64,000 nucleotides of DNA from Wenzhouxiangella sp. XN201 (GTDB taxonomy: Bacteria > Pseudomonadota > Gammaproteobacteria > Xanthomonadales > Wenzhouxiangellaceae). Shown in pieces: positions 1-64,000 of the stretch. Where the stretch lies: NCBI RefSeq assembly GCF_011008905.1, contig NZ_JAAIVI010000017.1, positions 372,001-436,000 of the forward strand, in the 5' to 3' direction. The notes under the pieces are model-generated. The model did not search any database. It was not told where the DNA came from and was given only the letters and a program-made list of their open reading frames with translations. Numbering within the stretch: position 1 is the stretch's first letter; each line of letters begins with the position of its first letter. Both the position numbers and the translations under genes were made by a program.

Positions 1-5348
<5,348 letters not shown>

Positions 5349-5524
5349 TCAGGTCTCCGGTCGCGCTGCCCCGTCGGGGGCATACGTTGGCGTACGTTCG
5401 GGGAACCCAGTAGGATACCGTGTTCGATGTTTCGATGCGTCGGGAATGCCGCAATTGCCTTGATAGTGGCCTCCCGAAGCCCAACAATCAATATCGAAAC
5501 TCACTTAATCAGGTTCTTGCACGC

Positions 5525-6427
5525 ATGTCTCTAGACCCCGCCGTTCGCGAAAAGATCGAAACGCAGATTGCCTCCCACCGCGTGGTGCTCTACATGAAGG
5601 GTACCCCCAAGATGCCGCAGTGCGGTTTCTCGGCCAAGACCGCCGGCATTCTGGATCAGCTGCTGGAGGGCGATTACGCCAGCTACAACGTGCTCGAGGA
5701 CGAATCGATCCGCGAGGGCATCAAGGTCTACGGCGACTGGCCGACCATCCCGCAACTCTACATCGACGGTGAACTGGTCGGCGGCAACGACATCATCGGC
5801 GAGATGTTCAACACCGGCGAACTGCACGAAATGTTCGGGCTGGAAAAGCCCGACCGCACCCCGCCGGAAATCACCATCACCGACAAGGCGGCGGTGAAGA
5901 TCCGCGAGTTTCTCGAGGCCTACCCTGGCAACCACCTGCATTTCGCCATCGACGCCGGCTGGGACGCTCAGTTCCAGGTCGGGCCCAAGGAGGGCAGCGA
6001 GATCGAGACCGAGTCGAACGGCATCACCGTGCTGATGGACCTGGCCAGCGCCCAGCGCGCCAAGGGTGCGACCATCGACTGGGTCGAGACCGTCCAGGGA
6101 GAAGGGCTCAAGCTCGACCTGCCGGGCGCGCCGGCACCGGTCAAGCAGATGACGCCGGCCGAACTGCAAGAGCGCATGAATTCGGGTGAGCGGCTTCTGG
6201 TGATTGACACCCGCAGCGAGACCGACCGCGCCGAAAAGCCGCTGGACTTCGCCCGAGTGCTCGATGCCGACCTGATGGCCGAACTCAAGGACGGCGATCC
6301 CAACCAGCCGCTGGTGTTCGTGTGCAACATCGGTCAGACCTCGCAGCAGTATGCCGAGCATTATCGGAAGCAGGGATATACGCAGGTGTATAACCTGGAG
6401 GGTGGGGCGCAGGCGATTCTGGGGTGA
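5525..6427 (+). CDS. Monothiol glutaredoxin / A-type-carrier-like / rhodanese fusion
   Basis: A 300-aa protein with three parts. Residues 1-105 are a Grx4/GrxD-type monothiol glutaredoxin with active site CGFS (C33). Members bind a glutathione-ligated 2Fe-2S cluster and act in iron-sulfur trafficking. Residues about 115-200 resemble an IscA/ErpA-like fold (PPEITITDKAAVKIREF) but lack the three metal-binding cysteines. Residues about 210-300 form a rhodanese-like domain with a candidate catalytic C267 in VCNIGQTS. I chose the ATG at 5525 because the glutaredoxin homology begins there. An upstream in-frame ATG at 5420 would add 35 unconserved residues. The gene is divergent from gltB, whose product needs Fe-S clusters. 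The glutaredoxin call is secure; the middle domain is inferred. Confidence 0.88.
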   Translation: MSLDPAVREKIETQIASHRVVLYMKGTPKMPQCGFSAKTAGILDQLLEGDYASYNVLEDESIREGIKVYGDWPTIPQLYIDGELVGGNDIIGEMFNTGELHEMFGLEKPDRTPPEITITDKAAVKIREFLEAYPGNHLHFAIDAGWDAQFQVGPKEGSEIETESNGITVLMDLASAQRAKGATIDWVETVQGEGLKLDLPGAPAPVKQMTPAELQERMNSGERLLVIDTRSETDRAEKPLDFARVLDADLMAELKDGDPNQPLVFVCNIGQTSQQYAEHYRKQGYTQVYNLEGGAQAILG

Positions 6428-6493
6428 ATCGCCGCGCTTGGCGTTTCTTTGCCTTGGGCGTTGGATTGGCTGTTGCCACTGGGCGCAGTGGCG

Positions 6494-6537
6494 CCCTCGA
6501 CAGGTCAAAGGCGATTTCGCCCGCCTGCTTCGCAGGC
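6494..6537 (+). repeat. Repeat family R2, copy a
   Basis: A unit starting CCCTCGACAGGTCAAAGGCG and ending in a small GCCTGCTTCGCAGGC hairpin. Its sequence matches copy d (7163-7206), which lies in the opposite orientation. Confidence 0.7.
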
Positions 6538-6594
6538 TAGTCCACTGAATCCTGTGGCGCTGGGCAGTGCGTTGCTACTGCCAGGTTGGCGGGT

Positions 6595-6637
6595 CTCGAC
6601 AAGTCAAAGGCGGTTTCGCCCGGCTTGCTTCGCAAGC
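6595..6637 (+). repeat. Repeat family R2, copy b
   Basis: Same orientation as copy a. Shares TCGACAAGTCAAAGGCGGTT and a terminal GCTTGCTTCGCAAGC hairpin. The match to the inverted copy c continues beyond the hairpin into a TTTTGTC/GCGACAAAA block. Confidence 0.7.
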
Positions 6638-7083
6638 TCTTTGGGCGAGTAACTTTTGTCAGTCGCGACAAAAGTCACCAAAAACGCTCTTACAAGACGC
6701 GGTTGGTCCGCAGGACCAGAGGTCTTCTGGGCTTAACGGAGATACCGCTTTTGCCTTCGCTCTTGCTCGGTCGTCAAACATGGCGTTTTCGATAAAGGCT
6801 TGGCGTAGCCCGCACCCAGATTGCACGACCTCGATCAGCGTCGGCTTCGATTGAAGGTGGGACAAGCTCTCAGGGTGGTACGCCACTCGAAGTCGTTGTG
6901 CCAGATGCGGGCCGCTGCAGGCGTCATCGTAAGCCAGCATGTTCGGCAGCCGGGCTCAAGCGAAGCCCCAGTCGTAGTTTGTGAAGCCACTCCGACCAGG
7001 TACTCCTGAGACGCGACCGTCATCTTTTAAGCGCATTTTTTGGGTGCTTTTTTGGCGCGACAAAAAAGTACCTCGCCGCAAGT

Positions 7084-7128
7084 GCGCGCGAAGCGCGCCG
7101 GGCGAAACCGCCTTTGACTTGTCGAGGG
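7084..7128 (-). repeat. Repeat family R2, copy c
   Basis: Inverted copy of the R2 unit. On the minus strand it reads CTCGACAAGTCAAAGGCGGT and then a GCGCGCTTCGCGCGC hairpin. The loop and stem bases differ from copy b while pairing is kept. Confidence 0.7.
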
Positions 7129-7162
7129 CCGCACCGCGGCAAGTGGCGTCAACCAATCCTGC

Positions 7163-7206
7163 GCCCGCGAAGCAGGCGGGCGAAATCGCCTTTGACTAGT
7201 CGAGGG
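7163..7206 (-). repeat. Repeat family R2, copy d
   Basis: Second inverted copy, close in sequence to copy a, reading CTCGACTAGTCAAAGGCGAT on the minus strand. The hairpin is GCCTGCTTCGCGGGC, with one substitution relative to copy a. Confidence 0.7.
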
Positions 7207-7407
7207 CGCCACGACGCCCGGTGGCATCAGCCAACCCAGCGGCAGCGAGTTGGCAAACCAGCCCCTGCAAATGGCTCGATTTCACCCCCCGCAACGTATG
7301 ACTATTCAGGAAGGGAGTTTTGACTCGACACCTGGGTCAGCGCTATGTTCCGGGGTGTGCTGGTCGGCGACTCCGCGCATTCCATGAGTCACACCAGGGA
7401 GGCTGTC

Positions 7408-8280
7408 ATGTGGATCAAGCGGACTTTTAAGTGGATCGGACTGACCTTGCTCGGTATTGTCGGTCTGGCGGCGATTGCGGTGATTCTTGTCTACATCCTC
7501 ATGGGTCGTGATCTAGCCAGGAGCTACGACATCACGGGTGAAGACATTGCCGTGCCATCGGATGCAGCGAGCATCGAGGAAGGTCAGCGCCTGGCGCAAT
7601 TGCGAGGCTGCTCCGGTGGTTGTCATGGCAGAACTACGACTGGCGGGGTGATGATCGAGTTGTTCGACGGGACCCGGGTCGTGGCACCGGATCTTGGGGA
7701 ACTTGCTGCGCGCTACTCCACCAAAGACCTGGAGCGCGCGATCCGCCACGGCGTAAAGCCGGACGGCACTAGCGTCCTTCGCATCATGCCGTCGGAAATG
7801 CTTTCAACCCTCAGTGATCGGGATCTGGGCCTGATCCTGGCCTATCTGCGCAGCCAGCCGGCAGGCGAGCAGACCCTTCCGGAGTCGAGGTATGGACCCG
7901 TTGCCCGAGTCATGGGATTCTTCTTCAAGCGGAAATTTGGATCACTTCTTGCGGCCGAAGTGATTGACCATCAACATTCGCCGCCGCCTGAACCTTCCGA
8001 TGAAGAAGCTTACGGACGTTACCTGGCCAATACGGTCTGCACCGAGTGCCATGGCAGCGATCTACGCGGTTCGCCTGATGGCTCGACGCCCAGTCTTGCC
8101 GTCGTACTGGCGTATTCGCGCGAGGATTTCGAAACGCTTATGCGAGCTGGGGAACCGCTGGGCGGACAAGAGTTGGGGCTGATGGCCGGTGTGGCCAGAT
8201 CCCGATTCGTGCGTTTCACCGACGATGAAATTGCCGCACTGCACGGGTATCTCAGTTCCCCGGATAACTGGTCGGATTGA
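7408..8280 (+). CDS. Membrane-anchored diheme cytochrome c with a CX3CH motif
   Basis: A 290-aa c-type cytochrome with one N-terminal membrane segment (residues about 9-32) and two periplasmic cytochrome domains. The second domain has a standard heme site, CTECH (C211, C214, H215). The first reads CSGGCH (C68, C72, H73), with three residues between the cysteines instead of two. The bases there are unambiguous and the frame continues normally. Methionines after each site (for example IMPSE near residue 128) are possible axial ligands. The start at 7408 has AGGGAGG about six bases upstream, better than the upstream in-frame starts. It probably carries electrons between membrane oxidoreductases. 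No partner enzyme is adjacent, so the pathway is unknown. Confidence 0.85.
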   Translation: MWIKRTFKWIGLTLLGIVGLAAIAVILVYILMGRDLARSYDITGEDIAVPSDAASIEEGQRLAQLRGCSGGCHGRTTTGGVMIELFDGTRVVAPDLGELAARYSTKDLERAIRHGVKPDGTSVLRIMPSEMLSTLSDRDLGLILAYLRSQPAGEQTLPESRYGPVARVMGFFFKRKFGSLLAAEVIDHQHSPPPEPSDEEAYGRYLANTVCTECHGSDLRGSPDGSTPSLAVVLAYSREDFETLMRAGEPLGGQELGLMAGVARSRFVRFTDDEIAALHGYLSSPDNWSD

Positions 8281-8315
8281 CGGCATTCACCTCGAACGCC
8301 GGCCGGTCGGTTTGA

Positions 8316-9083
8316 TTACAGCTTGAATTCCGCCGCGACCGGGGCATGGTCGGAAGGCCGCTCGTTTCGGCGCGGCTCCTGGTCGACGTAACTTGCGGCG
8401 CAGGCCATCTTCAGCGCGTCGGAGCAAAGCACCAGGTCGATGCGAAGGCCCAGGCCGCGGCGGAAAGCGGCGGCACGATAGTCCCACCAGGAGAAGGTCG
8501 CCTCCGGCTGTTCGAAAAGCCGGAAGCTGTCGTGCAGACCCAGGTCCAGCATGGCCTTGAGCGCCTCGCGCTCGGGTGTCGAGCAGAGGATCTTCTCGTG
8601 CCAGGCCTCGGGGTCGTGCACGTCGCGGTCATCCGGCGCGATGTTGAAATCGCCCATCACGACGAGCTTGTCGTGGCGCGTGAGTTCGTCGGCGATCCAC
8701 TTTTGCACGGCCTCCAGCCAGGCGAGCTTGTAGTCGTACTTGTCGGAGCCGACTTCCTTGCCGTTGACCACGTAGAGGTTTATTACTCGGACATTGCCGA
8801 TCGTGCCGGCGATGACGCGCTTCTGTTCGTCGGGAAAGTCCGGGATCTCGGTAATGAGATCGAGTGGTTGCTCTCGGGCAATCAGCGCAACACCGTTGTA
8901 GGTCGGCTGGCCGGCGAAGGCCACGTGATAACCGGCTGCCTCGATGGCCTCGACGGGAAACTTCTCGTCTGTCAGTTTGGTTTCCTGCAGTCCGAGCACG
9001 TCGGGACGCTGGTGTTCCATCCAGTCGAGCACCTGCTCCAGGCGAACCTTGAGCGAATTGACGTTCCAGCTTGCGATCTTCAT
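8316..9083 (-). CDS. xth: Exodeoxyribonuclease III
   Basis: A 255-aa protein of the ExoIII/AP-endonuclease family. It cuts at abasic sites and degrades 3' ends during base excision repair. Visible motifs are the N-terminal MKIASWNVNS, LQETK (metal-binding Glu), GDFNIAPDD and the C-terminal SDHAP with the catalytic histidine. An upstream extension to 9440 is open but carries no homology, so the start at 9083 is taken from the family's invariant N-terminus. The gene is convergent with the cytochrome gene and divergent from the PAS-GGDEF-EAL gene. The length is slightly below that of E. coli XthA. Confidence 0.95.
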   Translation of the reverse strand: MKIASWNVNSLKVRLEQVLDWMEHQRPDVLGLQETKLTDEKFPVEAIEAAGYHVAFAGQPTYNGVALIAREQPLDLITEIPDFPDEQKRVIAGTIGNVRVINLYVVNGKEVGSDKYDYKLAWLEAVQKWIADELTRHDKLVVMGDFNIAPDDRDVHDPEAWHEKILCSTPEREALKAMLDLGLHDSFRLFEQPEATFSWWDYRAAAFRRGLGLRIDLVLCSDALKMACAASYVDQEPRRNERPSDHAPVAAEFKL

Positions 9084-9267
9084 GGATACGTAGTTTAAAC
9101 CATTGCCCGCGGCCTCAGACCACCCCCGGATGGCTGCAGCGATGGCCCGGTGCCAGGTACTGGCGTGAACTACGGCACTGACATATGATGGCTTCCGGTT
9201 CCATTTTTTCGGGACGGACGATTCGGGGGCGAATGTTGGCAGTTTCAAGAGTGATTGGATACTTGGC

Positions 9268-11754
9268 ATGGTCAACTTCACCCAGAAGCCCGATCTATTC
9301 AACGCCCTCCGTACCGAAGGGGCCGATCCGGCGCTCGAGCAGGCGCTATTCAGAAAGTTGTTCGAGAGTGCGCCGGAAGGGATCGTCCTGCTCGACAATC
9401 GTGATTGCATTGTCCGCGTTAACCCCGGATTTCTGGACATGTTCGGCTACCGCAAGGACGAGGTTGTCGGCCGGCCGATCAATAGCCTGATTGTCGATGG
9501 GGGGTTGGACGAAGAAGCCAGCGACTTGACGCGGCGCGTCATTGACCATCAGTCGATCCGAAAGGACACCGTCCGCTATCGGAAGGATGGCACCATGCTT
9601 TACGTGTCGATTCTGGGTCATCCGGTTACTCTGGGTGAAGGTCAGGTCGGCGTTTACGGCATTTATCGCGATGTGACAGAGCAGAAGCTGTCCGAGGAGA
9701 TGCTGCGGCAAAGCGAGGATAAGTACCGCACCATCGTTGAAACCATCGAGGACGGCTATTTCGAAGTCGATCTTGAAGGTAATTTTCTGTTCTTCAACGA
9801 AGCCTTGCCTCGCATACTCGACTGTGATCCTGAAGCGCTCAAAAAAATTACCTATCGGGACTTGTGTACGCCCGCCACGGCGGAGCGTGTCTACGATATC
9901 TGCAATGTAGTCTTCAACACCGGTCAGCCGAACCCGGGGTTCTCCTGGGAAATCACTGATCGCCAGTCCAAAAGCCGGCACCTTGAAACGTCGCTGTCCC
10001 TGCTGCTTTCGAGTAATGGTACGCCCGCTGGCTTTCACGGCATCGTGCGCGACGTAAGCGAGCGGGTCCGGGCCGAAACAGCACTCCGGGAAAGTGAAAA
10101 GCGTTACCGAATCATGGCCGAAAATACCGGTCAGCTTGTTTATGACTATGATCTCGCCACCGGAGCCATCCACTGGTCCGGCGCGATCGAGCGGGTCACC
10201 GGGGAGACGGCGGAAGCGCTTTCAGGCGTCGACCTGGACGGGTGGATTGCGCGAATTCATCCCGAAGACCGCGGGGAGGCCCTGGCGCTATTACATGAAG
10301 CGGAGGTGAGGGGTAGCCACTATCACGTTGAGTACCGATTTCGAACCCGTGGCGGTGACTATATTCAGGCCGAGGACAACGGGACGTTTCTACTCGACGA
10401 TGAGGGTAAGGCCTATCGCATGATCGGCACCATGAGCGACGTCAGCGAGCGTCACAGAGTGACTCGGGAAATGGCCTATCAGGCCGCGCACGATGAGCTG
10501 ACCGGGCTGTTCAACCGACGCAAGTTCGAGCAGGTTCTCAAGGACATGCTCGATCACCAGAGAGCTATCGGGCGTTCGCACGCAGTTTTGTACATGGATC
10601 TCGATCAGTTCAAGGTGGTGAATGATACATGCGGCCATCATGCCGGCGATGAGTTGCTACGACAGCTTGCAGTGCTTCTGAGTAACCAGTTGCGTAAGTC
10701 CGATACCCTGGCACGGCTTGGCGGCGACGAGTTCGGTTTGATCCTGCACGGCTGTTCGATGGTCAAGGCCGAAGAAGTCGGGCGAAAAATCCTGGCGCTG
10801 ATCAACGAATTTTCCTTTTCCTGGGAAGGTCGGAACTTCACCATTGGAATGTCCATAGGCATAGTCGATGTGGCCGGCCATACCAGTTTGGCCGAGGTCC
10901 TGATGGCGGCGGACCAGGCGTGTTATTCCGCCAAACACAGGGGGCGCAATCGCATCCAGGTCTACCATTTTGACGACAGCGATCTAAGTCGCCATCAATT
11001 GGAGATTGATGCTGCCGCGGAAATCACCGATGCATTGAGGGAGGATCGTTTCGAGCTTCACTTTCAGAAGATCATGCTCCTTCCGGGGCATCATGGCGAG
11101 CGTCATTACGAGATTCTTCTACGCATGCGAGATCGAGCCGGCGAGCTTGTCATGCCGGATCGCTTCATTCCCGGCGCCGAACGATACAACATGATGTCTG
11201 CCATCGATCGTTGGGTCGTGTCCCACGTGCTCCAAGGCATTCGCCGCCGTCTCGACGCCGGTCGACACCAGGAGGACGAGCGCTTTTCCATCAACCTGTC
11301 AGGGAGTTCCTTCGGAGAGCGGGAGTTTGCGGCGTTCGTCGCCGACGAATTGCAGCGAACCCGCGTGCCACCGCAAGCGATCGCATTCGAGATCACGGAA
11401 AGCAGCGCAATACTCAGCCTTGAGCGAGCGGTAGAGTTCATCGAGAGCGTGCGGGCGCTGGGCGTCAAGGTCATGCTGGATGATTTCGGAAGTGGCTTGT
11501 CCTCGTTCGGTTACCTCAAGACCTTGCCAATCGACTATCTCAAGATCGACGGTGAACTGGTCAAGGATATCGCCGGCGCCCGGATCGACCTGGCCATGAT
11601 CGAAGCGATTCATCGTGTCGGCGAGGTCATCGGCATTCCGACAGTGGCCGAACACGTCAGCAGCCCCGAGATTCTGGAGTGCTTGCGGGAGGTTGGCGTT
11701 CAGTATGGCCAGGGCTTCCATTTTCACAAACCGGAACCGTGGCGCTGGGGATAA
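9268..11754 (+). CDS. PAS-PAS-PAS-GGDEF-EAL cyclic-di-GMP protein
   Basis: An 828-aa cytoplasmic signalling protein with no membrane segment. Three PAS/PAC sensor domains (about residues 25-140, 145-270 and 275-390) precede a GGDEF domain with an intact RLGGDEF motif (about residue 490), predicted to make c-di-GMP. A C-terminal EAL-type domain follows (about 570-820). The EAL signature reads EIL in EILLRMRD. Other phosphodiesterase positions are kept: FEITES, LDDFGSG, YLKID and the Glu in VAEHV. Activity could therefore be synthesis, hydrolysis or both. It stands alone between divergent xth and the convergent DUF374 gene. Confidence 0.93.
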   Translation: MVNFTQKPDLFNALRTEGADPALEQALFRKLFESAPEGIVLLDNRDCIVRVNPGFLDMFGYRKDEVVGRPINSLIVDGGLDEEASDLTRRVIDHQSIRKDTVRYRKDGTMLYVSILGHPVTLGEGQVGVYGIYRDVTEQKLSEEMLRQSEDKYRTIVETIEDGYFEVDLEGNFLFFNEALPRILDCDPEALKKITYRDLCTPATAERVYDICNVVFNTGQPNPGFSWEITDRQSKSRHLETSLSLLLSSNGTPAGFHGIVRDVSERVRAETALRESEKRYRIMAENTGQLVYDYDLATGAIHWSGAIERVTGETAEALSGVDLDGWIARIHPEDRGEALALLHEAEVRGSHYHVEYRFRTRGGDYIQAEDNGTFLLDDEGKAYRMIGTMSDVSERHRVTREMAYQAAHDELTGLFNRRKFEQVLKDMLDHQRAIGRSHAVLYMDLDQFKVVNDTCGHHAGDELLRQLAVLLSNQLRKSDTLARLGGDEFGLILHGCSMVKAEEVGRKILALINEFSFSWEGRNFTIGMSIGIVDVAGHTSLAEVLMAADQACYSAKHRGRNRIQVYHFDDSDLSRHQLEIDAAAEITDALREDRFELHFQKIMLLPGHHGERHYEILLRMRDRAGELVMPDRFIPGAERYNMMSAIDRWVVSHVLQGIRRRLDAGRHQEDERFSINLSGSSFGEREFAAFVADELQRTRVPPQAIAFEITESSAILSLERAVEFIESVRALGVKVMLDDFGSGLSSFGYLKTLPIDYLKIDGELVKDIAGARIDLAMIEAIHRVGEVIGIPTVAEHVSSPEILECLREVGVQYGQGFHFHKPEPWRWG

Positions 11755-11778
11755 TGTCTGGCCTCACCACGCGGTGAA

Positions 11779-12438
11779 TTAGTCGATGTCTGGCAGCATT
11801 TCGCGGGCTTTGCGGCGGCAAGTGTTGATGGCGTCTTCCAGTTGCTGTGTCATTGCGGCAGAGCGCGCGTCGCCTTCGCGCGCGACCACGATGGGATCAC
11901 CCCAGTAGATCAGCACTTTGGCGAAGGGTGTAGGCAGGTCGGTCAGGTCCCAGGAGCGATGCAGCGGGATGTGCCGGCTGCAGGCCATGGCGCAGGGAAA
12001 GACCGGCAGGCCAGTGACCCGGGCGAGCTCGAGAACACCGGGCTTGGCCTTGTGAACCGGCCCACGTGGGCCGTCGACGGCGATCACCGGCGAGTAGCCC
12101 TGGCGGGCCAGGCGCATCAGGCCTCGCAGAGCGCTCGAGCCGCCGCGGCTGGAAGAACCGCGGGCGGTGGCGAATCCGAACTGCCGCAGCACGTAGTTCA
12201 GCAGCTCGCCGTCCTTGCTGTGTGAGGCCATTACGGCAAGACGATAGAACGGCCCGAAGCAGACCATGCCGAGCTCGTCGCCGTGCCACATGGCCACGAC
12301 GAAGGGCTGGCCCGATGCGAGGTATTCGGCCATTGCCGGCGGTTCGTGCCGCCGCAGGCGCCAGGTGGCGCTCCAGCCACGGTATAGGCCGTAGACCAGG
12401 CGGGGAAGGAGGGTACGGCGAAACATGATGCCGCGCAT
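11779..12438 (-). CDS. DUF374 / lysophospholipid acyltransferase-like protein
   Basis: A 219-aa member of the DUF374 branch of the acyltransferase superfamily. The acceptor-site-like motif WHGDE (residues about 51-55) takes the place of the usual HX4D. AVDGPRGP (about 117-124) is the second diagnostic block. Members are thought to acylate lipid A-like or other envelope lipids, but the substrate is not deducible here. An alternative start is the ATG at 12426. The gene follows the M16 peptidase on the same strand after 47 bp that include a strong hairpin. Confidence 0.85.
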   Translation of the reverse strand: MRGIMFRRTLLPRLVYGLYRGWSATWRLRRHEPPAMAEYLASGQPFVVAMWHGDELGMVCFGPFYRLAVMASHSKDGELLNYVLRQFGFATARGSSSRGGSSALRGLMRLARQGYSPVIAVDGPRGPVHKAKPGVLELARVTGLPVFPCAMACSRHIPLHRSWDLTDLPTPFAKVLIYWGDPIVVAREGDARSAAMTQQLEDAINTCRRKAREMLPDID

Positions 12439-12442
12439 GATA

Positions 12443-12475
12443 CCCCGGCGGCATCCGTTCAGGGCGCCGCCGGGG
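12443..12475 (-). terminator. Hairpin between the M16 peptidase and DUF374 genes
   Basis: Perfect 9-bp stem CCCCGGCGG/CCGCCGGGG with a 15-nt loop just after the peptidase stop. It has no T-run, so it may be an RNA-stabilising or attenuating hairpin rather than a full terminator. Confidence 0.45.
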
Positions 12476-12485
12476 AAGTCATGGC

Positions 12486-15242
12486 CTACTCCTGGGCTTC
12501 TTCTTCCGAATCCTGCTCAAAGTCTCCGGCCACTGCGTAGCTGAGCTTTTCCGGGTCGAGATGTTCGCGCACCGCCTGGCTGACCTCTTCGGCACTCAGT
12601 TCGCTGACTTTCTGCTCGAATTCGGCCTGGTGGAACATGTCGCGATCCAGGTAAAGGTTGCTGTTGAGCATCGACATCAACTGGCCGTCATTGCTGCGCG
12701 CCAGTTCGAGCTGTTGCAGGTAGCCGCGACGACCTTCGGCCACTTCAGCTTCGTCGAAGCCGTTGTCAATGGCATCGTTGAGTACCTCGAACAGCACCTC
12801 GATCAGTCGCTCACGATTTTCGGGTGCGTACATGGCGTAGGCATAGAAGGATCCGTTTTCGTCGATGCTGTCGGCATTGAAGGTGCCGCCGACGCCGTAG
12901 CTCAATCCCTCCTCGTTGCGTATGCGATCGTCCAGGCGCGAGCTCAGAAAGCCGCCGCCGAGCAGGTGCCCGGCCAGCTTGAGTGCCGGATAGTCGGGAT
13001 GCTCATCGTTCATCCGGATTGCGTGCGTGGCAAGCAGCCCGGCGTTGGCCTTGTCATCGAGCTGGGCTTCCAGAACCGCCGGTTCGGGCTGGAAATAAGG
13101 ACGCTCGTAGCGCTCGTAGGCAATCTCCGGGGTCCAGTCCCCAAACAGGGATTCCAGGGCATCCTTTACTTCCTCGGCGTCGAAATCTCCGACGAAACTG
13201 ATGGTCGTGCCGGGACCGAAGCCGTAGAAACGCGCGTGAAAATCGACCAGTTGCTGGCGTTCAACGGCCTTGATCCGAGCCTCGACCTCTTCGTAGCTGG
13301 CCGTATATTCAGGGTGATCCGGTGGATACTGATTGGCGTGACGCCGCAGCTTGTGCGAGGCCACCGACATCGGGTCGTCCTGTGCCTGGTCCAGTCGGGT
13401 CAACTGTTGGCGTCGCAATTCTTCCAGTTCGGAGGCCTCGAAGGTCGGATTGCGCAGCACTTCCGCGGTGAGTGCCAGCAGTTCACCGAGATTGCCCCGC
13501 GTGCTTTCCATGCTGGCCGACAGATCGCTGTTGCCGCCAATTCGCAGGGTTGACTGCAGCTCGCTGACGCGATCCCGGATTGCCTGTCGGTCGTATTGCT
13601 CCGAACCGCGCATCAGCATGCTGGCGGTCGTGCCGGATGGCTTGGGCCCGCGCAGTGTTTCGAGCGTGCCCATGCGCATCGTGATCTGGCCCTGGACCCG
13701 ATCGCCGCGCGTCTCCTTGGGCATAAGGACCACCTCGGCGCCGTTGGACAACTCGAAACGGACCAGCCGTTCCTCGATGTTTTCGGCCGAGGGATCGAAA
13801 GACTCGCCTTCGCTGCGCCCTTCGCGACCTTGGTAGTCGGCGAGCAGCTTTTCGGCATCCGGCGCGTCGGGGATTTCCGCACGTTGCGGCTCGTCTTCGG
13901 GAATGAATTGGCCGATGGTGCGGTTGTCGCGCGTGAGATAGGTGTTGGCCACGCGCACCACGTCATCGACCGTGACTTGGTCGAGCCGGTCACGGTTGAG
14001 CAGCATCAGCCGCCAGTCGCCGGCGGCCGCCCATTCACTAAGCTGGATGCCGACACGGTTGGAGTCGTTGAGGGTGACTTCAACATTGCGCTTGAGTGCA
14101 TTGACGGCACGTTGCACTTCGGTCTCGGTCGGCGGATTGTCCTCGAGGGCGTCGATCGTCTCCACCAGGGCATTGCGTGCCGCGGCGAGATCGTCGTCCT
14201 TGTCGACCTGGGCGAAGGCCATCAGCAGGGCGGGCTCACCCAGCGACATTGCGAATGTTCCGACCTGGCTGGCCAGTTCTTCAACCACCAGGGCCTGATG
14301 GAGGCGCCCCGAGGGTGCCTCGCCAAGTACGTGCGAGAGTACCTGAACAGCGGCGGCGTCCTCGTGCGCTGCGGCCGGAACATGCCAGGCGCCCAGCACC
14401 ATCTGAAACTCGCCGGAGCGTCGCACGTTGACGCTGCGCTCGCCGTCCTGGACCGGGTCACGGGTGTAGGTCGGCCAGAGTTTCATGTCGCCGCTGCGCT
14501 CGGGTGCCGGAATGGCACCGAAGTGTTCATTGACCTGGGCTAGGGCCTGTTCGGGCTCGAAGTTGCCCGACAGGATCAGTATGGCGTTGTCGGGCTGGTA
14601 GTAACGGCGATAGAAGTCCCGCAGGCGCTCGACTGGCACGTTCTCGATGTCGGAGCGCGCGCCAATGGTCGAGCGACCGTAGCCGTGCCACAGGTAGGCG
14701 GTGGCCATGACGCGCTGCATCAGCACGCGGAATGGACTGTTCTCACCGATTTCGAATTCGTTGCGTACGACCGTCATTTCCGATTCCAGGTCCTCGCCGT
14801 CGATCAGCGAGTTGACCATACGGTCGGCTTCCATGCCGAGGGCCCATTCGAGGTTTTCCTCGCCGGCCGGCAGGGTCTGGAAATAATTGGTGCGGTCGTA
14901 CCAGGTGGTGCCGTTGGCCCGCCCGCCGCGTTCGGAGATTTCGGCCTTGATGTCTTCGTGCTTCTCGGTGCCGTAGAACACCATGTGCTCGAGCAGGTGC
15001 GCCATCCCGGTCTCGCCGTAGCTCTCATGCTTGGACCCGACAAAATAGGTGATGTTGATGGTGGTTGTCGGGCGGCTCGCGTCCGGCATAAGCAGTACCT
15101 TGAGCCCGTTGTCGAGCTGGTATTCGCTGATACCTTCGACCGAAGTGACATGTTCGATTTCTGCCGCCTGCGCCAAAGGCAACAGCGTGAACAACGACAG
15201 GGCAAGCAAGAGTTCAACAAAGGTTCGTGCAAAGGACTGCAT
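12486..15242 (-). CDS. Periplasmic M16 (pitrilysin/insulinase) zinc peptidase
   Basis: A 918-aa secreted peptidase with tandem M16 halves. Residues 1-27 are a typical Sec signal peptide ending LAQA. The N-terminal half carries the inverted zinc motif HLLEH (H82, E85, H86) and a downstream candidate ligand Glu in VRNEFE (about 76 residues later). The C-terminal half lacks HXXEH, as expected for the non-catalytic half. An upstream in-frame start at 15314 is possible, but the ATG at 15242 has GGAGAG seven bases before it and places the signal peptide at the terminus. Substrates are probably small unfolded peptides in the periplasm. Confidence 0.92.
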   Translation of the reverse strand: MQSFARTFVELLLALSLFTLLPLAQAAEIEHVTSVEGISEYQLDNGLKVLLMPDASRPTTTINITYFVGSKHESYGETGMAHLLEHMVFYGTEKHEDIKAEISERGGRANGTTWYDRTNYFQTLPAGEENLEWALGMEADRMVNSLIDGEDLESEMTVVRNEFEIGENSPFRVLMQRVMATAYLWHGYGRSTIGARSDIENVPVERLRDFYRRYYQPDNAILILSGNFEPEQALAQVNEHFGAIPAPERSGDMKLWPTYTRDPVQDGERSVNVRRSGEFQMVLGAWHVPAAAHEDAAAVQVLSHVLGEAPSGRLHQALVVEELASQVGTFAMSLGEPALLMAFAQVDKDDDLAAARNALVETIDALEDNPPTETEVQRAVNALKRNVEVTLNDSNRVGIQLSEWAAAGDWRLMLLNRDRLDQVTVDDVVRVANTYLTRDNRTIGQFIPEDEPQRAEIPDAPDAEKLLADYQGREGRSEGESFDPSAENIEERLVRFELSNGAEVVLMPKETRGDRVQGQITMRMGTLETLRGPKPSGTTASMLMRGSEQYDRQAIRDRVSELQSTLRIGGNSDLSASMESTRGNLGELLALTAEVLRNPTFEASELEELRRQQLTRLDQAQDDPMSVASHKLRRHANQYPPDHPEYTASYEEVEARIKAVERQQLVDFHARFYGFGPGTTISFVGDFDAEEVKDALESLFGDWTPEIAYERYERPYFQPEPAVLEAQLDDKANAGLLATHAIRMNDEHPDYPALKLAGHLLGGGFLSSRLDDRIRNEEGLSYGVGGTFNADSIDENGSFYAYAMYAPENRERLIEVLFEVLNDAIDNGFDEAEVAEGRRGYLQQLELARSNDGQLMSMLNSNLYLDRDMFHQAEFEQKVSELSAEEVSQAVREHLDPEKLSYAVAGDFEQDSEEEAQE

Positions 15243-15339
15243 CGGCAATCTCTCCGTTTGTTCCGGATGACAGGCTACAGGGTGCCCGATCAGGTCGTGA
15301 AGTGAGCGTGACAAAAGTCACGGCCGGGCGAATCGCTGA

Positions 15340-15984
15340 TTAATTCTCGGCTGCCGTATCGCCCCAAATGGCTTCCAGGCGCTGATCGCGCCCGCAGCTC
15401 CAGCGGTAGTACTTGTAGCGCACCGAATTCTTGCGGTAGTAGTCCTGGTGGTAGTCCTCGGCCGCGTAGAAAGCCTCGAAGGGCTCGATGGTCACGGCAA
15501 ACGGCTGGTCGAATCGACCGGAAGACTCGAGCGCCTCCAGGGAGGCGTGAGCCTGCTCGGACTGTTCGTCATCGTGGACGAAGATGGCCGGGCGGTAGCT
15601 TTCGCCACGATCGCAAAATTGGCCACCGCCGTCGAAAGGATCGACGTTGCGCCAGTAGATTTCGAGTAACTGCCCGTAGTCGACCTTCTCCGGGTCGTAG
15701 ACCACCTGGACCACTTCCAGGTGCCCGGTCCCGCCACGAACCACTTGATCGTAGGTTGGGTTTTCGACGTGTCCGCCGCTGAAGCCGGAGACGGTTTCGA
15801 TCACGCCCTCAACCTTGTCGTAGGGTGGCTCCATGCACCAGAAACAGCCGCCAGCGAAGGTCGCCCGCGCATGCTCTTTGTCATCTGCCATTGCTGAGTG
15901 CATGACGATGAGCAGGACGAACACGATCGCAGCGGCGAAGGGTCGCAAATAGTTGCGTTCATCTGCGTTCATCTGCGGTTTCAT
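15340..15984 (-). CDS. msrA: Exported peptide-methionine (S)-S-oxide reductase
   Basis: A 214-aa MsrA with active site GCFWC (nucleophile C47) and the family blocks GGHVENPTY and a C-terminal WSCGRD Cys that can resolve the disulfide. A hydrophobic segment at about residues 14-31 ends in a signal-peptidase-like site before DDKEH, so the protein is predicted periplasmic or membrane-held. The first ten codons lie inside a half copy of repeat R1. A later start is conceivable, but the hydrophobic export signal begins directly after the repeat. The start is four bases from the msrB stop, so the two are translationally coupled. MsrA repairs the S epimer of methionine sulfoxide. Confidence 0.92.
   Translation of the reverse strand: MKPQMNADERNYLRPFAAAIVFVLLIVMHSAMADDKEHARATFAGGCFWCMEPPYDKVEGVIETVSGFSGGHVENPTYDQVVRGGTGHLEVVQVVYDPEKVDYGQLLEIYWRNVDPFDGGGQFCDRGESYRPAIFVHDDEQSEQAHASLEALESSGRFDQPFAVTIEPFEAFYAAEDYHQDYYRKNSVRYKYYRWSCGRDQRLEAIWGDTAAEN
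15954..15980 (-). repeat. R1 half copy at the msrA start
   Basis: Two to three phased units of CGCAGATGAA type on the minus strand, matching one terminus of the R1 elements at 722-876 and 51842-51972. It lies within the first codons of msrA, where it encodes KPQMNADER-like residues. Confidence 0.65.
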
Positions 15985-15988
15985 GAAT

Positions 15989-16537
15989 TCATTCGCCCCG
16001 GCGCAGCTCAGGAAGGGATTCGCCTTCCGGGACGAATTCCAGCGCCACGCCGTTGTTGCACCAGCGCTGGCCGGTCGGTTCCGGCCCGTCGTCGAAGACG
16101 TGCCCCTGGTGACCGCCGCAGCGTGCGCAGTGGTATTCGGTGCGCGGCCAGATCAGGCGAAAATCCTTCTTTGTGTCGACATGTTCGGCATGCATCGGCT
16201 GGTAGAAGCTGGGCCAGCCGGTGCCTGATTCGAACTTGTGCTCGCTCGAGAAAAGCGGCAGAAAGCAGCCGGCGCAGATGTAGATGCCAGCCCGCTTCTC
16301 GTCATTGAGGGGGCTGCTACGAGAGGGTTCGGTGCCTTCGCGTCGCAGCACGCGGAACTGTTCGGGCGTGAGAATTTCGCGCCACTGACGCGCTTCAAGT
16401 TCGAGGGTTTCGAAAGACATTGGGCCATCTCCCGCATGTCCCCACCTTCCGGCCGCGCCTAGCCACACCAGTGGAAGCGACAGGGTCGCCAGCTTCATCA
16501 GGCGCCGACGCGTGGGGTTCATGCAACGTGATTCCAT
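15989..16537 (-). CDS. msrB: Exported peptide-methionine (R)-S-oxide reductase
   Basis: A 182-aa MsrB. Two CXXC pairs (CAGC and CARC) form the structural zinc site, and the catalytic cysteine is in RWCNNGVALEF. The N-terminus TRRRLMK followed by a hydrophobic stretch resembles a Tat signal peptide, so it is probably exported folded. Possible starts are the ATGs at 16537 and 16522; the longer frame to 16609 adds unconserved residues. It is followed at four bases by msrA, giving a periplasmic pair that repairs both epimers of methionine sulfoxide. Confidence 0.92.
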   Translation of the reverse strand: MESRCMNPTRRRLMKLATLSLPLVWLGAAGRWGHAGDGPMSFETLELEARQWREILTPEQFRVLRREGTEPSRSSPLNDEKRAGIYICAGCFLPLFSSEHKFESGTGWPSFYQPMHAEHVDTKKDFRLIWPRTEYHCARCGGHQGHVFDDGPEPTGQRWCNNGVALEFVPEGESLPELRRGE

Positions 16538-16584
16538 ATCTGGATTGGACCAGAACGCGCATGATGGGTTCGTGAAGGAGGAGT

Positions 16585-16612
16585 CCGGTGGCGCAAGATC
16601 CTGCGCCACCGG
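16585..16612 (-). terminator. Strong hairpin between the lipoprotein gene and msrB
   Basis: Perfect 11-bp stem CCGGTGGCGCA/TGCGCCACCGG with a 6-nt loop. It lies downstream of the lipoprotein stop and upstream of msrB. No T-run follows, so its terminating strength is uncertain. Confidence 0.45.
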
Positions 16613-16635
16613 GTATCAGCCCTGCGGTGCGGCGG

Positions 16636-17130
16636 TCAGAAACCGCCGGACTCGTCCATGCCCTGCGGTATGGAATCGATGTAGCGCATCAGAGTTTCGG
16701 CTTCGAACTTTTCAGCCTGGAGCTGAGCCAGGGTGTAGCAACGTTGCCGGTCTTTCAAGCGAGTGCCGGTCGTTTGCTGGCGAAAGCACACGACTTCGTC
16801 CTCGACATCTCCGACCAGCAGATTGAGCATGCTCGAACGCAGTTCGTAGAGGCGGGTCCGGTTGTTCATGGGGATCTGGTCGATCTCGGTCGCGTCTCCC
16901 ACCAGCTCGTCCATATTGGCCAGGATTTCGTCCAGGCGTTCCCACTCCTTCTCATCGAGCTCGCGCGGTTCCCCGTCCTTCAGGTTGGCCCGCAGCTTGG
17001 CCGTCTCCTGCTGGAACTCCTCGATCGGCATGGCGAACGGATCGTTCGGGGAAGGGGTTCTCTGCGGGGTGGTGGCGCAGGCGGCAAGCACGAGGGCGCT
17101 GACAACAGCGAGCAATACTGATTTCATCAT
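16636..17130 (-). CDS. Hypothetical lipoprotein
   Basis: A 164-aa protein of unknown function. Residues 1-17 are hydrophobic and followed by the lipobox LAAC with C18, so it is predicted to be a lipid-anchored envelope protein. The mature part is acidic and mainly helical, with two cysteines (in VVCFRQQ and RQRCYTL) that could form a disulfide. I do not recognise the family. It is on the same strand as msrB-msrA and lies just downstream of what appears to be the ancestral parE terminus. Confidence 0.75.
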   Translation of the reverse strand: MMKSVLLAVVSALVLAACATTPQRTPSPNDPFAMPIEEFQQETAKLRANLKDGEPRELDEKEWERLDEILANMDELVGDATEIDQIPMNNRTRLYELRSSMLNLLVGDVEDEVVCFRQQTTGTRLKDRQRCYTLAQLQAEKFEAETLMRYIDSIPQGMDESGGF

Positions 17131-17176
17131 CTGGCAAACTCCACGAAGCGTTTCGTAATTGAGCGGCGATTATGGC

Positions 17177-17212
17177 ATGGCTTTCACTGTCAGTACCAGT
17201 GCTGAAAGCCAT
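17177..17212 (-). terminator. Hairpin after the displaced parE terminus
   Basis: Perfect 10-bp inverted repeat ATGGCTTTCA/TGAAAGCCAT with a 16-nt loop. It starts three bases after the stop codon of the parE 3' fragment on the minus strand. The position suggests the original parE terminator, left next to the displaced gene end. No such hairpin follows the stop of the intact parE. Confidence 0.5.
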
Positions 17213-17214
17213 TT

Positions 17215-17289
17215 TCAGACCTCGATTTCCGCCAAATTTCCCTTTTCCTCCAGCCAGGCACGCCGGTCGGCGGCGCGTTTCTTGCCCAG
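17215..17289 (-). pseudogene. Detached 3' end of parE (direct repeat copy A)
   Basis: These 75 bp encode, with a TGA stop, the same C-terminal 24 residues as the intact parE that ends at 19293. Over 73 aligned bases (17217-17289 against 19295-19367) I count four differences, and all four are silent in the ParE frame. No parE sequence exists upstream of it. It is therefore either a displaced gene end or one side of an integration site. It sits about 230 bp before the EAL gene and is followed by a terminator-like hairpin. Confidence 0.8.
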
Positions 17290-17519
17290 TAGCCCTTCAT
17301 AATTGCAAGAGTTCCGACTTTGGAAGCCCTCAGTCGTTTCGGGGGCCACGCGTGCAGTCGGACGGCTCTGCTGATAGTCTGAATCGGCAAATCTGTATTG
17401 GGCAGATATCATTTGCCCAGAATGCGAGTGCATTGCAGGGCGATGCGCGCTTTGGAGAAGGCGGTGGCCTCGTGAGGGTGCACCGTTGCCGATGAACTGC
17501 GGTGGAGGGGTCTCGCATC

Positions 17520-19178
17520 ATGAATGCTCTATTGACTCGCGTGACGAGAGAACTGCCGTCGGTGCAATCCCGCTGGCTTCGCCATCTGTTGAAGAGTGTG
17601 GGGTTGCTGGCACTGCTTTGGGGCTGTTGGCTTCTTGTGTACAACACCGGCGGAGCCAGTGGTGCTTATACCTACGTCATGCTTCTGCCGGTACTGCTCG
17701 CGGCCGCTGCCTATGGACTGGCCGGTGGACTGGCGATGGCCCTGGCCGGTTCGCTGTTGATCGGACCCTTCATGCCACTTGATGTCGCTGATGCGACCGC
17801 TCAGCCGCTCGAACACTGGCTGGTTCGCGGAGGCGTCTTCCTGATGGTCGGTACCGTAGCCGGGGGATTGTTCGATTTTCTCCGACAGGCGGCGCGCAAG
17901 CAGATCCGGGCGGCGCGCGTTGATTCCACGTCCGGGCTGCTCAATCAGACTGCTCTCAAGCACGACCTCGGTGTGAGGATCGCCAACCCCGAGGCCGGTA
18001 CGCTGGCGGTCGTACTTGTGAGAGCGACTGATCTTGTCGAACTGGTCGATGTCATCGGCATCGAACGGGCGGATCGCGTCATGGGCGAACTGGGAGACCA
18101 CCTTCAGCGCGTCTGTCCCGAGTTGCGGTGTGTATACCGCTTCAGCACTTCCGAACTGGCTTGCATCGCACGAACAAGAGGGCATCGTGAATTGAAGCGG
18201 CTCGCTCGCAGGGTGCACGATGTTGCCGGTACCTCCATGGAGGTCGATGATGCACCCGTTCGGATCGAGCCTGCGCTAGGAATCGGGCACGCAGGAGGCG
18301 AGGGTGAAATCCAACCGCAGGAGTATATCCGGCGGGCACGTGTCGCCTTGCGCAGGGCGATTTCAGGCGAATCCAAGTGGGTCACCTACGAGCCCGCGCT
18401 GGAAAGTTCCGGCGGTGAGTCCATGCAGTTGATCGCCCGGGCCGAAAAGGCCCTTGAGAGAGGCGAGTTCGAGCTGCATTACCAGCCCAAATTGACTCTG
18501 GATCGGCGCGAGCCGGCCGGCGCGGAAGCACTGATCCGGTGGCGCGCCAGCGACGGTCTGGTGGCTCCCGGCGCGTTCATGCCCAAGCTGGAAAATACCA
18601 GCCTGATTCAATCATTTACGCAGTTTGTCTTGCGGACCGCAACTGACTTCGCGCGCAGCGGCATCCTGGTCCCGGTCAGCATCAATTTCGCACCACGCAA
18701 CCTTGCCGACGATACGCTCGTCAACGAATTGATCAAGGGGTTGCGCGAGACGGGAACACCACCGGAGCATATGGAGATCGAAATCACCGAGTCAACACTG
18801 ATGCGCGAGCCCGAAACGGCCATTCGGCTGTTGAGCCGTCTGCGTGATCATGGCGTCGGGGTCAGCATTGACGACTTCGGCACGGGCTACTCATCCTTCG
18901 CCTACTTGAGGCGGCTGCCGGCAACGAACCTCAAGATCGATCGCGCGTTCATTCGACCCCTCGAGGGTGATGGCAAGAGCCGCCGGCTCGTGCTCGCCAT
19001 GATCGAGGCTGCACATTCTCTCGATATGAGCGTGACTGCGGAGGGGGTGGAGACTGAAGCGCAGGCCACCATTCTGGCCGAACTGGGCTGCGAGTTGGGG
19101 CAGGGATTTCTCTGGAGCCCTGCGCTGCCTGGTGACGAACTGCGCGCCTGGCTGGACCGCTGGCGCAGTACCACCTGA
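17520..19178 (+). CDS. Membrane EAL protein with degenerate GGDEF domain
   Basis: A 552-aa protein. Residues about 22-125 form an N-terminal membrane domain with about four helices. The next domain (about 135-285) has the GGDEF fold but reads SELACIA where the signature should be, so it cannot be a typical cyclase. The C-terminal EAL domain (about 300-545) is intact: EALIRW, EITES, DDFGTGYSS, LKID and AEGVET. It is predicted to degrade c-di-GMP at the membrane. GGAGGGG lies about nine bases before the ATG at 17520; a GTG at 17502 is less likely. This is the only gene in the segment bounded by the two parE 3'-end copies. Confidence 0.92.
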   Translation: MNALLTRVTRELPSVQSRWLRHLLKSVGLLALLWGCWLLVYNTGGASGAYTYVMLLPVLLAAAAYGLAGGLAMALAGSLLIGPFMPLDVADATAQPLEHWLVRGGVFLMVGTVAGGLFDFLRQAARKQIRAARVDSTSGLLNQTALKHDLGVRIANPEAGTLAVVLVRATDLVELVDVIGIERADRVMGELGDHLQRVCPELRCVYRFSTSELACIARTRGHRELKRLARRVHDVAGTSMEVDDAPVRIEPALGIGHAGGEGEIQPQEYIRRARVALRRAISGESKWVTYEPALESSGGESMQLIARAEKALERGEFELHYQPKLTLDRREPAGAEALIRWRASDGLVAPGAFMPKLENTSLIQSFTQFVLRTATDFARSGILVPVSINFAPRNLADDTLVNELIKGLRETGTPPEHMEIEITESTLMREPETAIRLLSRLRDHGVGVSIDDFGTGYSSFAYLRRLPATNLKIDRAFIRPLEGDGKSRRLVLAMIEAAHSLDMSVTAEGVETEAQATILAELGCELGQGFLWSPALPGDELRAWLDRWRSTT

Positions 19179-19292
19179 AAGTCGTTCAGAATAGGCCGTA
19201 GCAGGCTAAACGCTTCAGCCCGTTGCCCGAACGCGATTGAAGATAATGAGCGATAGGCGCGGCCTGCGTGGCCCGGGCCGGATGGGCGTTGC

Positions 19293-21182
19293 TTAGACCT
19301 CGATCTCCGCCAGATTCCCCTTTTCCTCCAGCCAGGCACGTCGGTCGGCGGCGCGTTTCTTGCCCAGCAACATGTCCATCAGGGCGTCGGTCTGCGCCGG
19401 GTCGTCGACCGTCAGTTGCAGCAGGCGGCGCGTGTCGGGGTCGATGGTGGTTTCGCGAAGCTGCAGCGGGCTCATTTCGCCCAGGCCCTTGAAGCGGGTT
19501 TCGGTGACCTTGCCCTTGAGCTTCTCGGCTTCGATGCGGGCGAATAGTCCCTTGCGCTCTTCGTGATCGAGTGCGTAGAAGGTCTGCTTGCCCACATCGA
19601 TGCGAAACAGCGGCGGCATGGCCACGAACACCCGGCCGGCGTCGACCAGCGGCCGGAAGTGCTTGAGAAACAGGGCGGATAACAGGGTGGCGATGTGCAG
19701 GCCGTCTGAATCGGCGTCGGCCAGGATGATGACCTTGCCGTAGCGGAGTTTGCCCAGGTCGTCGGAACCCGGGTCGACGCCGATGGCGATCGCCAGGTCA
19801 TGGACTTCCTGCGACTGCAGAACCTGGGCCGGGTCGGTCTCCCAGGTGTTGAGGATCTTGCCCCTGAGCGGCATGATCGCCTGGTACTCGCGGTTGCGCG
19901 CCTGCTTGGCGCTGCCTCCCGCCGAGTCCCCTTCCACCAGGAACAGTTCGGTTTCTTCCAGATCGGTTGAAGCGCAGTCGGCCAGCTTGCCGGGCAGGGC
20001 CGGGCCGGCGGTGACCTTGCGACGGGCGACCTTCTTGCGCGCCTTCTGGCGCTTGAGCGCATTGTCGATGGCCAGCTTTGCAATGGTCTCGCCGTCGTTG
20101 ACGTGCTTGTTCAGCCACAGGGCGAAGGCGTCCTTGACCACGCCCGAGACGAAGCTGGCGGCCGATCTTGACGACAGCCGCTCCTTGGTCTGGCCCGAGA
20201 ACTGCGGATCCTCGAGCTTGATCGACAGCAAGAAACTGAGCCGTTCCCAGACGTCCTCCGGGGCCAGCTTGACGCCTCTGGGAAGCAGGCTGCGGATCTC
20301 GCAGAACTCGCGCAGGGCTTCGATCAGTCCGGTTCTCAGGCCGTTGGTGTGCGTTCCGCCGGCCGGGGTGGGAATCAGGTTGACGTAGGATTCCTGGACC
20401 AGCTCGCCCTCGGGGACCCAGGCCAGCGCCCACTGGGCCTCCTGGTCGGCACCTGAGAACTCGCCGGTGAAAGGCTTTTCAGGGACCCGCTCGAAACCCT
20501 CGAGGCTCTCGGTCAGGTAGTCGGTCAGACCGTCTTCGAACTGCCAGGTCTCTGTCTCATTGTTGGCGCGGTCGTCGAGTTTGACTTCCAGGCCGGGACA
20601 GAGGATGGCCTTGGCCTTGAGCAAGTGCTTCAGGCGCGGGCGTGAAATGTTGGGCGAGTCGAAGTACTGCGGATCCGGCCAGAAATGCACCCGGGTTCCG
20701 GTGTTGCGCTTGCCGACCGAGTCGACGACCGTCAGCGGCGCATTGGTCTCGCCGCCTGCGAAGCTGATCTCGTGTTCCTCGCCATTGCGTTTGATGCGGC
20801 AGATGAGCTTCTTCGACAGGGCATTGACCACCGACACGCCCACGCCGTGCAGCCCGCCGGAGAACTTGTAGTTCTTGCCCGAAAACTTGCCGCCGGCGTG
20901 CAGGCGCGTAAGGATGAGTTCGACACCCGGGAGTTTGTGCTCCGGATGCGGGTCGACCGGCATGCCGCGACCGTCGTCGGTGACTTCGATCGAGCCGTCC
21001 TCGTGCAGGACCACGTCGATGTGTTTGGCATATCCGGCCAGGGCCTCGTCGACGGCGTTGTCGACCACCTCGGCCACCAGGTGATTGGGCCGGGTGGTGT
21101 CGGTATACATGCCCGGCCGGCGCCGGACCGGCTCCAGGCCCTGGAGGACTTCGATGTCGGAGGCTTGATACTGACTGCTCAT
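19293..21182 (-). CDS. parE: DNA topoisomerase IV subunit B
   Basis: A 629-aa ParE, the normal family length. It is the ATPase subunit that, with ParC, decatenates daughter chromosomes. The N-terminal GHKL domain has VVDNAVDEAL, TDDGRGMPV and GLHGVGVSVVNALS. The TOPRIM part has VEGDSAGGS and DADSDG. The frame is open to 21326, but homology begins at MSSQYQASDIEVLQGLEPV, so I take 21182. An R1 half repeat lies directly upstream. The last 24 codons are duplicated 2.08 kb away at 17215-17289 with only silent changes. Confidence 0.96.
   Translation of the reverse strand: MSSQYQASDIEVLQGLEPVRRRPGMYTDTTRPNHLVAEVVDNAVDEALAGYAKHIDVVLHEDGSIEVTDDGRGMPVDPHPEHKLPGVELILTRLHAGGKFSGKNYKFSGGLHGVGVSVVNALSKKLICRIKRNGEEHEISFAGGETNAPLTVVDSVGKRNTGTRVHFWPDPQYFDSPNISRPRLKHLLKAKAILCPGLEVKLDDRANNETETWQFEDGLTDYLTESLEGFERVPEKPFTGEFSGADQEAQWALAWVPEGELVQESYVNLIPTPAGGTHTNGLRTGLIEALREFCEIRSLLPRGVKLAPEDVWERLSFLLSIKLEDPQFSGQTKERLSSRSAASFVSGVVKDAFALWLNKHVNDGETIAKLAIDNALKRQKARKKVARRKVTAGPALPGKLADCASTDLEETELFLVEGDSAGGSAKQARNREYQAIMPLRGKILNTWETDPAQVLQSQEVHDLAIAIGVDPGSDDLGKLRYGKVIILADADSDGLHIATLLSALFLKHFRPLVDAGRVFVAMPPLFRIDVGKQTFYALDHEERKGLFARIEAEKLKGKVTETRFKGLGEMSPLQLRETTIDPDTRRLLQLTVDDPAQTDALMDMLLGKKRAADRRAWLEEKGNLAEIEV
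19295..19367 (-). repeat. parE 3'-end direct repeat, copy B (in the intact gene)
   Basis: Partner of the fragment at 17217-17289: 69 of 73 bases identical, same orientation, 2078 bp apart. Together they bracket the EAL gene like left and right attachment sites. I found no integrase between them. Confidence 0.75.
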
Positions 21183-21207
21183 ATGGAGGTTCAGGAGTCG
21201 TTGAGGG

Positions 21208-21235
21208 CGCAGATGAACGCAGATTAACGCAGATT
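21208..21235 (+). repeat. R1 half copy upstream of parE
   Basis: Three phased units (CGCAGATGAA, CGCAGATTAA, CGCAGATT) in the gap between the divergent parE and Nmad3 genes. Only one terminus of the R1 element is present. Confidence 0.65.
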
Positions 21236-21279
21236 GGTGCGCAGCGGGTGAGGTGAAAGCCCGTGTGTCCTCTGGCACG

Positions 21280-22161
21280 ATGAGGAGGGTGAAGATCATC
21301 CTCAGTCGCAAGGGGTTCGACTCCACCGCCGGTGGCGTGCCCAGCCCGATTCTGCCGGACGGGCGGATCGTGTCGCTGCCGATTCCCGATCCGAGCTCAC
21401 CGGTGCGCTACGGCGAGATTGGCGGGCCGGGACGGGATGTTGGCGAGTTGGTGTCCAACCTGACGCGCGGCCGTGTTCGTCGCAGTTCGCGCGCCCACCT
21501 CGACCCCGATCTGGTCGCCCAGGACCGCCCGCGGCCGACCGGCTGGCAGCCGCTGTTCGGCCAGGAAGGCGCTGCTCAGGGGCATTTGCGTAACCAGGGC
21601 GTTGGGCCGGGCGACCTGTTCGTGTTCTTCGGACTCTTCCAGCGCGTGCTGCGCCGGCATGGCCGATACCGCTTCGATCGCAGTTCGCCGCGCATTCACC
21701 TGATCTGGGGCTGGCTGCAGATCGCCGATATGGTTCCAGTTGCGGAATGTCCCGACTCGATTCGGCGCTGGGCACGGGAGCACCCGCATTTCAGTCATCC
21801 GGCATCGGCTGACAACGTGCTCTACCTTGGCCGCAAGGAACTGATTTTTCCCAATGGCGGAAAGACGGGTCTTGCGGGCAGCGGTGTCTGTCCCCGGTAT
21901 CACCGCTTGTTGCAGCTCAGTGACCCCGGTTCATCCCTGCCCAGCCATTGGCGGTTGCCGGTGTGGATGCATCCTGGCAACGGCCGGTCGGCCATGACCT
22001 ACCATCGCGACGCGGCTCGCTGGTCGGACTCGGGCGGCATTACCCGCCTCCGATCGGCTTCGCGGGGGCAGGAGTTCGTGTTCCGGGCGAGCGAGTATCC
22101 GCAAGCCCTGCGTTGGCTCGAAGGGCTGATCGCGAGACTCATCCGATCCGATCCGAGCTGA
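21280..22161 (+). CDS. Nmad3-like protein (putative nucleotide-modification-associated domain)
   Basis: A 293-aa soluble protein. The N-terminal block KIILSRKGFDSTAGGVPSPI is the pattern I know from the Nmad3 family, which was proposed from comparative genomics to act with DNA or nucleotide base modification, mostly in phages. Other blocks are GDLFVFFGLF, IHLIWGWLQI, EHPHF and TGLAG near residue 200. No catalytic chemistry is established. Possible starts are ATG 21280 and GTG 21289; AGGAGG sits between them, too close for the GTG. It is divergent from parE with an R1 half repeat in the gap. No phage genes are nearby. Confidence 0.7.
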   Translation: MRRVKIILSRKGFDSTAGGVPSPILPDGRIVSLPIPDPSSPVRYGEIGGPGRDVGELVSNLTRGRVRRSSRAHLDPDLVAQDRPRPTGWQPLFGQEGAAQGHLRNQGVGPGDLFVFFGLFQRVLRRHGRYRFDRSSPRIHLIWGWLQIADMVPVAECPDSIRRWAREHPHFSHPASADNVLYLGRKELIFPNGGKTGLAGSGVCPRYHRLLQLSDPGSSLPSHWRLPVWMHPGNGRSAMTYHRDAARWSDSGGITRLRSASRGQEFVFRASEYPQALRWLEGLIARLIRSDPS

Positions 22162-22233
22162 TTGGGCTGGCTACTCGTCCGGGAACTCCGAGAGAGTCGT
22201 GCCTGGAGTGCCGCCGATCTCGGGTCGCCCGTG

Positions 22234-24453
22234 TCATTTCACCGGGCTGGGTCGACCGAAATGGTAGCCCTGAGCGTAGTCGATCCCGATGCGTTTGATG
22301 ATGGCGACGACTTCCGCCGACTCGACCCATTCAGCAACGGTCAGGATGCCGGTACTGTGTCCGATTTCGGCGATGGAACGGACGATGGCCTCGTTGATGG
22401 GGCGTTCGGTCAAGTCGCGGACGAATTGCCCATCGATCTTGACGATGTCGACGTTCAGGTGTTGCAGGTGACCGAACGATGACATGCCCGTTCCGAAATC
22501 GTCGAGCGCGATCAGGCACCCCAGGGCACGCAATCGGTCGATCAGGTCACTGGCGGTTTCGTAATGCTGGATGGCGGCCGTTTCGGTGATCTCGAAGCCC
22601 AGCCTGAACGGGTCGACGGAATCGTCACTGATTGCTTCGATCAGAAACGCGGTAAATTCGGGGTCGTTGATCGAGGCAGCCGACAGATTGATGAAACAGC
22701 GCCGCGGCGGAGCGGCGCACTTGCCGAGCCACTCGATTGCGTGGCGCACGACCATTCGGTCGACTGCAGGCATCAGGCCGAAGCGTTCGGCAACGGGGAT
22801 GAAGGCCTCGGGCATCAGCAGGTAGCCTTCGTCGCTCCTGAGCCGGCACAGGATTTCGATCATCGGGCTGGATTCACTTCCATCCAGCCGGAACAACGGT
22901 TGTTCGTACAACTCGACCCGGTCTTCGTCGATGGCCTGCTGGATGACCGGAATCTGGCGCATCTCGGCCAGACGCCGGTAGACTCGATCCGGTCCGGCGG
23001 AGTAGAGGATGCGGTTGCCGCCGCTTTCCTTGGCCGCGATGCAGGCGGTATCGGCGGTTCCGAGCAGCCGCTCGTAGTCCTCCGGGTCGCCGGCAAGCGG
23101 TGTCACGCCGATGGTGGCGCGGGTCGAAAATGATTGTCCCGAACGGACGAAACGGAACTTGCCGACCTGCCCGTGCAGGGCTCGCATACGCTGCTCACCC
23201 ACTTCGTCCCAGCGGCCACTTACGATCAAGCCGAACTCGTCGCCGCCCAACCGGGCCAGGCAGTCTTCGGGTTCAAGGATCGTCCGGATCGATTCGGTCA
23301 GTTCGGCGAGCATTTCGTCGCCGCTGCCGTGTCCGAGCGTGTCGTTGATGGACTGAAACTGGTCGAGATCCATGTAGCCGAGCAGCCAGGGTTCGTCTCC
23401 GCCGCTGAGTCGGGTTCGTGCCTGCTCGGCAAATGCACGGCGATTGAGCAGGCCGGTGAGCGGGTCGTGGCGCGACCGGAAGCGTAGACGGCGTTCATAC
23501 TGGTCACGGTCGCGGTCACCGGCTTCGATCAGCAGAGCTGTTGCCGACATCACCAGCAGGGTGGGCAGCAGCGCCAGCCACTGGGCGATGACGGCGCTCG
23601 ATTCAAGCGATGCCAGGCCGGCCAGACCGAGTCGCAGACCGGCAACGACAAGTATCGGGGTAACCAGGAAGGTGGTCAGCGAGGAAAGTCTCAGGGCGCT
23701 CCACAGCATGAGCATGAACAGCGCCAGCAGAATCGGAACCACGTGGATGCCCGGCAGCTCGGCCATCGTTGCGAAACCCGGCGCCAGGGCGGGATGCCAG
23801 GTTGCAGCCAACGCACCGATCGATACCACCGGCACGATCGCACGCTCCCAGGCGTAACCGCGCTTCCGGCTGTGAAACGTGCCGGTCAGACCGCAGAGTC
23901 GGGCGCCGAGTGCCATCAGCAGGGGAGTGAAGACGATCAATCCGAGCAGGTCGCCCAGCCACCAACTGGTTACCAGCATTGGCGTCGAGAAGCGATCCAA
24001 CAGGTCCGCAAGACGGAGCGCACCCACGCCGGTGACGGCGGTGATGGCTGCAATGACGGGCAGCACGATCAAAATGAGCCTGACGCTTTCGTTGAAGCGC
24101 TGGGGCAGAGGTGCGCGGGATACGATGCGCCGGTAGAGCACGACACCGGCGATCAGGCTCACGGTGCCGCCCACCACGGCCAGCGGCAGGGTCGGCAGCC
24201 CCGTGAGTTTCATGGCCAGGATATCGCCGAGGATGATCAGCGGCAGCATCCACCAGCCGCCCAGGAGCAGTGCCGCCAGCGCCACGGCGGCCGGCGGCCA
24301 GATGGTGGCCACAGGCCCGGCGCCGACGAGTTGGCGGGCCAGCACCGCGGTCGCGAGATACGCGGCCAGCGCCAGCAGCACGAACAACCAGGTCGGTATC
24401 AGTCCGACGCGCCGGGGTGGTATCAGCGCCGCCGTCCAGCGGATCCGTTTCAT
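22234..24453 (-). CDS. MASE1-GGDEF-EAL membrane c-di-GMP protein
   Basis: A 739-aa protein. Residues about 15-300 are a MASE1-type sensor with about eight membrane helices. A GGDEF domain follows (about 325-480) with intact RLGGDEF and is predicted to make c-di-GMP. The EAL domain (about 490-735) reads EIL in IEILCRL but keeps FEITET, ALDDFGTGMSS, IVKID and the Glu in VAEWV. GGGAGG lies about eleven bases before the ATG at 24453; the upstream ATGs add unconserved residues. The EIL variant and domain pair resemble the protein at 9268, so the two may share descent. Confidence 0.92.
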   Translation of the reverse strand: MKRIRWTAALIPPRRVGLIPTWLFVLLALAAYLATAVLARQLVGAGPVATIWPPAAVALAALLLGGWWMLPLIILGDILAMKLTGLPTLPLAVVGGTVSLIAGVVLYRRIVSRAPLPQRFNESVRLILIVLPVIAAITAVTGVGALRLADLLDRFSTPMLVTSWWLGDLLGLIVFTPLLMALGARLCGLTGTFHSRKRGYAWERAIVPVVSIGALAATWHPALAPGFATMAELPGIHVVPILLALFMLMLWSALRLSSLTTFLVTPILVVAGLRLGLAGLASLESSAVIAQWLALLPTLLVMSATALLIEAGDRDRDQYERRLRFRSRHDPLTGLLNRRAFAEQARTRLSGGDEPWLLGYMDLDQFQSINDTLGHGSGDEMLAELTESIRTILEPEDCLARLGGDEFGLIVSGRWDEVGEQRMRALHGQVGKFRFVRSGQSFSTRATIGVTPLAGDPEDYERLLGTADTACIAAKESGGNRILYSAGPDRVYRRLAEMRQIPVIQQAIDEDRVELYEQPLFRLDGSESSPMIEILCRLRSDEGYLLMPEAFIPVAERFGLMPAVDRMVVRHAIEWLGKCAAPPRRCFINLSAASINDPEFTAFLIEAISDDSVDPFRLGFEITETAAIQHYETASDLIDRLRALGCLIALDDFGTGMSSFGHLQHLNVDIVKIDGQFVRDLTERPINEAIVRSIAEIGHSTGILTVAEWVESAEVVAIIKRIGIDYAQGYHFGRPSPVK

Positions 24454-24652
24454 GTTGCAGTGAACCTCCCTTGGAACGCGCATCATAGCCTGCCGATCGT
24501 TCTTTTGCCCGCGTCGCTGGAAGCGGCTATCCCGTGCAGAGTCGTCGGAGCGAGAAAGCGCCCGCCTATGCGCAAGCCGGTTGTGGACCAGATCTCCAGC
24601 CCCTGACAGATGTGGCAGACTGGCGCAGGATCACCCGGACCAGGAATCGACG

Positions 24653-25135
24653 ATGAATACTTCAGTCCGCTATCTAGCGCTCCTGGCCTGCCTGGCCTGG
24701 AGCATATTGCCCAGCGCAGTGGCAGCCGAGAACCCCGATGGTCCATCGGGTGGTTTCGATGCCGAACTGGCGGCAGAACTGGGTGCTGATGACTACGGCA
24801 TGCGCCGCTATGTGCTGGTGATGCTCTACGCCGGCGAAAATACCGACCAGGATCCCGAGGCCGCCATGGCGCTGCAACAGGGTCACATGGCCAACATCCG
24901 GCGGCTGGCCGACGAGGGCGTGCTGGTACTGGCCGGGCCGTTCATCGAGGGCGGGGACTTGCGCGGTGCATTCGTGTTCGCCGTCGATTCGGTCGAGGCA
25001 GCGCGCGAGTTGACCGCCAGCGATCCGGCTATCGAGGCCGGGCGCCTGCAGGCCGAATTTCACCCCTGGTATGCCTCGGCAGCCCTGATGCAGCTGGGCG
25101 AGGTGCACGCGCGCATCGCCCGGAAACAGCCGTGA
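24653..25135 (+). CDS. Exported YciI-like domain protein
   Basis: A 160-aa protein with an N-terminal signal peptide ending AVAAE (residues about 1-24). A ferredoxin-like YciI domain follows, recognisable from RYVLVMLYAG, HMANIRRLADEGVLVLAGPF and GAFVFAVDSVEAARELTASDP. YciI relatives are small dimeric proteins; some are chlorohydrolytic or isomerase-like, most have no known function. Export to the periplasm is unusual for the fold. The ATG at 24653 is chosen because it places the signal peptide first. The gene is convergent with the TRAM-like gene. Confidence 0.8.
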   Translation: MNTSVRYLALLACLAWSILPSAVAAENPDGPSGGFDAELAAELGADDYGMRRYVLVMLYAGENTDQDPEAAMALQQGHMANIRRLADEGVLVLAGPFIEGGDLRGAFVFAVDSVEAARELTASDPAIEAGRLQAEFHPWYASAALMQLGEVHARIARKQP

Positions 25136-25154
25136 CGGAGGTCGCCGACTTTGC

Positions 25155-25397
25155 TCAGCCCGAGCGGATGCGCGCCTGGCCGCGGTGGGCGGACTTGTCG
25201 AAGGAGTCGACAGTGATCTCGACCAGCTGATCGACCTGCCCCGCCGAGGCGCCTTCGACTTCGAGGATGGTGTCACCGACCCTCGCTTCACCGCGGCTAC
25301 CATCGAAATTCGTCAGGTAAACCTCGAGCTGCTCACCCGGCTCGAAGGTCGGCGTGCTGCTGCGAAAACGCCAGTTGGCAAACAGTCCCTTGCTCAT
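25155..25397 (-). CDS. Small TRAM-like protein coupled to the antiporter gene
   Basis: An 80-aa acidic, beta-rich protein. The stretch GEQLEVYLTNFDGSRGEARV, then DTILEVEGASAGQVDQLVEI, and a C-terminal GQARI resemble a TRAM domain, a small beta-barrel that binds RNA in tRNA and ribosomal methylthiotransferases. The assignment is by pattern only. Its ATG overlaps the TGA of the NhaC gene (ATGA), so translation is very probably coupled. Nothing in it suggests membrane association, so its relation to sodium transport is unclear. Confidence 0.65.
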   Translation of the reverse strand: MSKGLFANWRFRSSTPTFEPGEQLEVYLTNFDGSRGEARVGDTILEVEGASAGQVDQLVEITVDSFDKSAHRGQARIRSG

Positions 25398-26929
25398 GAT
25401 GTTGTACTCCGGTTGCTCAGGCGATCGGTGGTGTACTCGCGGCCGAAGCCTGTCCAGGCCGAGACCAGGAAGACGATGACCAGCAGCCAGCCGTGGAAGA
25501 CCCAGGGCCAGGCCTGGATGGGCGCGACCACCATGTCGGTGCTGAACCAGTCGTATTGCTCGACCAGGGCCGTCATCTGGGTATAGCCGACCAGCACGCC
25601 GCCGGCCCAGGGGAAGATGTAGCCCAGCGCCGAGGTGTTGGCATCCAGGATGTTGGCGCGGCGGTAGCCGTTGATGTTGAAGCGCTTGCCGATGGTGGCG
25701 ATGTAGGGCGCCACCGCGATCTGGGCGGCGGTGTTGATGGTGATCGCCGCATTGATCGAGGCGGTGACGGTCACCATGACCATCTCGGCCGAGCGCACGG
25801 TCTTGGCTACAGTCCCGAGCAGCCAGTCCTCGAGCGCGTGGAAGGCACCACCGCGCATCATGATCTGTGCGCCGGCGATGACCAGCAGGATCAATACGGC
25901 CAGTTCGGCAAAGCCGAGCGCCCCGTCGTAGAGGCTGCCGCCGACACCGGCATCGGCCGCGGCGACCACTTCGACCAGCGGCCAGCCACCGAAGGTAGCG
26001 GCCGCCCAGCCGCCTTCGGCGACATTGAATACGAGCATGTCCGTGCCCGGCGCCAGGCCGAAGACCAGATTGACGACAATCGCCACGATCAGGCCCCAGG
26101 AAATGGCCTCGATGATGTGCCGCCCGGCAATCGCGGTAAAGATCACCACGCCCATGGACAGCAGGTGCAGCAGGCCGGCCGGATTGGTCTGCGCGCGGAA
26201 GGCCTCGGCGACTTCCGGTGCGATGGTGCTGCCGCTGAACATGGCGCTGGCGATCACGTAGGCGATCAGCGACAGGATGGCGGCGATAATGGCGTACTTG
26301 AAGCGGCTGGCGACCACGCCGCCGACATCGGAATCCTGGGTCACCGCACTGACGATCGTGGTATCGGAGACTGGCGCCAGGTTGTCGCCGAATACCGCAC
26401 CCGACAGGATCGCGCCGAACATGATCACCGGGTCGGCGCCGAGTGCCACACCGGCCGGGAAGAACAGGGCGACAAAGGCGATGACCGTGCCGTAGCCGGT
26501 GCCGATGCCGGTCGCCAGCAGGGCTGCAAGCAGAAACGTGATGGCCGGGAACAGCAGTGGGCCGATGCCGGCGGCCACGGCCAGCCAGCCCAGGCCGTCG
26601 ACGAAGGCGCCGACCTGTAGCGTGCCGGCGAACATGCCGGCCCACAACCAGGCGACGATGGCAGTGACCGCTACGGGCTGGGCCATCCCCTCGAACACCG
26701 TGTTGGCGTATTCCTTCCAGTCGCCCTTGACAAACAGCATGCCCAGGATCAGGCCGACGAGCATGCCGACGATCAGGCCGCCGGTAGCGCTGATGCCCAA
26801 CAGGCCGGACTGGAAAATGGCCCAGGCGATGAAGAACAGGATGGGCAGGGCGCTGAGCGCCTTGCCACCGCGAAATTCGATGGTCGTCTGCGAAGCCGTG
26901 ACGGCTTTGGCGGACTCTGGCTGATTCAT
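25394..26929 (-). CDS. NhaC-family Na+/H+ antiporter
   Basis: A 511-aa polytopic membrane protein with about eleven to thirteen hydrophobic segments. The NhaC signature appears as GAVFGDNLAPVSDTT (about residue 195), and a second conserved block is NINGYRRANILDANTSALGY. It is predicted to exchange Na+ for H+ across the cytoplasmic membrane. GGGAG lies six bases before the ATG at 26929, which decides the start over the upstream frame to 27076. It overlaps the TRAM-like gene by four bases. Upstream and divergent is a CaCA exchanger, so this is a small cation-exchange locus. Confidence 0.9.
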   Translation of the reverse strand: MNQPESAKAVTASQTTIEFRGGKALSALPILFFIAWAIFQSGLLGISATGGLIVGMLVGLILGMLFVKGDWKEYANTVFEGMAQPVAVTAIVAWLWAGMFAGTLQVGAFVDGLGWLAVAAGIGPLLFPAITFLLAALLATGIGTGYGTVIAFVALFFPAGVALGADPVIMFGAILSGAVFGDNLAPVSDTTIVSAVTQDSDVGGVVASRFKYAIIAAILSLIAYVIASAMFSGSTIAPEVAEAFRAQTNPAGLLHLLSMGVVIFTAIAGRHIIEAISWGLIVAIVVNLVFGLAPGTDMLVFNVAEGGWAAATFGGWPLVEVVAAADAGVGGSLYDGALGFAELAVLILLVIAGAQIMMRGGAFHALEDWLLGTVAKTVRSAEMVMVTVTASINAAITINTAAQIAVAPYIATIGKRFNINGYRRANILDANTSALGYIFPWAGGVLVGYTQMTALVEQYDWFSTDMVVAPIQAWPWVFHGWLLVIVFLVSAWTGFGREYTTDRLSNRSTTS

Positions 26930-27075
26930 GAAGGGCTCCCTTTTGGCTGCTTCTTCGCGGCAGTTATTCGATCGGCTCTGATCCATGCAGAATAGCCCTG
27001 ATCGCCGCTGCGGTTCAAGCTGATCGCATCGGCCACGGGTTAGACTCGAATTCAGAAATCGTGGGAGCTGGATCA

Positions 27076-28038
27076 ATGTGGATCGACCTGTTGCTGGTAA
27101 TCGCCGGAATTGGCCTGCTTACTCTGGGTGGTGAGGTGCTGATCAGCGGCGCGCTGGGTCTGGCCCGGCGCTTGCAGATCAGCGCCCTGCTGACCGGGCT
27201 GGTCGTGGTCGGGTTCGGTACGTCTACACCCGAACTGGTGGTCAGCGTGGATGCCGCCTTGATCAATCAGCCGGGCATTGCGCTGGGCAATGTAATGGGC
27301 AGCAACATCGCTAATGTCCTGTTGATTCTCGGCCTCTGTGCGGTGGTCCGGCCCTTGCCGGTTACGCCGCTGGGCTTGTCGAGAGACGGCGTTGCCGGAG
27401 TGGCGGTCAGCGGACTGGTCATCGTGCTCGCCGGTGGCATCGCACTGGGCCGTATCGATGGGCTGATTCTGCTGGCCGGACTTGCCGGCTACCTGGCCTG
27501 GGCCTATCGAAGCGAAAGAAGCCTTCAGGCAAGTCAGCCCGGCGTATCGGAAACTCCCGACGTCCCCGGCAGCAAGGACCGGTCGGTTGTCTACATCGTC
27601 GTTGCCACGATGGGCGGTTTGTTGCTGTTGATCGCGGGATCGCGCGTGCTGTTGCTCGGCGCCGTGGCCCTGGCCCGCGACCTGGGCGTTTCGGAAGCTG
27701 TCATCGGCCTGACCCTGGTTGCGGTGGGGACGTCGCTGCCCGAACTGGCGGTCTCCCTGATCGCAACGATCCGACGCCAGGTCGAAGTGGCCGTGGGCAA
27801 CATCCTGGGCAGCAACCTGTTCAACCTGCTCGGCATTCTCGGGGTCTCGTCATTGCTTCAGCAGCTGCCCTTGCCTCATCGGATGGTGGTGTTCGATCAG
27901 TGGGTACTGCTGGCCTGCAGCGTGGCCGTCCTGTTCATGCTGTGGACCGGGCGGCGACTGAGCCGCATCGAGGGCGCAATATTCCTCCTGGCCTACGCGG
28001 TGTATCTGTTGGTGACTTTTCGCGTCTTTCCGTCCTGA
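27076..28038 (+). CDS. CaCA-family sodium/calcium exchanger (YrbG-like)
   Basis: A 320-aa membrane protein with two homologous halves of about five helices each. Each half has the alpha-repeat: GFGTSTPELVVS with GNVMGSNIANVL in the first, AVGTSLPELAVS with GNILGSNLFNLL in the second. These Glu- and Ser-rich repeats form the cation site in the CaCA superfamily. Predicted reaction: exchange of Ca2+ against Na+ or H+. GGAG lies eight bases before the ATG at 27076, preferred over the GTG at 27061. It is divergent from the NhaC gene. Confidence 0.92.
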   Translation: MWIDLLLVIAGIGLLTLGGEVLISGALGLARRLQISALLTGLVVVGFGTSTPELVVSVDAALINQPGIALGNVMGSNIANVLLILGLCAVVRPLPVTPLGLSRDGVAGVAVSGLVIVLAGGIALGRIDGLILLAGLAGYLAWAYRSERSLQASQPGVSETPDVPGSKDRSVVYIVVATMGGLLLLIAGSRVLLLGAVALARDLGVSEAVIGLTLVAVGTSLPELAVSLIATIRRQVEVAVGNILGSNLFNLLGILGVSSLLQQLPLPHRMVVFDQWVLLACSVAVLFMLWTGRRLSRIEGAIFLLAYAVYLLVTFRVFPS

Positions 28039-28160
28039 CGGCCATTGGGTGGATAGTGAAATGGCCGGGATGGTGTAAGGCAGGACCGTTGGCACATGTG
28101 GCCGCCCTCCCTCTGGCTGCACAATGGTGTGAAACACGAATTGAATGATTGGAAAGTGCC

Positions 28161-28994
28161 GTGAAAAGACTGGTTTTGATGCCCACGATGCTGTTGATCA
28201 CCACGCTGTGCGCTCCTGCGCTGCAGGCCCGCGATGTCGAGGTCATGATCCTGGGCACTTATCACCTGGCCAATCCGGGCCAGGATCTGCACAACGTCGA
28301 GGTTGACGATGTCACCGTACCGGCGCGTCAAGAACAGCTCGAGCAGGTCGCGCAGGCACTGGCGACGTTTCAGCCCGACAAGATTGCCGTCGAGGCTGTG
28401 TCCGGGCGGGAGGACCTGTCACTGGCGGCTTTCGAGGACTTCACGCCGGATATCCTGAAACAGGTCCGGAACGAACGCGAGCAGATCGGCTACCGGCTGG
28501 CGCATCGGCTTGGCCATGAGGCGGTGTACGGCATCGATGAGCAAAGCGACGAAACCGACTATTTCCCATTCGGCGTCGTTTCCGAGTTTGCCGATTCCAG
28601 CGGCCGAAGCGACGCAGTCGAATCGCTTCAGCAAATGGCCGCTGCCCTGGTCGAGACGATGGGGCGCATGCATGCCGAACAGACGATCGGCCATGCCCTG
28701 TTCTGGATCAACCAGCCGCGGTTGATCGATCGTGGGCATCGTCAGTTCTACTATGGCCTGCTGGAGCTGGCCGACCACGAACAGCAGCCGGGTGCGCTGC
28801 TGAACGCACGCTACTACGAGCGCAACGCGCGCATCTTTGCCAAATTGACCCGGGTGGCCGAACCGGGAGACCGGGTGCTGGTTGTCTATGGCAGCGGGCA
28901 TAGCTATTGGCTGCGCCACTTTGTCGAGGAGACAGCAGGGTACGAACTGGTCGAGGCCAATACCTATCTCGCCGGGCTGATAGGCAGTCGTTGA
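28161..28994 (+). CDS. DUF5694 family exported protein
   Basis: A 277-aa protein with a Sec-type signal peptide (residues 1-21, ending LQARD). The blocks VMILGTYHLANPG, IAVEAVSG and the C-terminal YGSGHSYWLRHFVEET are typical of the DUF5694 family, whose layout (GTYH near the start, a conserved GSGH near the end) recalls the TraB/GumN fold. The function is unknown. I chose GTG 28161 with GGAAAG upstream; TTG 28149 is an alternative. It follows the CaCA gene by about 120 bp and may be transcribed with it. Confidence 0.82.
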   Translation: MKRLVLMPTMLLITTLCAPALQARDVEVMILGTYHLANPGQDLHNVEVDDVTVPARQEQLEQVAQALATFQPDKIAVEAVSGREDLSLAAFEDFTPDILKQVRNEREQIGYRLAHRLGHEAVYGIDEQSDETDYFPFGVVSEFADSSGRSDAVESLQQMAAALVETMGRMHAEQTIGHALFWINQPRLIDRGHRQFYYGLLELADHEQQPGALLNARYYERNARIFAKLTRVAEPGDRVLVVYGSGHSYWLRHFVEETAGYELVEANTYLAGLIGSR

Positions 28995-29060
28995 TTTAGT
29001 CAGGGCCAATACCGCTCGGGCGGGAATACGTGGCCGCGTTGATCGCCGGGTTGCCGCTGC

Positions 29061-29651
29061 TCAGCGGCTGGCGGCAATCCAGTTCGTGACTGCTTCGGCG
29101 GCCTGATCCGGCGTCATTGAGGCCTGGTCTAGCGACTGCCAGGTTCGGAACGCGACCGCGTGGTGGGCTGTGGCTGTTAGCGCCTTCTTCGGACGGCCAC
29201 CTACTGAGAGCGCACGTACCAGATCGTCGGCAATGCCCGCGAGATACTCCCGTACCGCTGCCATCGGCTGCTGCAGTGCGGGTACGTCGGGCTCGTCGCG
29301 GTGGGCCGCATCCCACATGGCCTGGGTTTGTGCGTAGTAGCGATAGAGCGTCCGCAACGCCGTCCGGGTGCGTTCGGCGGCATCATCGATGGTCTGCCAG
29401 CTGCCCGGGTCCGGCAAGGGGTGGTCTTCCAGCCAGTGGCTGGTGCAGGCCTGAAAGACTGCGGTCTCGTCGGGGAAATGACGGTAGATCGTCAGTCGCT
29501 GCACCCCGGCACGTTCGGCGATGGCGCTGATCGTCGTGGCGCGCGGACCGATTTCCTGATGCAGCTCGACGGTGGCCTCGACGATACGGCGCCGGGTTTC
29601 CTCGGCGGATTCGGCACGTTTCTTCTGCGTGTACTTGCGTTTCTTTGCCAT
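29061..29651 (-). CDS. TetR-family transcriptional regulator
   Basis: A 196-aa regulator. The helix-turn-helix spans about residues 38-62, with the typical TIYRHFPDETAVFQAC block. The C-terminal ligand domain is unclassified. The start is preceded by a basic KKRKYTQKKR stretch. It is divergent from a three-gene operon, and the 102-bp gap contains a perfect inverted pair of 13-bp sites, one just beside its own start. It very probably represses both itself and the operon, with an unknown inducer. Confidence 0.92.
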   Translation of the reverse strand: MAKKRKYTQKKRAESAEETRRRIVEATVELHQEIGPRATTISAIAERAGVQRLTIYRHFPDETAVFQACTSHWLEDHPLPDPGSWQTIDDAAERTRTALRTLYRYYAQTQAMWDAAHRDEPDVPALQQPMAAVREYLAGIADDLVRALSVGGRPKKALTATAHHAVAFRTWQSLDQASMTPDQAAEAVTNWIAASR

Positions 29652-29658
29652 TGGATAA

Positions 29659-29731
29659 ACATAACTGTTTACTGAAGCATTGACAACCCCGTTTTGTTTG
29701 ATTATTATTTATTTTCAATAAACAGTTATGT
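29659..29731. promoter_or_regulatory. Paired operator half-sites for the TetR regulator
   Basis: Perfect inverted repeat of 13 bp: ACATAACTGTTTA at 29659-29671 and TAAACAGTTATGT at 29719-29731, with 47 bp between. Each arm is itself a partly symmetric site. The right arm starts eleven bases after the -10 box of the operon promoter, over the expected transcription start. The left arm lies eight bases before the TetR start codon. This is the expected layout for repression in both directions. Confidence 0.75.
29680..29708 (+). promoter_or_regulatory. Sigma-70 promoter of the MBL-SnoaL-thioesterase operon
   Basis: TTGACA at 29680-29685, a 17-bp spacer and TATTAT at 29703-29708, which is near consensus. 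The region is strikingly AT-rich compared with its surroundings. Transcription should start near 29715, inside or just before the right operator arm. Confidence 0.8.
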
Positions 29732-29753
29732 TCATCGAAAAAAGGACACCGTC

Positions 29754-30569
29754 ATGGCAAGTATCGAAACACCAATCATGCAGCCGCTGCGAGCGATCGC
29801 CGGCGACTGGAAGTTGCTGCCCTCGTTCATGCCCGTGCCCGGTATGGGCGCGCTGGCCGTAAACAGTCTGGTGCTGAACTGCAGCGAACCGCTGCTGGTC
29901 GATACCGGTCTGGCTGCGCTGCGCGATGACTGGCTGGAGCGGCTTGGAGAGGTCGTCGACCCGGTCGACCTGAAGTGGATCTGGATCAGTCACGCCGATG
30001 CCGACCACGTCGGCAATCTGGCGGCACTACTCGAAGTGGCGCCTTCGGCGAAGGTGCTGACCAGTTTTCTCGGCATGGGCAAGCTGGCGATGGCCGGCAT
30101 CCGTCCTGAGCGCATGCAGATCGTCGAACCGGGCGGGTTGCTGGAGATCGGCGGTCGACGGCTGCTCCCGATCCGACCGCCGTATTACGACGCGCCGGAG
30201 ACGCTGGGATTGTTCGATCCGGGTGACGGGTTGCTGTTCACCGCAGACTGCTACGGCGCCCTGCTGCCCGGGCCGGTCGAGCGGGCCGAGGATGCCGGTG
30301 TACAGGCGCTGCGCGAAGGCATGGTGCAATGGTCCGCGGTCGATTCGCCGTGGCTGGGGCAGGTCGATCGGGATGGGTTGGGAGCTACGCTCAAGGCGTT
30401 CGGTGCCCTGGCGCCGCAGTGCGTGGTATCCAGCCATTTACCGCCGGTCGCCGGTGGGCTGGAGACGCTCTCGCCCATCATTTTCAACGCATGGTGCCGC
30501 AATGGTGGTGGACCTGCCGACACCTTCCATGTCGAAGCCGTCGCCGACGTCCTGCACGCTGCTGCCTGA
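29754..30569 (+). CDS. Metallo-beta-lactamase-fold hydrolase with HxDxDH motif
   Basis: A 271-aa protein of the MBL superfamily. The metal motif reads SHADADHVGN, that is HxDxDH, where most members have HxHxDH and flavodiiron proteins have HxExDH. Further ligands may be the Asp in FTADCYG and the His in VVSSHLPPV. This suggests an oxygen- or NO-reductase-like or redox member rather than a beta-lactamase, but there is no flavodoxin part. AAAGGA lies before the ATG at 29754. It is first in the TetR-controlled operon. Confidence 0.85.
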   Translation: MASIETPIMQPLRAIAGDWKLLPSFMPVPGMGALAVNSLVLNCSEPLLVDTGLAALRDDWLERLGEVVDPVDLKWIWISHADADHVGNLAALLEVAPSAKVLTSFLGMGKLAMAGIRPERMQIVEPGGLLEIGGRRLLPIRPPYYDAPETLGLFDPGDGLLFTADCYGALLPGPVERAEDAGVQALREGMVQWSAVDSPWLGQVDRDGLGATLKAFGALAPQCVVSSHLPPVAGGLETLSPIIFNAWCRNGGGPADTFHVEAVADVLHAAA

Positions 30570-30584
30570 TCGGGAGATATGCTC

Positions 30585-31025
30585 ATGAAAACTGAACTCA
30601 TCGAAACCAATGTTGAAACCGTAAAGGAATTCCTGGCGAAAACGCACTCCTGGGGTCTGCCTGATCTGGAAGTGATCGATCGCACGGTGGATCCGCAGAT
30701 CGTCTGCCACGGATTCGCCGGTGGCAATCCGGATGACCGGGAAAGCTACAAGAACTGGTTCCGGACATTCCGAAAATCATTTTCCGAGATGGATTTCCGC
30801 ATTGCGCGCATGGTTGCCGACCACGAGCATGTCGCAGTGCAGTGGACGGTGGCGGTTACCCACTCCGGCGAATTCGCCGGCCTGCCGGCGACCGGCCGCA
30901 GAGTGGAATTCGACGGCATGGTGTTCTACCGTCTGGAAAATGGCCGTATCGCCGAGACCTGGTTGTCCATCGACATGCAGCCCGCGTTGTCGCAGATCGG
31001 TGCGGTCTCGCACCCGCTTGCATGA
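30585..31025 (+). CDS. SnoaL-like ester cyclase/polyketide cyclase family protein
   Basis: A 146-aa single-domain SnoaL-type protein with the conical barrel pattern: CHGFAGGNPDDRESYKNWF, HVAVQWTVAVTHSGEF, GLPATGRRVEFDGMVFYRLE and GRIAETWLSID. Relatives catalyse ring closure, hydrolysis or isomerisation on small hydrophobic substrates. The substrate is unknown. GGGAGA is eight bases before the ATG at 30585, which favours it over the ATG at 30579. Second gene of the operon. Confidence 0.85.
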   Translation: MKTELIETNVETVKEFLAKTHSWGLPDLEVIDRTVDPQIVCHGFAGGNPDDRESYKNWFRTFRKSFSEMDFRIARMVADHEHVAVQWTVAVTHSGEFAGLPATGRRVEFDGMVFYRLENGRIAETWLSIDMQPALSQIGAVSHPLA

Positions 31026-31036
31026 GGAGGCTCGCC

Positions 31037-31468
31037 ATGGAACAATCCACGATCGACATGGCCCGTCGTATTCTTCAGGCGCAGCCGTTCAGCCAGCTGC
31101 TCGGCACACGCCTGAACCGGTTCGAGCCCGGCCGGGCCGAACTGGAGCTCGAGCTCGACGAGCGCCTGCTGCAGCAGCACGGCTTTGCCCACGGCGGGGT
31201 CGTGAGCTACCTGGCCGACAATGCTTTGACTTTCGCCGGTGGCTCGGTGCTCGGCGACAGCCTCACCTCTGAATTCAAGGTGCACTATCTGAGGCCGGCG
31301 CGAGGAAGGCGTCTGATCGCCCGCGCCGAGGTTGTCAGCAGCGGTCGTCGCCAGGCCGTATGCCAGTGCGCGGTCTACGCCTGCGATGACGAAGGCGAAA
31401 GACAGGTGGCGCTGGCCGTGGGCACCATCCTGCCGGTTGCCGGGGCGCGCAGAGATGGCAAAGATTGA
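31037..31468 (+). CDS. PaaI-type hotdog thioesterase
   Basis: A 143-aa hotdog-fold protein. The diagnostic stretch is QHGFAHGGVVSYLADNALTF, with the acid residue (Asp) of PaaI-type acyl-CoA thioesterases, then VHYLRPARGRRLIARAEVVSSG. It probably hydrolyses a small or aromatic acyl-CoA. A perfect AGGAGG six bases before the ATG at 31037 fixes the start; AGGAGG overlaps the stop of the SnoaL gene region. Third gene of the TetR operon, which suggests a short catabolic or detoxifying pathway. Confidence 0.88.
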   Translation: MEQSTIDMARRILQAQPFSQLLGTRLNRFEPGRAELELELDERLLQQHGFAHGGVVSYLADNALTFAGGSVLGDSLTSEFKVHYLRPARGRRLIARAEVVSSGRRQAVCQCAVYACDDEGERQVALAVGTILPVAGARRDGKD

Positions 31469-31680
31469 ATGGCCCGATCCACAGCCGCCATCGGTCGCAT
31501 TGTCGAACACTGGGGTGAGGCCGATACTGTCGGCAAGCTGCTGCGGATGGGAGTCAATCCATGTTCCGGCGACGACGGTTGAGCACGGCGCCGGACTCGG
31601 TGGATTGGATTGACATGATGATCATGGCATCGACATGCCGCTGCCATGATTGTCATTTCTAATAGCGACATTTCGGACAT

Positions 31681-32763
31681 TCAAGCCTGCCACGGCAGCG
31701 CCATCTGTTCGCCACTGCGTGTCGGAGGCCGGAAGATTGCCGTGTTGAGCGGCTCGCGGCGATCGCCGGCAAGCCCGAAGCGCCGCCGGGCAATCTGGAA
31801 TCGCGTGGAGATCAGTTTGGCGAACTCACCCCGACCCGTCTGGCGCTTGCCCCAGGCCGGGTCATAGTCGCGCCCGCCATGCAGTTGTCGGACCAGGCTC
31901 ATGACGTGGCTGGCGCGTTCGGGATAATGCGTCGCCAGCCATTCCCGGAACAGGCCCTTGAGCTCGTGCGGCAGGCGCAGCACGACGTAGCCGGCCCGGA
32001 CCGCGCCGGCCTGCGCCGAGCTTTCAAGGATGGACTCGATTTCATGGTCGTTGATCGCCGGGATGACCGGCGCGACCATCACTCCTGGCTGGATGCCGAT
32101 CTCGTGCAGCGCCGAGAGAATGCGAAGACGCGCCGCGGGTGAGGCCGTGCGCGGCTCCAGCCTGCGCTTGAGGTCGTTGTCCAGGGTCGTCAGGCTGACC
32201 GACACCGAGACGAGACCATCCCGGGCCAGATCTTCGAGGAGTTCGAGATCACGCAGGATGGTGATGCCCTTGGTCAGGATGCTGACCGGATGGCGATACT
32301 CGGCCATCAGCTCCAGCAGCCGGCGCGTGAGGCCCAGGCGCCGTTCGACCGGTTGATAGGCATCGGTATTGATCCCCAGCACGATCGTCTTGCAGCGGTA
32401 GCCGGGTTTGCGCAGTTCGGCCTCGAGCAGTTCGACGGCATTTTCCTTGTAGAACAGCCGGGTTTCGAAATCCAGGCCCGGCGAGAGGTCCAGATACGAA
32501 TGCGAGGGCCGGGCAAAGCAGTACACGCAGCCGTGCTCGCAGCCCCTGTAGGGATTGATCGACTGCTCGAAGGGCACGTCCGGAGATCGGTTGTGCGAAA
32601 TGATCGATCGCGCCCGCTCCGCTGTCACCGTCGTCGGCAATGCGGGCAATGCCTCGATCTCTTGCGTCCAGCCGTCATCGAAGCATTCCCGTTGCCGACG
32701 GCTGAATCGGGAATCCGGATTGGCGGTGGCTCCTCGGCCCTTGTTTCTGGTGGCGGCACCCAT
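31681..32763 (-). CDS. PA0069-family radical SAM protein
   Basis: A 360-aa radical SAM protein. The cluster motif is CEHGCVYC (CX3CX2C, about residues 80-87), in the context NPYRGCEHGCVYCFARPSH that is typical of the PA0069/SplB-like group. Other blocks are TKGITILRDLELL, SVSVSLTTLD and GVMVAPVIPAIND. These proteins are often described as DNA-repair-like because of their resemblance to spore photoproduct lyase, but no activity is proven. The start at 32763 is chosen by family length; an ATG at 32808 is possible. Divergent from the Lon-like gene. Confidence 0.88.
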   Translation of the reverse strand: MGAATRNKGRGATANPDSRFSRRQRECFDDGWTQEIEALPALPTTVTAERARSIISHNRSPDVPFEQSINPYRGCEHGCVYCFARPSHSYLDLSPGLDFETRLFYKENAVELLEAELRKPGYRCKTIVLGINTDAYQPVERRLGLTRRLLELMAEYRHPVSILTKGITILRDLELLEDLARDGLVSVSVSLTTLDNDLKRRLEPRTASPAARLRILSALHEIGIQPGVMVAPVIPAINDHEIESILESSAQAGAVRAGYVVLRLPHELKGLFREWLATHYPERASHVMSLVRQLHGGRDYDPAWGKRQTGRGEFAKLISTRFQIARRRFGLAGDRREPLNTAIFRPPTRSGEQMALPWQA

Positions 32764-32895
32764 GCCGATACTGTAAATCAATATAGTCCCTTTTGCACCC
32801 GGTGTCATTGCGTGTGCTGAATCGGCGGGTGAGCTTGTCCGTGGGTACTGTCTCGGCGTTAAAGTAGACCGGAAGGATGAGATACGGGGAATTCC

Positions 32896-35298
32896 ATGGC
32901 CGACATCAAGCCGCTCGCCGTTGACCAGGTCTACCGGCGCTGTCCGGAAGACTGTCTGGATTTCGAGACCACCGAAACTCTGGAACCGCTTGGCGATCCT
33001 GTCGGTCAGGAGCGGGTCCTTCAGGCCATGCGGTTCGGCACTGGCATCCGCAACCACGGGTTCAATCTCTTCGTGCTCGGTCCCCGCGGCGTGGACCGGC
33101 ATGCCCTGGTGCGCCGCTTTCTGGAGCAACGCGCGGCTGATGAGAACGTGCCGCCGGACCTGTGCTACGTCTACAACTTCTCCGAGCCCGACGCTCCGCG
33201 CGCCATCCGTTTGAGCGCCGGCGATGGCCGGCGCCTGCGTCGCGATATGGACGGCTTCATCGAGGAACTGCGTACTGGCGTGGCGGCGGTGTTCGAGAGC
33301 GAGGAATACCAGAGCCGGATGCAGGATCTACAGGAAGGGTTCGAGCAGCGTCAGCAGAAGGGGCTGAGCGCGATCGGCGAGGAGGCCAACGAATCCGGCA
33401 TCGCACTGATTTCCCGGCCCGGCGGGTTTACGCTGGCGCCGATGCGTGACGGCGAGGTGCTGGAACCCGACGAATACGAGAAGCTTCCCGACGACGAACG
33501 CAAGAAGATCGAGGACAAAGTCGCCGAGCTGCAGAAGAAGTTGCAGCAGGAGATCCAGCGCATCCCGGCGTTGCGCAAGGAGCTTCGCAACCGGCTACGG
33601 GAGCTCAACGAGGAAATGATTCTGTTCGCGCTCGGCGGGCCGGTACGGGAACTCAAGGATCACTGGTCGCACGAACCGGACGTGACCAGCTACCTGGATG
33701 CTGCCCGAGAGCATGTGGTCGAAAACGCCGAGGCGCTGCGCGGGCGACGAGGCAGTGGCCCGCCCGACGAACTGCTCGAACGCTTCCGCGTCAACCTGCT
33801 CGTCGACAATGCCGAAGCCGAGGGTGCGCCGATTATCTACGAGGACCTGCCTACGCACCATCACTTGGTCGGCTGGATCGAGCACCAGATGCGCAACGGT
33901 GCCCTCTACACCGACGTGTCGATGATCCGCCCGGGATCCATGCACAAGGCCAACGGCGGCTACCTGATCCTCGATGCCCGGCGAGTCCTGTCGCATCCGA
34001 TGGCCTGGGAAAGTCTCAAGCGCGTGCTGTTTTCCGGCAACGTGCGTATCGAGTCACTCGAGCGGCTCTACGGCCTGGTCAGCACCAGCAGCCTGCAACC
34101 CGAGAACATTCCGGTCTCGGTCAAGGTGGTGCTGGTCGGCGAGCGGCTGCTCTACTACCTGTTGGCGCACTACGACCCAGACTTTCTCGAGCTGTTCAAG
34201 GTCGAAGCCGACTTCGCTGACGACATCGAGCGCAACGACGACAACCACACGCTCTACGCTCGCATGCTCGCTTCCCTGGCCAGGCAGTCGAACACGCCGC
34301 CGCTCGATCGTTCAGCGGTCGCCGGAATGGTCGAGCACGCGAGCCGTCTTGCCGACGACCAGCGCAAGCTGACCGCGGATGATCGGGTGCTGCGCGACGT
34401 GCTGACCGAGGCCGGCTACTGGGCCGGAGAGGCGAATTCCGAGGTGATCACTCGCGAGCACGTGCAGCGCGCGATCGACGAGCGCAATGAGCGAGCCGGC
34501 CGCCTGCGCCAGGCCAGCCTCGAGCAGATCGACCGGGGCACGGTCATGGTCTCCACCAGTGGCGAAGCCGTGGCCCAGCTCAACGGGCTTTCGGTGATCC
34601 AGCTCGGCGACTTTCGTTTCGGGCGCCCCTCCCGGATCACAGCCACGGCACGCCCGGGTCGGGGCCAGGTCGTCGACATCGAGCGGGAGGTCAAACTGGG
34701 CGGCCCCATTCACAGCAAGGGCGTGCTTATCCTGTCGCGTTTCATCGCCAGCCGCTACGCGCCCGACAATGAATTGTCACTGTCGGGCAGCGTGGTCTTC
34801 GAGCAGTCCTACGGTGGCATCGAGGGTGATTCCGCCTCGCTCGCCGAGACCTGCGCGCTGCTGTCGGCCATTTCCGGCGTGCCCCTCAGGCAGTCCCTGG
34901 CCGTGACCGGATCGGTCAACCAGCACGGACAGGTGCAGGCCGTGGGCGGCATCAGCGAGAAGGTCGAGGGATTCTTCGACGTATGCAGACAGGCCGGAGA
35001 ACTCGACGGGCACGGTGTCATCGTGCCGGCCGCCAACGTCGAGCACCTGATGGTCAAGCCGGCGGTCCGCGAGGCGGTGTCCGAAGACAGATTCCGGATC
35101 TACCCGGCCGAGACCGTCAACGATGCTCTCGACCTGCTGACCGGCATGACCGCCGGCGAACTCGACGCCGAAGGCCATTACCCCGACGGCAGTTTCAACC
35201 GGCGCGTTGCCGACCGATTGCGGGAGTTCGCGCGCATCGCCCGGAAGTTCAGGGAAGAGCGCGACAAGGGCCAGGAAGGCGATGGAGCAGAAGCCTGA
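32896..35298 (+). CDS. Lon-like ATP-dependent protease with altered P-loop
   Basis: An 800-aa protein of the LonB/LonC-like group (AAA-like N-terminal part plus C-terminal Lon protease domain). The protease domain (about residues 580-760) has the catalytic Ser in GDSASLAE and the Lys in ISEKVEG, a complete Ser-Lys dyad. The N-terminal P-loop reads GPRGVDRHA, where GxxGxGK(H/R) is expected, so the invariant Lys is Arg. A long charged coiled-coil insertion lies at about residues 140-260. A second AAA block includes MHKANGGYLILDARRVL. It is followed by a USP gene overlapping by 17 bp. Confidence 0.88.
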   Translation: MADIKPLAVDQVYRRCPEDCLDFETTETLEPLGDPVGQERVLQAMRFGTGIRNHGFNLFVLGPRGVDRHALVRRFLEQRAADENVPPDLCYVYNFSEPDAPRAIRLSAGDGRRLRRDMDGFIEELRTGVAAVFESEEYQSRMQDLQEGFEQRQQKGLSAIGEEANESGIALISRPGGFTLAPMRDGEVLEPDEYEKLPDDERKKIEDKVAELQKKLQQEIQRIPALRKELRNRLRELNEEMILFALGGPVRELKDHWSHEPDVTSYLDAAREHVVENAEALRGRRGSGPPDELLERFRVNLLVDNAEAEGAPIIYEDLPTHHHLVGWIEHQMRNGALYTDVSMIRPGSMHKANGGYLILDARRVLSHPMAWESLKRVLFSGNVRIESLERLYGLVSTSSLQPENIPVSVKVVLVGERLLYYLLAHYDPDFLELFKVEADFADDIERNDDNHTLYARMLASLARQSNTPPLDRSAVAGMVEHASRLADDQRKLTADDRVLRDVLTEAGYWAGEANSEVITREHVQRAIDERNERAGRLRQASLEQIDRGTVMVSTSGEAVAQLNGLSVIQLGDFRFGRPSRITATARPGRGQVVDIEREVKLGGPIHSKGVLILSRFIASRYAPDNELSLSGSVVFEQSYGGIEGDSASLAETCALLSAISGVPLRQSLAVTGSVNQHGQVQAVGGISEKVEGFFDVCRQAGELDGHGVIVPAANVEHLMVKPAVREAVSEDRFRIYPAETVNDALDLLTGMTAGELDAEGHYPDGSFNRRVADRLREFARIARKFREERDKGQEGDGAEA

Positions 35299-36139
35299 GA
35301 ACAGCCCACTCGATGAACTGGCGCCGACCAGGGTCGTCGTTCTCGTCGATGCGTCCCCGGACGCCCTGCATGCACTAGAGGCCGGGGCCGATCTCGCGCG
35401 GCGTCATGACGTGCCACTGCTCGCCGTTTCAGTGGAAGAGCCGGACCGCGTTCGAAGCGCCGCATATTCCTTTGCCCGTGAGATCGGCGCCGTGTCCGGG
35501 TCGATCCGGCCGCTCTACGAGGCGCAGTTGACCCGCCGTCGGCAACGCGCTCCTGCGACCATCCGCCGGGCCATCGAGCAGGTCGCCGATGCGCGGAATC
35601 TGGCTTGGGAGCTGGTCGTCTTGCACGGACGCCTGGTGGACGAAGTGCTCGCCCTGTCGGAGCCCGGTGATTTCCTGGTGCTCGGGCGTGTTGGCTGGTC
35701 GGCACGGTTGGGGCGCAAGCTCGGCCGGGCGTCCTTGACGCTGGCGCGCGAGGCGGGCGGCACGGTGTACATCTGTTCGGCCGCGCCGGCGAGCGAGCGT
35801 GGTCGGATCGCGGTGCTGGTCGAGAGTGTCGATTCCGGACGCACCATGATCGGCCTGTCGGTGGAACGGGCCCGAATGGCCGGCCGAGAATTGGTGGTGT
35901 TGCTGGCCCCCTCGGCCGGCGCTCACGGCACGGAGCGACTGGCCGATGCCTTCGGGGATGCGGTTCCGAGGTGGCGTTCGCGGGCCCTGCCGGCGCTTGG
36001 CACCGGCGATCTGCTGCGTGCCCTGGCCGAGGAGCGAGTGGTGGAACTGGTGGTACGTCGCGGAGACGGCTGGCTGGGCTCACCCGGCGGCCGTCGACTG
36101 CTCGAGCGACTGCCGCTGACCGTTGTCGTCACGAACTGA
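35282..36139 (+). CDS. Tandem universal stress protein
   Basis: A 285-aa protein built of two USP-like halves. The first begins TRVVVLVDASPDALHALEAG (about residues 16-35), with GDFLVLGRVG near residue 125 and a GRKLGRASLTLAREA-like loop. The second begins about residue 168 with IAVLVESVDSG. USPs bind ATP or respond to stress through unknown partners. The second half is poorly conserved. The start at 35282 overlaps the Lon-like gene by 17 bases, with GGAAGG just upstream, so translation is probably coupled. It is the last gene before a strong terminator hairpin. Confidence 0.75.
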   Translation: MEQKPENSPLDELAPTRVVVLVDASPDALHALEAGADLARRHDVPLLAVSVEEPDRVRSAAYSFAREIGAVSGSIRPLYEAQLTRRRQRAPATIRRAIEQVADARNLAWELVVLHGRLVDEVLALSEPGDFLVLGRVGWSARLGRKLGRASLTLAREAGGTVYICSAAPASERGRIAVLVESVDSGRTMIGLSVERARMAGRELVVLLAPSAGAHGTERLADAFGDAVPRWRSRALPALGTGDLLRALAEERVVELVVRRGDGWLGSPGGRRLLERLPLTVVVTN

Positions 36140-36297
36140 ACCGGCGTGCCGGGGGCTCCGATTCAGCCCGCGACCGTGTCGTCCGGGAATTCCCTGACCG
36201 TCCGGCCGAGCCCGCCGAGAGCGTTGAGGACCCCGGCGCGCGCAGGCGACTGCGGAAACGGGTAATTGCTTGGCTTGACGGGTTCGAGACCTGAAGT

Positions 36298-36324
36298 GCG
36301 CGATCCCGAAGTTCGGGATCGCGC
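36298..36324. terminator. Bidirectional terminator hairpin
   Basis: Perfect palindrome of 13 bp per arm (GCGCGATCCCGAA/TTCGGGATCGCGC) with one central base, lying between the convergent USP and OsmC genes. There is no long T-run, but the stem is very stable. The 200 bp around it contain no gene. Confidence 0.65.
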
Positions 36325-36340
36325 CTGGCGCCGAGCCGGT

Positions 36341-36922
36341 TCAGGCCACGGCACGTGCGTCGGCGCCGACCCGCTCGATCGTCACCGGAACCGGCCGGCA
36401 CACGGTGTTGCAGACCGGCGAGTGGCCCTGGGCAAACGCCAGCAGGTCATCGAGCTCCTCGTCACTGCAGTCGGCCTCGATGTCCATCCGGATGGTGATG
36501 TTCTCATAGCCGGCCGAAACATCCTCGTCGAGCCCGAGCAGGCCCTGCAAGTCGATACTGCCTTCCAGCTCGGTCGACAGCCGGTGGATGGTGATGCCAC
36601 GGGCGGCGGCGTGCAGCACCGTGGTGGTGGTCACGCAACCGGCCAGGGCGTGCAGCAGGAACTCGACCGGGTTGGCGCCCTCGTTGTCGCCGAGCAGCAC
36701 CGGCGGTTCGCCGTTGGTGAATTCCCAGCCCTGGGCACGCGAGCTGTCTTCCTGGCCGGCACCGTAGAAGTCCTTGATCTTAGAGCGGTTCTCTCCGCCA
36801 CTGATCCAGGTGTTGCGGGCACGGAACTCAAACTGGGCCAGGCCGGGGTCGTCGCTCAATGCCTGTACTGTCTGGGTCATCTGTTCCAGGTTCAGGCCGT
36901 TCATCGTCTGTGTCTGTTGCAT
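36341..36922 (-). CDS. OsmC/Ohr-family peroxidase
   Basis: A 193-aa OsmC-family protein. The peroxidatic cysteine is in LHALAGCVTTTT (about residue 101) and the second cysteine in SPVCNTV (about residue 174), the usual distant pair of this dimeric thiol peroxidase family. It is predicted to reduce organic hydroperoxides. The ATG at 36922 is followed by a QTQTMNGLN leader; a start at the later Met is possible. It is divergent from the GATase1-AraC gene, and 136 bp separate them. Confidence 0.88.
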   Translation of the reverse strand: MQQTQTMNGLNLEQMTQTVQALSDDPGLAQFEFRARNTWISGGENRSKIKDFYGAGQEDSSRAQGWEFTNGEPPVLLGDNEGANPVEFLLHALAGCVTTTTVLHAAARGITIHRLSTELEGSIDLQGLLGLDEDVSAGYENITIRMDIEADCSDEELDDLLAFAQGHSPVCNTVCRPVPVTIERVGADARAVA

Positions 36923-36982
36923 GGTATCGATCCTCTTGCTGTGGTTTGTGTCATTGCCCGAAGCATTCGGGCGCAGGATCAG

Positions 36983-37012
36983 ATTAAGCAACGGCGATTT
37001 GGCAATTAAGCA
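36983..37012. promoter_or_regulatory. Direct repeat, candidate AraC-type operator
   Basis: Two ATTAAGCA boxes at 36983-36990 and 37005-37012, 22 bp apart start to start. This is the spacing of two helical turns that AraC-family regulators use. They lie in the osmC/araC-like divergent gap. Motif assignment is by layout only. Confidence 0.5.
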
Positions 37013-37058
37013 GCAAAAGGGCCAAAATCGGGGCATTCGTGCCAGGCGGGGCGAAAAA

Positions 37059-38147
37059 ATGAATGATTCGGACCGAAAGCTCGTCGCGGTCGACATCGTG
37101 GCGGTACCGGAAACGGCCGGTTCGGCCTTGTACGGCATGGTCGACGTGCTGTCGGCAGCCGGCGAACTGTGGCAGACACTGACGCATGAATCGCCCGCTG
37201 AAAGGCGCCTGGGTGTGCAAATCGTGGCACCGGCCCCGGGGATGTTTCGATGCGGGCACGGGGTGCCGGTCGTGCCGGAGAAAACGATTCTGCAGGGACC
37301 GGCTGCGCCTGTCGTCATCCTCCCGGAACTCTGGCTGGGTCCCGAGGAATCCTTTCACGGCCGGTACCCGGAGTTGATGACCTGGCTCAAGGCTGCCTAC
37401 GCTGCCGGTTCCGAGATCTACTCAGCCTGCTCCGGCGCGATCATGCTGGCCGAAAGCGGGCTGCTCGACGGTTGCGCCGCCACCTCTCACTGGGGCTACC
37501 GGGCGCTGTTCGAGCGCGAATACCCACAAATCGACTTCCGGCCCGAACCCAATCTGGTCGTCGCCGATGCCGAGGGCCGCATCGTCACCGCCGGCGGCTC
37601 CACCTCCTGGCATGATCTGGCGCTGCACATCATCGCCCGGCACATCAGCCCCGGGGAGGCCTTGCGCATCGCCAAGGTCTATCTGCTCAAGTGGCACGGC
37701 GAGGGTCAGCTCCCCTTCGAGCCGCTGGTCCGCGACACTCTGCATGCCGATGCAGCCATCCGGCGCTGCGAGGGATGGCTGGCCGACCACTTTGCCGACG
37801 AGGCGGTGATTGCCGGGGTCACCGAATACTCGGGGCTGGCGGAGCGAACGCTCAAGCGGCGTTTCAAGCGGGCCACCGGCGTGACGCTGAAAGACTATGT
37901 GCAGAATCTGCGGGTCGAGGAAGCCAAGCAGCTGCTCGAGTCGACCGGCGAGCCGGTCGACGAGATTTGTGCCCGCGTCGGTTACGAGGATGAATCCTTT
38001 TTCAGGCGGCTGTTCAAGCGCCGGACCGGCCTGACGCCGGCCCGCTACCGGCGACTGTTCCGGCCGGTGGCACGTCTGGCGGAGCCGGCGCCCGCCGAGG
38101 GCGCTCAGTCCAGAGTCAGTTCCGGCGCGGGCGCCCGCAGGTTGTAG
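37059..38147 (+). CDS. GATase1-AraC transcriptional regulator (GlxA-like)
   Basis: A 362-aa regulator. Residues about 8-185 form a DJ-1/PfpI-like domain with a nucleophile-elbow cysteine (C124 in SACSGA). Residues about 255-350 form an AraC DNA-binding domain with two helix-turn-helix motifs, ending VGYEDESFFRRLFKRRTGLTPARYR. Such regulators sense small metabolites or aldehydes; the ligand is unknown. The start at 37059 places the DJ-1 domain at the N-terminus. It is divergent from osmC and its 3' end overlaps the convergent lysA-like end by 43 bp. Confidence 0.9.
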   Translation: MNDSDRKLVAVDIVAVPETAGSALYGMVDVLSAAGELWQTLTHESPAERRLGVQIVAPAPGMFRCGHGVPVVPEKTILQGPAAPVVILPELWLGPEESFHGRYPELMTWLKAAYAAGSEIYSACSGAIMLAESGLLDGCAATSHWGYRALFEREYPQIDFRPEPNLVVADAEGRIVTAGGSTSWHDLALHIIARHISPGEALRIAKVYLLKWHGEGQLPFEPLVRDTLHADAAIRRCEGWLADHFADEAVIAGVTEYSGLAERTLKRRFKRATGVTLKDYVQNLRVEEAKQLLESTGEPVDEICARVGYEDESFFRRLFKRRTGLTPARYRRLFRPVARLAEPAPAEGAQSRVSSGAGARRL

Positions 38148-40702
38148 TGCGAGGCCATCGCCGCGCCGTAGGCGCCCGTGTTGGCGATCAGCATGATGTC
38201 GCCTTCGCGCGAGTCGGGCAGCAGTCGATCGAGGCCGAGGATGTCGCCGCTTTCGCAGATCGGGCCGACCACGTTGTAGACGCGGTTGCCGCCCTCGTCC
38301 AGGCGCGAGAGGTTGACGATTTCGTGCCAGGCGCCGTAGAGCGCCGGGCGAATCAGGGAGTTCATGCCGGTGGCCAGGCCGATGTAGCGCACATCGCCCT
38401 TGCCCTTGGTCTGGGTTACCCGGGCCAGCAGCACGCCGGCGGGTGAGACGACGTAGCGTCCGGGCTCGATCCAGATGCGCACCGAGCTCGGCAGCTGCTT
38501 GCGCAGTTGTGCCAGGCCGCCGTCCATGGCGGCGATGTCCAGCGGCAGTTCGTCGGCTCGATCCGGCACACCCAGGCCACCGCCGAGGTTGATGATTTCG
38601 ACCGAGTCGATACGCCGGGCGGCCTCGCCCAGGGTTTCCAGGCTGCGGTGCCAGTTGTCGGCATGCATGATGCCCGAGCCGGTATGGGCGTGCAGCCCCC
38701 TGATTCGAATATCGTGGGCGCGACACAGGGTCAGGGCGCGATCGAGTTCGCTTAAGGGGATGCCGAACTTGGCATGGCTGCCGGCGGTCCGCACCAGCTT
38801 GTGATGGCCCAGCCCGGAGCCCGGATCCAGGCGCAGGAAGACCGACTGGCCGGCCAGGTCGCTGCCCCAGTGCTCGAGTACGTAAAGGTTGTCGATGGTC
38901 AGCGGCAGGCCCAGCTCGACGGCCTGGCGATACTCGGCACGACCGGCAAAGTTGGGCGTGAACAACATGTCCCCTGCCGCAAGTCCGTTGACGGAATCGA
39001 GCGCGCGCCGCGCCTCGTTGAGCGAGACGCACTCGATGCCCAGTCCGGCATTGACCGCGGTGCGCAGGATTTCCGGATGCGGATTGGCTTTCATCGAATA
39101 GAGCACGCGATCGACCGCGCCGAGTGACAGCAGCCGCTCGCAGGCAGCGCGCACGCTCGGCAGGTCATAGACGTAGGCGCATTCGCGGCCGTCCATCAGT
39201 TTGATCAGTTCCTCGCGGCGCGTTTGCCACCACGGTTTGGTTGCGACCGGGCCGGCGTCGTTGCGGAACAACTGCTCCCAGGTCGGGCCGAACACCGAGT
39301 CGCCGCCGACGCCGCCGGGAATGACTTGCTGGTGCAGCTGCTGGACCAGGCGGTCGGCGTGGCGCGATTCGACGACAAAGGTGAGGTTGAGGTCGTTAGC
39401 CGCCTGGCTGACCTGGAAGATGCGGCGTTGCTCGAACACTTCCAGCGCCGGGCCGAGCCGGTGCAGGATCGTGCGGATGCCCAGCCCGACCAGGCTGACG
39501 GTCGCGCAATCGCTCAGGATCTCGACCTTGCACAGCTTGCCCAACTCGCGGGCGAGTTCCTCGAGCACGGGTCGATCGGCCACGTTGGCATCGGGATCGA
39601 GCGTGAGTGTCACGTTCGACTCCGATGTGGAGACCTGGTCGACCGACAGGTCGAGCCGCCGGAACACCTCGAACACCGCGGCCAGAAAGCCGACCTGCTG
39701 CCACATGCCGATATCTTCGAGCGAAACCAGGGTAATCGGCTTGCGCTGGACGATGGCCTTGACCTGGGCACCATGCTCGCGCGCCGCCGGTGTAATCCGC
39801 GTGCCCTCGATGTCGGGCCGGTCGGTCTGGTGCATCTTGATTTCGATGCCGTGTTCGTGGGCCGGAATCAGCGCTGCCGGATGCAGGGCTTTGGCTCCCA
39901 TGGCGGCCAGTTCCTGGGCTTCGCGGAAGCCAACCTGCCTGAGCAGGCGGGCACCCGGCACGTGCCGCGGGTCGGCCGAGAACAGGCCGGGTACGTCCGA
40001 AAAGATGTCCACGGTATGGGCGCCGAGCACCGCTGCCAGCGATGTTGCCGAGGTGTCCGATCCGCCGCGTCCGAGCAGCACCGTCTCGCCGCCGGGATTG
40101 GCGGCGATGAATCCGGGCATCACCCAGACCCGGCTCTTCTTGGCCAGGCTTTTCGCTTTTGCCGGATCGGATTGCGGTCGGCAACGTGCCGACAGGTAGC
40201 GCGCGCGTCGGGAGCGCGACTCGGTCTCGAAGCTGACCAGAAGGTCGCGGCTGTCGAGCCATTGCGCAGCGACGCCGTCGAGCTCGAGTCGAGCCACGCT
40301 CAATCGGCTCGACAGTCGTTCACCAAACGCCAGCAGTTGGGCCTGTTTGGCCGGGCTGCTTGAATCGTACTCGCCGTCCAGGAAGGTCTGGAGCGCTGCC
40401 AGCGTTTCGTCGAGTGCGCTTGGGTCCAGCCCGCATTCTTCGAGTAGGCGCCGATGACGCTGGCCCAGTTCGGCCAGCAGCACCGCGTTGTCGGCTTGTG
40501 CACCATCGTCGATATGCGCCTGCAGCCGGTCGGTCACGCCGCGCAGGGCCGAAACGACCACTACCACGGGTTGCCCCTGTTGGCTGAATTCGCGCACTCG
40601 CGCGACGATGTGCGGCCAATTTTCGGCGCGTGCCACGGAGCTGCCACCGAACTTGAGGATGCGCCAGTGTGTCGTTGCGGCCGTCGGGATTTGCGGGTTC
40701 AC
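38105..40702 (-). CDS. lysAC: Bifunctional aspartate kinase / diaminopimelate decarboxylase
   Basis: An 865-aa fusion of the first and last steps of lysine synthesis. Residues about 15-470 are aspartokinase: KFGGSSV, GRGGSDTSATSLAAVLGA and ACT-type regulatory segments. Residues about 490-865 are DAP decarboxylase: PLP-binding lysine in YSMKANPHPE, EPGRYVVSPAGVLL, CESGD and YGAAMASHYN. The fusion is known from Xanthomonas and Xylella relatives. Possible starts are GTG 40702 and GTG 40765; I prefer 40702 because only 13 residues precede the kinase motif there, but neither has a clear ribosome binding site. It is divergent from the PP2C gene. Confidence 0.95.
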   Translation of the reverse strand: MNPQIPTAATTHWRILKFGGSSVARAENWPHIVARVREFSQQGQPVVVVVSALRGVTDRLQAHIDDGAQADNAVLLAELGQRHRRLLEECGLDPSALDETLAALQTFLDGEYDSSSPAKQAQLLAFGERLSSRLSVARLELDGVAAQWLDSRDLLVSFETESRSRRARYLSARCRPQSDPAKAKSLAKKSRVWVMPGFIAANPGGETVLLGRGGSDTSATSLAAVLGAHTVDIFSDVPGLFSADPRHVPGARLLRQVGFREAQELAAMGAKALHPAALIPAHEHGIEIKMHQTDRPDIEGTRITPAAREHGAQVKAIVQRKPITLVSLEDIGMWQQVGFLAAVFEVFRRLDLSVDQVSTSESNVTLTLDPDANVADRPVLEELARELGKLCKVEILSDCATVSLVGLGIRTILHRLGPALEVFEQRRIFQVSQAANDLNLTFVVESRHADRLVQQLHQQVIPGGVGGDSVFGPTWEQLFRNDAGPVATKPWWQTRREELIKLMDGRECAYVYDLPSVRAACERLLSLGAVDRVLYSMKANPHPEILRTAVNAGLGIECVSLNEARRALDSVNGLAAGDMLFTPNFAGRAEYRQAVELGLPLTIDNLYVLEHWGSDLAGQSVFLRLDPGSGLGHHKLVRTAGSHAKFGIPLSELDRALTLCRAHDIRIRGLHAHTGSGIMHADNWHRSLETLGEAARRIDSVEIINLGGGLGVPDRADELPLDIAAMDGGLAQLRKQLPSSVRIWIEPGRYVVSPAGVLLARVTQTKGKGDVRYIGLATGMNSLIRPALYGAWHEIVNLSRLDEGGNRVYNVVGPICESGDILGLDRLLPDSREGDIMLIANTGAYGAAMASHYNLRAPAPELTLD

Positions 40703-40825
40703 GTTGTGGTCGTTTCGAGTGGGTTCGCTGTGGAGGTAAAAATCGGCTATTCTGGCCGAAAACACGGTCAGGCCGCCGTGACAGGCGGGCCGCAGACACC
40801 GGAAATTCTACGCGATACGACAATC

Positions 40826-41617
40826 ATGAGCAGTGTGACGGAAACGTCGGGGAGCAGGCGGTCGGCATCGGTCAGCGATATCGGCCGCGTGCGGAGGGAA
40901 AACCAGGATGCCATTCTCGCCGACGACGAACTGGGCCTTTGGCTGGTAGCCGATGGTATGGGTGGCCATGCCGGGGGTGCCCGGGCCAGCGAGGTTGCGC
41001 GCGAAACCGTCCGTGAACAGGTAGCCGGCGGCGCGGCGCTGGCCGATGCTGTGGTGGCGGCGCACTACGCCATCCGAGGCGAACAGCACAACCGCCCCGA
41101 GTACAACGACATGGGAACGACCATCGTCGCCCTGGCCGAGCGGGCGCCGGAGTTCGAAGTCTGCTGGGTCGGCGACAGCCGTGCTTACCGGTTTTCTCCG
41201 TCAACGGGTCGGCTCGAGCTGTTGACCCGGGATCACAACGTGGCAGGGGCTCTGGTCGCGTCCGGCGCGCTCTCGCCGGATGAAGCCACGCGTCACCCGC
41301 AACGCCATGTATTGACCGATTGTCTGGGCCTGGCCGGAAACGAGGATCCGCGGGTCGATGTCGTCACGGGACGCTGGCAGGCCGGCGATCTGATCCTGCT
41401 ATGCTCCGACGGCCTGTCGGGGGAGCTCGGCGACGCGGAGATTGAACGAATTCTCAATGCGGCCGAAGATGTCGATTCAGTGCGGGTGGTCGACGCCCTG
41501 CTCGAAGGCGCGCTGGCCGCAGGCGCGCACGACAACGTGTCGGTCGTCGTGGTCGCTGCACCAATGGAGGGTCCGACGCCGGCTGCGCGATGGAAATGGC
41601 CATTTCGGCGCCGCTAA
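40826..41617 (+). CDS. PP2C-family serine/threonine phosphatase
   Basis: A 263-aa Stp1/PrpC-like phosphatase with all metal motifs: SDIGRVRRENQDA, ADGMGGHAGG, GTTIVAL, VGDSRAYRF, LCSDGLSG and AHDNVSVVV. It removes phosphate from Ser/Thr, usually opposite a Hanks-type kinase. No kinase gene is in the window. The ATG at 40826 precedes the first conserved block. An FHA gene follows after 15 bp in the same direction, so the two form an operon. Confidence 0.92.
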   Translation: MSSVTETSGSRRSASVSDIGRVRRENQDAILADDELGLWLVADGMGGHAGGARASEVARETVREQVAGGAALADAVVAAHYAIRGEQHNRPEYNDMGTTIVALAERAPEFEVCWVGDSRAYRFSPSTGRLELLTRDHNVAGALVASGALSPDEATRHPQRHVLTDCLGLAGNEDPRVDVVTGRWQAGDLILLCSDGLSGELGDAEIERILNAAEDVDSVRVVDALLEGALAAGAHDNVSVVVVAAPMEGPTPAARWKWPFRRR

Positions 41618-41632
41618 CGGGAGATAACGATC

Positions 41633-42148
41633 ATGACCAGTGACAATGAACGCAGAGCACGTCGGGACCAGGGGCCGCAGGGCACCCAGGTTTTCAGTCG
41701 CGAGGAAGTCAGCCAGCTGATCGGGGAAGCATCCGAGGCGGAGTCCACAACCTCACGGGCCGAGCTGTCGGGTCTGAGCGAGGGTGTCAGCGGCCAGAGC
41801 TTCGCCCTCACTTCGGCGCGCATGGTCATCGGCCGGGCCGAAAGCTGTAACCTGCGAATCGACGACGCCAGTGTTTCGTCCGAACACGCCCGTCTGAGCC
41901 GCGACGCCGGCGGCTGGCGCGTGGTCAACCTGCTGTCGACCAACGGGACTTTTGTCAATGAGCAGAAAGTCTCGAGTGCGGCGCTGAGCGATGGCGATCG
42001 CCTCCGCTTCGGTCGCGTGGAATTCCGCTTTCACAATCCCGACGAGGCTGATACGGCTGGTAGCTCCGGTCACCCTCGCTGGATGCCCTGGCTGGCAGTG
42101 GCAATCGTGCTGGCCGCTGCCGCCGGTCTCGCGCTCTGGTTGCTGTGA
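41633..42148 (+). CDS. FHA-domain protein with a C-terminal membrane anchor
   Basis: A 171-aa protein. The FHA fold covers about residues 52-130 with the phosphothreonine-binding motifs IGRAESC, SSEHARLSR and STNGTFVN. The last 22 residues form a single membrane helix, so it is tail-anchored with the FHA part in the cytoplasm. An N-terminal GTQVFSREE is a plausible Thr phosphorylation site. With the adjacent PP2C it suggests phospho-dependent recruitment at the membrane, but the kinase and partner are unknown. Confidence 0.9.
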   Translation: MTSDNERRARRDQGPQGTQVFSREEVSQLIGEASEAESTTSRAELSGLSEGVSGQSFALTSARMVIGRAESCNLRIDDASVSSEHARLSRDAGGWRVVNLLSTNGTFVNEQKVSSAALSDGDRLRFGRVEFRFHNPDEADTAGSSGHPRWMPWLAVAIVLAAAAGLALWLL

Positions 42149-42166
42149 CGCCGCGGGCGGCGCCGG

Positions 42167-42838
42167 TCAGCCCGGTGCGCCCTTGAAAGTGCCGAGAACG
42201 ACGACGGTCTTGCCCGAGGCGCGGATCATGCCCTCTTCCTCGAGGCTTTTCATCACCCGACCGGCCATCTCGCGCGAGCAGCCGACGATGCGACTCAATT
42301 CCTGACGCGTGACCTTGATCTGCGTGCCTTCCGGGTGCGAAATGGCATCCGGCTCGCTGCACAGGTCGATCAGTGTCTTGGCGATTCGACCCTGGGTGTC
42401 GAGGAAGGCCAGGTGGTAAACCTTGCGCCGGGTGTGGAGCAGTCGCTGGGCCAATTTCGAGCCGATCGCCGTGAGAATGTCGACGGCATGCTCCTTCAAT
42501 TCCTTGTCCAGCGCGTCGCGCAGGCGCTCGTAGGAGACTTCTGCCACTTCGCACTTGGTGCGGGTGCGCACCAGTGATTCGCGCGGCGAGGGCTTCATGA
42601 ACAGGCCCATCTCACCGATGAAGTCGCCGGGGTTGAGATAACTCAGGATCAGTTCGCGACCGTCGTCTCCCTCGGTCGACACCGAAACCGAGCCCTCGAT
42701 GATGTAATACAGGCTCTGTCCAGGGTCGCCGGGCCGCGTCACGGTGGACTTGGCCGGGAAATGCTGGCGCTGACAAATACTCAGGAAACGATCCATCGCC
42801 TCCCGATCGATCGGGTAGAACTGGAATTCTTTCATCAT
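42167..42838 (-). CDS. clp: CRP/Clp-family transcription regulator
   Basis: A 223-aa cyclic-nucleotide-binding regulator. The sensor part holds GEMGLF followed by PRESLVRT, where E. coli CRP has ERSAWVRA, so the pocket resembles Xanthomonas Clp, which is controlled by c-di-GMP. The helix-turn-helix TRQELSRIVGCSREMAGRV is nearly that of CRP. The ATG at 42838 or 42835 begins the conserved part; a GTG at 42886 is open too. It is convergent with the FHA gene. c-di-GMP control here is an inference from the pocket and from three GGDEF/EAL genes nearby. Confidence 0.9.
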   Translation of the reverse strand: MMKEFQFYPIDREAMDRFLSICQRQHFPAKSTVTRPGDPGQSLYYIIEGSVSVSTEGDDGRELILSYLNPGDFIGEMGLFMKPSPRESLVRTRTKCEVAEVSYERLRDALDKELKEHAVDILTAIGSKLAQRLLHTRRKVYHLAFLDTQGRIAKTLIDLCSEPDAISHPEGTQIKVTRQELSRIVGCSREMAGRVMKSLEEEGMIRASGKTVVVLGTFKGAPG

Positions 42839-43038
42839 CTGCTCGATTGTGTGTTTGATGACGGCCCCTTGGGCACCGTGTGGCACCGCTAATGATCATC
42901 AATTCTGCCGTGGTCCGTGATGAACGTCAAACTCCGTGTGAGTGAGTGCCCGGGCGGACGTCTCCTGCGGGGTGGAAACGAGCGGGTCAGATCGTCGATA
43001 ATCGCGCGTTTGGCCCGCGCCGATTACGGAATTTCCGC

Positions 43039-43830
43039 ATGGTTTCACGCCGCATCAAGCTCCACGGTTTCAACAACCTGACCAAGGCACTGAGCTTCAA
43101 CATCTACGATCTGTGCTTTGCCACTTCCAGCGGCGAGCGCAAGGACTACATCGCCTATATCGACGAAGCCTACAACGCCGAGCGGCTGACGCAGATCCTG
43201 ACGGACGTCTCGCACATCATCGGTGCCGACATCCTCAACATCGCGCGCCAGGACTACGAGCCGCAGGGCGCGAGTGTGACCATGCTGATTGCGGAGGAGC
43301 CGGTCGAAAATGCCGGCGAAGCCGGTTTGGCCGCGCCCGGGCCGCTGCCGGAGTCGGTGGTCGGGCACCTCGACAAGAGCCACATCACGGTTCACACCTA
43401 TCCGGAAAGTCATCCGCATGACGGCATCTGCACTTTCAGGGCCGACATCGACGTGGCGACCTGTGGCGTGATTTCGCCGCTGAAGGCACTCAACTACCTG
43501 ATTCACAGTTTTGAGTCCGACATCGTCACGGTCGACTATCGGGTGCGGGGCTTCACCCGTGATGTGCGCGGCCGCAAGCATTTCATTGACCACAAGATCA
43601 CCTCGATCCAGGACTACTTCAGCCGCGATACCAAGAAGGCCTACGAGATGATCGACGTCAACGTCTACCAGGAAAACCTGTTCCACACCAAGATGCGGCT
43701 CAAGGAGTTCGAACTGGACAACTACCTGTTCGGCATCAACGCCAACGATCTCGAAACACGCCAGCGCACTCGCATCGAGAAACGCCTGCGCAAGGAGATG
43801 CAGGAGTTGTTCTATGGGAGAAATCTGTAG
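43039..43830 (+). CDS. speD: S-adenosylmethionine decarboxylase proenzyme
   Basis: A 263-aa SpeD of the E. coli type. It makes decarboxylated AdoMet for spermidine synthesis, using a pyruvoyl group formed by self-cleavage. The cleavage site is Lys113-Ser114 in [14 protein letters not shown]; the serine becomes the pyruvoyl. ATCGV (about residue 152) is also conserved. The ATG at 43039 is the start of homology; the longer frame from 42946 has no support. No spermidine synthase (speE) is adjacent. Downstream lies the palindromic block. Confidence 0.94.
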
Positions 43831-44323
43831 GGATAGGCTGGTCGGGCGCGCCGAAATCGCCGCTCACTCCCACGACTTGCCCGGCTGCAGAATCGGCTGA
43901 TTCAGCAGCCGGGTTCCCTGCGGTTCTCGCCTCACGCGGGGCCCGCCTCAACTCGCTACGAGCCTTCGGCTCTCCGCTCAAACATCGGCGGTCCTTGATC
44001 CGCGTGAGCCTGCGATCCTCGGCTGCGTCGAAGTCGCGAGCGCCGATTTCGGCGCGCCCTTGCATCTGGTGGAGCGTGTGTCACGGCATGTGAGGGTCAG
44101 GCCGGCACCTGTTTTCGCGACTTCGACGCCGCCGAGAAGCGCAAAGCCGATCGGAACAAGGGCCACCGATGTCTGAGCGGAGGGCCGAAGGCCCGTAGCG
44201 AGTTGAGGTGGACCCCGATCGGCTTGAGCATCGCAGGGTATCCTCCCGCGAAATCGCACGATTTCACGGGAGGACAAGTCGCGGGAGCGAGAACAGGTGC
44301 CGGCCTGACCCGGTCCTCATTCG
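43831..44323. repeat. Nested inverted-repeat block beside the SbcC-like gene
   Basis: About 490 bp without coding capacity. Main feature: arms of about 98 bp at 43943-44040 and 44113-44212, inverted with about 72 bp between, best conserved over the outer 45 bp (43946-43990 against 44163-44209). Each arm contains a small hairpin (GAGCCTTCGGCTC in one; its counterpart reads GGGCCTTCGGCCC), a pair change that keeps pairing. Other structures are a 32-nt hairpin at 43881-43912, an inverted pair 43844-43858/44045-44059, an inverted pair 44096-44118/44286-44309 and a hairpin at 44241-44273. It lies between speD and the 3' end of the SbcC-like gene. Confidence 0.7.
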
Positions 44324-47300
44324 TCAGCTCTGGTGGTTCGAGAGCGGATCATCGATGGCGCTGACCACCCACTCGCGCAGGTCGGCGGCTTCTTCTGCTG
44401 CCAGGCCAGTGCGGCTGGCGATTTCGGCGGCGGTGATGGCGGGGTGGTCGGGATGCAGGGCGAGGTAACGGTTGTCGACCAGCCATTGCTCGAGCGCTTC
44501 GGTGGTGTCATTGCGGAAGCGGCTGACCTGGCCGGCATGCAGGCCCTCGATGAGCCGGACGGGATGCCCGCCGACCTCGTCAACCAGGTCGAGTACCCGC
44601 GGCATGAACGTATCGGTGATCTGGCCGAAGGCACTCAGGGTTCCGGCGTCGACCGGACGGTGATGACGGGCTCGCCAGTCATCGAGGATCAGGGCTGCAG
44701 CATTGCAACGTCGTTTGAGCAGGTCGCGTTCGTTTTCGTCGATGATCGAATCGTCTTCTTCGCTGTCGATGTAGCCGCTCAGCTCGCCGACTCGGCCGAG
44801 TTCGACCCGCATCAGTCTTGCGGCGAGTTCGAGCCGGTCGTGGAGCAGGTGGAAGACGCTGACCATACCGGTGCCCAGCCAGGGATTGATGGCGCTGATG
44901 CCGGCTTCCCGGGCCCAGGTTTCCGGGTCCTTGTCGGCCGGCTCGGGCACCTCGCGACGGCGGCTCTCGCCCGCCGGCATGGCCAGCTTGAGGGGCTCCA
45001 CCTGGCCGCGCCGGACCTCGGCCATATCGACGGTATGCGGCTGTGGCCCGTCGCCGGCCCAGGCAGCCCAGGCGGTTGCCTCGTCGCTTTGGGCGGTGAG
45101 GTAGAACATCTGTCGTCCGCCAGCAACGATTTCCTGGACCGACTGCACCACCAGCTGGTAGCGGTCTGGATCGGAGGTGGTCAATACCTCGTCCATGAAC
45201 ACCGGCAGCGGTTCGCGGTTGCGCTCGGCCTGCTCGATCCAGGCCAGCCTGAGTGCCAGCAGCAGCTGTGCCCGGGTCGCGGTCGAGAGCTTGGTCAGCG
45301 CCAGCGCCCGCTCGGCGCGCGTGTCGTAGGCCTCGAAGAACTCGCCGCCGAAGCGCAGACGGTAGCGATGCCGAGTGAAGCGTTCGAACCACTGGCCGGC
45401 GCGGCGCAGCGTGGCCGGCTCGTTGTCGGCCTGGTGGGCACTGCGAACGTCCTCGACCATGACTTCGCCGGCAATGGCCAATAGCTGGGCCTCGAAGTCT
45501 TCTTCCAGTTGCTGCCGGCAGTTCTCGTAGCGCCCGGTCAAAGCCTGCAGTTCGCGCCGCTTGACGAGGTCCTCATGCCGGGTATGGATGGTGGCGATGT
45601 GGCGGTTGAGTTCGTCGCGGCGCGCGGCCTGTTCGGCCAGTTGCTCGCGCTGCTGCTCGAGCGCATCGCGTTTTTGTTCACGGGCCTGCTTCAACAGTGC
45701 CACGTCGCCTTCCAGTCGTTGCTCGAGACGGGCGACTTCGAGTGAGCGATCGCGACGTTGTTGCTCGAGCTGGCGCCACTCCTCGAATTGCTCGATGCGC
45801 TGCACCAGGGTGTCATGGGCGCCGGGTTTCAGACCGGCCTGTTCGAATACCTGTCCGTGGCGCTCATCGAGCATCTTGATGTCGGCTTCGAGTTCGCCGA
45901 GCCGGTGGCGGTGCGCCTGGATTTCGTTGTGCAGCTCGGCGTTGGTGCGCATGCGCGGCGTCAGTTGGTGCAGCACGGTGGCGAGCTTGCGGCTGGAGAC
46001 GTCGTCCAGGGCTTCGAATCCATGCCGCTCAAGGAGTTTGGTGGCCTGGCCGCGGGCACTGGCGTGGGCCGAGCGGGCCTGCTCGAGCGACTTTTTCTGT
46101 TTTCGGACTTCTTCGTCAGCGCGTTGCCAGTCGTGCAGGTAGCGCGCCCAGAGCAGGAACCCGGCGTCCATGCGCGGTTCGGCGCTCAGGCCGTGCTTGC
46201 CGGCTGCCTCCTCCAGGCGGGTGCGCGACTGCTCCAGGTTGTCACGCTCGAGGTTGAGTCGGTCGCGCAACTCGATGGCGCGATTGTGCTGCACCTCGCG
46301 GCTGGTGGCCGCGGCCAGTTCCTGTTCGAGTCGCTCGAGCCGTGATTCGACCTCGCTCTCGGCCCAGCTCAGCGGCGCTTCGACCTCGCTGGCCAGAAAG
46401 CGCGAGCGGGCCGCGGCCAGGTAGCGATAGCGCAGCACGAAGCGCACCAGCAATGCGGCCGGAATGCCGACTGCCAGGGCGATCAGCAGCACCAGTTCAC
46501 CGAAGGGCTCGATCTCGCGCGGTCCGAGCATTCGCCAGCCGGCCAAAACAGCCGTCAGGGTGAGTCCGCCCCAGAGCACGCCCTCGAGGCCGCTCAGGCG
46601 TGCGTGTTCGAGCCAGTCGACCAGCGCGTCGCGTGCCTGGAGCAGCGACTGGGCGGTGTCCGGGGAGGCGCTGCCGGGTACGTGCAGGCGCGCCAGTTCG
46701 GCGCTGATGGCGCGCAGTTTCTCGCGCTGGTCGAGGACCTTGTCGACTTGGCGCTCGATGTGCTGGACGTCGTCGGGCGTCAAGGCACCGGGTGGTTCTT
46801 CCTTGTGCTGCCCGCCCAGCCGGGCAGCGGCGCTTTCGCGTTCGGCCAGCGCCTGTTCCAGGGCACTGGCATGCTGGTCGATACGGCGCTCGATGTCGGC
46901 CAGGGCATCGCGCCGGTCGGCCAGTTCGGCCTGCACGGCTTCGAGCTGTTGCGGGTCGACGCCGCCGCTGGCAGTCAGTCGTTGTTCGGCTTGTTCCAGC
47001 GCCTGGCGGGTCAGGTCGATGTCCTTGCGGCGCTGGGCAAGCTGCTCGTCGATCTGGTCGAGACGGGTGAGTTCGTCCCCGCGCAGGCGGTCCATGCCGC
47101 CGGGAAACTCCTCGATCAGTGTGTTTTCCAGCGCCGTTCGCGCAGCGATTGCGTCGGCCAGTGCCAGTGCGTCCTCGCAGGCGCGCAGGCGGGTGGCCGC
47201 ATCGCCGGTGGCCGCAAACTCGGCTTGCAGCGCGTCGAGCCGGTCAAGTTCATCCTTGAGACTGTCGTACTCGGCTTGCTTCTCGTCGATCGCGCGGGCC

Positions 47301-47776
47301 AGGTCGGCGAGTTCACGCGAGCGCTTCTGTGGTCGGGGTGGCCGGACCAGCGGGGCTTCGGCCCGGACCGCGTCGAGGTCGTAGCCGCCGGCCAGCAGGG
47401 TCCGGACCTGGCCGGCGATGTGTTCCTCGGTGTCGCCCAGGCGGGCCAGGTCCTCGGAGCTGACCAGGTAGGCACCGATGCTCTCTGCGGCGGGCAGGGG
47501 CGGCGGCGGTGCCGGTTCGCTGCCTTCCAGCCAGGTGACCTGTTCGCCATGGCGTTCGCATTCCAGTGTTCGCTCGCCCAGTCGCCAGTGGGCCCGGATG
47601 TGGCAGAACCCCGGTGTGAGTTCCGGGTAAAGCAGGGCGCGGACGGCTCGTACGATGCTGGACTTGCCCGAGGCATTGGGGCCGGTGATGAAATTGACGG
47701 CATCGGGCGCAAAGCGGATCGAGACCGGGCCTTCGAGCCCGGCCAGCGAGCGAATGTCGATGCGCTCGAGCTTCAC
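44324..47776 (-). CDS. SbcC/YhaN-like SMC-type ATPase with membrane segments
   Basis: A 1150-aa protein of the Rad50/SbcC group. Walker A GPNASGKSS is at residues 32-40, the ABC signature-like LSTATRAQLLLALR at about 825 and Walker B VFMDEVLTTSD at about 858. Long coiled coils cover residues about 130-400 and 450-760. At the hinge (about 402-447), where SbcC has a zinc hook, there are two hydrophobic membrane-type segments, as in Bacillus YhaN. A further 220 residues after the ATPase head (about 930-1150) form an unidentified helical domain. It overlaps the SbcD-like gene by four bases, so the two are coupled. The predicted role is processing of DNA ends or hairpins, perhaps at the membrane. 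Confidence 0.88.
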   Translation of the reverse strand: MKLERIDIRSLAGLEGPVSIRFAPDAVNFITGPNASGKSSIVRAVRALLYPELTPGFCHIRAHWRLGERTLECERHGEQVTWLEGSEPAPPPPLPAAESIGAYLVSSEDLARLGDTEEHIAGQVRTLLAGGYDLDAVRAEAPLVRPPRPQKRSRELADLARAIDEKQAEYDSLKDELDRLDALQAEFAATGDAATRLRACEDALALADAIAARTALENTLIEEFPGGMDRLRGDELTRLDQIDEQLAQRRKDIDLTRQALEQAEQRLTASGGVDPQQLEAVQAELADRRDALADIERRIDQHASALEQALAERESAAARLGGQHKEEPPGALTPDDVQHIERQVDKVLDQREKLRAISAELARLHVPGSASPDTAQSLLQARDALVDWLEHARLSGLEGVLWGGLTLTAVLAGWRMLGPREIEPFGELVLLIALAVGIPAALLVRFVLRYRYLAAARSRFLASEVEAPLSWAESEVESRLERLEQELAAATSREVQHNRAIELRDRLNLERDNLEQSRTRLEEAAGKHGLSAEPRMDAGFLLWARYLHDWQRADEEVRKQKKSLEQARSAHASARGQATKLLERHGFEALDDVSSRKLATVLHQLTPRMRTNAELHNEIQAHRHRLGELEADIKMLDERHGQVFEQAGLKPGAHDTLVQRIEQFEEWRQLEQQRRDRSLEVARLEQRLEGDVALLKQAREQKRDALEQQREQLAEQAARRDELNRHIATIHTRHEDLVKRRELQALTGRYENCRQQLEEDFEAQLLAIAGEVMVEDVRSAHQADNEPATLRRAGQWFERFTRHRYRLRFGGEFFEAYDTRAERALALTKLSTATRAQLLLALRLAWIEQAERNREPLPVFMDEVLTTSDPDRYQLVVQSVQEIVAGGRQMFYLTAQSDEATAWAAWAGDGPQPHTVDMAEVRRGQVEPLKLAMPAGESRRREVPEPADKDPETWAREAGISAINPWLGTGMVSVFHLLHDRLELAARLMRVELGRVGELSGYIDSEEDDSIIDENERDLLKRRCNAAALILDDWRARHHRPVDAGTLSAFGQITDTFMPRVLDLVDEVGGHPVRLIEGLHAGQVSRFRNDTTEALEQWLVDNRYLALHPDHPAITAAEIASRTGLAAEEAADLREWVVSAIDDPLSNHQS

Positions 47777-49029
47777 CGTGCGTCCTCGTGCTGATCGGTC
47801 AGGCGAATCAGGGCCAGGCGGCTGGCGCGCTTCAGCCAGGCGGCGACGGTGTCGTCGTCGAGTGACTGGTCCAGATCCCGGAATTCGCGCGAACCGATCA
47901 ATGGGCTCATGGCTTCACGGCCGCGCTGGACCAGGCGATCGTACTCTTCGCTGTCGGGCGCCTCGAGCGCCAGCAGCCGTCGCGCGAGCAGGCCGCGCGG
48001 GTCGGACTGGCGGGCCAGGCGCTTGAGATCCAGCTGCGGCAGCAGCGCCGACTCGATCTTCTGGATAAAGCAGGCGATGCCGGCCTCGTTCCACGACCGG
48101 CCGTCGGCGGCCAGTTCGCCGGCGGCCGCCGTGATCTCGCTGGCCCGGCCGCTTTGTCCCGTGAGCGTGATGCGAAAGCCGACCGCCAGCGGCGGTTCAT
48201 CGTGCTCGGCCAGGCCCTGGATGCGATCGCGCGTGCCGGCCAGAATGCGTTCGCCGAGCCCGGCGGCATCGTCGAGTTCGGTGCAGTCGATTTCGATGGC
48301 TTCATAGCGCATCGGTGCGAGGGGTTGGTGCTCGGCGGTGATCTTCTGTTTCCCGACCTGCAACAGCCAGGGCCCGCGCGGCCCGGTTTCTGAAGCGCGC
48401 AGGGCGGTGACCGAGCCGAGATAGCCGATCGGCCGATCGCCGTCGAGCCGGTCGGGGCGATGAATGTGGCCGAGTAGCCAGGCGTTGACCGGTGTGGCCT
48501 CGAGTTCGCTCGTGCTGACCGGAGCGTAAGGGCTGTCGGCCTGATCGAGATCGCAGTGCAGCAAGCCGATGACCGGGTACTTGCCGCGCTGGATTTGGAG
48601 CTTCGACAGTGGGCTCTGGCGGACCTGCTCGCGCGGAAACGACCAGCCGACAATGTCCAGGTTGCCGAGGCGGCGTGTCTGCCATTCGCCGCCGGCGCCG
48701 AGCAGTTCGAGGCCGTCGATTTCGTCGGCCAGCCGCGGCAGGATAAGCGTGTCGTGGTTGCCGGCGACGGCCAGTACGGGTATGTCGGCAGCCACCAGCT
48801 GCTCGATGCCGGCCTTGAGTTGGCCGTAGCCGACGAAGAAGTCGCGACCCTGATCGACCAGGTCACCGGCGAGCAGCACGGCGTCCACGTTACGGTTCAG
48901 GGCAAGTTCCACGCAGCGCGTCCAGGCCGCTTCCGGGCCGAGCGCGTCGCGCCGCCGGTCGAGATCCTCCGGGATCGCTGACGGCGGCCGTCCAAGATGC
49001 ATGTCGCCGATTGCAAGCAGCGTGGTCAC
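47773..49029 (-). CDS. SbcD/YhaO-like metallophosphoesterase nuclease
   Basis: A 418-aa calcineurin-like phosphoesterase with the Mre11/SbcD motif set: GDMHLG (residues 8-13), AGDLVDQG, AGNHD, LLHCD and LLGHIHRPD. The C-terminal 150 residues are helical and probably bind the partner ATPase. It is the catalytic half of a two-gene complex; its stop overlaps the start of the ATPase by ATGA. The pair resembles YhaO-YhaN of Bacillus more than E. coli SbcDC. It is the first gene of the pair; upstream is an ABC-F gene on the same strand, about 60 bp away. Confidence 0.9.
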   Translation of the reverse strand: MTTLLAIGDMHLGRPPSAIPEDLDRRRDALGPEAAWTRCVELALNRNVDAVLLAGDLVDQGRDFFVGYGQLKAGIEQLVAADIPVLAVAGNHDTLILPRLADEIDGLELLGAGGEWQTRRLGNLDIVGWSFPREQVRQSPLSKLQIQRGKYPVIGLLHCDLDQADSPYAPVSTSELEATPVNAWLLGHIHRPDRLDGDRPIGYLGSVTALRASETGPRGPWLLQVGKQKITAEHQPLAPMRYEAIEIDCTELDDAAGLGERILAGTRDRIQGLAEHDEPPLAVGFRITLTGQSGRASEITAAAGELAADGRSWNEAGIACFIQKIESALLPQLDLKRLARQSDPRGLLARRLLALEAPDSEEYDRLVQRGREAMSPLIGSREFRDLDQSLDDDTVAAWLKRASRLALIRLTDQHEDAR

Positions 49030-49092
49030 GTGTCGGGGGCCCTCAGGAACGACGGTTCAACATAAATGAAACGGCCCGGAGCGACAAGCCGG

Positions 49093-51000
49093 TCAGCCTT
49101 GTTCTGCTTCGAGCGCTTCGGCGGCCTCCATCCACGCCTGCTCGATTTCATCCAGCGATTCCCGCAGTTCGGTCTGGCGGGCGAGCAATTGTTGCAGGCG
49201 CTCGGACTGGTCGTCTTCGTATAGCGCCGGGTCGGCCAGTTCGGTTTCGAGATCGGCCAGCGCGCGATTGGACTGTTCGAGCTGGCGGTCGAGCTTGTCG
49301 ACGCGGTTCTGCAGCGGTTTGATGCGGGCCCGGCGCTCGGCCTGGTCGCGGCGCCTGGCCTTGCGGGCATCGGCCGAATGCGGCCTGGCAGCCTCGGAAG
49401 CGGCGGGTGAGGCGCTCTCCCCAGCGGCGCTCCCGCGCTCCTGCAGCCAGCGGCGGTAGTCGTCGAGATCGCCCTTGAAGGGTCGCACACCGCCGTCGGC
49501 CACCAGCCAGTAGTCGTCGACCGTATTGCGCAGCAGGTGGCGGTCGTGGGACACCGTCACCACGGCCCCTTCGAAGCCCTGCAGGGCCATGGTCAGGGCG
49601 TGACGCATCTCGAGGTCGAGGTGGTTGGTCGGTTCGTCGAGCAGCAGCAGGTTGGGCGCCTGCCAGACCAGCAGGGCCAGCACCAGGCGCGCCTTTTCCC
49701 CACCCGAGAACGGTGCCACCCGGTCCGTGGCCATATCGCCGCGAAAGTCGAAGCCACCGAGAAAATCGCGCAGGCTCTGCTCGCGCTCGTCGGGAGCGAT
49801 GCGTTGCAGATGCGTGACCGGGCTGGCCTCGGGGTCGAGTTGTTCGAGCTGGTGCTGGGCGAAGTAGCCGATTTTGAGGTTGCGGGTCAGCGTGATGCGG
49901 CCGGCCAGGGGTTCGAGCTCACCGGCCAGGGCACGAACGAAGGTCGATTTCCCGGCACCGTTGAGCCCGAGCAGACCGATGCGATCACCCGGCGCCAGGC
50001 TGGTCGAAATGGCGTCGAGCACAACCGTCTGACCGTAACCGAGCCGTACGTTCTCGAGATGAACCAGCGGATTGGATGCGCGTCGCGGTTCAGGAAAGAC
50101 GAAGTCAAAGGGCGAATCGGCGTGTGCGGGGGCGACCTGCTCCATGCGTTCGATCGCCTTGAGCCGGGCCTGGGCCTGGCGCGCCTTGGTCGCCTTGGCG
50201 CGGAAGCGGTCGACAAACTGCTGCATATGCGCGATCTGGCGCTGCTGCTTCTCGAAGGTCGCCTGCTGCTGGGCCAGTTGTTCGACGCGCTGACGCTCGA
50301 AGTCGCTGTAGCCACCGCGGTAGGTGTTGAGCTGCCGCTGTTCGATGTGGATGATTTCTTCGATCACGTTGTCGAGAAAATCGCGGTCGTGCGAAATCAC
50401 CACCAACGTGCCGTCGTAACGCCTGAGCCAACCCTCCAGCCAGTCCACGGTTTCCATATCGAGGTGATTGGTTGGCTCGTCGAGCAGGAGCAGGTCCGAG
50501 GGGGTCATCAGCGCCCGCGCCAGGCTCAGGCGTATGCGCCAGCCCCCCGAGAAACTGCCGACCGGATTCTCGTGCGCGTCGGCCGAAAAGCCCAGTCCAT
50601 TGAGCAGGGAGCCGGCGCGTGCGCGGGCCGTGTAACTGTCGGCATCGTCCAGCCGGGCGTGCGCCTCGGCAATGGCGTGGCCGTCGCTGCCGCTCTCGGC
50701 GCTGACCAGCGCGGCTTCGGCATCTCGCAGGCGCTGGTCACCGTCCATCACGTACTCGATGGCTGGCCGCTCGAGATCGGCGATCTCCTGGGCCATGAAC
50801 CCAATGGTCCAGTCATCCGGAACCGACGCGTCGCCCTGATCGACCGACAGCTCGCCCAGGAGCAGGCTGAACAGGCTGGATTTTCCGCTGCCGTTGGCCC
50901 CGACCAGCCCGACCTTGTGACCGGGATAGATCGTGGCCGAAGCGTCCTCGAGCAGGGGCTCGGGGCCGTGGCGGAGGGTGATTCCAGAAAGATTAATCAT
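49093..51000 (-). CDS. ABC-F ATPase (YheS/Uup-like)
   Basis: A 635-aa soluble protein with two ABC domains and no membrane part. Walker A motifs are GANGSGKSS (about residue 36) and GLNGAGKST (about 347). The signatures SFSGGW and PFSGGEKAR are each followed by DEPTNHLD. The arm and linker between them is charged (QQQATFEKQQRQ). The C-terminal 110 residues form a coiled coil. ABC-F proteins of this type act on stalled ribosomes. The ATG at 51000 begins the first strand; the longer frame to 51135 passes through a tandem repeat. Confidence 0.93.
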   Translation of the reverse strand: MINLSGITLRHGPEPLLEDASATIYPGHKVGLVGANGSGKSSLFSLLLGELSVDQGDASVPDDWTIGFMAQEIADLERPAIEYVMDGDQRLRDAEAALVSAESGSDGHAIAEAHARLDDADSYTARARAGSLLNGLGFSADAHENPVGSFSGGWRIRLSLARALMTPSDLLLLDEPTNHLDMETVDWLEGWLRRYDGTLVVISHDRDFLDNVIEEIIHIEQRQLNTYRGGYSDFERQRVEQLAQQQATFEKQQRQIAHMQQFVDRFRAKATKARQAQARLKAIERMEQVAPAHADSPFDFVFPEPRRASNPLVHLENVRLGYGQTVVLDAISTSLAPGDRIGLLGLNGAGKSTFVRALAGELEPLAGRITLTRNLKIGYFAQHQLEQLDPEASPVTHLQRIAPDEREQSLRDFLGGFDFRGDMATDRVAPFSGGEKARLVLALLVWQAPNLLLLDEPTNHLDLEMRHALTMALQGFEGAVVTVSHDRHLLRNTVDDYWLVADGGVRPFKGDLDDYRRWLQERGSAAGESASPAASEAARPHSADARKARRRDQAERRARIKPLQNRVDKLDRQLEQSNRALADLETELADPALYEDDQSERLQQLLARQTELRESLDEIEQAWMEAAEALEAEQG

Positions 51001-51107
51001 TTCGTTGGCTGGTTTGCTCGTTCGCTTGTTTGCCGGTTCAGGCTTGCGGTGATCTGCGATCGCCACTTCCGGCCCGGCGGCGTATGGTAGCGCAGTACTA
51101 TGTTGTG

Positions 51108-51131
51108 CCAACCAGCCAACCAGCCAACCAG
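51108..51131 (+). repeat. Short tandem repeat before the YgjP gene
   Basis: Three exact copies of CCAACCAG ending two bases before the ATG at 51134. They occupy the place where a ribosome binding site would be, and none is visible otherwise. On the other strand they lie in the leader of the divergent ABC-F gene. Confidence 0.8.
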
Positions 51132-51133
51132 CC

Positions 51134-51841
51134 ATGACTTACCGCCTTCGCCACCATCCCCGGGCCCGACGCGTCAAGCTGCGCGTCGAGCGCGACGGTG
51201 CGCTGGTCGTCACGGCGCCCAGAGGTGTACGGCGTGGCGAGGTTGATCGCTTCGTGGCGACGCAGGAAGGCTGGATTGCCCGTGTGCGGGAGCGATTGGC
51301 CCGGCAGAGGGCGGGGCGCGATCCGGCCATGTTCGGCCTACGCCCGATGCGTATCGAGCTTCCAGCACTGGGAGAACACTGGTGCGTGGTCTACGGCGAA
51401 GGGGAAGAAGAAGTTCGCCATTGCGATTCCGAACGACCCGGTCGGTCCGTGCATCTGCCAGCGAACGAATCGAATCAGGCGACCGTCCTGCGCCTGCAGG
51501 ACTGGCTCAAGCGGCGGGCTCGCCGCGCGCTGACCCCCTGGGTGGATGAGTTGGCCGAAATGCACGGCATGGACCACGGCCGGGTCAGTTTCCGTAATCA
51601 ACGCTCACGTTGGGGCAGCTGTTCGTCGACCGGCAATCTCTCGCTCAACGCCAGGCTGCTGTTCTGCTCCCCCGAAGCCTGCCGCTACGTCCTCATCCAC
51701 GAACTCGTTCACCTCGAGCATCCCAACCACTCGCCCGCGTTCTGGCAACGCGTCGCTGAACTCTGTCCGGCGTATCGCCAGCACATGCGGGAACTCAAAG
51801 CCGTCTGGAACGCTCTCCCGGACTGGGTCACTGTTGCCTGA
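51134..51841 (+). CDS. YgjP-like (M48/DUF45) metallopeptidase
   Basis: A 235-aa protein of the YgjP/WLM-related group. The zinc motif HELVHLEHPNH (about residues 191-201) follows the conserved RSRWGSCSSTGNLSLN. It is a predicted small cytoplasmic metallopeptidase; its substrates are unknown, although relatives are linked to repair of DNA-protein crosslinks. The start directly follows a tandem repeat, with no Shine-Dalgarno sequence. The stop codon touches an R1 repeat element. Confidence 0.88.
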   Translation: MTYRLRHHPRARRVKLRVERDGALVVTAPRGVRRGEVDRFVATQEGWIARVRERLARQRAGRDPAMFGLRPMRIELPALGEHWCVVYGEGEEEVRHCDSERPGRSVHLPANESNQATVLRLQDWLKRRARRALTPWVDELAEMHGMDHGRVSFRNQRSRWGSCSSTGNLSLNARLLFCSPEACRYVLIHELVHLEHPNHSPAFWQRVAELCPAYRQHMRELKAVWNALPDWVTVA

Positions 51842-51972
51842 AACCGCAGATTACGCAGATTGACGCAGATTTTTCAGCAACCTGATTGAACGCATTCCAA
51901 GGCGGGTGAAACAGGGCAGAAAATGGAATTCGACCCAATTTAATCTGTGTAAATCTGCGTAATCTGCGGTTA
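51842..51972. repeat. Dispersed inverted-terminus repeat, family R1, second full copy
   Basis: About 131 bp starting right after the ygjP stop. The left terminus has three phased units (CCGCAGATTA, CGCAGATTGA, CGCAGATTTT). The right terminus (about 51937-51972) is its inverted complement, reading AATCTGCGTAATCTGCGG at the end. The centre is unlike that of the copy at 722-876. Confidence 0.78.
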
Positions 51973-51973
51973 C

Positions 51974-52002
51974 AAAAAAAGCGCGGCCAGGGGCCGCGCT
52001 TC
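51974..52002 (-). terminator. Rho-independent terminator of hppA
   Basis: On the minus strand a GC-rich hairpin (GCGCGGCCCC/GGCCGCGC type, two-base loop) is followed by a run of seven T. It lies 27 bases after the hppA stop codon, a standard intrinsic terminator. Confidence 0.88.
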
Positions 52003-52028
52003 AATGGGTTCTCTTGAACGAGATCTGA

Positions 52029-54050
<2,022 letters not shown>

Positions 54051-54142
54051 CTTGTCTCCCGAAAAAAACAGGCAGGTTATGGCGAAAAAATCGGCAGTGA
54101 CCGGGACCCGATTAAAGTGCTCGAGTCCGCAAAACCGGGTAA

Positions 54143-54174
54143 TTGTAAGTAAAAAAGCCGTTTCTTGCTATACT
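54143..54174 (+). promoter_or_regulatory. Candidate promoter of the ACT-(EP) gene
   Basis: A good -10 box TATACT at 54169-54174 with a weak TTGTAA at 54143 (20 bp apart), in an AT-rich gap between the divergent hppA and ACT-(EP) genes. The -35 assignment is tentative. Confidence 0.45.
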
Positions 54175-54272
54175 CTGCGGCCTTTTCCGGCTTTCGCATT
54201 GAAAAATGCGGGGACTAGCCGGGGTTGCCAGCAGCCAGTCGCCGACTAGCCAAACAGAGGGGCCCGTCCGAT

Positions 54273-54860
54273 ATGACCGAAGTTGTCGTAACGCTTTCGC
54301 TGACCCGCAAGTCGGGCATGCTTGCCGCCGCTATATCGGCGGTGGCGCGTGCCGGGCTGCAGTTTCAGTCCCATCGTTTCGTCGATGGCGACGAGGGACA
54401 AGAGCTGTTGTTGATGGCGGAAAGCGAAACGGAGATTGAAGACCCCACAGCACTGATGGAGGCGCTGGAGAAGGTCCGGGGAGTATCGGGCGTGGTCGAT
54501 TTCGAAGTCGCGGGCCGCTCGCTATTGCATGCGCCGCCGGAGCCCGAGCCCGAGCCCGAGCCGGAGCCAGAACCGGAACCCGAGCCGGAACCAGAACCAG
54601 AACCAGAACCAGAACCGGAACCAGAACCGGAACCAGAGCCCGAGCCCGAGCCCGAACCCGAACCCGAACCCGAACCCGAACCGGAACCGGAACCGGAACC
54701 GGAACCGGAACCTGAGCCGAAGGCGGCGTCGGAGCCCGACGAGGCGGAGGCCGATCGCTCAGCCTCATCCGAAGATGGCGCCAAAGGCGAAGGTCGGCGC
54801 ACGGACCCCGCCGGACGAGTGCGTCGTTCCATGGTCCGTCGTCGCCGTCTGACTCGCTGA
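54273..54860 (+). CDS. ACT-like protein with 30 Glu-Pro repeats
   Basis: A 195-aa protein. Residues 1-80 have an ACT-like pattern: [20 protein letters not shown], then [13 protein letters not shown] and [19 protein letters not shown]. Residues 90-149 are exactly 30 Glu-Pro dipeptides, followed by an acidic stretch and a basic Arg-rich end ([12 protein letters not shown]). EP repeats form stiff, extended rods, as in TonB linkers, but there is no signal or membrane segment here. Function is unknown; the domain call is inferred. The start at 54273 begins the ACT-like part. It is followed after 53 bp by ppa in the same direction. Confidence 0.8.
54540..54719 (+). repeat. Hexanucleotide Glu-Pro coding repeat (30 units)
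   Basis: 180 bp of GA(A/G)CC(N) units. The synonymous variants (GAGCCC, GAACCG, GAACCA, GAACCC) occur in blocks: a run of GAGCCC, then mixed GAACCA/GAACCG, then GAACCC, then GAACCG. The blocks look like successive local expansions and make unit-number variation likely. Confidence 0.9.
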
Positions 54861-54913
54861 TCCCGGCCCGGGCACTATAATTCCCGCAGACTCTTCGATC
54901 TGCGGGGCGCAGC

Positions 54914-55447
54914 ATGAACGTCAACGACATTGCCCCGGGCGTCAATCCGCCCGACGACTTCAACGCCGTCATCGAAATTCCCCTCGACGGCCCGCCGGTC
55001 AAGTACGAGGTCGACAAGGCCACCGGAGCCATCCACGTCAACCGCTTGCTGGCCACGGCCATGCGCTACCCCTGCAATTACGGTTTCGTGCCCAATACCC
55101 TGGCCGAGGATGGCGATCCGCTTGATGTAATGGTGCTCATTCGCGTGCCGCTGATGCCGGGCTCGATCATCCGCTGCCGGCCGATCGGCTTTCTCGAGAT
55201 GTCCGACGAGGCCGGTCGCGACGTCAAGATCGCCGCTTTGCCGATCGAGAAGGTTTCGCCGTTGCACGAGGACATTCAGTCGATCGACGACCTGGCCACC
55301 TTCTCTCGCCGCAACATCCGCCACTTCTTCAGCCACTACAAGGATCTGGAAATGGGCAAGTGGGTCGAGGTGCTGGGCTGGCACGGGCCGGATGAGGCGC
55401 GTGCGGAGATCATGAAGGCGATCGAGGCGTTCGGTAAGACCAACTAA
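54914..55447 (+). CDS. ppa: Inorganic pyrophosphatase (family I)
   Basis: A 177-aa soluble family I pyrophosphatase that hydrolyses pyrophosphate to phosphate in the cytoplasm. Active-site blocks are KYEVDKATGAIHVNR, YPCNYGFVPNTL and DGDPLDVMVL (metal-binding Asp residues). The length is normal. The start at 54914 is the N-terminal MNVND. A hairpin after the stop probably ends the transcript. The gene sits near the membrane pyrophosphatase on the opposite strand. Confidence 0.96.
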   Translation: MNVNDIAPGVNPPDDFNAVIEIPLDGPPVKYEVDKATGAIHVNRLLATAMRYPCNYGFVPNTLAEDGDPLDVMVLIRVPLMPGSIIRCRPIGFLEMSDEAGRDVKIAALPIEKVSPLHEDIQSIDDLATFSRRNIRHFFSHYKDLEMGKWVEVLGWHGPDEARAEIMKAIEAFGKTN

Positions 55448-55454
55448 CTCCGTC

Positions 55455-55476
55455 GTCCCGGCCAATGAGCCGGGAC
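55455..55476 (+). terminator. Hairpin after ppa
   Basis: Perfect 8-bp stem GTCCCGGC/GCCGGGAC with a 6-nt loop, seven bases after the ppa stop. There is no T-run. Confidence 0.5.
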
Positions 55477-55547
55477 CGCGCACCTATCATTGCAGCACGG
55501 CCTGGCTGACCGCGAGCTCCCGCATAGGCACTGGAGATGGTACGTGT

Positions 55548-56540
55548 TCAGGGAAGTGCGCCCTGCTCGCGCAGGATCTTGACGAGCGCCCGGGTAAAGC
55601 GCGCGCGGTCGCCCTGGTCGATGTGGGAGGTGTCCGGCAGCTCCAGTGCGGTCAATGTCGGGTGATCATCGAAGTGGATGGTGATCGCGCCGGTCGCTGC
55701 GCCCAATCGATCCCAGTAGCGCTTGCGCGGATAGTTTTCCCGATCGAGCGCCCAGTGTTCGTCGGCCGTGGGCATGCGCAGGAAGACAACCCGCCCGCCG
55801 CGCGACTGAATGGCCTGCACAGCCTGCCGTACGGGTTCGAGATCCTCAAGCCAGCGCTCGGCATCGGGTGGCGGGTGTTGTCGATAATCCTCCGCCAGCG
55901 AAGCGACGAAGTGCCGCCGCAGGCCCGGTACGTCGGCCTGTTCGTAATCCGCGGCGATCGTGCGGTCATCCAGCAAGCGTGTGTAGTGACGCGGTGGCGG
56001 CTGGCCGGCGAACCAGCCGACCAGGCGTTGCATCAGGTTGAACTCGCTGCCGGCGCTCACCAGCCGCCGCTGCAGGGCGCTCAGCAGTTCTCGTTCCACG
56101 CGGCGCTGCGGACCGAAGTCACGCTCGTAGTGCCGCACCCAGGGCGCGCTCATGTCACGGAACCAGTGCGCCAGTCCGCGCGCGTCGACCGCCACCAGCA
56201 GCACACCTGCAAAGTGCTCGTCAGCGGCCAGGTCCTCAAGCACCGCAACCGGGTAGTGGCCGTTGATGGCCAGTGAGGTCGCCTCCCAGCCGGGCATGGC
56301 CCGCTCGAAAGCCCCGGTCGAGAAAGCCAGCTGAATGCGCGAGGCGCCAGCGACGGCAAAATTGCGGGTCTGGTCGACGTGGCTGACGCGATCGCGATGG
56401 GCCGCCCACAGGTCGGGGTCGTCGTAGAGCGACGGTTCGTAGCCCCTTGCGCGCCAGAGTCCTTCCCAGGCGGCAATCGTGCCCGCGGCCACCAGCAGGG
56501 CCAGGACGATGACGGCGATGGGTCGGCGCGGCGAAGGCAT
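55548..56540 (-). CDS. SGNH-like envelope acetylation protein (AlgJ/AlgX-like)
   Basis: A 330-aa protein with a single N-terminal membrane segment (about residues 8-26) and a periplasmic domain. Two blocks suggest an SGNH-hydrolase fold: VAGASRIQLAF (block I type GxS) near residue 65 and LPDTSHID (the Asp-x-x-His of block V) near residue 305. Such proteins act with MBOAT acyltransferases to O-acetylate surface polysaccharides. Overall similarity to characterised members is weak. It starts two bases after the MBOAT stop, so it is coupled to it; it is the last gene of the operon. Confidence 0.68.
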   Translation of the reverse strand: MPSPRRPIAVIVLALLVAAGTIAAWEGLWRARGYEPSLYDDPDLWAAHRDRVSHVDQTRNFAVAGASRIQLAFSTGAFERAMPGWEATSLAINGHYPVAVLEDLAADEHFAGVLLVAVDARGLAHWFRDMSAPWVRHYERDFGPQRRVERELLSALQRRLVSAGSEFNLMQRLVGWFAGQPPPRHYTRLLDDRTIAADYEQADVPGLRRHFVASLAEDYRQHPPPDAERWLEDLEPVRQAVQAIQSRGGRVVFLRMPTADEHWALDRENYPRKRYWDRLGAATGAITIHFDDHPTLTALELPDTSHIDQGDRARFTRALVKILREQGALP

Positions 56541-56542
56541 GG

Positions 56543-57958
56543 TCAGAACTGGAAGTAGATGAAGGCCCGGTTTTCGCCGGGGCTGAGCAGTACGGCGGCC
56601 AGCAGCGCTCCGACGAAAACGCCGCGCAGCGGCCAGGTCAGCCTGACGTAGTCCTGCTCGATCTCGCGCCGGCGGATCAGCGCGTGCCAGGCCAGCAGCA
56701 CGGTCATGCTGCCCAGCGCCAGCCAGCCGGCGACGCTCAGGCCTGCATCGCCGGCGGAGAACAGGTCGGCCAGAAAGCGGCCGGCCTGGTTCAGGTTCTC
56801 GGCCCGGAATGGCACCCAGGTGAGTGTGACGACCAGGAAGGTGATGGCGATCCAGATCGGCTGCATGAAGCGCGCGCCCAGCCAGGCGGCTTTCTGACCC
56901 AGCGGTCGCAGCGCATGCTCGATCACCAGCCACAGGCCGTGAGCCAGGCCCCACAGCACGAAGGTCCAGGCCGCGCCGTGCCACAGCCCGCCCAGGCCCA
57001 TGGTGATGACCAGGTTGCCGAGCGTGCGCGCGCGGCCGTGGCGGTTACCCCCCAGGCCGAAATAGAGGTAGTCGCGAATCCAGGTCGACAGCGAAATGTG
57101 CCAGCGCCGCCAGAAATCGGAAAAGCCGACGGCAGCATAGGGTGCATGGAAGTTCTTGGGCAGTACGAAGCCGAACACCCGCGCCGCGCCGATGGCACAC
57201 AGCGAGTAGCCGGCGAAATCGCAGTAGATCTGACCGCTGAAGGAAAAAATCGCCGCCCAGGCGGCCAGCGTGCCGGTGGTGCCGGCGGTGGCAAAGCCGG
57301 TGTCGACCACCGGTGCGAACAGGCTGTCGGCGAGCACGGTCTTGAGGAACAGCCCGCCGACCATCAGGGCCGTTCCGATCTCGAGATTGGCCGCTGTCAT
57401 CGGCCGCGCCGCGGCCAACTGCGGCGCGAACTGCTCGTAGCGCACGATCGGCCCGGCCACCAGTTGCGGGAAGAAGCTGACGTAGAGCGCGTAGTCTGCA
57501 AAGTCCTCGCCCGGCGTGATGCGCCGGCGATAAACGTCGAAGGTGTAGCTCAGGGTCTGAAAGGTGTAGAAGGAAATACCGATCGGCAGCACCAGGTCGA
57601 GCAGGGGCGCCTGAAACTGCAGACCCAATCCCAGCCAGTCGAGCAGCTCGTTGTAGTTGGCAATCAGGAAATCGGCGTACTTGAACCAGCCCAGCAACCC
57701 GAGGTTGACCATGATCGACAGCAGCAGCCAGGCCCGGCGCCGGCCCTGATGGGTGCTGGCATGCAGGCGTTTGGCGGCGTGCCAGTCGACCACGGTCGAG
57801 ACCACCAGCAGCCAGATGAAGACCGGATTCCAGGCGGCGTAGAAGAGGTAGCTGGCCGCCAGCAGTTCGAACTTGCGAATACGCCAGCCGCGGCTCAAGG
57901 CCACGAGGCCCCAAAGGGCGACGATAAACAGCGCGAAGGTAAGCGAATCGAAGGTCAT
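56543..57958 (-). CDS. MBOAT-family O-acyltransferase (AlgI-like)
   Basis: A 471-aa polytopic membrane protein with about ten helices, the length of AlgI. The catalytic His is in GLGGLWHGAAWTFVLWG (about residue 322). Other family blocks are PIGISFYTFQTLSYTFDVYR, FFPQLVAGPIVRY and FWRRWHISLSTW. It probably moves acetyl groups across the cytoplasmic membrane to an envelope glycan or lipid. It overlaps the methyltransferase gene by four bases and precedes the SGNH gene by two. The acceptor is unknown. Confidence 0.93.
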   Translation of the reverse strand: MTFDSLTFALFIVALWGLVALSRGWRIRKFELLAASYLFYAAWNPVFIWLLVVSTVVDWHAAKRLHASTHQGRRRAWLLLSIMVNLGLLGWFKYADFLIANYNELLDWLGLGLQFQAPLLDLVLPIGISFYTFQTLSYTFDVYRRRITPGEDFADYALYVSFFPQLVAGPIVRYEQFAPQLAAARPMTAANLEIGTALMVGGLFLKTVLADSLFAPVVDTGFATAGTTGTLAAWAAIFSFSGQIYCDFAGYSLCAIGAARVFGFVLPKNFHAPYAAVGFSDFWRRWHISLSTWIRDYLYFGLGGNRHGRARTLGNLVITMGLGGLWHGAAWTFVLWGLAHGLWLVIEHALRPLGQKAAWLGARFMQPIWIAITFLVVTLTWVPFRAENLNQAGRFLADLFSAGDAGLSVAGWLALGSMTVLLAWHALIRRREIEQDYVRLTWPLRGVFVGALLAAVLLSPGENRAFIYFQF

Positions 57959-59115
57959 GCCGTGCTGATGCGCCCGGCATAAATCAGCGCGCGTTCGCCG
58001 TCCTCGGCCACGGCCGACAGCGCCAGCCAGGGATCGGTCCCGGGAGGCAAGGGCAGGCTGAGGGAAAAGCCGCTGCGGGCCAGTTCGGGCCGGCCAAGCA
58101 CCTCGGCCACGCGCGGCGTCGGCTCGCTTGCCTCCTGTTGGATAACCCGGTCGTTGAGGCGGACTTCGACGTGGGCCAGGCCGATCTCGTCAAGCGAACC
58201 GGCCCAGCCCTTGAGCCAGAGCGTGCCGGCGGCCTGATCGACTTCGAGCTCGTCGAGCCAGCCGCGGGTGCCGCACCTGAATTCCGCCAGCGGCGACAGG
58301 TCCGGTCCGTGAACTCCGGTGACGACGTAGACGTCCTGTTCGTGGGCGAGCAGGCGGCGCAGGCGACGCACCCGTGCGTGCTCACCGATTGTCTCGGTAA
58401 TGACCGACTTTACGTAGTCGGCCGTCACGAAGGTGGTGCCGTAGATGGCCGGGTCGAGCCCGTCGTTCTCGCTGCCGGCGATGTAGAGCATCCCGTTGTC
58501 GCCGACTGCCATATCGGGCGGCAGCAGCGCTTCGTCGTGCACGCTGAAACACAGCACGCCGCCGGGCGAGAGCGATTTGGCCAGGCGCTCGAGCCAGCTT
58601 CGGAACAGCGCGTCGGGCAGGTGCGAGAACAGCGAGGCGACCCAGATCATGTCGAAGTGCCGGCCGGGCGCGAAGTCGGCCGGGTCAGGTCCGGAAGGCA
58701 GGGTGTGGACGCCGTAGCGCTCGCCCACCCAGGCCAGGGCGTCGGCCTGAATCTCGGAAGCGTACAGGTGCTCACGCGGCAGGCTGTGGACCAGAAAGCG
58801 CAGCAGGCGGCCGAAGCCACAGGCGAAGTCCAGGAAGTCGATCTCTGTCGGCGCATCGAACAGGCGTTCGATCAGCTGGCGCACCACCTGGTATTGCTGC
58901 ATGGCCACGCTGAAGTACTGGCTGACGGCCCGGTTGACATCGCCGTGGGCGCGCAGCGAATGCCCGAGCATCTGGCAGTCGGGATGGATGTCGGTATCGA
59001 TGGCCGTCGGCGCGGTCGCCTCGTCCATCCAGCGGCAGTGGGCAAGCAGGGTCGCCGCCAGGCATTCTTCGGCCAGAGCGCTGCGAACCGGTTCGGAATA
59101 CGGGTGCTCAGACAT
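57955..59115 (-). CDS. Class I SAM-dependent methyltransferase with C-terminal beta domain
   Basis: A 386-aa protein. Residues about 80-220 form a Rossmann-fold methyltransferase: FLDFACGFGRLLRFL is motif I, with MIWVASLFSHL and LSPGGVLCFSVHD further on. The last 105 residues (about 280-386) look like a beta-sandwich module (LWLKGWAGSLDEIGLAHVEV) of the kind attached to glycan-modifying enzymes. Substrate unknown; by context it may methylate the product modified by the MBOAT pair. It ends four bases inside the MBOAT start and follows the acyltransferase by 15 bp. Confidence 0.82.
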   Translation of the reverse strand: MSEHPYSEPVRSALAEECLAATLLAHCRWMDEATAPTAIDTDIHPDCQMLGHSLRAHGDVNRAVSQYFSVAMQQYQVVRQLIERLFDAPTEIDFLDFACGFGRLLRFLVHSLPREHLYASEIQADALAWVGERYGVHTLPSGPDPADFAPGRHFDMIWVASLFSHLPDALFRSWLERLAKSLSPGGVLCFSVHDEALLPPDMAVGDNGMLYIAGSENDGLDPAIYGTTFVTADYVKSVITETIGEHARVRRLRRLLAHEQDVYVVTGVHGPDLSPLAEFRCGTRGWLDELEVDQAAGTLWLKGWAGSLDEIGLAHVEVRLNDRVIQQEASEPTPRVAEVLGRPELARSGFSLSLPLPPGTDPWLALSAVAEDGERALIYAGRISTA

Positions 59116-59130
59116 GGCCCTGGCCCTGTG

Positions 59131-60063
59131 TCAGTCCAGCGGGTCGGAATGACGCGGCATGCTATCACCTCCGGGCGGTGCCGGCGGCTGATCCGCTTCG
59201 GCAGCGCGCGGCGGGTAGAGCCCTTCGATGCCGTGCCACAGCAGCCACTGGCCGGGATCAGCCTCGATGACGGCCTGCATGCGCGCGGCCAATTGCGTAC
59301 CGAGTCCGTCGTTGCCGGGCAGGGCTTCGATGGCCAGGCGGCTGCGTCCGCTTTGTCGATCGACCCGCACGTGGAAGAATATGGTTCGCGCGCCGGACTG
59401 CTCGATCAGTCGGGTCCCGCCCGCGCGCAGCCCCAGCTGTGCCCGCCCGATTTCGAGCTGCCAGCGTCCCTCGAGATCAGGGGCGTCGAACAGGATCACC
59501 GGCGTGGCGTCGCCCTGCTCGAGGGTGCGGGCAATCTCTTGCCGGGCACCGCCGGTGGTGATGGCCCCGGCCGGGCACAGGCGCTCGATCAGGCGTGTGC
59601 GCAGTCGATACCAGGCCAGCAGGATCGGCCGGCCCGGCAGGTCGCCGCGCGCCACTGGCCGGAAGACGAAACGCGGCGACAAACCGGCCTCGCGCAGGTG
59701 CCAGAGCACGCCCGTGCCGATGCCGTAGTGCAGGCTGGCCGCCACGAAGCCGGGACGGTCCGGCCAGTTGCCCTCGACGTCGAGCCGCGGCGACAGGCCC
59801 AGTTTCAGTCGCCAGGTCTCGGCGGCTTCCATCAGCGTGGTCCAGGCCCAGGTCTGGGGCAGTTCGCCGGCCCGGCCGTAAAAATGCCGGGCACTGCGGC
59901 GGGCCGACGGGTAGCGTCCGGGAAACAGCCCCGGCCAGGCCGCCAGTCGCCAGAACAGCGACTTGGTCAGGCGAGCCGGCAGCAGCGCGCCGAACAGTGG
60001 CAGCACGAAGGCCGTGAACAGGTCGGTGATCTGGCAGTGAAGCCAACGCAGCACGCCCATCAT
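59131..60063 (-). CDS. Lipid A acyltransferase-like protein (LpxL/HtrB type)
   Basis: A 310-aa protein of the LPLAT superfamily. It shows GFVAASLHYGIGTGVLWHL in the place of HX4(D/E), SPRFVFRPVA, PVILFDAPDLEG and, near the C-terminus, LLWHGIEGLYPPR. The N-terminus has a membrane-association segment, as in HtrB. The motif is degenerate (H then G-I-G instead of HxxNWE), so catalysis is uncertain. Start candidates are ATG 60063 (overlapping the prmA stop as ATGA), 60060 and 60081. I chose the overlapping one. It may acylate lipid A or another lipid. Confidence 0.72.
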   Translation of the reverse strand: MMGVLRWLHCQITDLFTAFVLPLFGALLPARLTKSLFWRLAAWPGLFPGRYPSARRSARHFYGRAGELPQTWAWTTLMEAAETWRLKLGLSPRLDVEGNWPDRPGFVAASLHYGIGTGVLWHLREAGLSPRFVFRPVARGDLPGRPILLAWYRLRTRLIERLCPAGAITTGGARQEIARTLEQGDATPVILFDAPDLEGRWQLEIGRAQLGLRAGGTRLIEQSGARTIFFHVRVDRQSGRSRLAIEALPGNDGLGTQLAARMQAVIEADPGQWLLWHGIEGLYPPRAAEADQPPAPPGGDSMPRHSDPLD

Positions 60064-60986
60064 GTTGCCGAGGCTTCGCATCGGAAAACCAGCCGCACCC
60101 AGCCGTCTTGTTCGCTCATGTCCAGCGGTTGGCCGAGGCGCTGGTAGGCGGCGATGACGCCCTCGGCCTGTTCGGGCAGGATGCCGGAGAGCACCAGTTC
60201 GGCGCCCGGACGCAGGCATTGGATCAGCTGCGGCGCCAGTTCGACCAGGGGCGCGGCCAGGATATTGGCCAGCACCAGGTCGAAACGGCGCTGATTCGCA
60301 TCCTGCTGCTGGAAGGCCTCGGGCAGCAGGGTCTCGATTCGGCCGTCGAGCCGGTTACGCACGGCGTTGTCCTCGGTGGCGAGCAGGGCCTGGGCATCGT
60401 GATCGACGGCGACCAGGCGAGTGGCGCCCTTGAGCGCACAGGCAATCGCCAGCACGCCGGAGCCGCAGCCGAAATCGAGCGCGTCGCGGCCATCCAGTTC
60501 GAGCGAGTCGATCCATTCCAGGCACAGCGCGGTGGTCGGATGGGTGCCCGAGCCGAAGGCCAGTCCGGGATCGAGCCGGATCACCAGCGGCCAGTCCGGG
60601 TCGGGCTCGAGATGCGAGGGGCAGATCCAGAGGTTGCGGCCGAAACGCATCGGCTTGAATTGATCCATCCAGGCGCGCTCCCAGTCGCGCCCGGCCAGTT
60701 CGACGAATTGCAGGCTGGCCGCCGTTTGGTCCAGGCCGGCGTCGGCCAGTACGCCGGCAACAGTCGATCGATCGGCATCGGCCTCGAACAGCCCTTCGAC
60801 GATGGTCTGCGGCCAGATCGGTGTGCTGCCGGGCAGGGGTTCGTGCACCGGCACATCGGCGGCATCGAGCAGGGTCACGGCGTGGGCGCCTGCTTCCAGC
60901 AGCGCGGTTTCGGCCTCGTCGACCCGGGCTTCGTCCACGCTCACGCGCACCTGCAGCCAGTCGCCGTTGTCGCCGGTCACATTCAT
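60060..60986 (-). CDS. prmA: Ribosomal protein L11 methyltransferase
   Basis: A 308-aa PrmA. It trimethylates ribosomal protein L11. It has the N-terminal recognition domain (residues about 1-55) and a methyltransferase fold with DFGCGSGVLAIA (motif I, about residue 168), RLDPGLAFGSGTHPTT before it, and LANILAAPLVELAPQL (the NxxxxP-like motif). The start ATG at 60986 overlaps the rsmE stop by four bases. Confidence 0.95.
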   Translation of the reverse strand: MNVTGDNGDWLQVRVSVDEARVDEAETALLEAGAHAVTLLDAADVPVHEPLPGSTPIWPQTIVEGLFEADADRSTVAGVLADAGLDQTAASLQFVELAGRDWERAWMDQFKPMRFGRNLWICPSHLEPDPDWPLVIRLDPGLAFGSGTHPTTALCLEWIDSLELDGRDALDFGCGSGVLAIACALKGATRLVAVDHDAQALLATEDNAVRNRLDGRIETLLPEAFQQQDANQRRFDLVLANILAAPLVELAPQLIQCLRPGAELVLSGILPEQAEGVIAAYQRLGQPLDMSEQDGWVRLVFRCEASAT

Positions 60987-61714
60987 TGCCAGTCTCCGAA
61001 GCGGGCCTGGAGCGCGGCGATTACGGCCGGGCCGGCGGTTTCGCTGCGCAGGATCCGCGGGCCCAGGCGCAGGGCGATAAAGCCCTGTCTTGCCAGCCAC
61101 CGTGTCTCGGCCTCGCTCAGCCCGCCTTCGGGGCCGATCACGATCCGCACGGGTGTCGCCGAGGGATGTTTCAGTTGTGACAATCTTCGTTCGGCCTGCG
61201 GATCCAGAAACAGTGACAGGCCCTCGGAGACGGATAGATCGGTCAGGGACAGCGGCGTCTTGATCTCCGGCACGCGCACCCGGCCGCACTGTTCGCAGGC
61301 GGCCACGGCCACCTGTTGCCAATGGCGCAGCCGCTTGTCGGCGCGCTTTTCGTCCAGGCGCACTTCGGTGCGTTCGGTGAAGACCGGCTGGATCGCGGTC
61401 ACGCCCAGTTCGCAGGCCTTCTGGATGCACCAGTCCATGCGGTCGCCCCGGGCGATGGCCTGCACCAGGGTGATCGACAGTGGCGATTCGGTGTCCGCCT
61501 CCCGCGCCTGTTCGACCTGGAGTCGGCAGCGATCGCCCGGGCCGGTTTCCTCGATCGTTGCGGGATACTCCTTGCCGTCGCCGTTGAACAGCACGACGCC
61601 GTAGCCGGCCTTCAGGCGTAACACGCGCACCAGGTGCCGGGCCGGACCGGCTTCGAGTTCGATCGACCGGCCGACCGCCAGCGCTTGTTGGGTCCAGGCG
61701 CGAACCGTGCGCAT
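60983..61714 (-). CDS. rsmE: 16S rRNA (uracil(1498)-N(3))-methyltransferase
   Basis: A 243-aa RsmE of the SPOUT superfamily. The deep trefoil knot motifs are VIGPEGGLSEAE and LGPRILRSETA near the C-terminus. The N-terminal PUA-like domain begins MRTVRAW. It is first in the six-gene operon and is divergent from gspG with 89 bp between. Length is normal. Confidence 0.96.
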   Translation of the reverse strand: MRTVRAWTQQALAVGRSIELEAGPARHLVRVLRLKAGYGVVLFNGDGKEYPATIEETGPGDRCRLQVEQAREADTESPLSITLVQAIARGDRMDWCIQKACELGVTAIQPVFTERTEVRLDEKRADKRLRHWQQVAVAACEQCGRVRVPEIKTPLSLTDLSVSEGLSLFLDPQAERRLSQLKHPSATPVRIVIGPEGGLSEAETRWLARQGFIALRLGPRILRSETAGPAVIAALQARFGDWQ

Positions 61715-61803
61715 CAGGGCCGCCCGTTGCTTGCTGCCGGATCGATTGCGCGTATCATGAGCCGCGACGGGCTATAACGCATCGACATGGAACGGTTAAT
61801 CGA

Positions 61804-62232
61804 ATGAACAAGCGCGCTCACGGTGGTTTTTCACTGATCGAGATTCTGGTTGTGGTCGTCATTATCGGCATTCTGGCCGCGGTCGTGGTGCCGCGCGTCA
61901 TGGACGAACCCGACCGGGCACGAGTGACCAAGGCCAAGCAGGACATCCAGGCCCTGGTGACGGCACTCAACATGTACAAGCTCGACAACTATACCTACCC
62001 GTCCACCGAGCAGGGGCTGGAGGCACTGGTGCGCGAGCCCGCCGGTCAGCCGGAAGCGCCCAACTGGAAGCAGGGCGGCTATATCGAGCGCCTGATGAAA
62101 GACCCCTGGGGCAACGACTACCAGTATCTCAACCCCGGCGTGCACGGCGAGATCGACGTGTGGTCGTTCGGGGCCAACGGCACCTCCGGCGGCGAGGGCA
62201 TAAATGCTGAGATCGGCAACTGGCAAGACTGA
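61804..62232 (+). CDS. gspG: Type II secretion major pseudopilin GspG
   Basis: A 142-aa pseudopilin. The prepilin cleavage site is G|FSLIEILVVVVIIGILAA after a short basic leader (residues 1-8), with Glu at position 5 of the mature protein. The conserved YKLDNYTYPSTEQGLEALV and DPWGNDYQYLNPG (calcium-site region) are diagnostic. GspG forms the shaft of the type II pseudopilus. Upstream are rsmE and prmA, so no gspE or gspF precedes it in this window. It overlaps gspH by 29 bases. Confidence 0.96.
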   Translation: MNKRAHGGFSLIEILVVVVIIGILAAVVVPRVMDEPDRARVTKAKQDIQALVTALNMYKLDNYTYPSTEQGLEALVREPAGQPEAPNWKQGGYIERLMKDPWGNDYQYLNPGVHGEIDVWSFGANGTSGGEGINAEIGNWQD

Positions 62233-62713
62233 GGTATCCACCGGCTTCACGTTGATCGAGGTGTTGGTGGTGGTGGCGATTGCCGCCATCGTTGCCGCCC
62301 TGGTCGTGCTGCGCCTGGGCAACTGGCGTGCGCCGTCCGATCCCGATACCCAGGTGCAGCGTCTGGCTGCGCTGATCGAGCACCAGTGCGAACAGTCGAT
62401 GTTCCAGTCGCGCCCGCGCGGCATTCGCCTCGATGAAGCCGGCTACGACTTCTGGCAGTCGTCCGGCGAGGGCTGGGTACCGCTGCCTGACGAGGGCCTG
62501 GACCGGCCGCGAAGCTGGATCGGCGAGCCGCAGCTCGAGCTGGTGCTCGATGGCCATCGCGTGCCCCTGGGCGACTCGCCGCAAGCGCCCCAGATCGTCT
62601 GCCATCCACTCGGCGAGCTGAGCCCCTTCTCCCTCGATTTTCGCCTGCAGGGGCAGTCACTGGCGCTGATCGGTGAAGCGAGCGGACGCCTGGCGCTGGA
62701 GCGTGGGCGGTGA
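62204..62713 (+). CDS. gspH: Type II secretion minor pseudopilin GspH
   Basis: A 169-aa pseudopilin with cleavage site G|FTLIEVLVVVAI (after residue 14). The mature part is beta-rich, as in GspH. Overlap with gspG (29 bases) and gspI (4 bases) shows one coupled operon. The role is inferred from order and signature. Confidence 0.92.
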   Translation: MLRSATGKTEVSTGFTLIEVLVVVAIAAIVAALVVLRLGNWRAPSDPDTQVQRLAALIEHQCEQSMFQSRPRGIRLDEAGYDFWQSSGEGWVPLPDEGLDRPRSWIGEPQLELVLDGHRVPLGDSPQAPQIVCHPLGELSPFSLDFRLQGQSLALIGEASGRLALERGR

Positions 62714-63069
62714 AGTCGCGCCGCGGTTTCACGCTGCTGGAAGTGCTGGTCGCCCTGGTGGTGGTGGCCGTGGCGGTGGCCGCGCTGGGGCGTGCCGGCA
62801 GCCAGGTGCTCGACGGCCAGGCCGAAATGGAAGAGCGCAGCCTGGCGCTGTGGGTTGCCGACAATGCGCTGGCCGAACTGCGGCTGGAAAGCGGGGTGGC
62901 GACCGGGCGCCGCCAGGGCACAAGCGAAATGGGCGGCCGGACCTGGTACTGGGACATGCTGATCCAGCCGGCACCGGGTGAGGAACTGTTGCGTGTCGAT
63001 GTGGCCGTGCATTCAGACCAAGCGCGTTCAGAGCCGGTGACGCTACATACCGGTTTCATCGCGCCATGA
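62710..63069 (+). CDS. gspI: Type II secretion minor pseudopilin GspI
   Basis: A 119-aa pseudopilin with cleavage site G|FTLLEVLVALVVV. WVADNALAELRL is typical of GspI, one of the tip subunits. It overlaps gspH and gspJ by four bases each. Confidence 0.94.
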   Translation: MKSRRGFTLLEVLVALVVVAVAVAALGRAGSQVLDGQAEMEERSLALWVADNALAELRLESGVATGRRQGTSEMGGRTWYWDMLIQPAPGEELLRVDVAVHSDQARSEPVTLHTGFIAP

Positions 63070-63659
63070 CGGGCCGAATGCGAGGGGCCGGTGGCTATAC
63101 CCTGGTCGAGGTGCTGGTCGCCGTGGTCGTCTTCGGCATCCTGGCGGCCAGCGCCTATGTCGCCCTCGATGCCCTGGCCCGGGCGGCCGAAACGCATCGC
63201 GATCGCAGCGATGAATTTGCCGCGGTGCAGGTCGCCGTGGCCCGGCTCGACAACGATCTGCGTCAGCTGGCTGCCCGCCCGGCCCTGGCCCCGGGTGGCC
63301 GTCTGGAGCCCGCACTGGTCGGTGACGAGCGCGTACTCGCCGGCACACGCGCAGGCTGGGCCAATCCGGCCGGGCTGGACCGATCGACGCTGCAGCGCTT
63401 CGGCTGGCGACTGTCCGGCAGCGACCTGCAGCGCATCCACTGGCCGGTGACCGACCGCGCGCCCGGCAGCCGGTCGGTGACCGAGACCGTGCTGGCCGAT
63501 GTCACCGCCCTTCGATTCCGCTTTCGCGACGGCACGGGCAGTTGGCATTCCGGCTGGCCGCTGGAAGAGGCGGCCAGTGCCCGCTTGCCGACGGCCATCG
63601 AGACGGTCCTGGAAAGCCGGCGGTTCGGACGCATCCGGCGCGTGGTGGTGTTGCAATGA
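63066..63659 (+). CDS. gspJ: Type II secretion minor pseudopilin GspJ
   Basis: A 197-aa pseudopilin with cleavage site G|YTLVEVLVAVVVFGILAA. Conserved block: RLDNDLRQLAARP. It belongs to the GspI-J-K tip complex. It overlaps gspI and gspK by four bases. Confidence 0.94.
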   Translation: MTGRMRGAGGYTLVEVLVAVVVFGILAASAYVALDALARAAETHRDRSDEFAAVQVAVARLDNDLRQLAARPALAPGGRLEPALVGDERVLAGTRAGWANPAGLDRSTLQRFGWRLSGSDLQRIHWPVTDRAPGSRSVTETVLADVTALRFRFRDGTGSWHSGWPLEEAASARLPTAIETVLESRRFGRIRRVVVLQ

Positions 63660-64000
63660 GGGGGGGGCGTCGACAGCCAGGCCGACAGCGCGGCAGTGCG
63701 CTTTTGATCGCACTGGTAACGGCTGCGCTGGCGGCGGTAATCGCCACGGCCATGCTCGAACGCGGCCAGCGCTCGCTGGCCCGCGGTGAGGCCCTGCTGG
63801 CCTCGGAACGCGCCTGGCAGTACGCCCGCGGCATGGAACTTCTGGCCGGGAACAAGTTGCGTCAGGCCGTCGCCGAGGGGGCTGATCCCGGCGTTCTCGA
63901 CAACAGTTGGACGGTGCCTTTCGAGGTGCCCGGCGGCATGGTCCAGGGTCGCGTGGTCGACCAGGGCGGGCGCTTCAACCTCAATGCCCTGGGCCATCCC
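63656..64000 (+). CDS. gspK: Type II secretion minor pseudopilin GspK, 5' part
   Basis: The first 115 codons of GspK; the gene continues beyond the window. The N-terminus has a basic leader and then GSALLIALVTAALAAVIATAM, as in GspK, the tip protein. GRFNLNALGHP matches the GspK motif downstream. The second to fourth codons (AGG GGG GGG) contain a run of eight G at 63660-63667, a possible slippage site. It starts in the ATGA overlap with gspJ. Confidence 0.93.
   Translation, partial: MRGGRRQPGRQRGSALLIALVTAALAAVIATAMLERGQRSLARGEALLASERAWQYARGMELLAGNKLRQAVAEGADPGVLDNSWTVPFEVPGGMVQGRVVDQGGRFNLNALGHP

Follow-up and report, generated by a model that had tools for sequence, protein, structure and literature searches.

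Genomes are expected to tolerate large inverted repeats poorly. In E. coli, hairpins are removed by SbcCD, and imperfect heterodimers may escape cleavage (PMC3733652, in the portion of the article available). The same portion places REPs at gene 3′ ends and lists GTAG families in two Thioalkalivibrio strains. Single REP units have been proposed to be remnants of doublets (PMC3116915, available portion), and a review of bacterial MITEs cites an element of this kind in Polaromonas JS666 (PMC10969869, available portion).

The window (the whole stretch of DNA analysed, 64,000 nucleotides) contains a giant imperfect palindrome that occupies the entire gap between the stop codons of speD and of the SbcC-like gene convergent with it. 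The preliminary description treated this gap as one nested palindrome. A better description is that of a single structured unit present in two inverted copies, arranged divergently with their 5′ sides facing each other. The features of the locus are as follows; both cores were scored with covariance model R1, which was built from 16 units including these two.

43048–43830, plus strand: speD, E. coli-type S-adenosylmethionine decarboxylase, the upstream neighbour (TIGR03331, 476.7 bits, cut-off 255.8)
43831–44323, no strand assigned: intergenic stretch, giant imperfect palindrome (from gene ends, inverted repeats and folding)
43844–44059, minus strand (canonical orientation): unit A, about 216 nt, with terminal inverted arms 43844–43876 and 44027–44059 (arms and fold)
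43880–43913, minus strand: side hairpin P3 of unit A (inverted-repeat search and fold)
43913–44026, minus strand: conserved core of unit A (model R1, 117.7 bits; unit in the training set)
44060–44093, no strand assigned: spacer of 34 bp between units A and B (from the sequence)
44094–44311, plus strand (canonical orientation): unit B, about 218 nt, with terminal inverted arms 44094–44127 and 44278–44311 (arms and fold)
44128–44241, plus strand: conserved core of unit B (model R1, 119.1 bits; unit in the training set)
44241–44274, plus strand: side hairpin P3 of unit B (fold; coordinates read from the sequence)
44324–47776, minus strand: SbcC/Rad50-like ATPase, the converging neighbour, outside the element (SMC/Rad50/AAA-type matches, all below cut-off)
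47773–49029, minus strand: SbcD/Mre11-like metallophosphoesterase, outside the element (PF00149, 47.7 bits, cut-off 21.5)

Elsewhere in the window, an open reading frame of 886 aa (38105–40765, minus strand) reads by eye as an aspartate kinase joined to a second half that is diaminopimelate decarboxylase-like, and we take it to be a fused lysine-pathway protein.

A repeat search identifies inverted arms at 43863–44039 and 44115–44291 that are 177 nt long, 74% complementary and separated by a 75-nt spacer. The inverted arms of the preliminary description are therefore real, but its arms of 98 bp with a 72-bp spacer were not recovered and look like the inner part of the 177-nt arms. The additional inverted pairs and strong hairpins that it reported are borne out by two nested pairs (43844–43876 with 44027–44059, and 44094–44127 with 44278–44311), by a hairpin at 43880–43913 in the repeat search and by a fold far beyond that of shuffled sequences: none of 100 dinucleotide shuffles of the gap is as stable, whether folded as RNA (z = −20.1) or as DNA (z = −15.2). 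The compensating pair that it noticed in a small apical hairpin is also present, with GAGCC/GGCTC in one unit and GGGCC/GGCCC in the other. No sigma-70-like promoter was found in 43700–44450, and no promoter- or terminator-like signals were found within the element.

Units A and B are identical at 150 of 216 aligned bases. In each, a conserved core of 32 base pairs is accompanied by a side hairpin and an outer stem. When a window unit is folded alone, the long outer stem closes a two-branch junction formed by the side hairpin and a long arm, which is broken by symmetric purine-rich internal loops. We read the conserved internal loops as tandem G-A-like. The core measures 113–118 nt in 16 units. 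By eye, GTAG is situated inside the apical part of both window units, and neither a GTAG nor a CGTC tag is found at the unit ends. The fold plan is common to the yfiH unit of the same genome and to a unit of a relative (L044), both with other stem sequences; it was not recovered in two further copies (L037 and L050), neither of which has a long outer stem.

A search of the genome for the arm sequences, proposed in the preliminary description, locates the unit at two further loci, giving four units at three loci: the window, the site after yfiH and the site after a yigZ-like gene (these names, and pyrG below, are what we take the genes to be from reading their translations). Among 61 genomes of relatives, 18 carry a unit by DNA match, own genome counted; one of the 18 (G050) rests on a 23-nt match only. 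With the covariance model, units were found in 43 of 369 genomes sampled from the class and in 20 of 398 sampled from the phylum (own genome included in both), and all 20 carriers in the phylum sample belong to the same class. A pattern scan of named genome contigs returned at least 120 stretches; 66 of the 80 loci listed from it contain model hits at E ≤ 0.001, by name mostly Burkholderiales and Thioalkalivibrio. Weaker model hits (29.8–39.7 bits) fall in two records named Deltaproteobacteria or Syntrophaceae and in one named Schnuerera. A contig named as a Wenzhouxiangella MAG (L125) matches a locus of G012 without a difference over 1,940 bp, and as G012 is assigned to the genus of the window, that genus is Wenzhouxiangella. 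A first pattern modelled on the window units had no match in the genome contigs, from which records near the genome of the window are possibly absent. The number of units ranges from 2 to 52 per genome in 17 chosen genomes, with 52 in a record titled Polaromonas sp. JS666. Given these 52 units, the MITE that the review cites in JS666 could be this unit family, and an earlier description of the family under that name is possible (PMC10969869, available portion). The literature searched, including searches with unit sequence strings, yielded no description of the unit, the source paper of the JS666 MITE being outside its coverage; the names Thioalkalivibrio, Wenzhouxiangella and Polaromonas are absent from the text of PMC12306157.

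Neither the phage nor the plasmid collection contains a match to the window element. A Polaromonas copy matches six plasmid records, one of which covers 74% of the copy, and since the window element finds no plasmid match in spite of these, the phage negative is weak evidence. In viral contigs the motif occurs in 3 stretches, compared with at least 120 in the genome contigs. No Rfam family reaches threshold on the units tested. With E values up to 1, the sole match on a unit is a microRNA model in the window (E = 0.006; 26.8 bits, threshold 142). For sRNA-Xcc1, considered as a possible relative, no Rfam match gives support.

Neighbouring units are predominantly divergent. All 34 neighbour pairs less than 600 bp apart have this arrangement, as do all 24 pairs in the listed rows of 8 of the 17 counted genomes; the sample of 34 overlaps the later pair samples (Polaromonas). 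In the phylum sample, with the four units of the own genome left out, 17 of 23 pairs are divergent, and the exceptions are four ++, one −− and one +−. In other genomes the doublet is a recurring block, since whole doublets align with one another. Of eight copies fetched from one genome (G171), five align over about 540 bp at 87.8–92.6% identity; among the others, one has an insert, one is of half length and one (L289) matches over only about 150 bp. Thirteen doublets of the Polaromonas record are alignable over about 500–700 bp, with 71–88% identity in the longest matches. The doublets in those other genomes have a further hairpin flanking each side. Immediately outside the units, four loci from doublet genomes (L037, L054, L151 and L285) carry a second hairpin whose stem is AAAAGTA(A)CC-like; by eye this hairpin is absent from the window pair. 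The listed units are all single in five of the six Wenzhouxiangella relatives counted (G026 has pairs), so that it is mainly other genera that support the doublet rule. Two loci of one genome (G621:C2:66888-67051 and G621:C23:170537-170747) are unusual in that their units are tandem or overlapping rather than divergent. In another genome (G139), two units 2 kb apart enclose an ORF of 470 aa; it was considered as a cargo gene, but by eye it does not read as a transposase.

Our preferred reading, held with moderate confidence, is that the window element is a dispersed, non-coding, REPIN/MITE-like non-autonomous repeat consisting of two divergent units of about 216 nt. The six non-divergent pairs among the 23 of the phylum sample count against it. 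Mechanistically, the unit in single-stranded form, either as ssDNA at replication or as its RNA, would be recognised by a trans-acting protein, and the doublet would spread as a non-autonomous element. Copies would survive mainly at gene 3′ ends, with insertions in promoters or genes being purged.

To describe the sites, we used a dicodon gene caller trained for this analysis, which recovers speD and the SbcCD-like genes. An alternative caller (29 codirectional, 13 convergent, 9 divergent, 2 inside) placed speD on the wrong strand and was discarded. Of 96 elements, 26 are in convergent, 37 in codirectional and 4 in divergent gaps, one overlaps a called ORF and 28 are at edges or in unknown context. 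The other gaps in those loci comprise 15 convergent, 68 codirectional and 44 divergent ones (convergent versus divergent, p = 3e-8). Judged from these called genes, the units favour gene 3′ ends.

The same location is part of the case for the main rival explanation, in which the unit is read through from flanking genes and acts in the mRNA as a transcribed 3′-end RNA, with 3′ protection, processing, pausing or release of a small RNA as proposed roles. A unit directly follows the yfiH stop codon, and both the tandem G-A-like conserved internal loops and the strand-specific excess of G·U pairs in the outer stems (see below) would also fit. The orientation of the units speaks against such a role: single units between codirectional genes are sense in 13 cases and antisense in 8, thus following no clear orientation rule, and the yfiH unit is oppositely oriented in two species. 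Moreover, 18 of 20 speD–sbcC gaps and 28 of 30 yfiH loci are without a unit, and the element has no promoter- or terminator-like signal. We regard this explanation as possible but doubtful; if it were true, the family would be a widespread structured RNA absent from Rfam.

The yfiH locus was followed across species. The gene was found in 35 of 37 genomes, and two of the 30 loci retrieved contain a unit. In both (G000, the genome of the window, and G003), the unit directly follows the stop codon, and the two copies share their terminal arms and have opposite orientations. The units of G000 and G003 are identical at 171 of 196 bases when one is reversed, compared with 128 of 177 unreversed; identity between the other unit pairs compared is at most 80.4%. 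An inversion in place is the simplest reading of these alignments. More generally, orthologous sites differ between species, some being occupied and others empty. The yfiH–pyrG gap of G011 and G017 (L252 and L253) and L005 (1352–1470) contain a distinct repeat-like sequence in which 'TCTCAAACAA' and 'GACCAA/CACCAA' are abundant. By eye, this TCTCAAACAA-rich sequence fills the gap where other species carry the structured unit, and in the own genome the yigZ-side unit has a comparable stretch beside it.

The preliminary description held that folding seems conserved and suggested that copies in related species be compared for compensatory changes; that comparison agrees with it. In a structure-free alignment of 16 units (MAFFT), 93.0% of cells are paired and two-sided changes occur at 21 of 32 pairs (0/500 shuffles), the structure being drawn from folds of some of those same units; no shuffle or slid register comes near the observed pairing. 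In a model-fitted alignment of 131 units, which leans toward the covariance model, 92.5% of cells are paired and all 32 pairs show two-sided changes (0/500 shuffles). In a set of 129 distinct units, a single base makes up at least 90% of the column at 22 of 47 unpaired positions, compared with 10 of 60 paired ones. The covarying stems and conserved internal loops across units indicate that the fold is under constraint.

The outer stems lie outside the covariance model and were scored symmetrically. On the canonical strand of 52 units, Watson–Crick pairs number 1851 and G·U pairs 68, beside 14 A·C and 128 other mismatches; the rest of the 131 units were left out because no stem exceeded the score limit, the flank was too short or the arms were repeated. 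Counted by locus, G·U exceeds A·C in 27 cases and the reverse holds in 3, with 11 ties. The model-fitted alignment gives 128 G·U against 35 A·C, but since that count leans to the model, we prefer the count from the outer stems. In the inner arms, scored without the model, the difference is not significant (11 G·U, 4 A·C, p = 0.12), which counts against the preferred reading of a dispersed mobile repeat. Both the strand test and the pair counts use related copies, so their p-values overstate independence.

If the constraint were on duplex DNA, G·U and A·C should be equally frequent, and the 68 versus 14 in the outer stems thus indicates that one strand matters; pairing of the outer stems is kept on one strand, as RNA or ssDNA. 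The same inequality goes against a double-strand DNA element, that is, a cruciform or a site bound by a protein, as gyrase has been proposed to bind REPs, even though the element is palindromic on both strands, folds as DNA with z = −15 and shares its 3′-end location with REPs (PMC3733652, available portion). We disfavour this explanation and consider it improbable.

Template switching in quasi-palindromes keeps arms complementary and can flip the inside. A mutational by-product of this kind, with no selection on the fold, would account for the yfiH units, in which the arm changes that separate G000 from G003 are matched on the two sides while the core is oppositely oriented. It would leave unexplained the conserved unpaired bases (the 22 of 47 columns), the presence of one core across many genera and the strand bias, and we judge it slightly less credible still. 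Despite the poor tolerance expected of large inverted repeats, the unit family keeps giant imperfect palindromes in many genomes, with the outer-stem fold preserved on one strand.

The preliminary description had called attention to the position of the palindrome at the end of an sbcC-like gene. In our searches, no match to any SbcC model was found for the SbcC-like protein at E ≤ 0.001, and the Rad50, SbcD and Mre11 models match the gene pair below their cut-offs only. In the PDB, the SbcC-like protein has no sequence match and the SbcD-like protein has two weak Mre11 matches. "SbcCD-like" is a fair but loose name for this predicted pair. We found speD in 52 of 61 genomes and retrieved 30 loci, of which 20 have a convergent SbcC-like neighbour and 10 show no such neighbour. 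Only two of these 20 orthologous gaps are occupied, namely that of the window (two units) and that of G011 (one unit); the rest are 0–155 bp long. At 116 other element loci (625,439 bases, limited flanks), SbcC- or SbcD-like genes are present only at the G011 site and near one Thioalkalivibrio unit (L132). The latter unit (1582–2022) lies about 3.5 kb from an SbcD/SbcC-like pair at 5483–7592, with 42% and 33% identity; this proximity is probably due to chance.

A functional link to the neighbouring pair, as substrate or regulator, has in its favour the adjacency in the window and the removal of hairpins by SbcCD in E. coli (PMC3733652, available portion), and is rendered highly improbable by the two occupied gaps out of 20, the copies elsewhere whose examined flanks lack such genes and the sub-threshold or missing model matches of the proteins. 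The preliminary description held that arms at many unrelated loci would mark an ordinary dispersed repeat tolerating its position, and units indeed occur at two other loci of this genome and at hundreds of positions in other genomes. The position beside the SbcC-like nuclease gene looks like coincidence, and the element occupies the speD/SbcC-like gap without a particular connection to the nuclease. A possible escape of imperfect heterodimers from SbcCD could explain how a 74% palindrome persists without a dedicated link (PMC3733652, available portion). In short, the structure is real, its relation to the neighbour is ordinary and it is a member of a widespread structured repeat family.

If this dispersed repeat family moves, RAYT genes do not point to its mobiliser, since their presence does not follow the units. 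We searched 19 chosen genomes of the 61 for Y1_Tnp (RAYT) genes. One or more are present in 6 of the 16 unit-bearing genomes in this set, and none was found in the other 10, own genome included (5 of these 10 are less than 90% complete). Two genomes (G019 and G027) have several Y1_Tnp genes and no unit match, and one (G025) has neither. A RAYT mobiliser as a present-day requirement was rejected because Y1_Tnp presence does not track units in these 19 genomes. No transposase or other mobiliser was found in the genomes examined, which counts against the preferred reading. In one Polaromonas assembly, the element ends gave 41 matches; judged by eye, 39 adjoin a unit, one falls at the end of a contig and one is a partial match of 25 nt. 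No element ends were found around any other gene among the 40 of 74 candidates scored, and broken contigs may hide a parent element. By eye, no target-site duplication is visible in the flanks listed for the G171 and G425 copies, a test weakened by ragged element ends.

The family shares some traits with each of four known systems. Like REPINs, it is extragenic and hairpin-forming, recurs as an inverted doublet and shows compensatory changes; the paper on REPINs tracks REPs as 16-mers, whereas the core here is 113–118 nt and the whole unit about 216 nt (PMC3116915, available portion). Unlike REPINs, the units have a multi-loop core with conserved internal loops and no link to a RAYT gene; the 17 genomes counted have between 2 and 52 units each. 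With GTAG/CGTC-tagged REP dimers it shares a location mainly in codirectional and convergent gaps, the dimers themselves, G–T pairs in stems and a patchy spread among species, but those REPs measure 20–40 bp and carry GTAG or CGTC as a terminal tag on one side, and in the present unit GTAG is internal (PMC3733652, available portion). Bacterial MITEs are likewise short, non-coding, intergenic and foldable, with inverted ends (PMC10969869, available portion); here no target-site duplication was seen (by eye, with ragged ends) and no parent IS was found. Structured RNAs of the kind collected in Rfam have a similar covarying fold with conserved loops, but no Rfam family matches at threshold.

Taken feature by feature, the inverted doublet of REPINs is present (34 of 34, 24 of 24 and 17 of 23 pairs), though five of six Wenzhouxiangella relatives have single units only. 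Terminal inverted repeats and a lack of coding capacity, as in MITEs, are found as well (1 of 96 elements overlaps a called ORF, with 28 of the 96 at edges or unknown), and so is a covarying structure on one strand, as in structured RNAs. A RAYT gene in the genome (not found in 10 of 16 unit-bearing genomes tested) and a short tagged hairpin of 20–40 bp are not among its features. We suggest, only tentatively, that the units could form a class of mobile structured elements distinct from RAYT-REPINs and IS-derived MITEs, with a multibranched single-strand fold and conserved loops, divergently duplicated and carried through the Gammaproteobacteria, Burkholderiales included, by some protein or via an RNA intermediate. 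The family fails two defining tests of RAYT-mobilised REPs, but it works like REPINs and MITEs.
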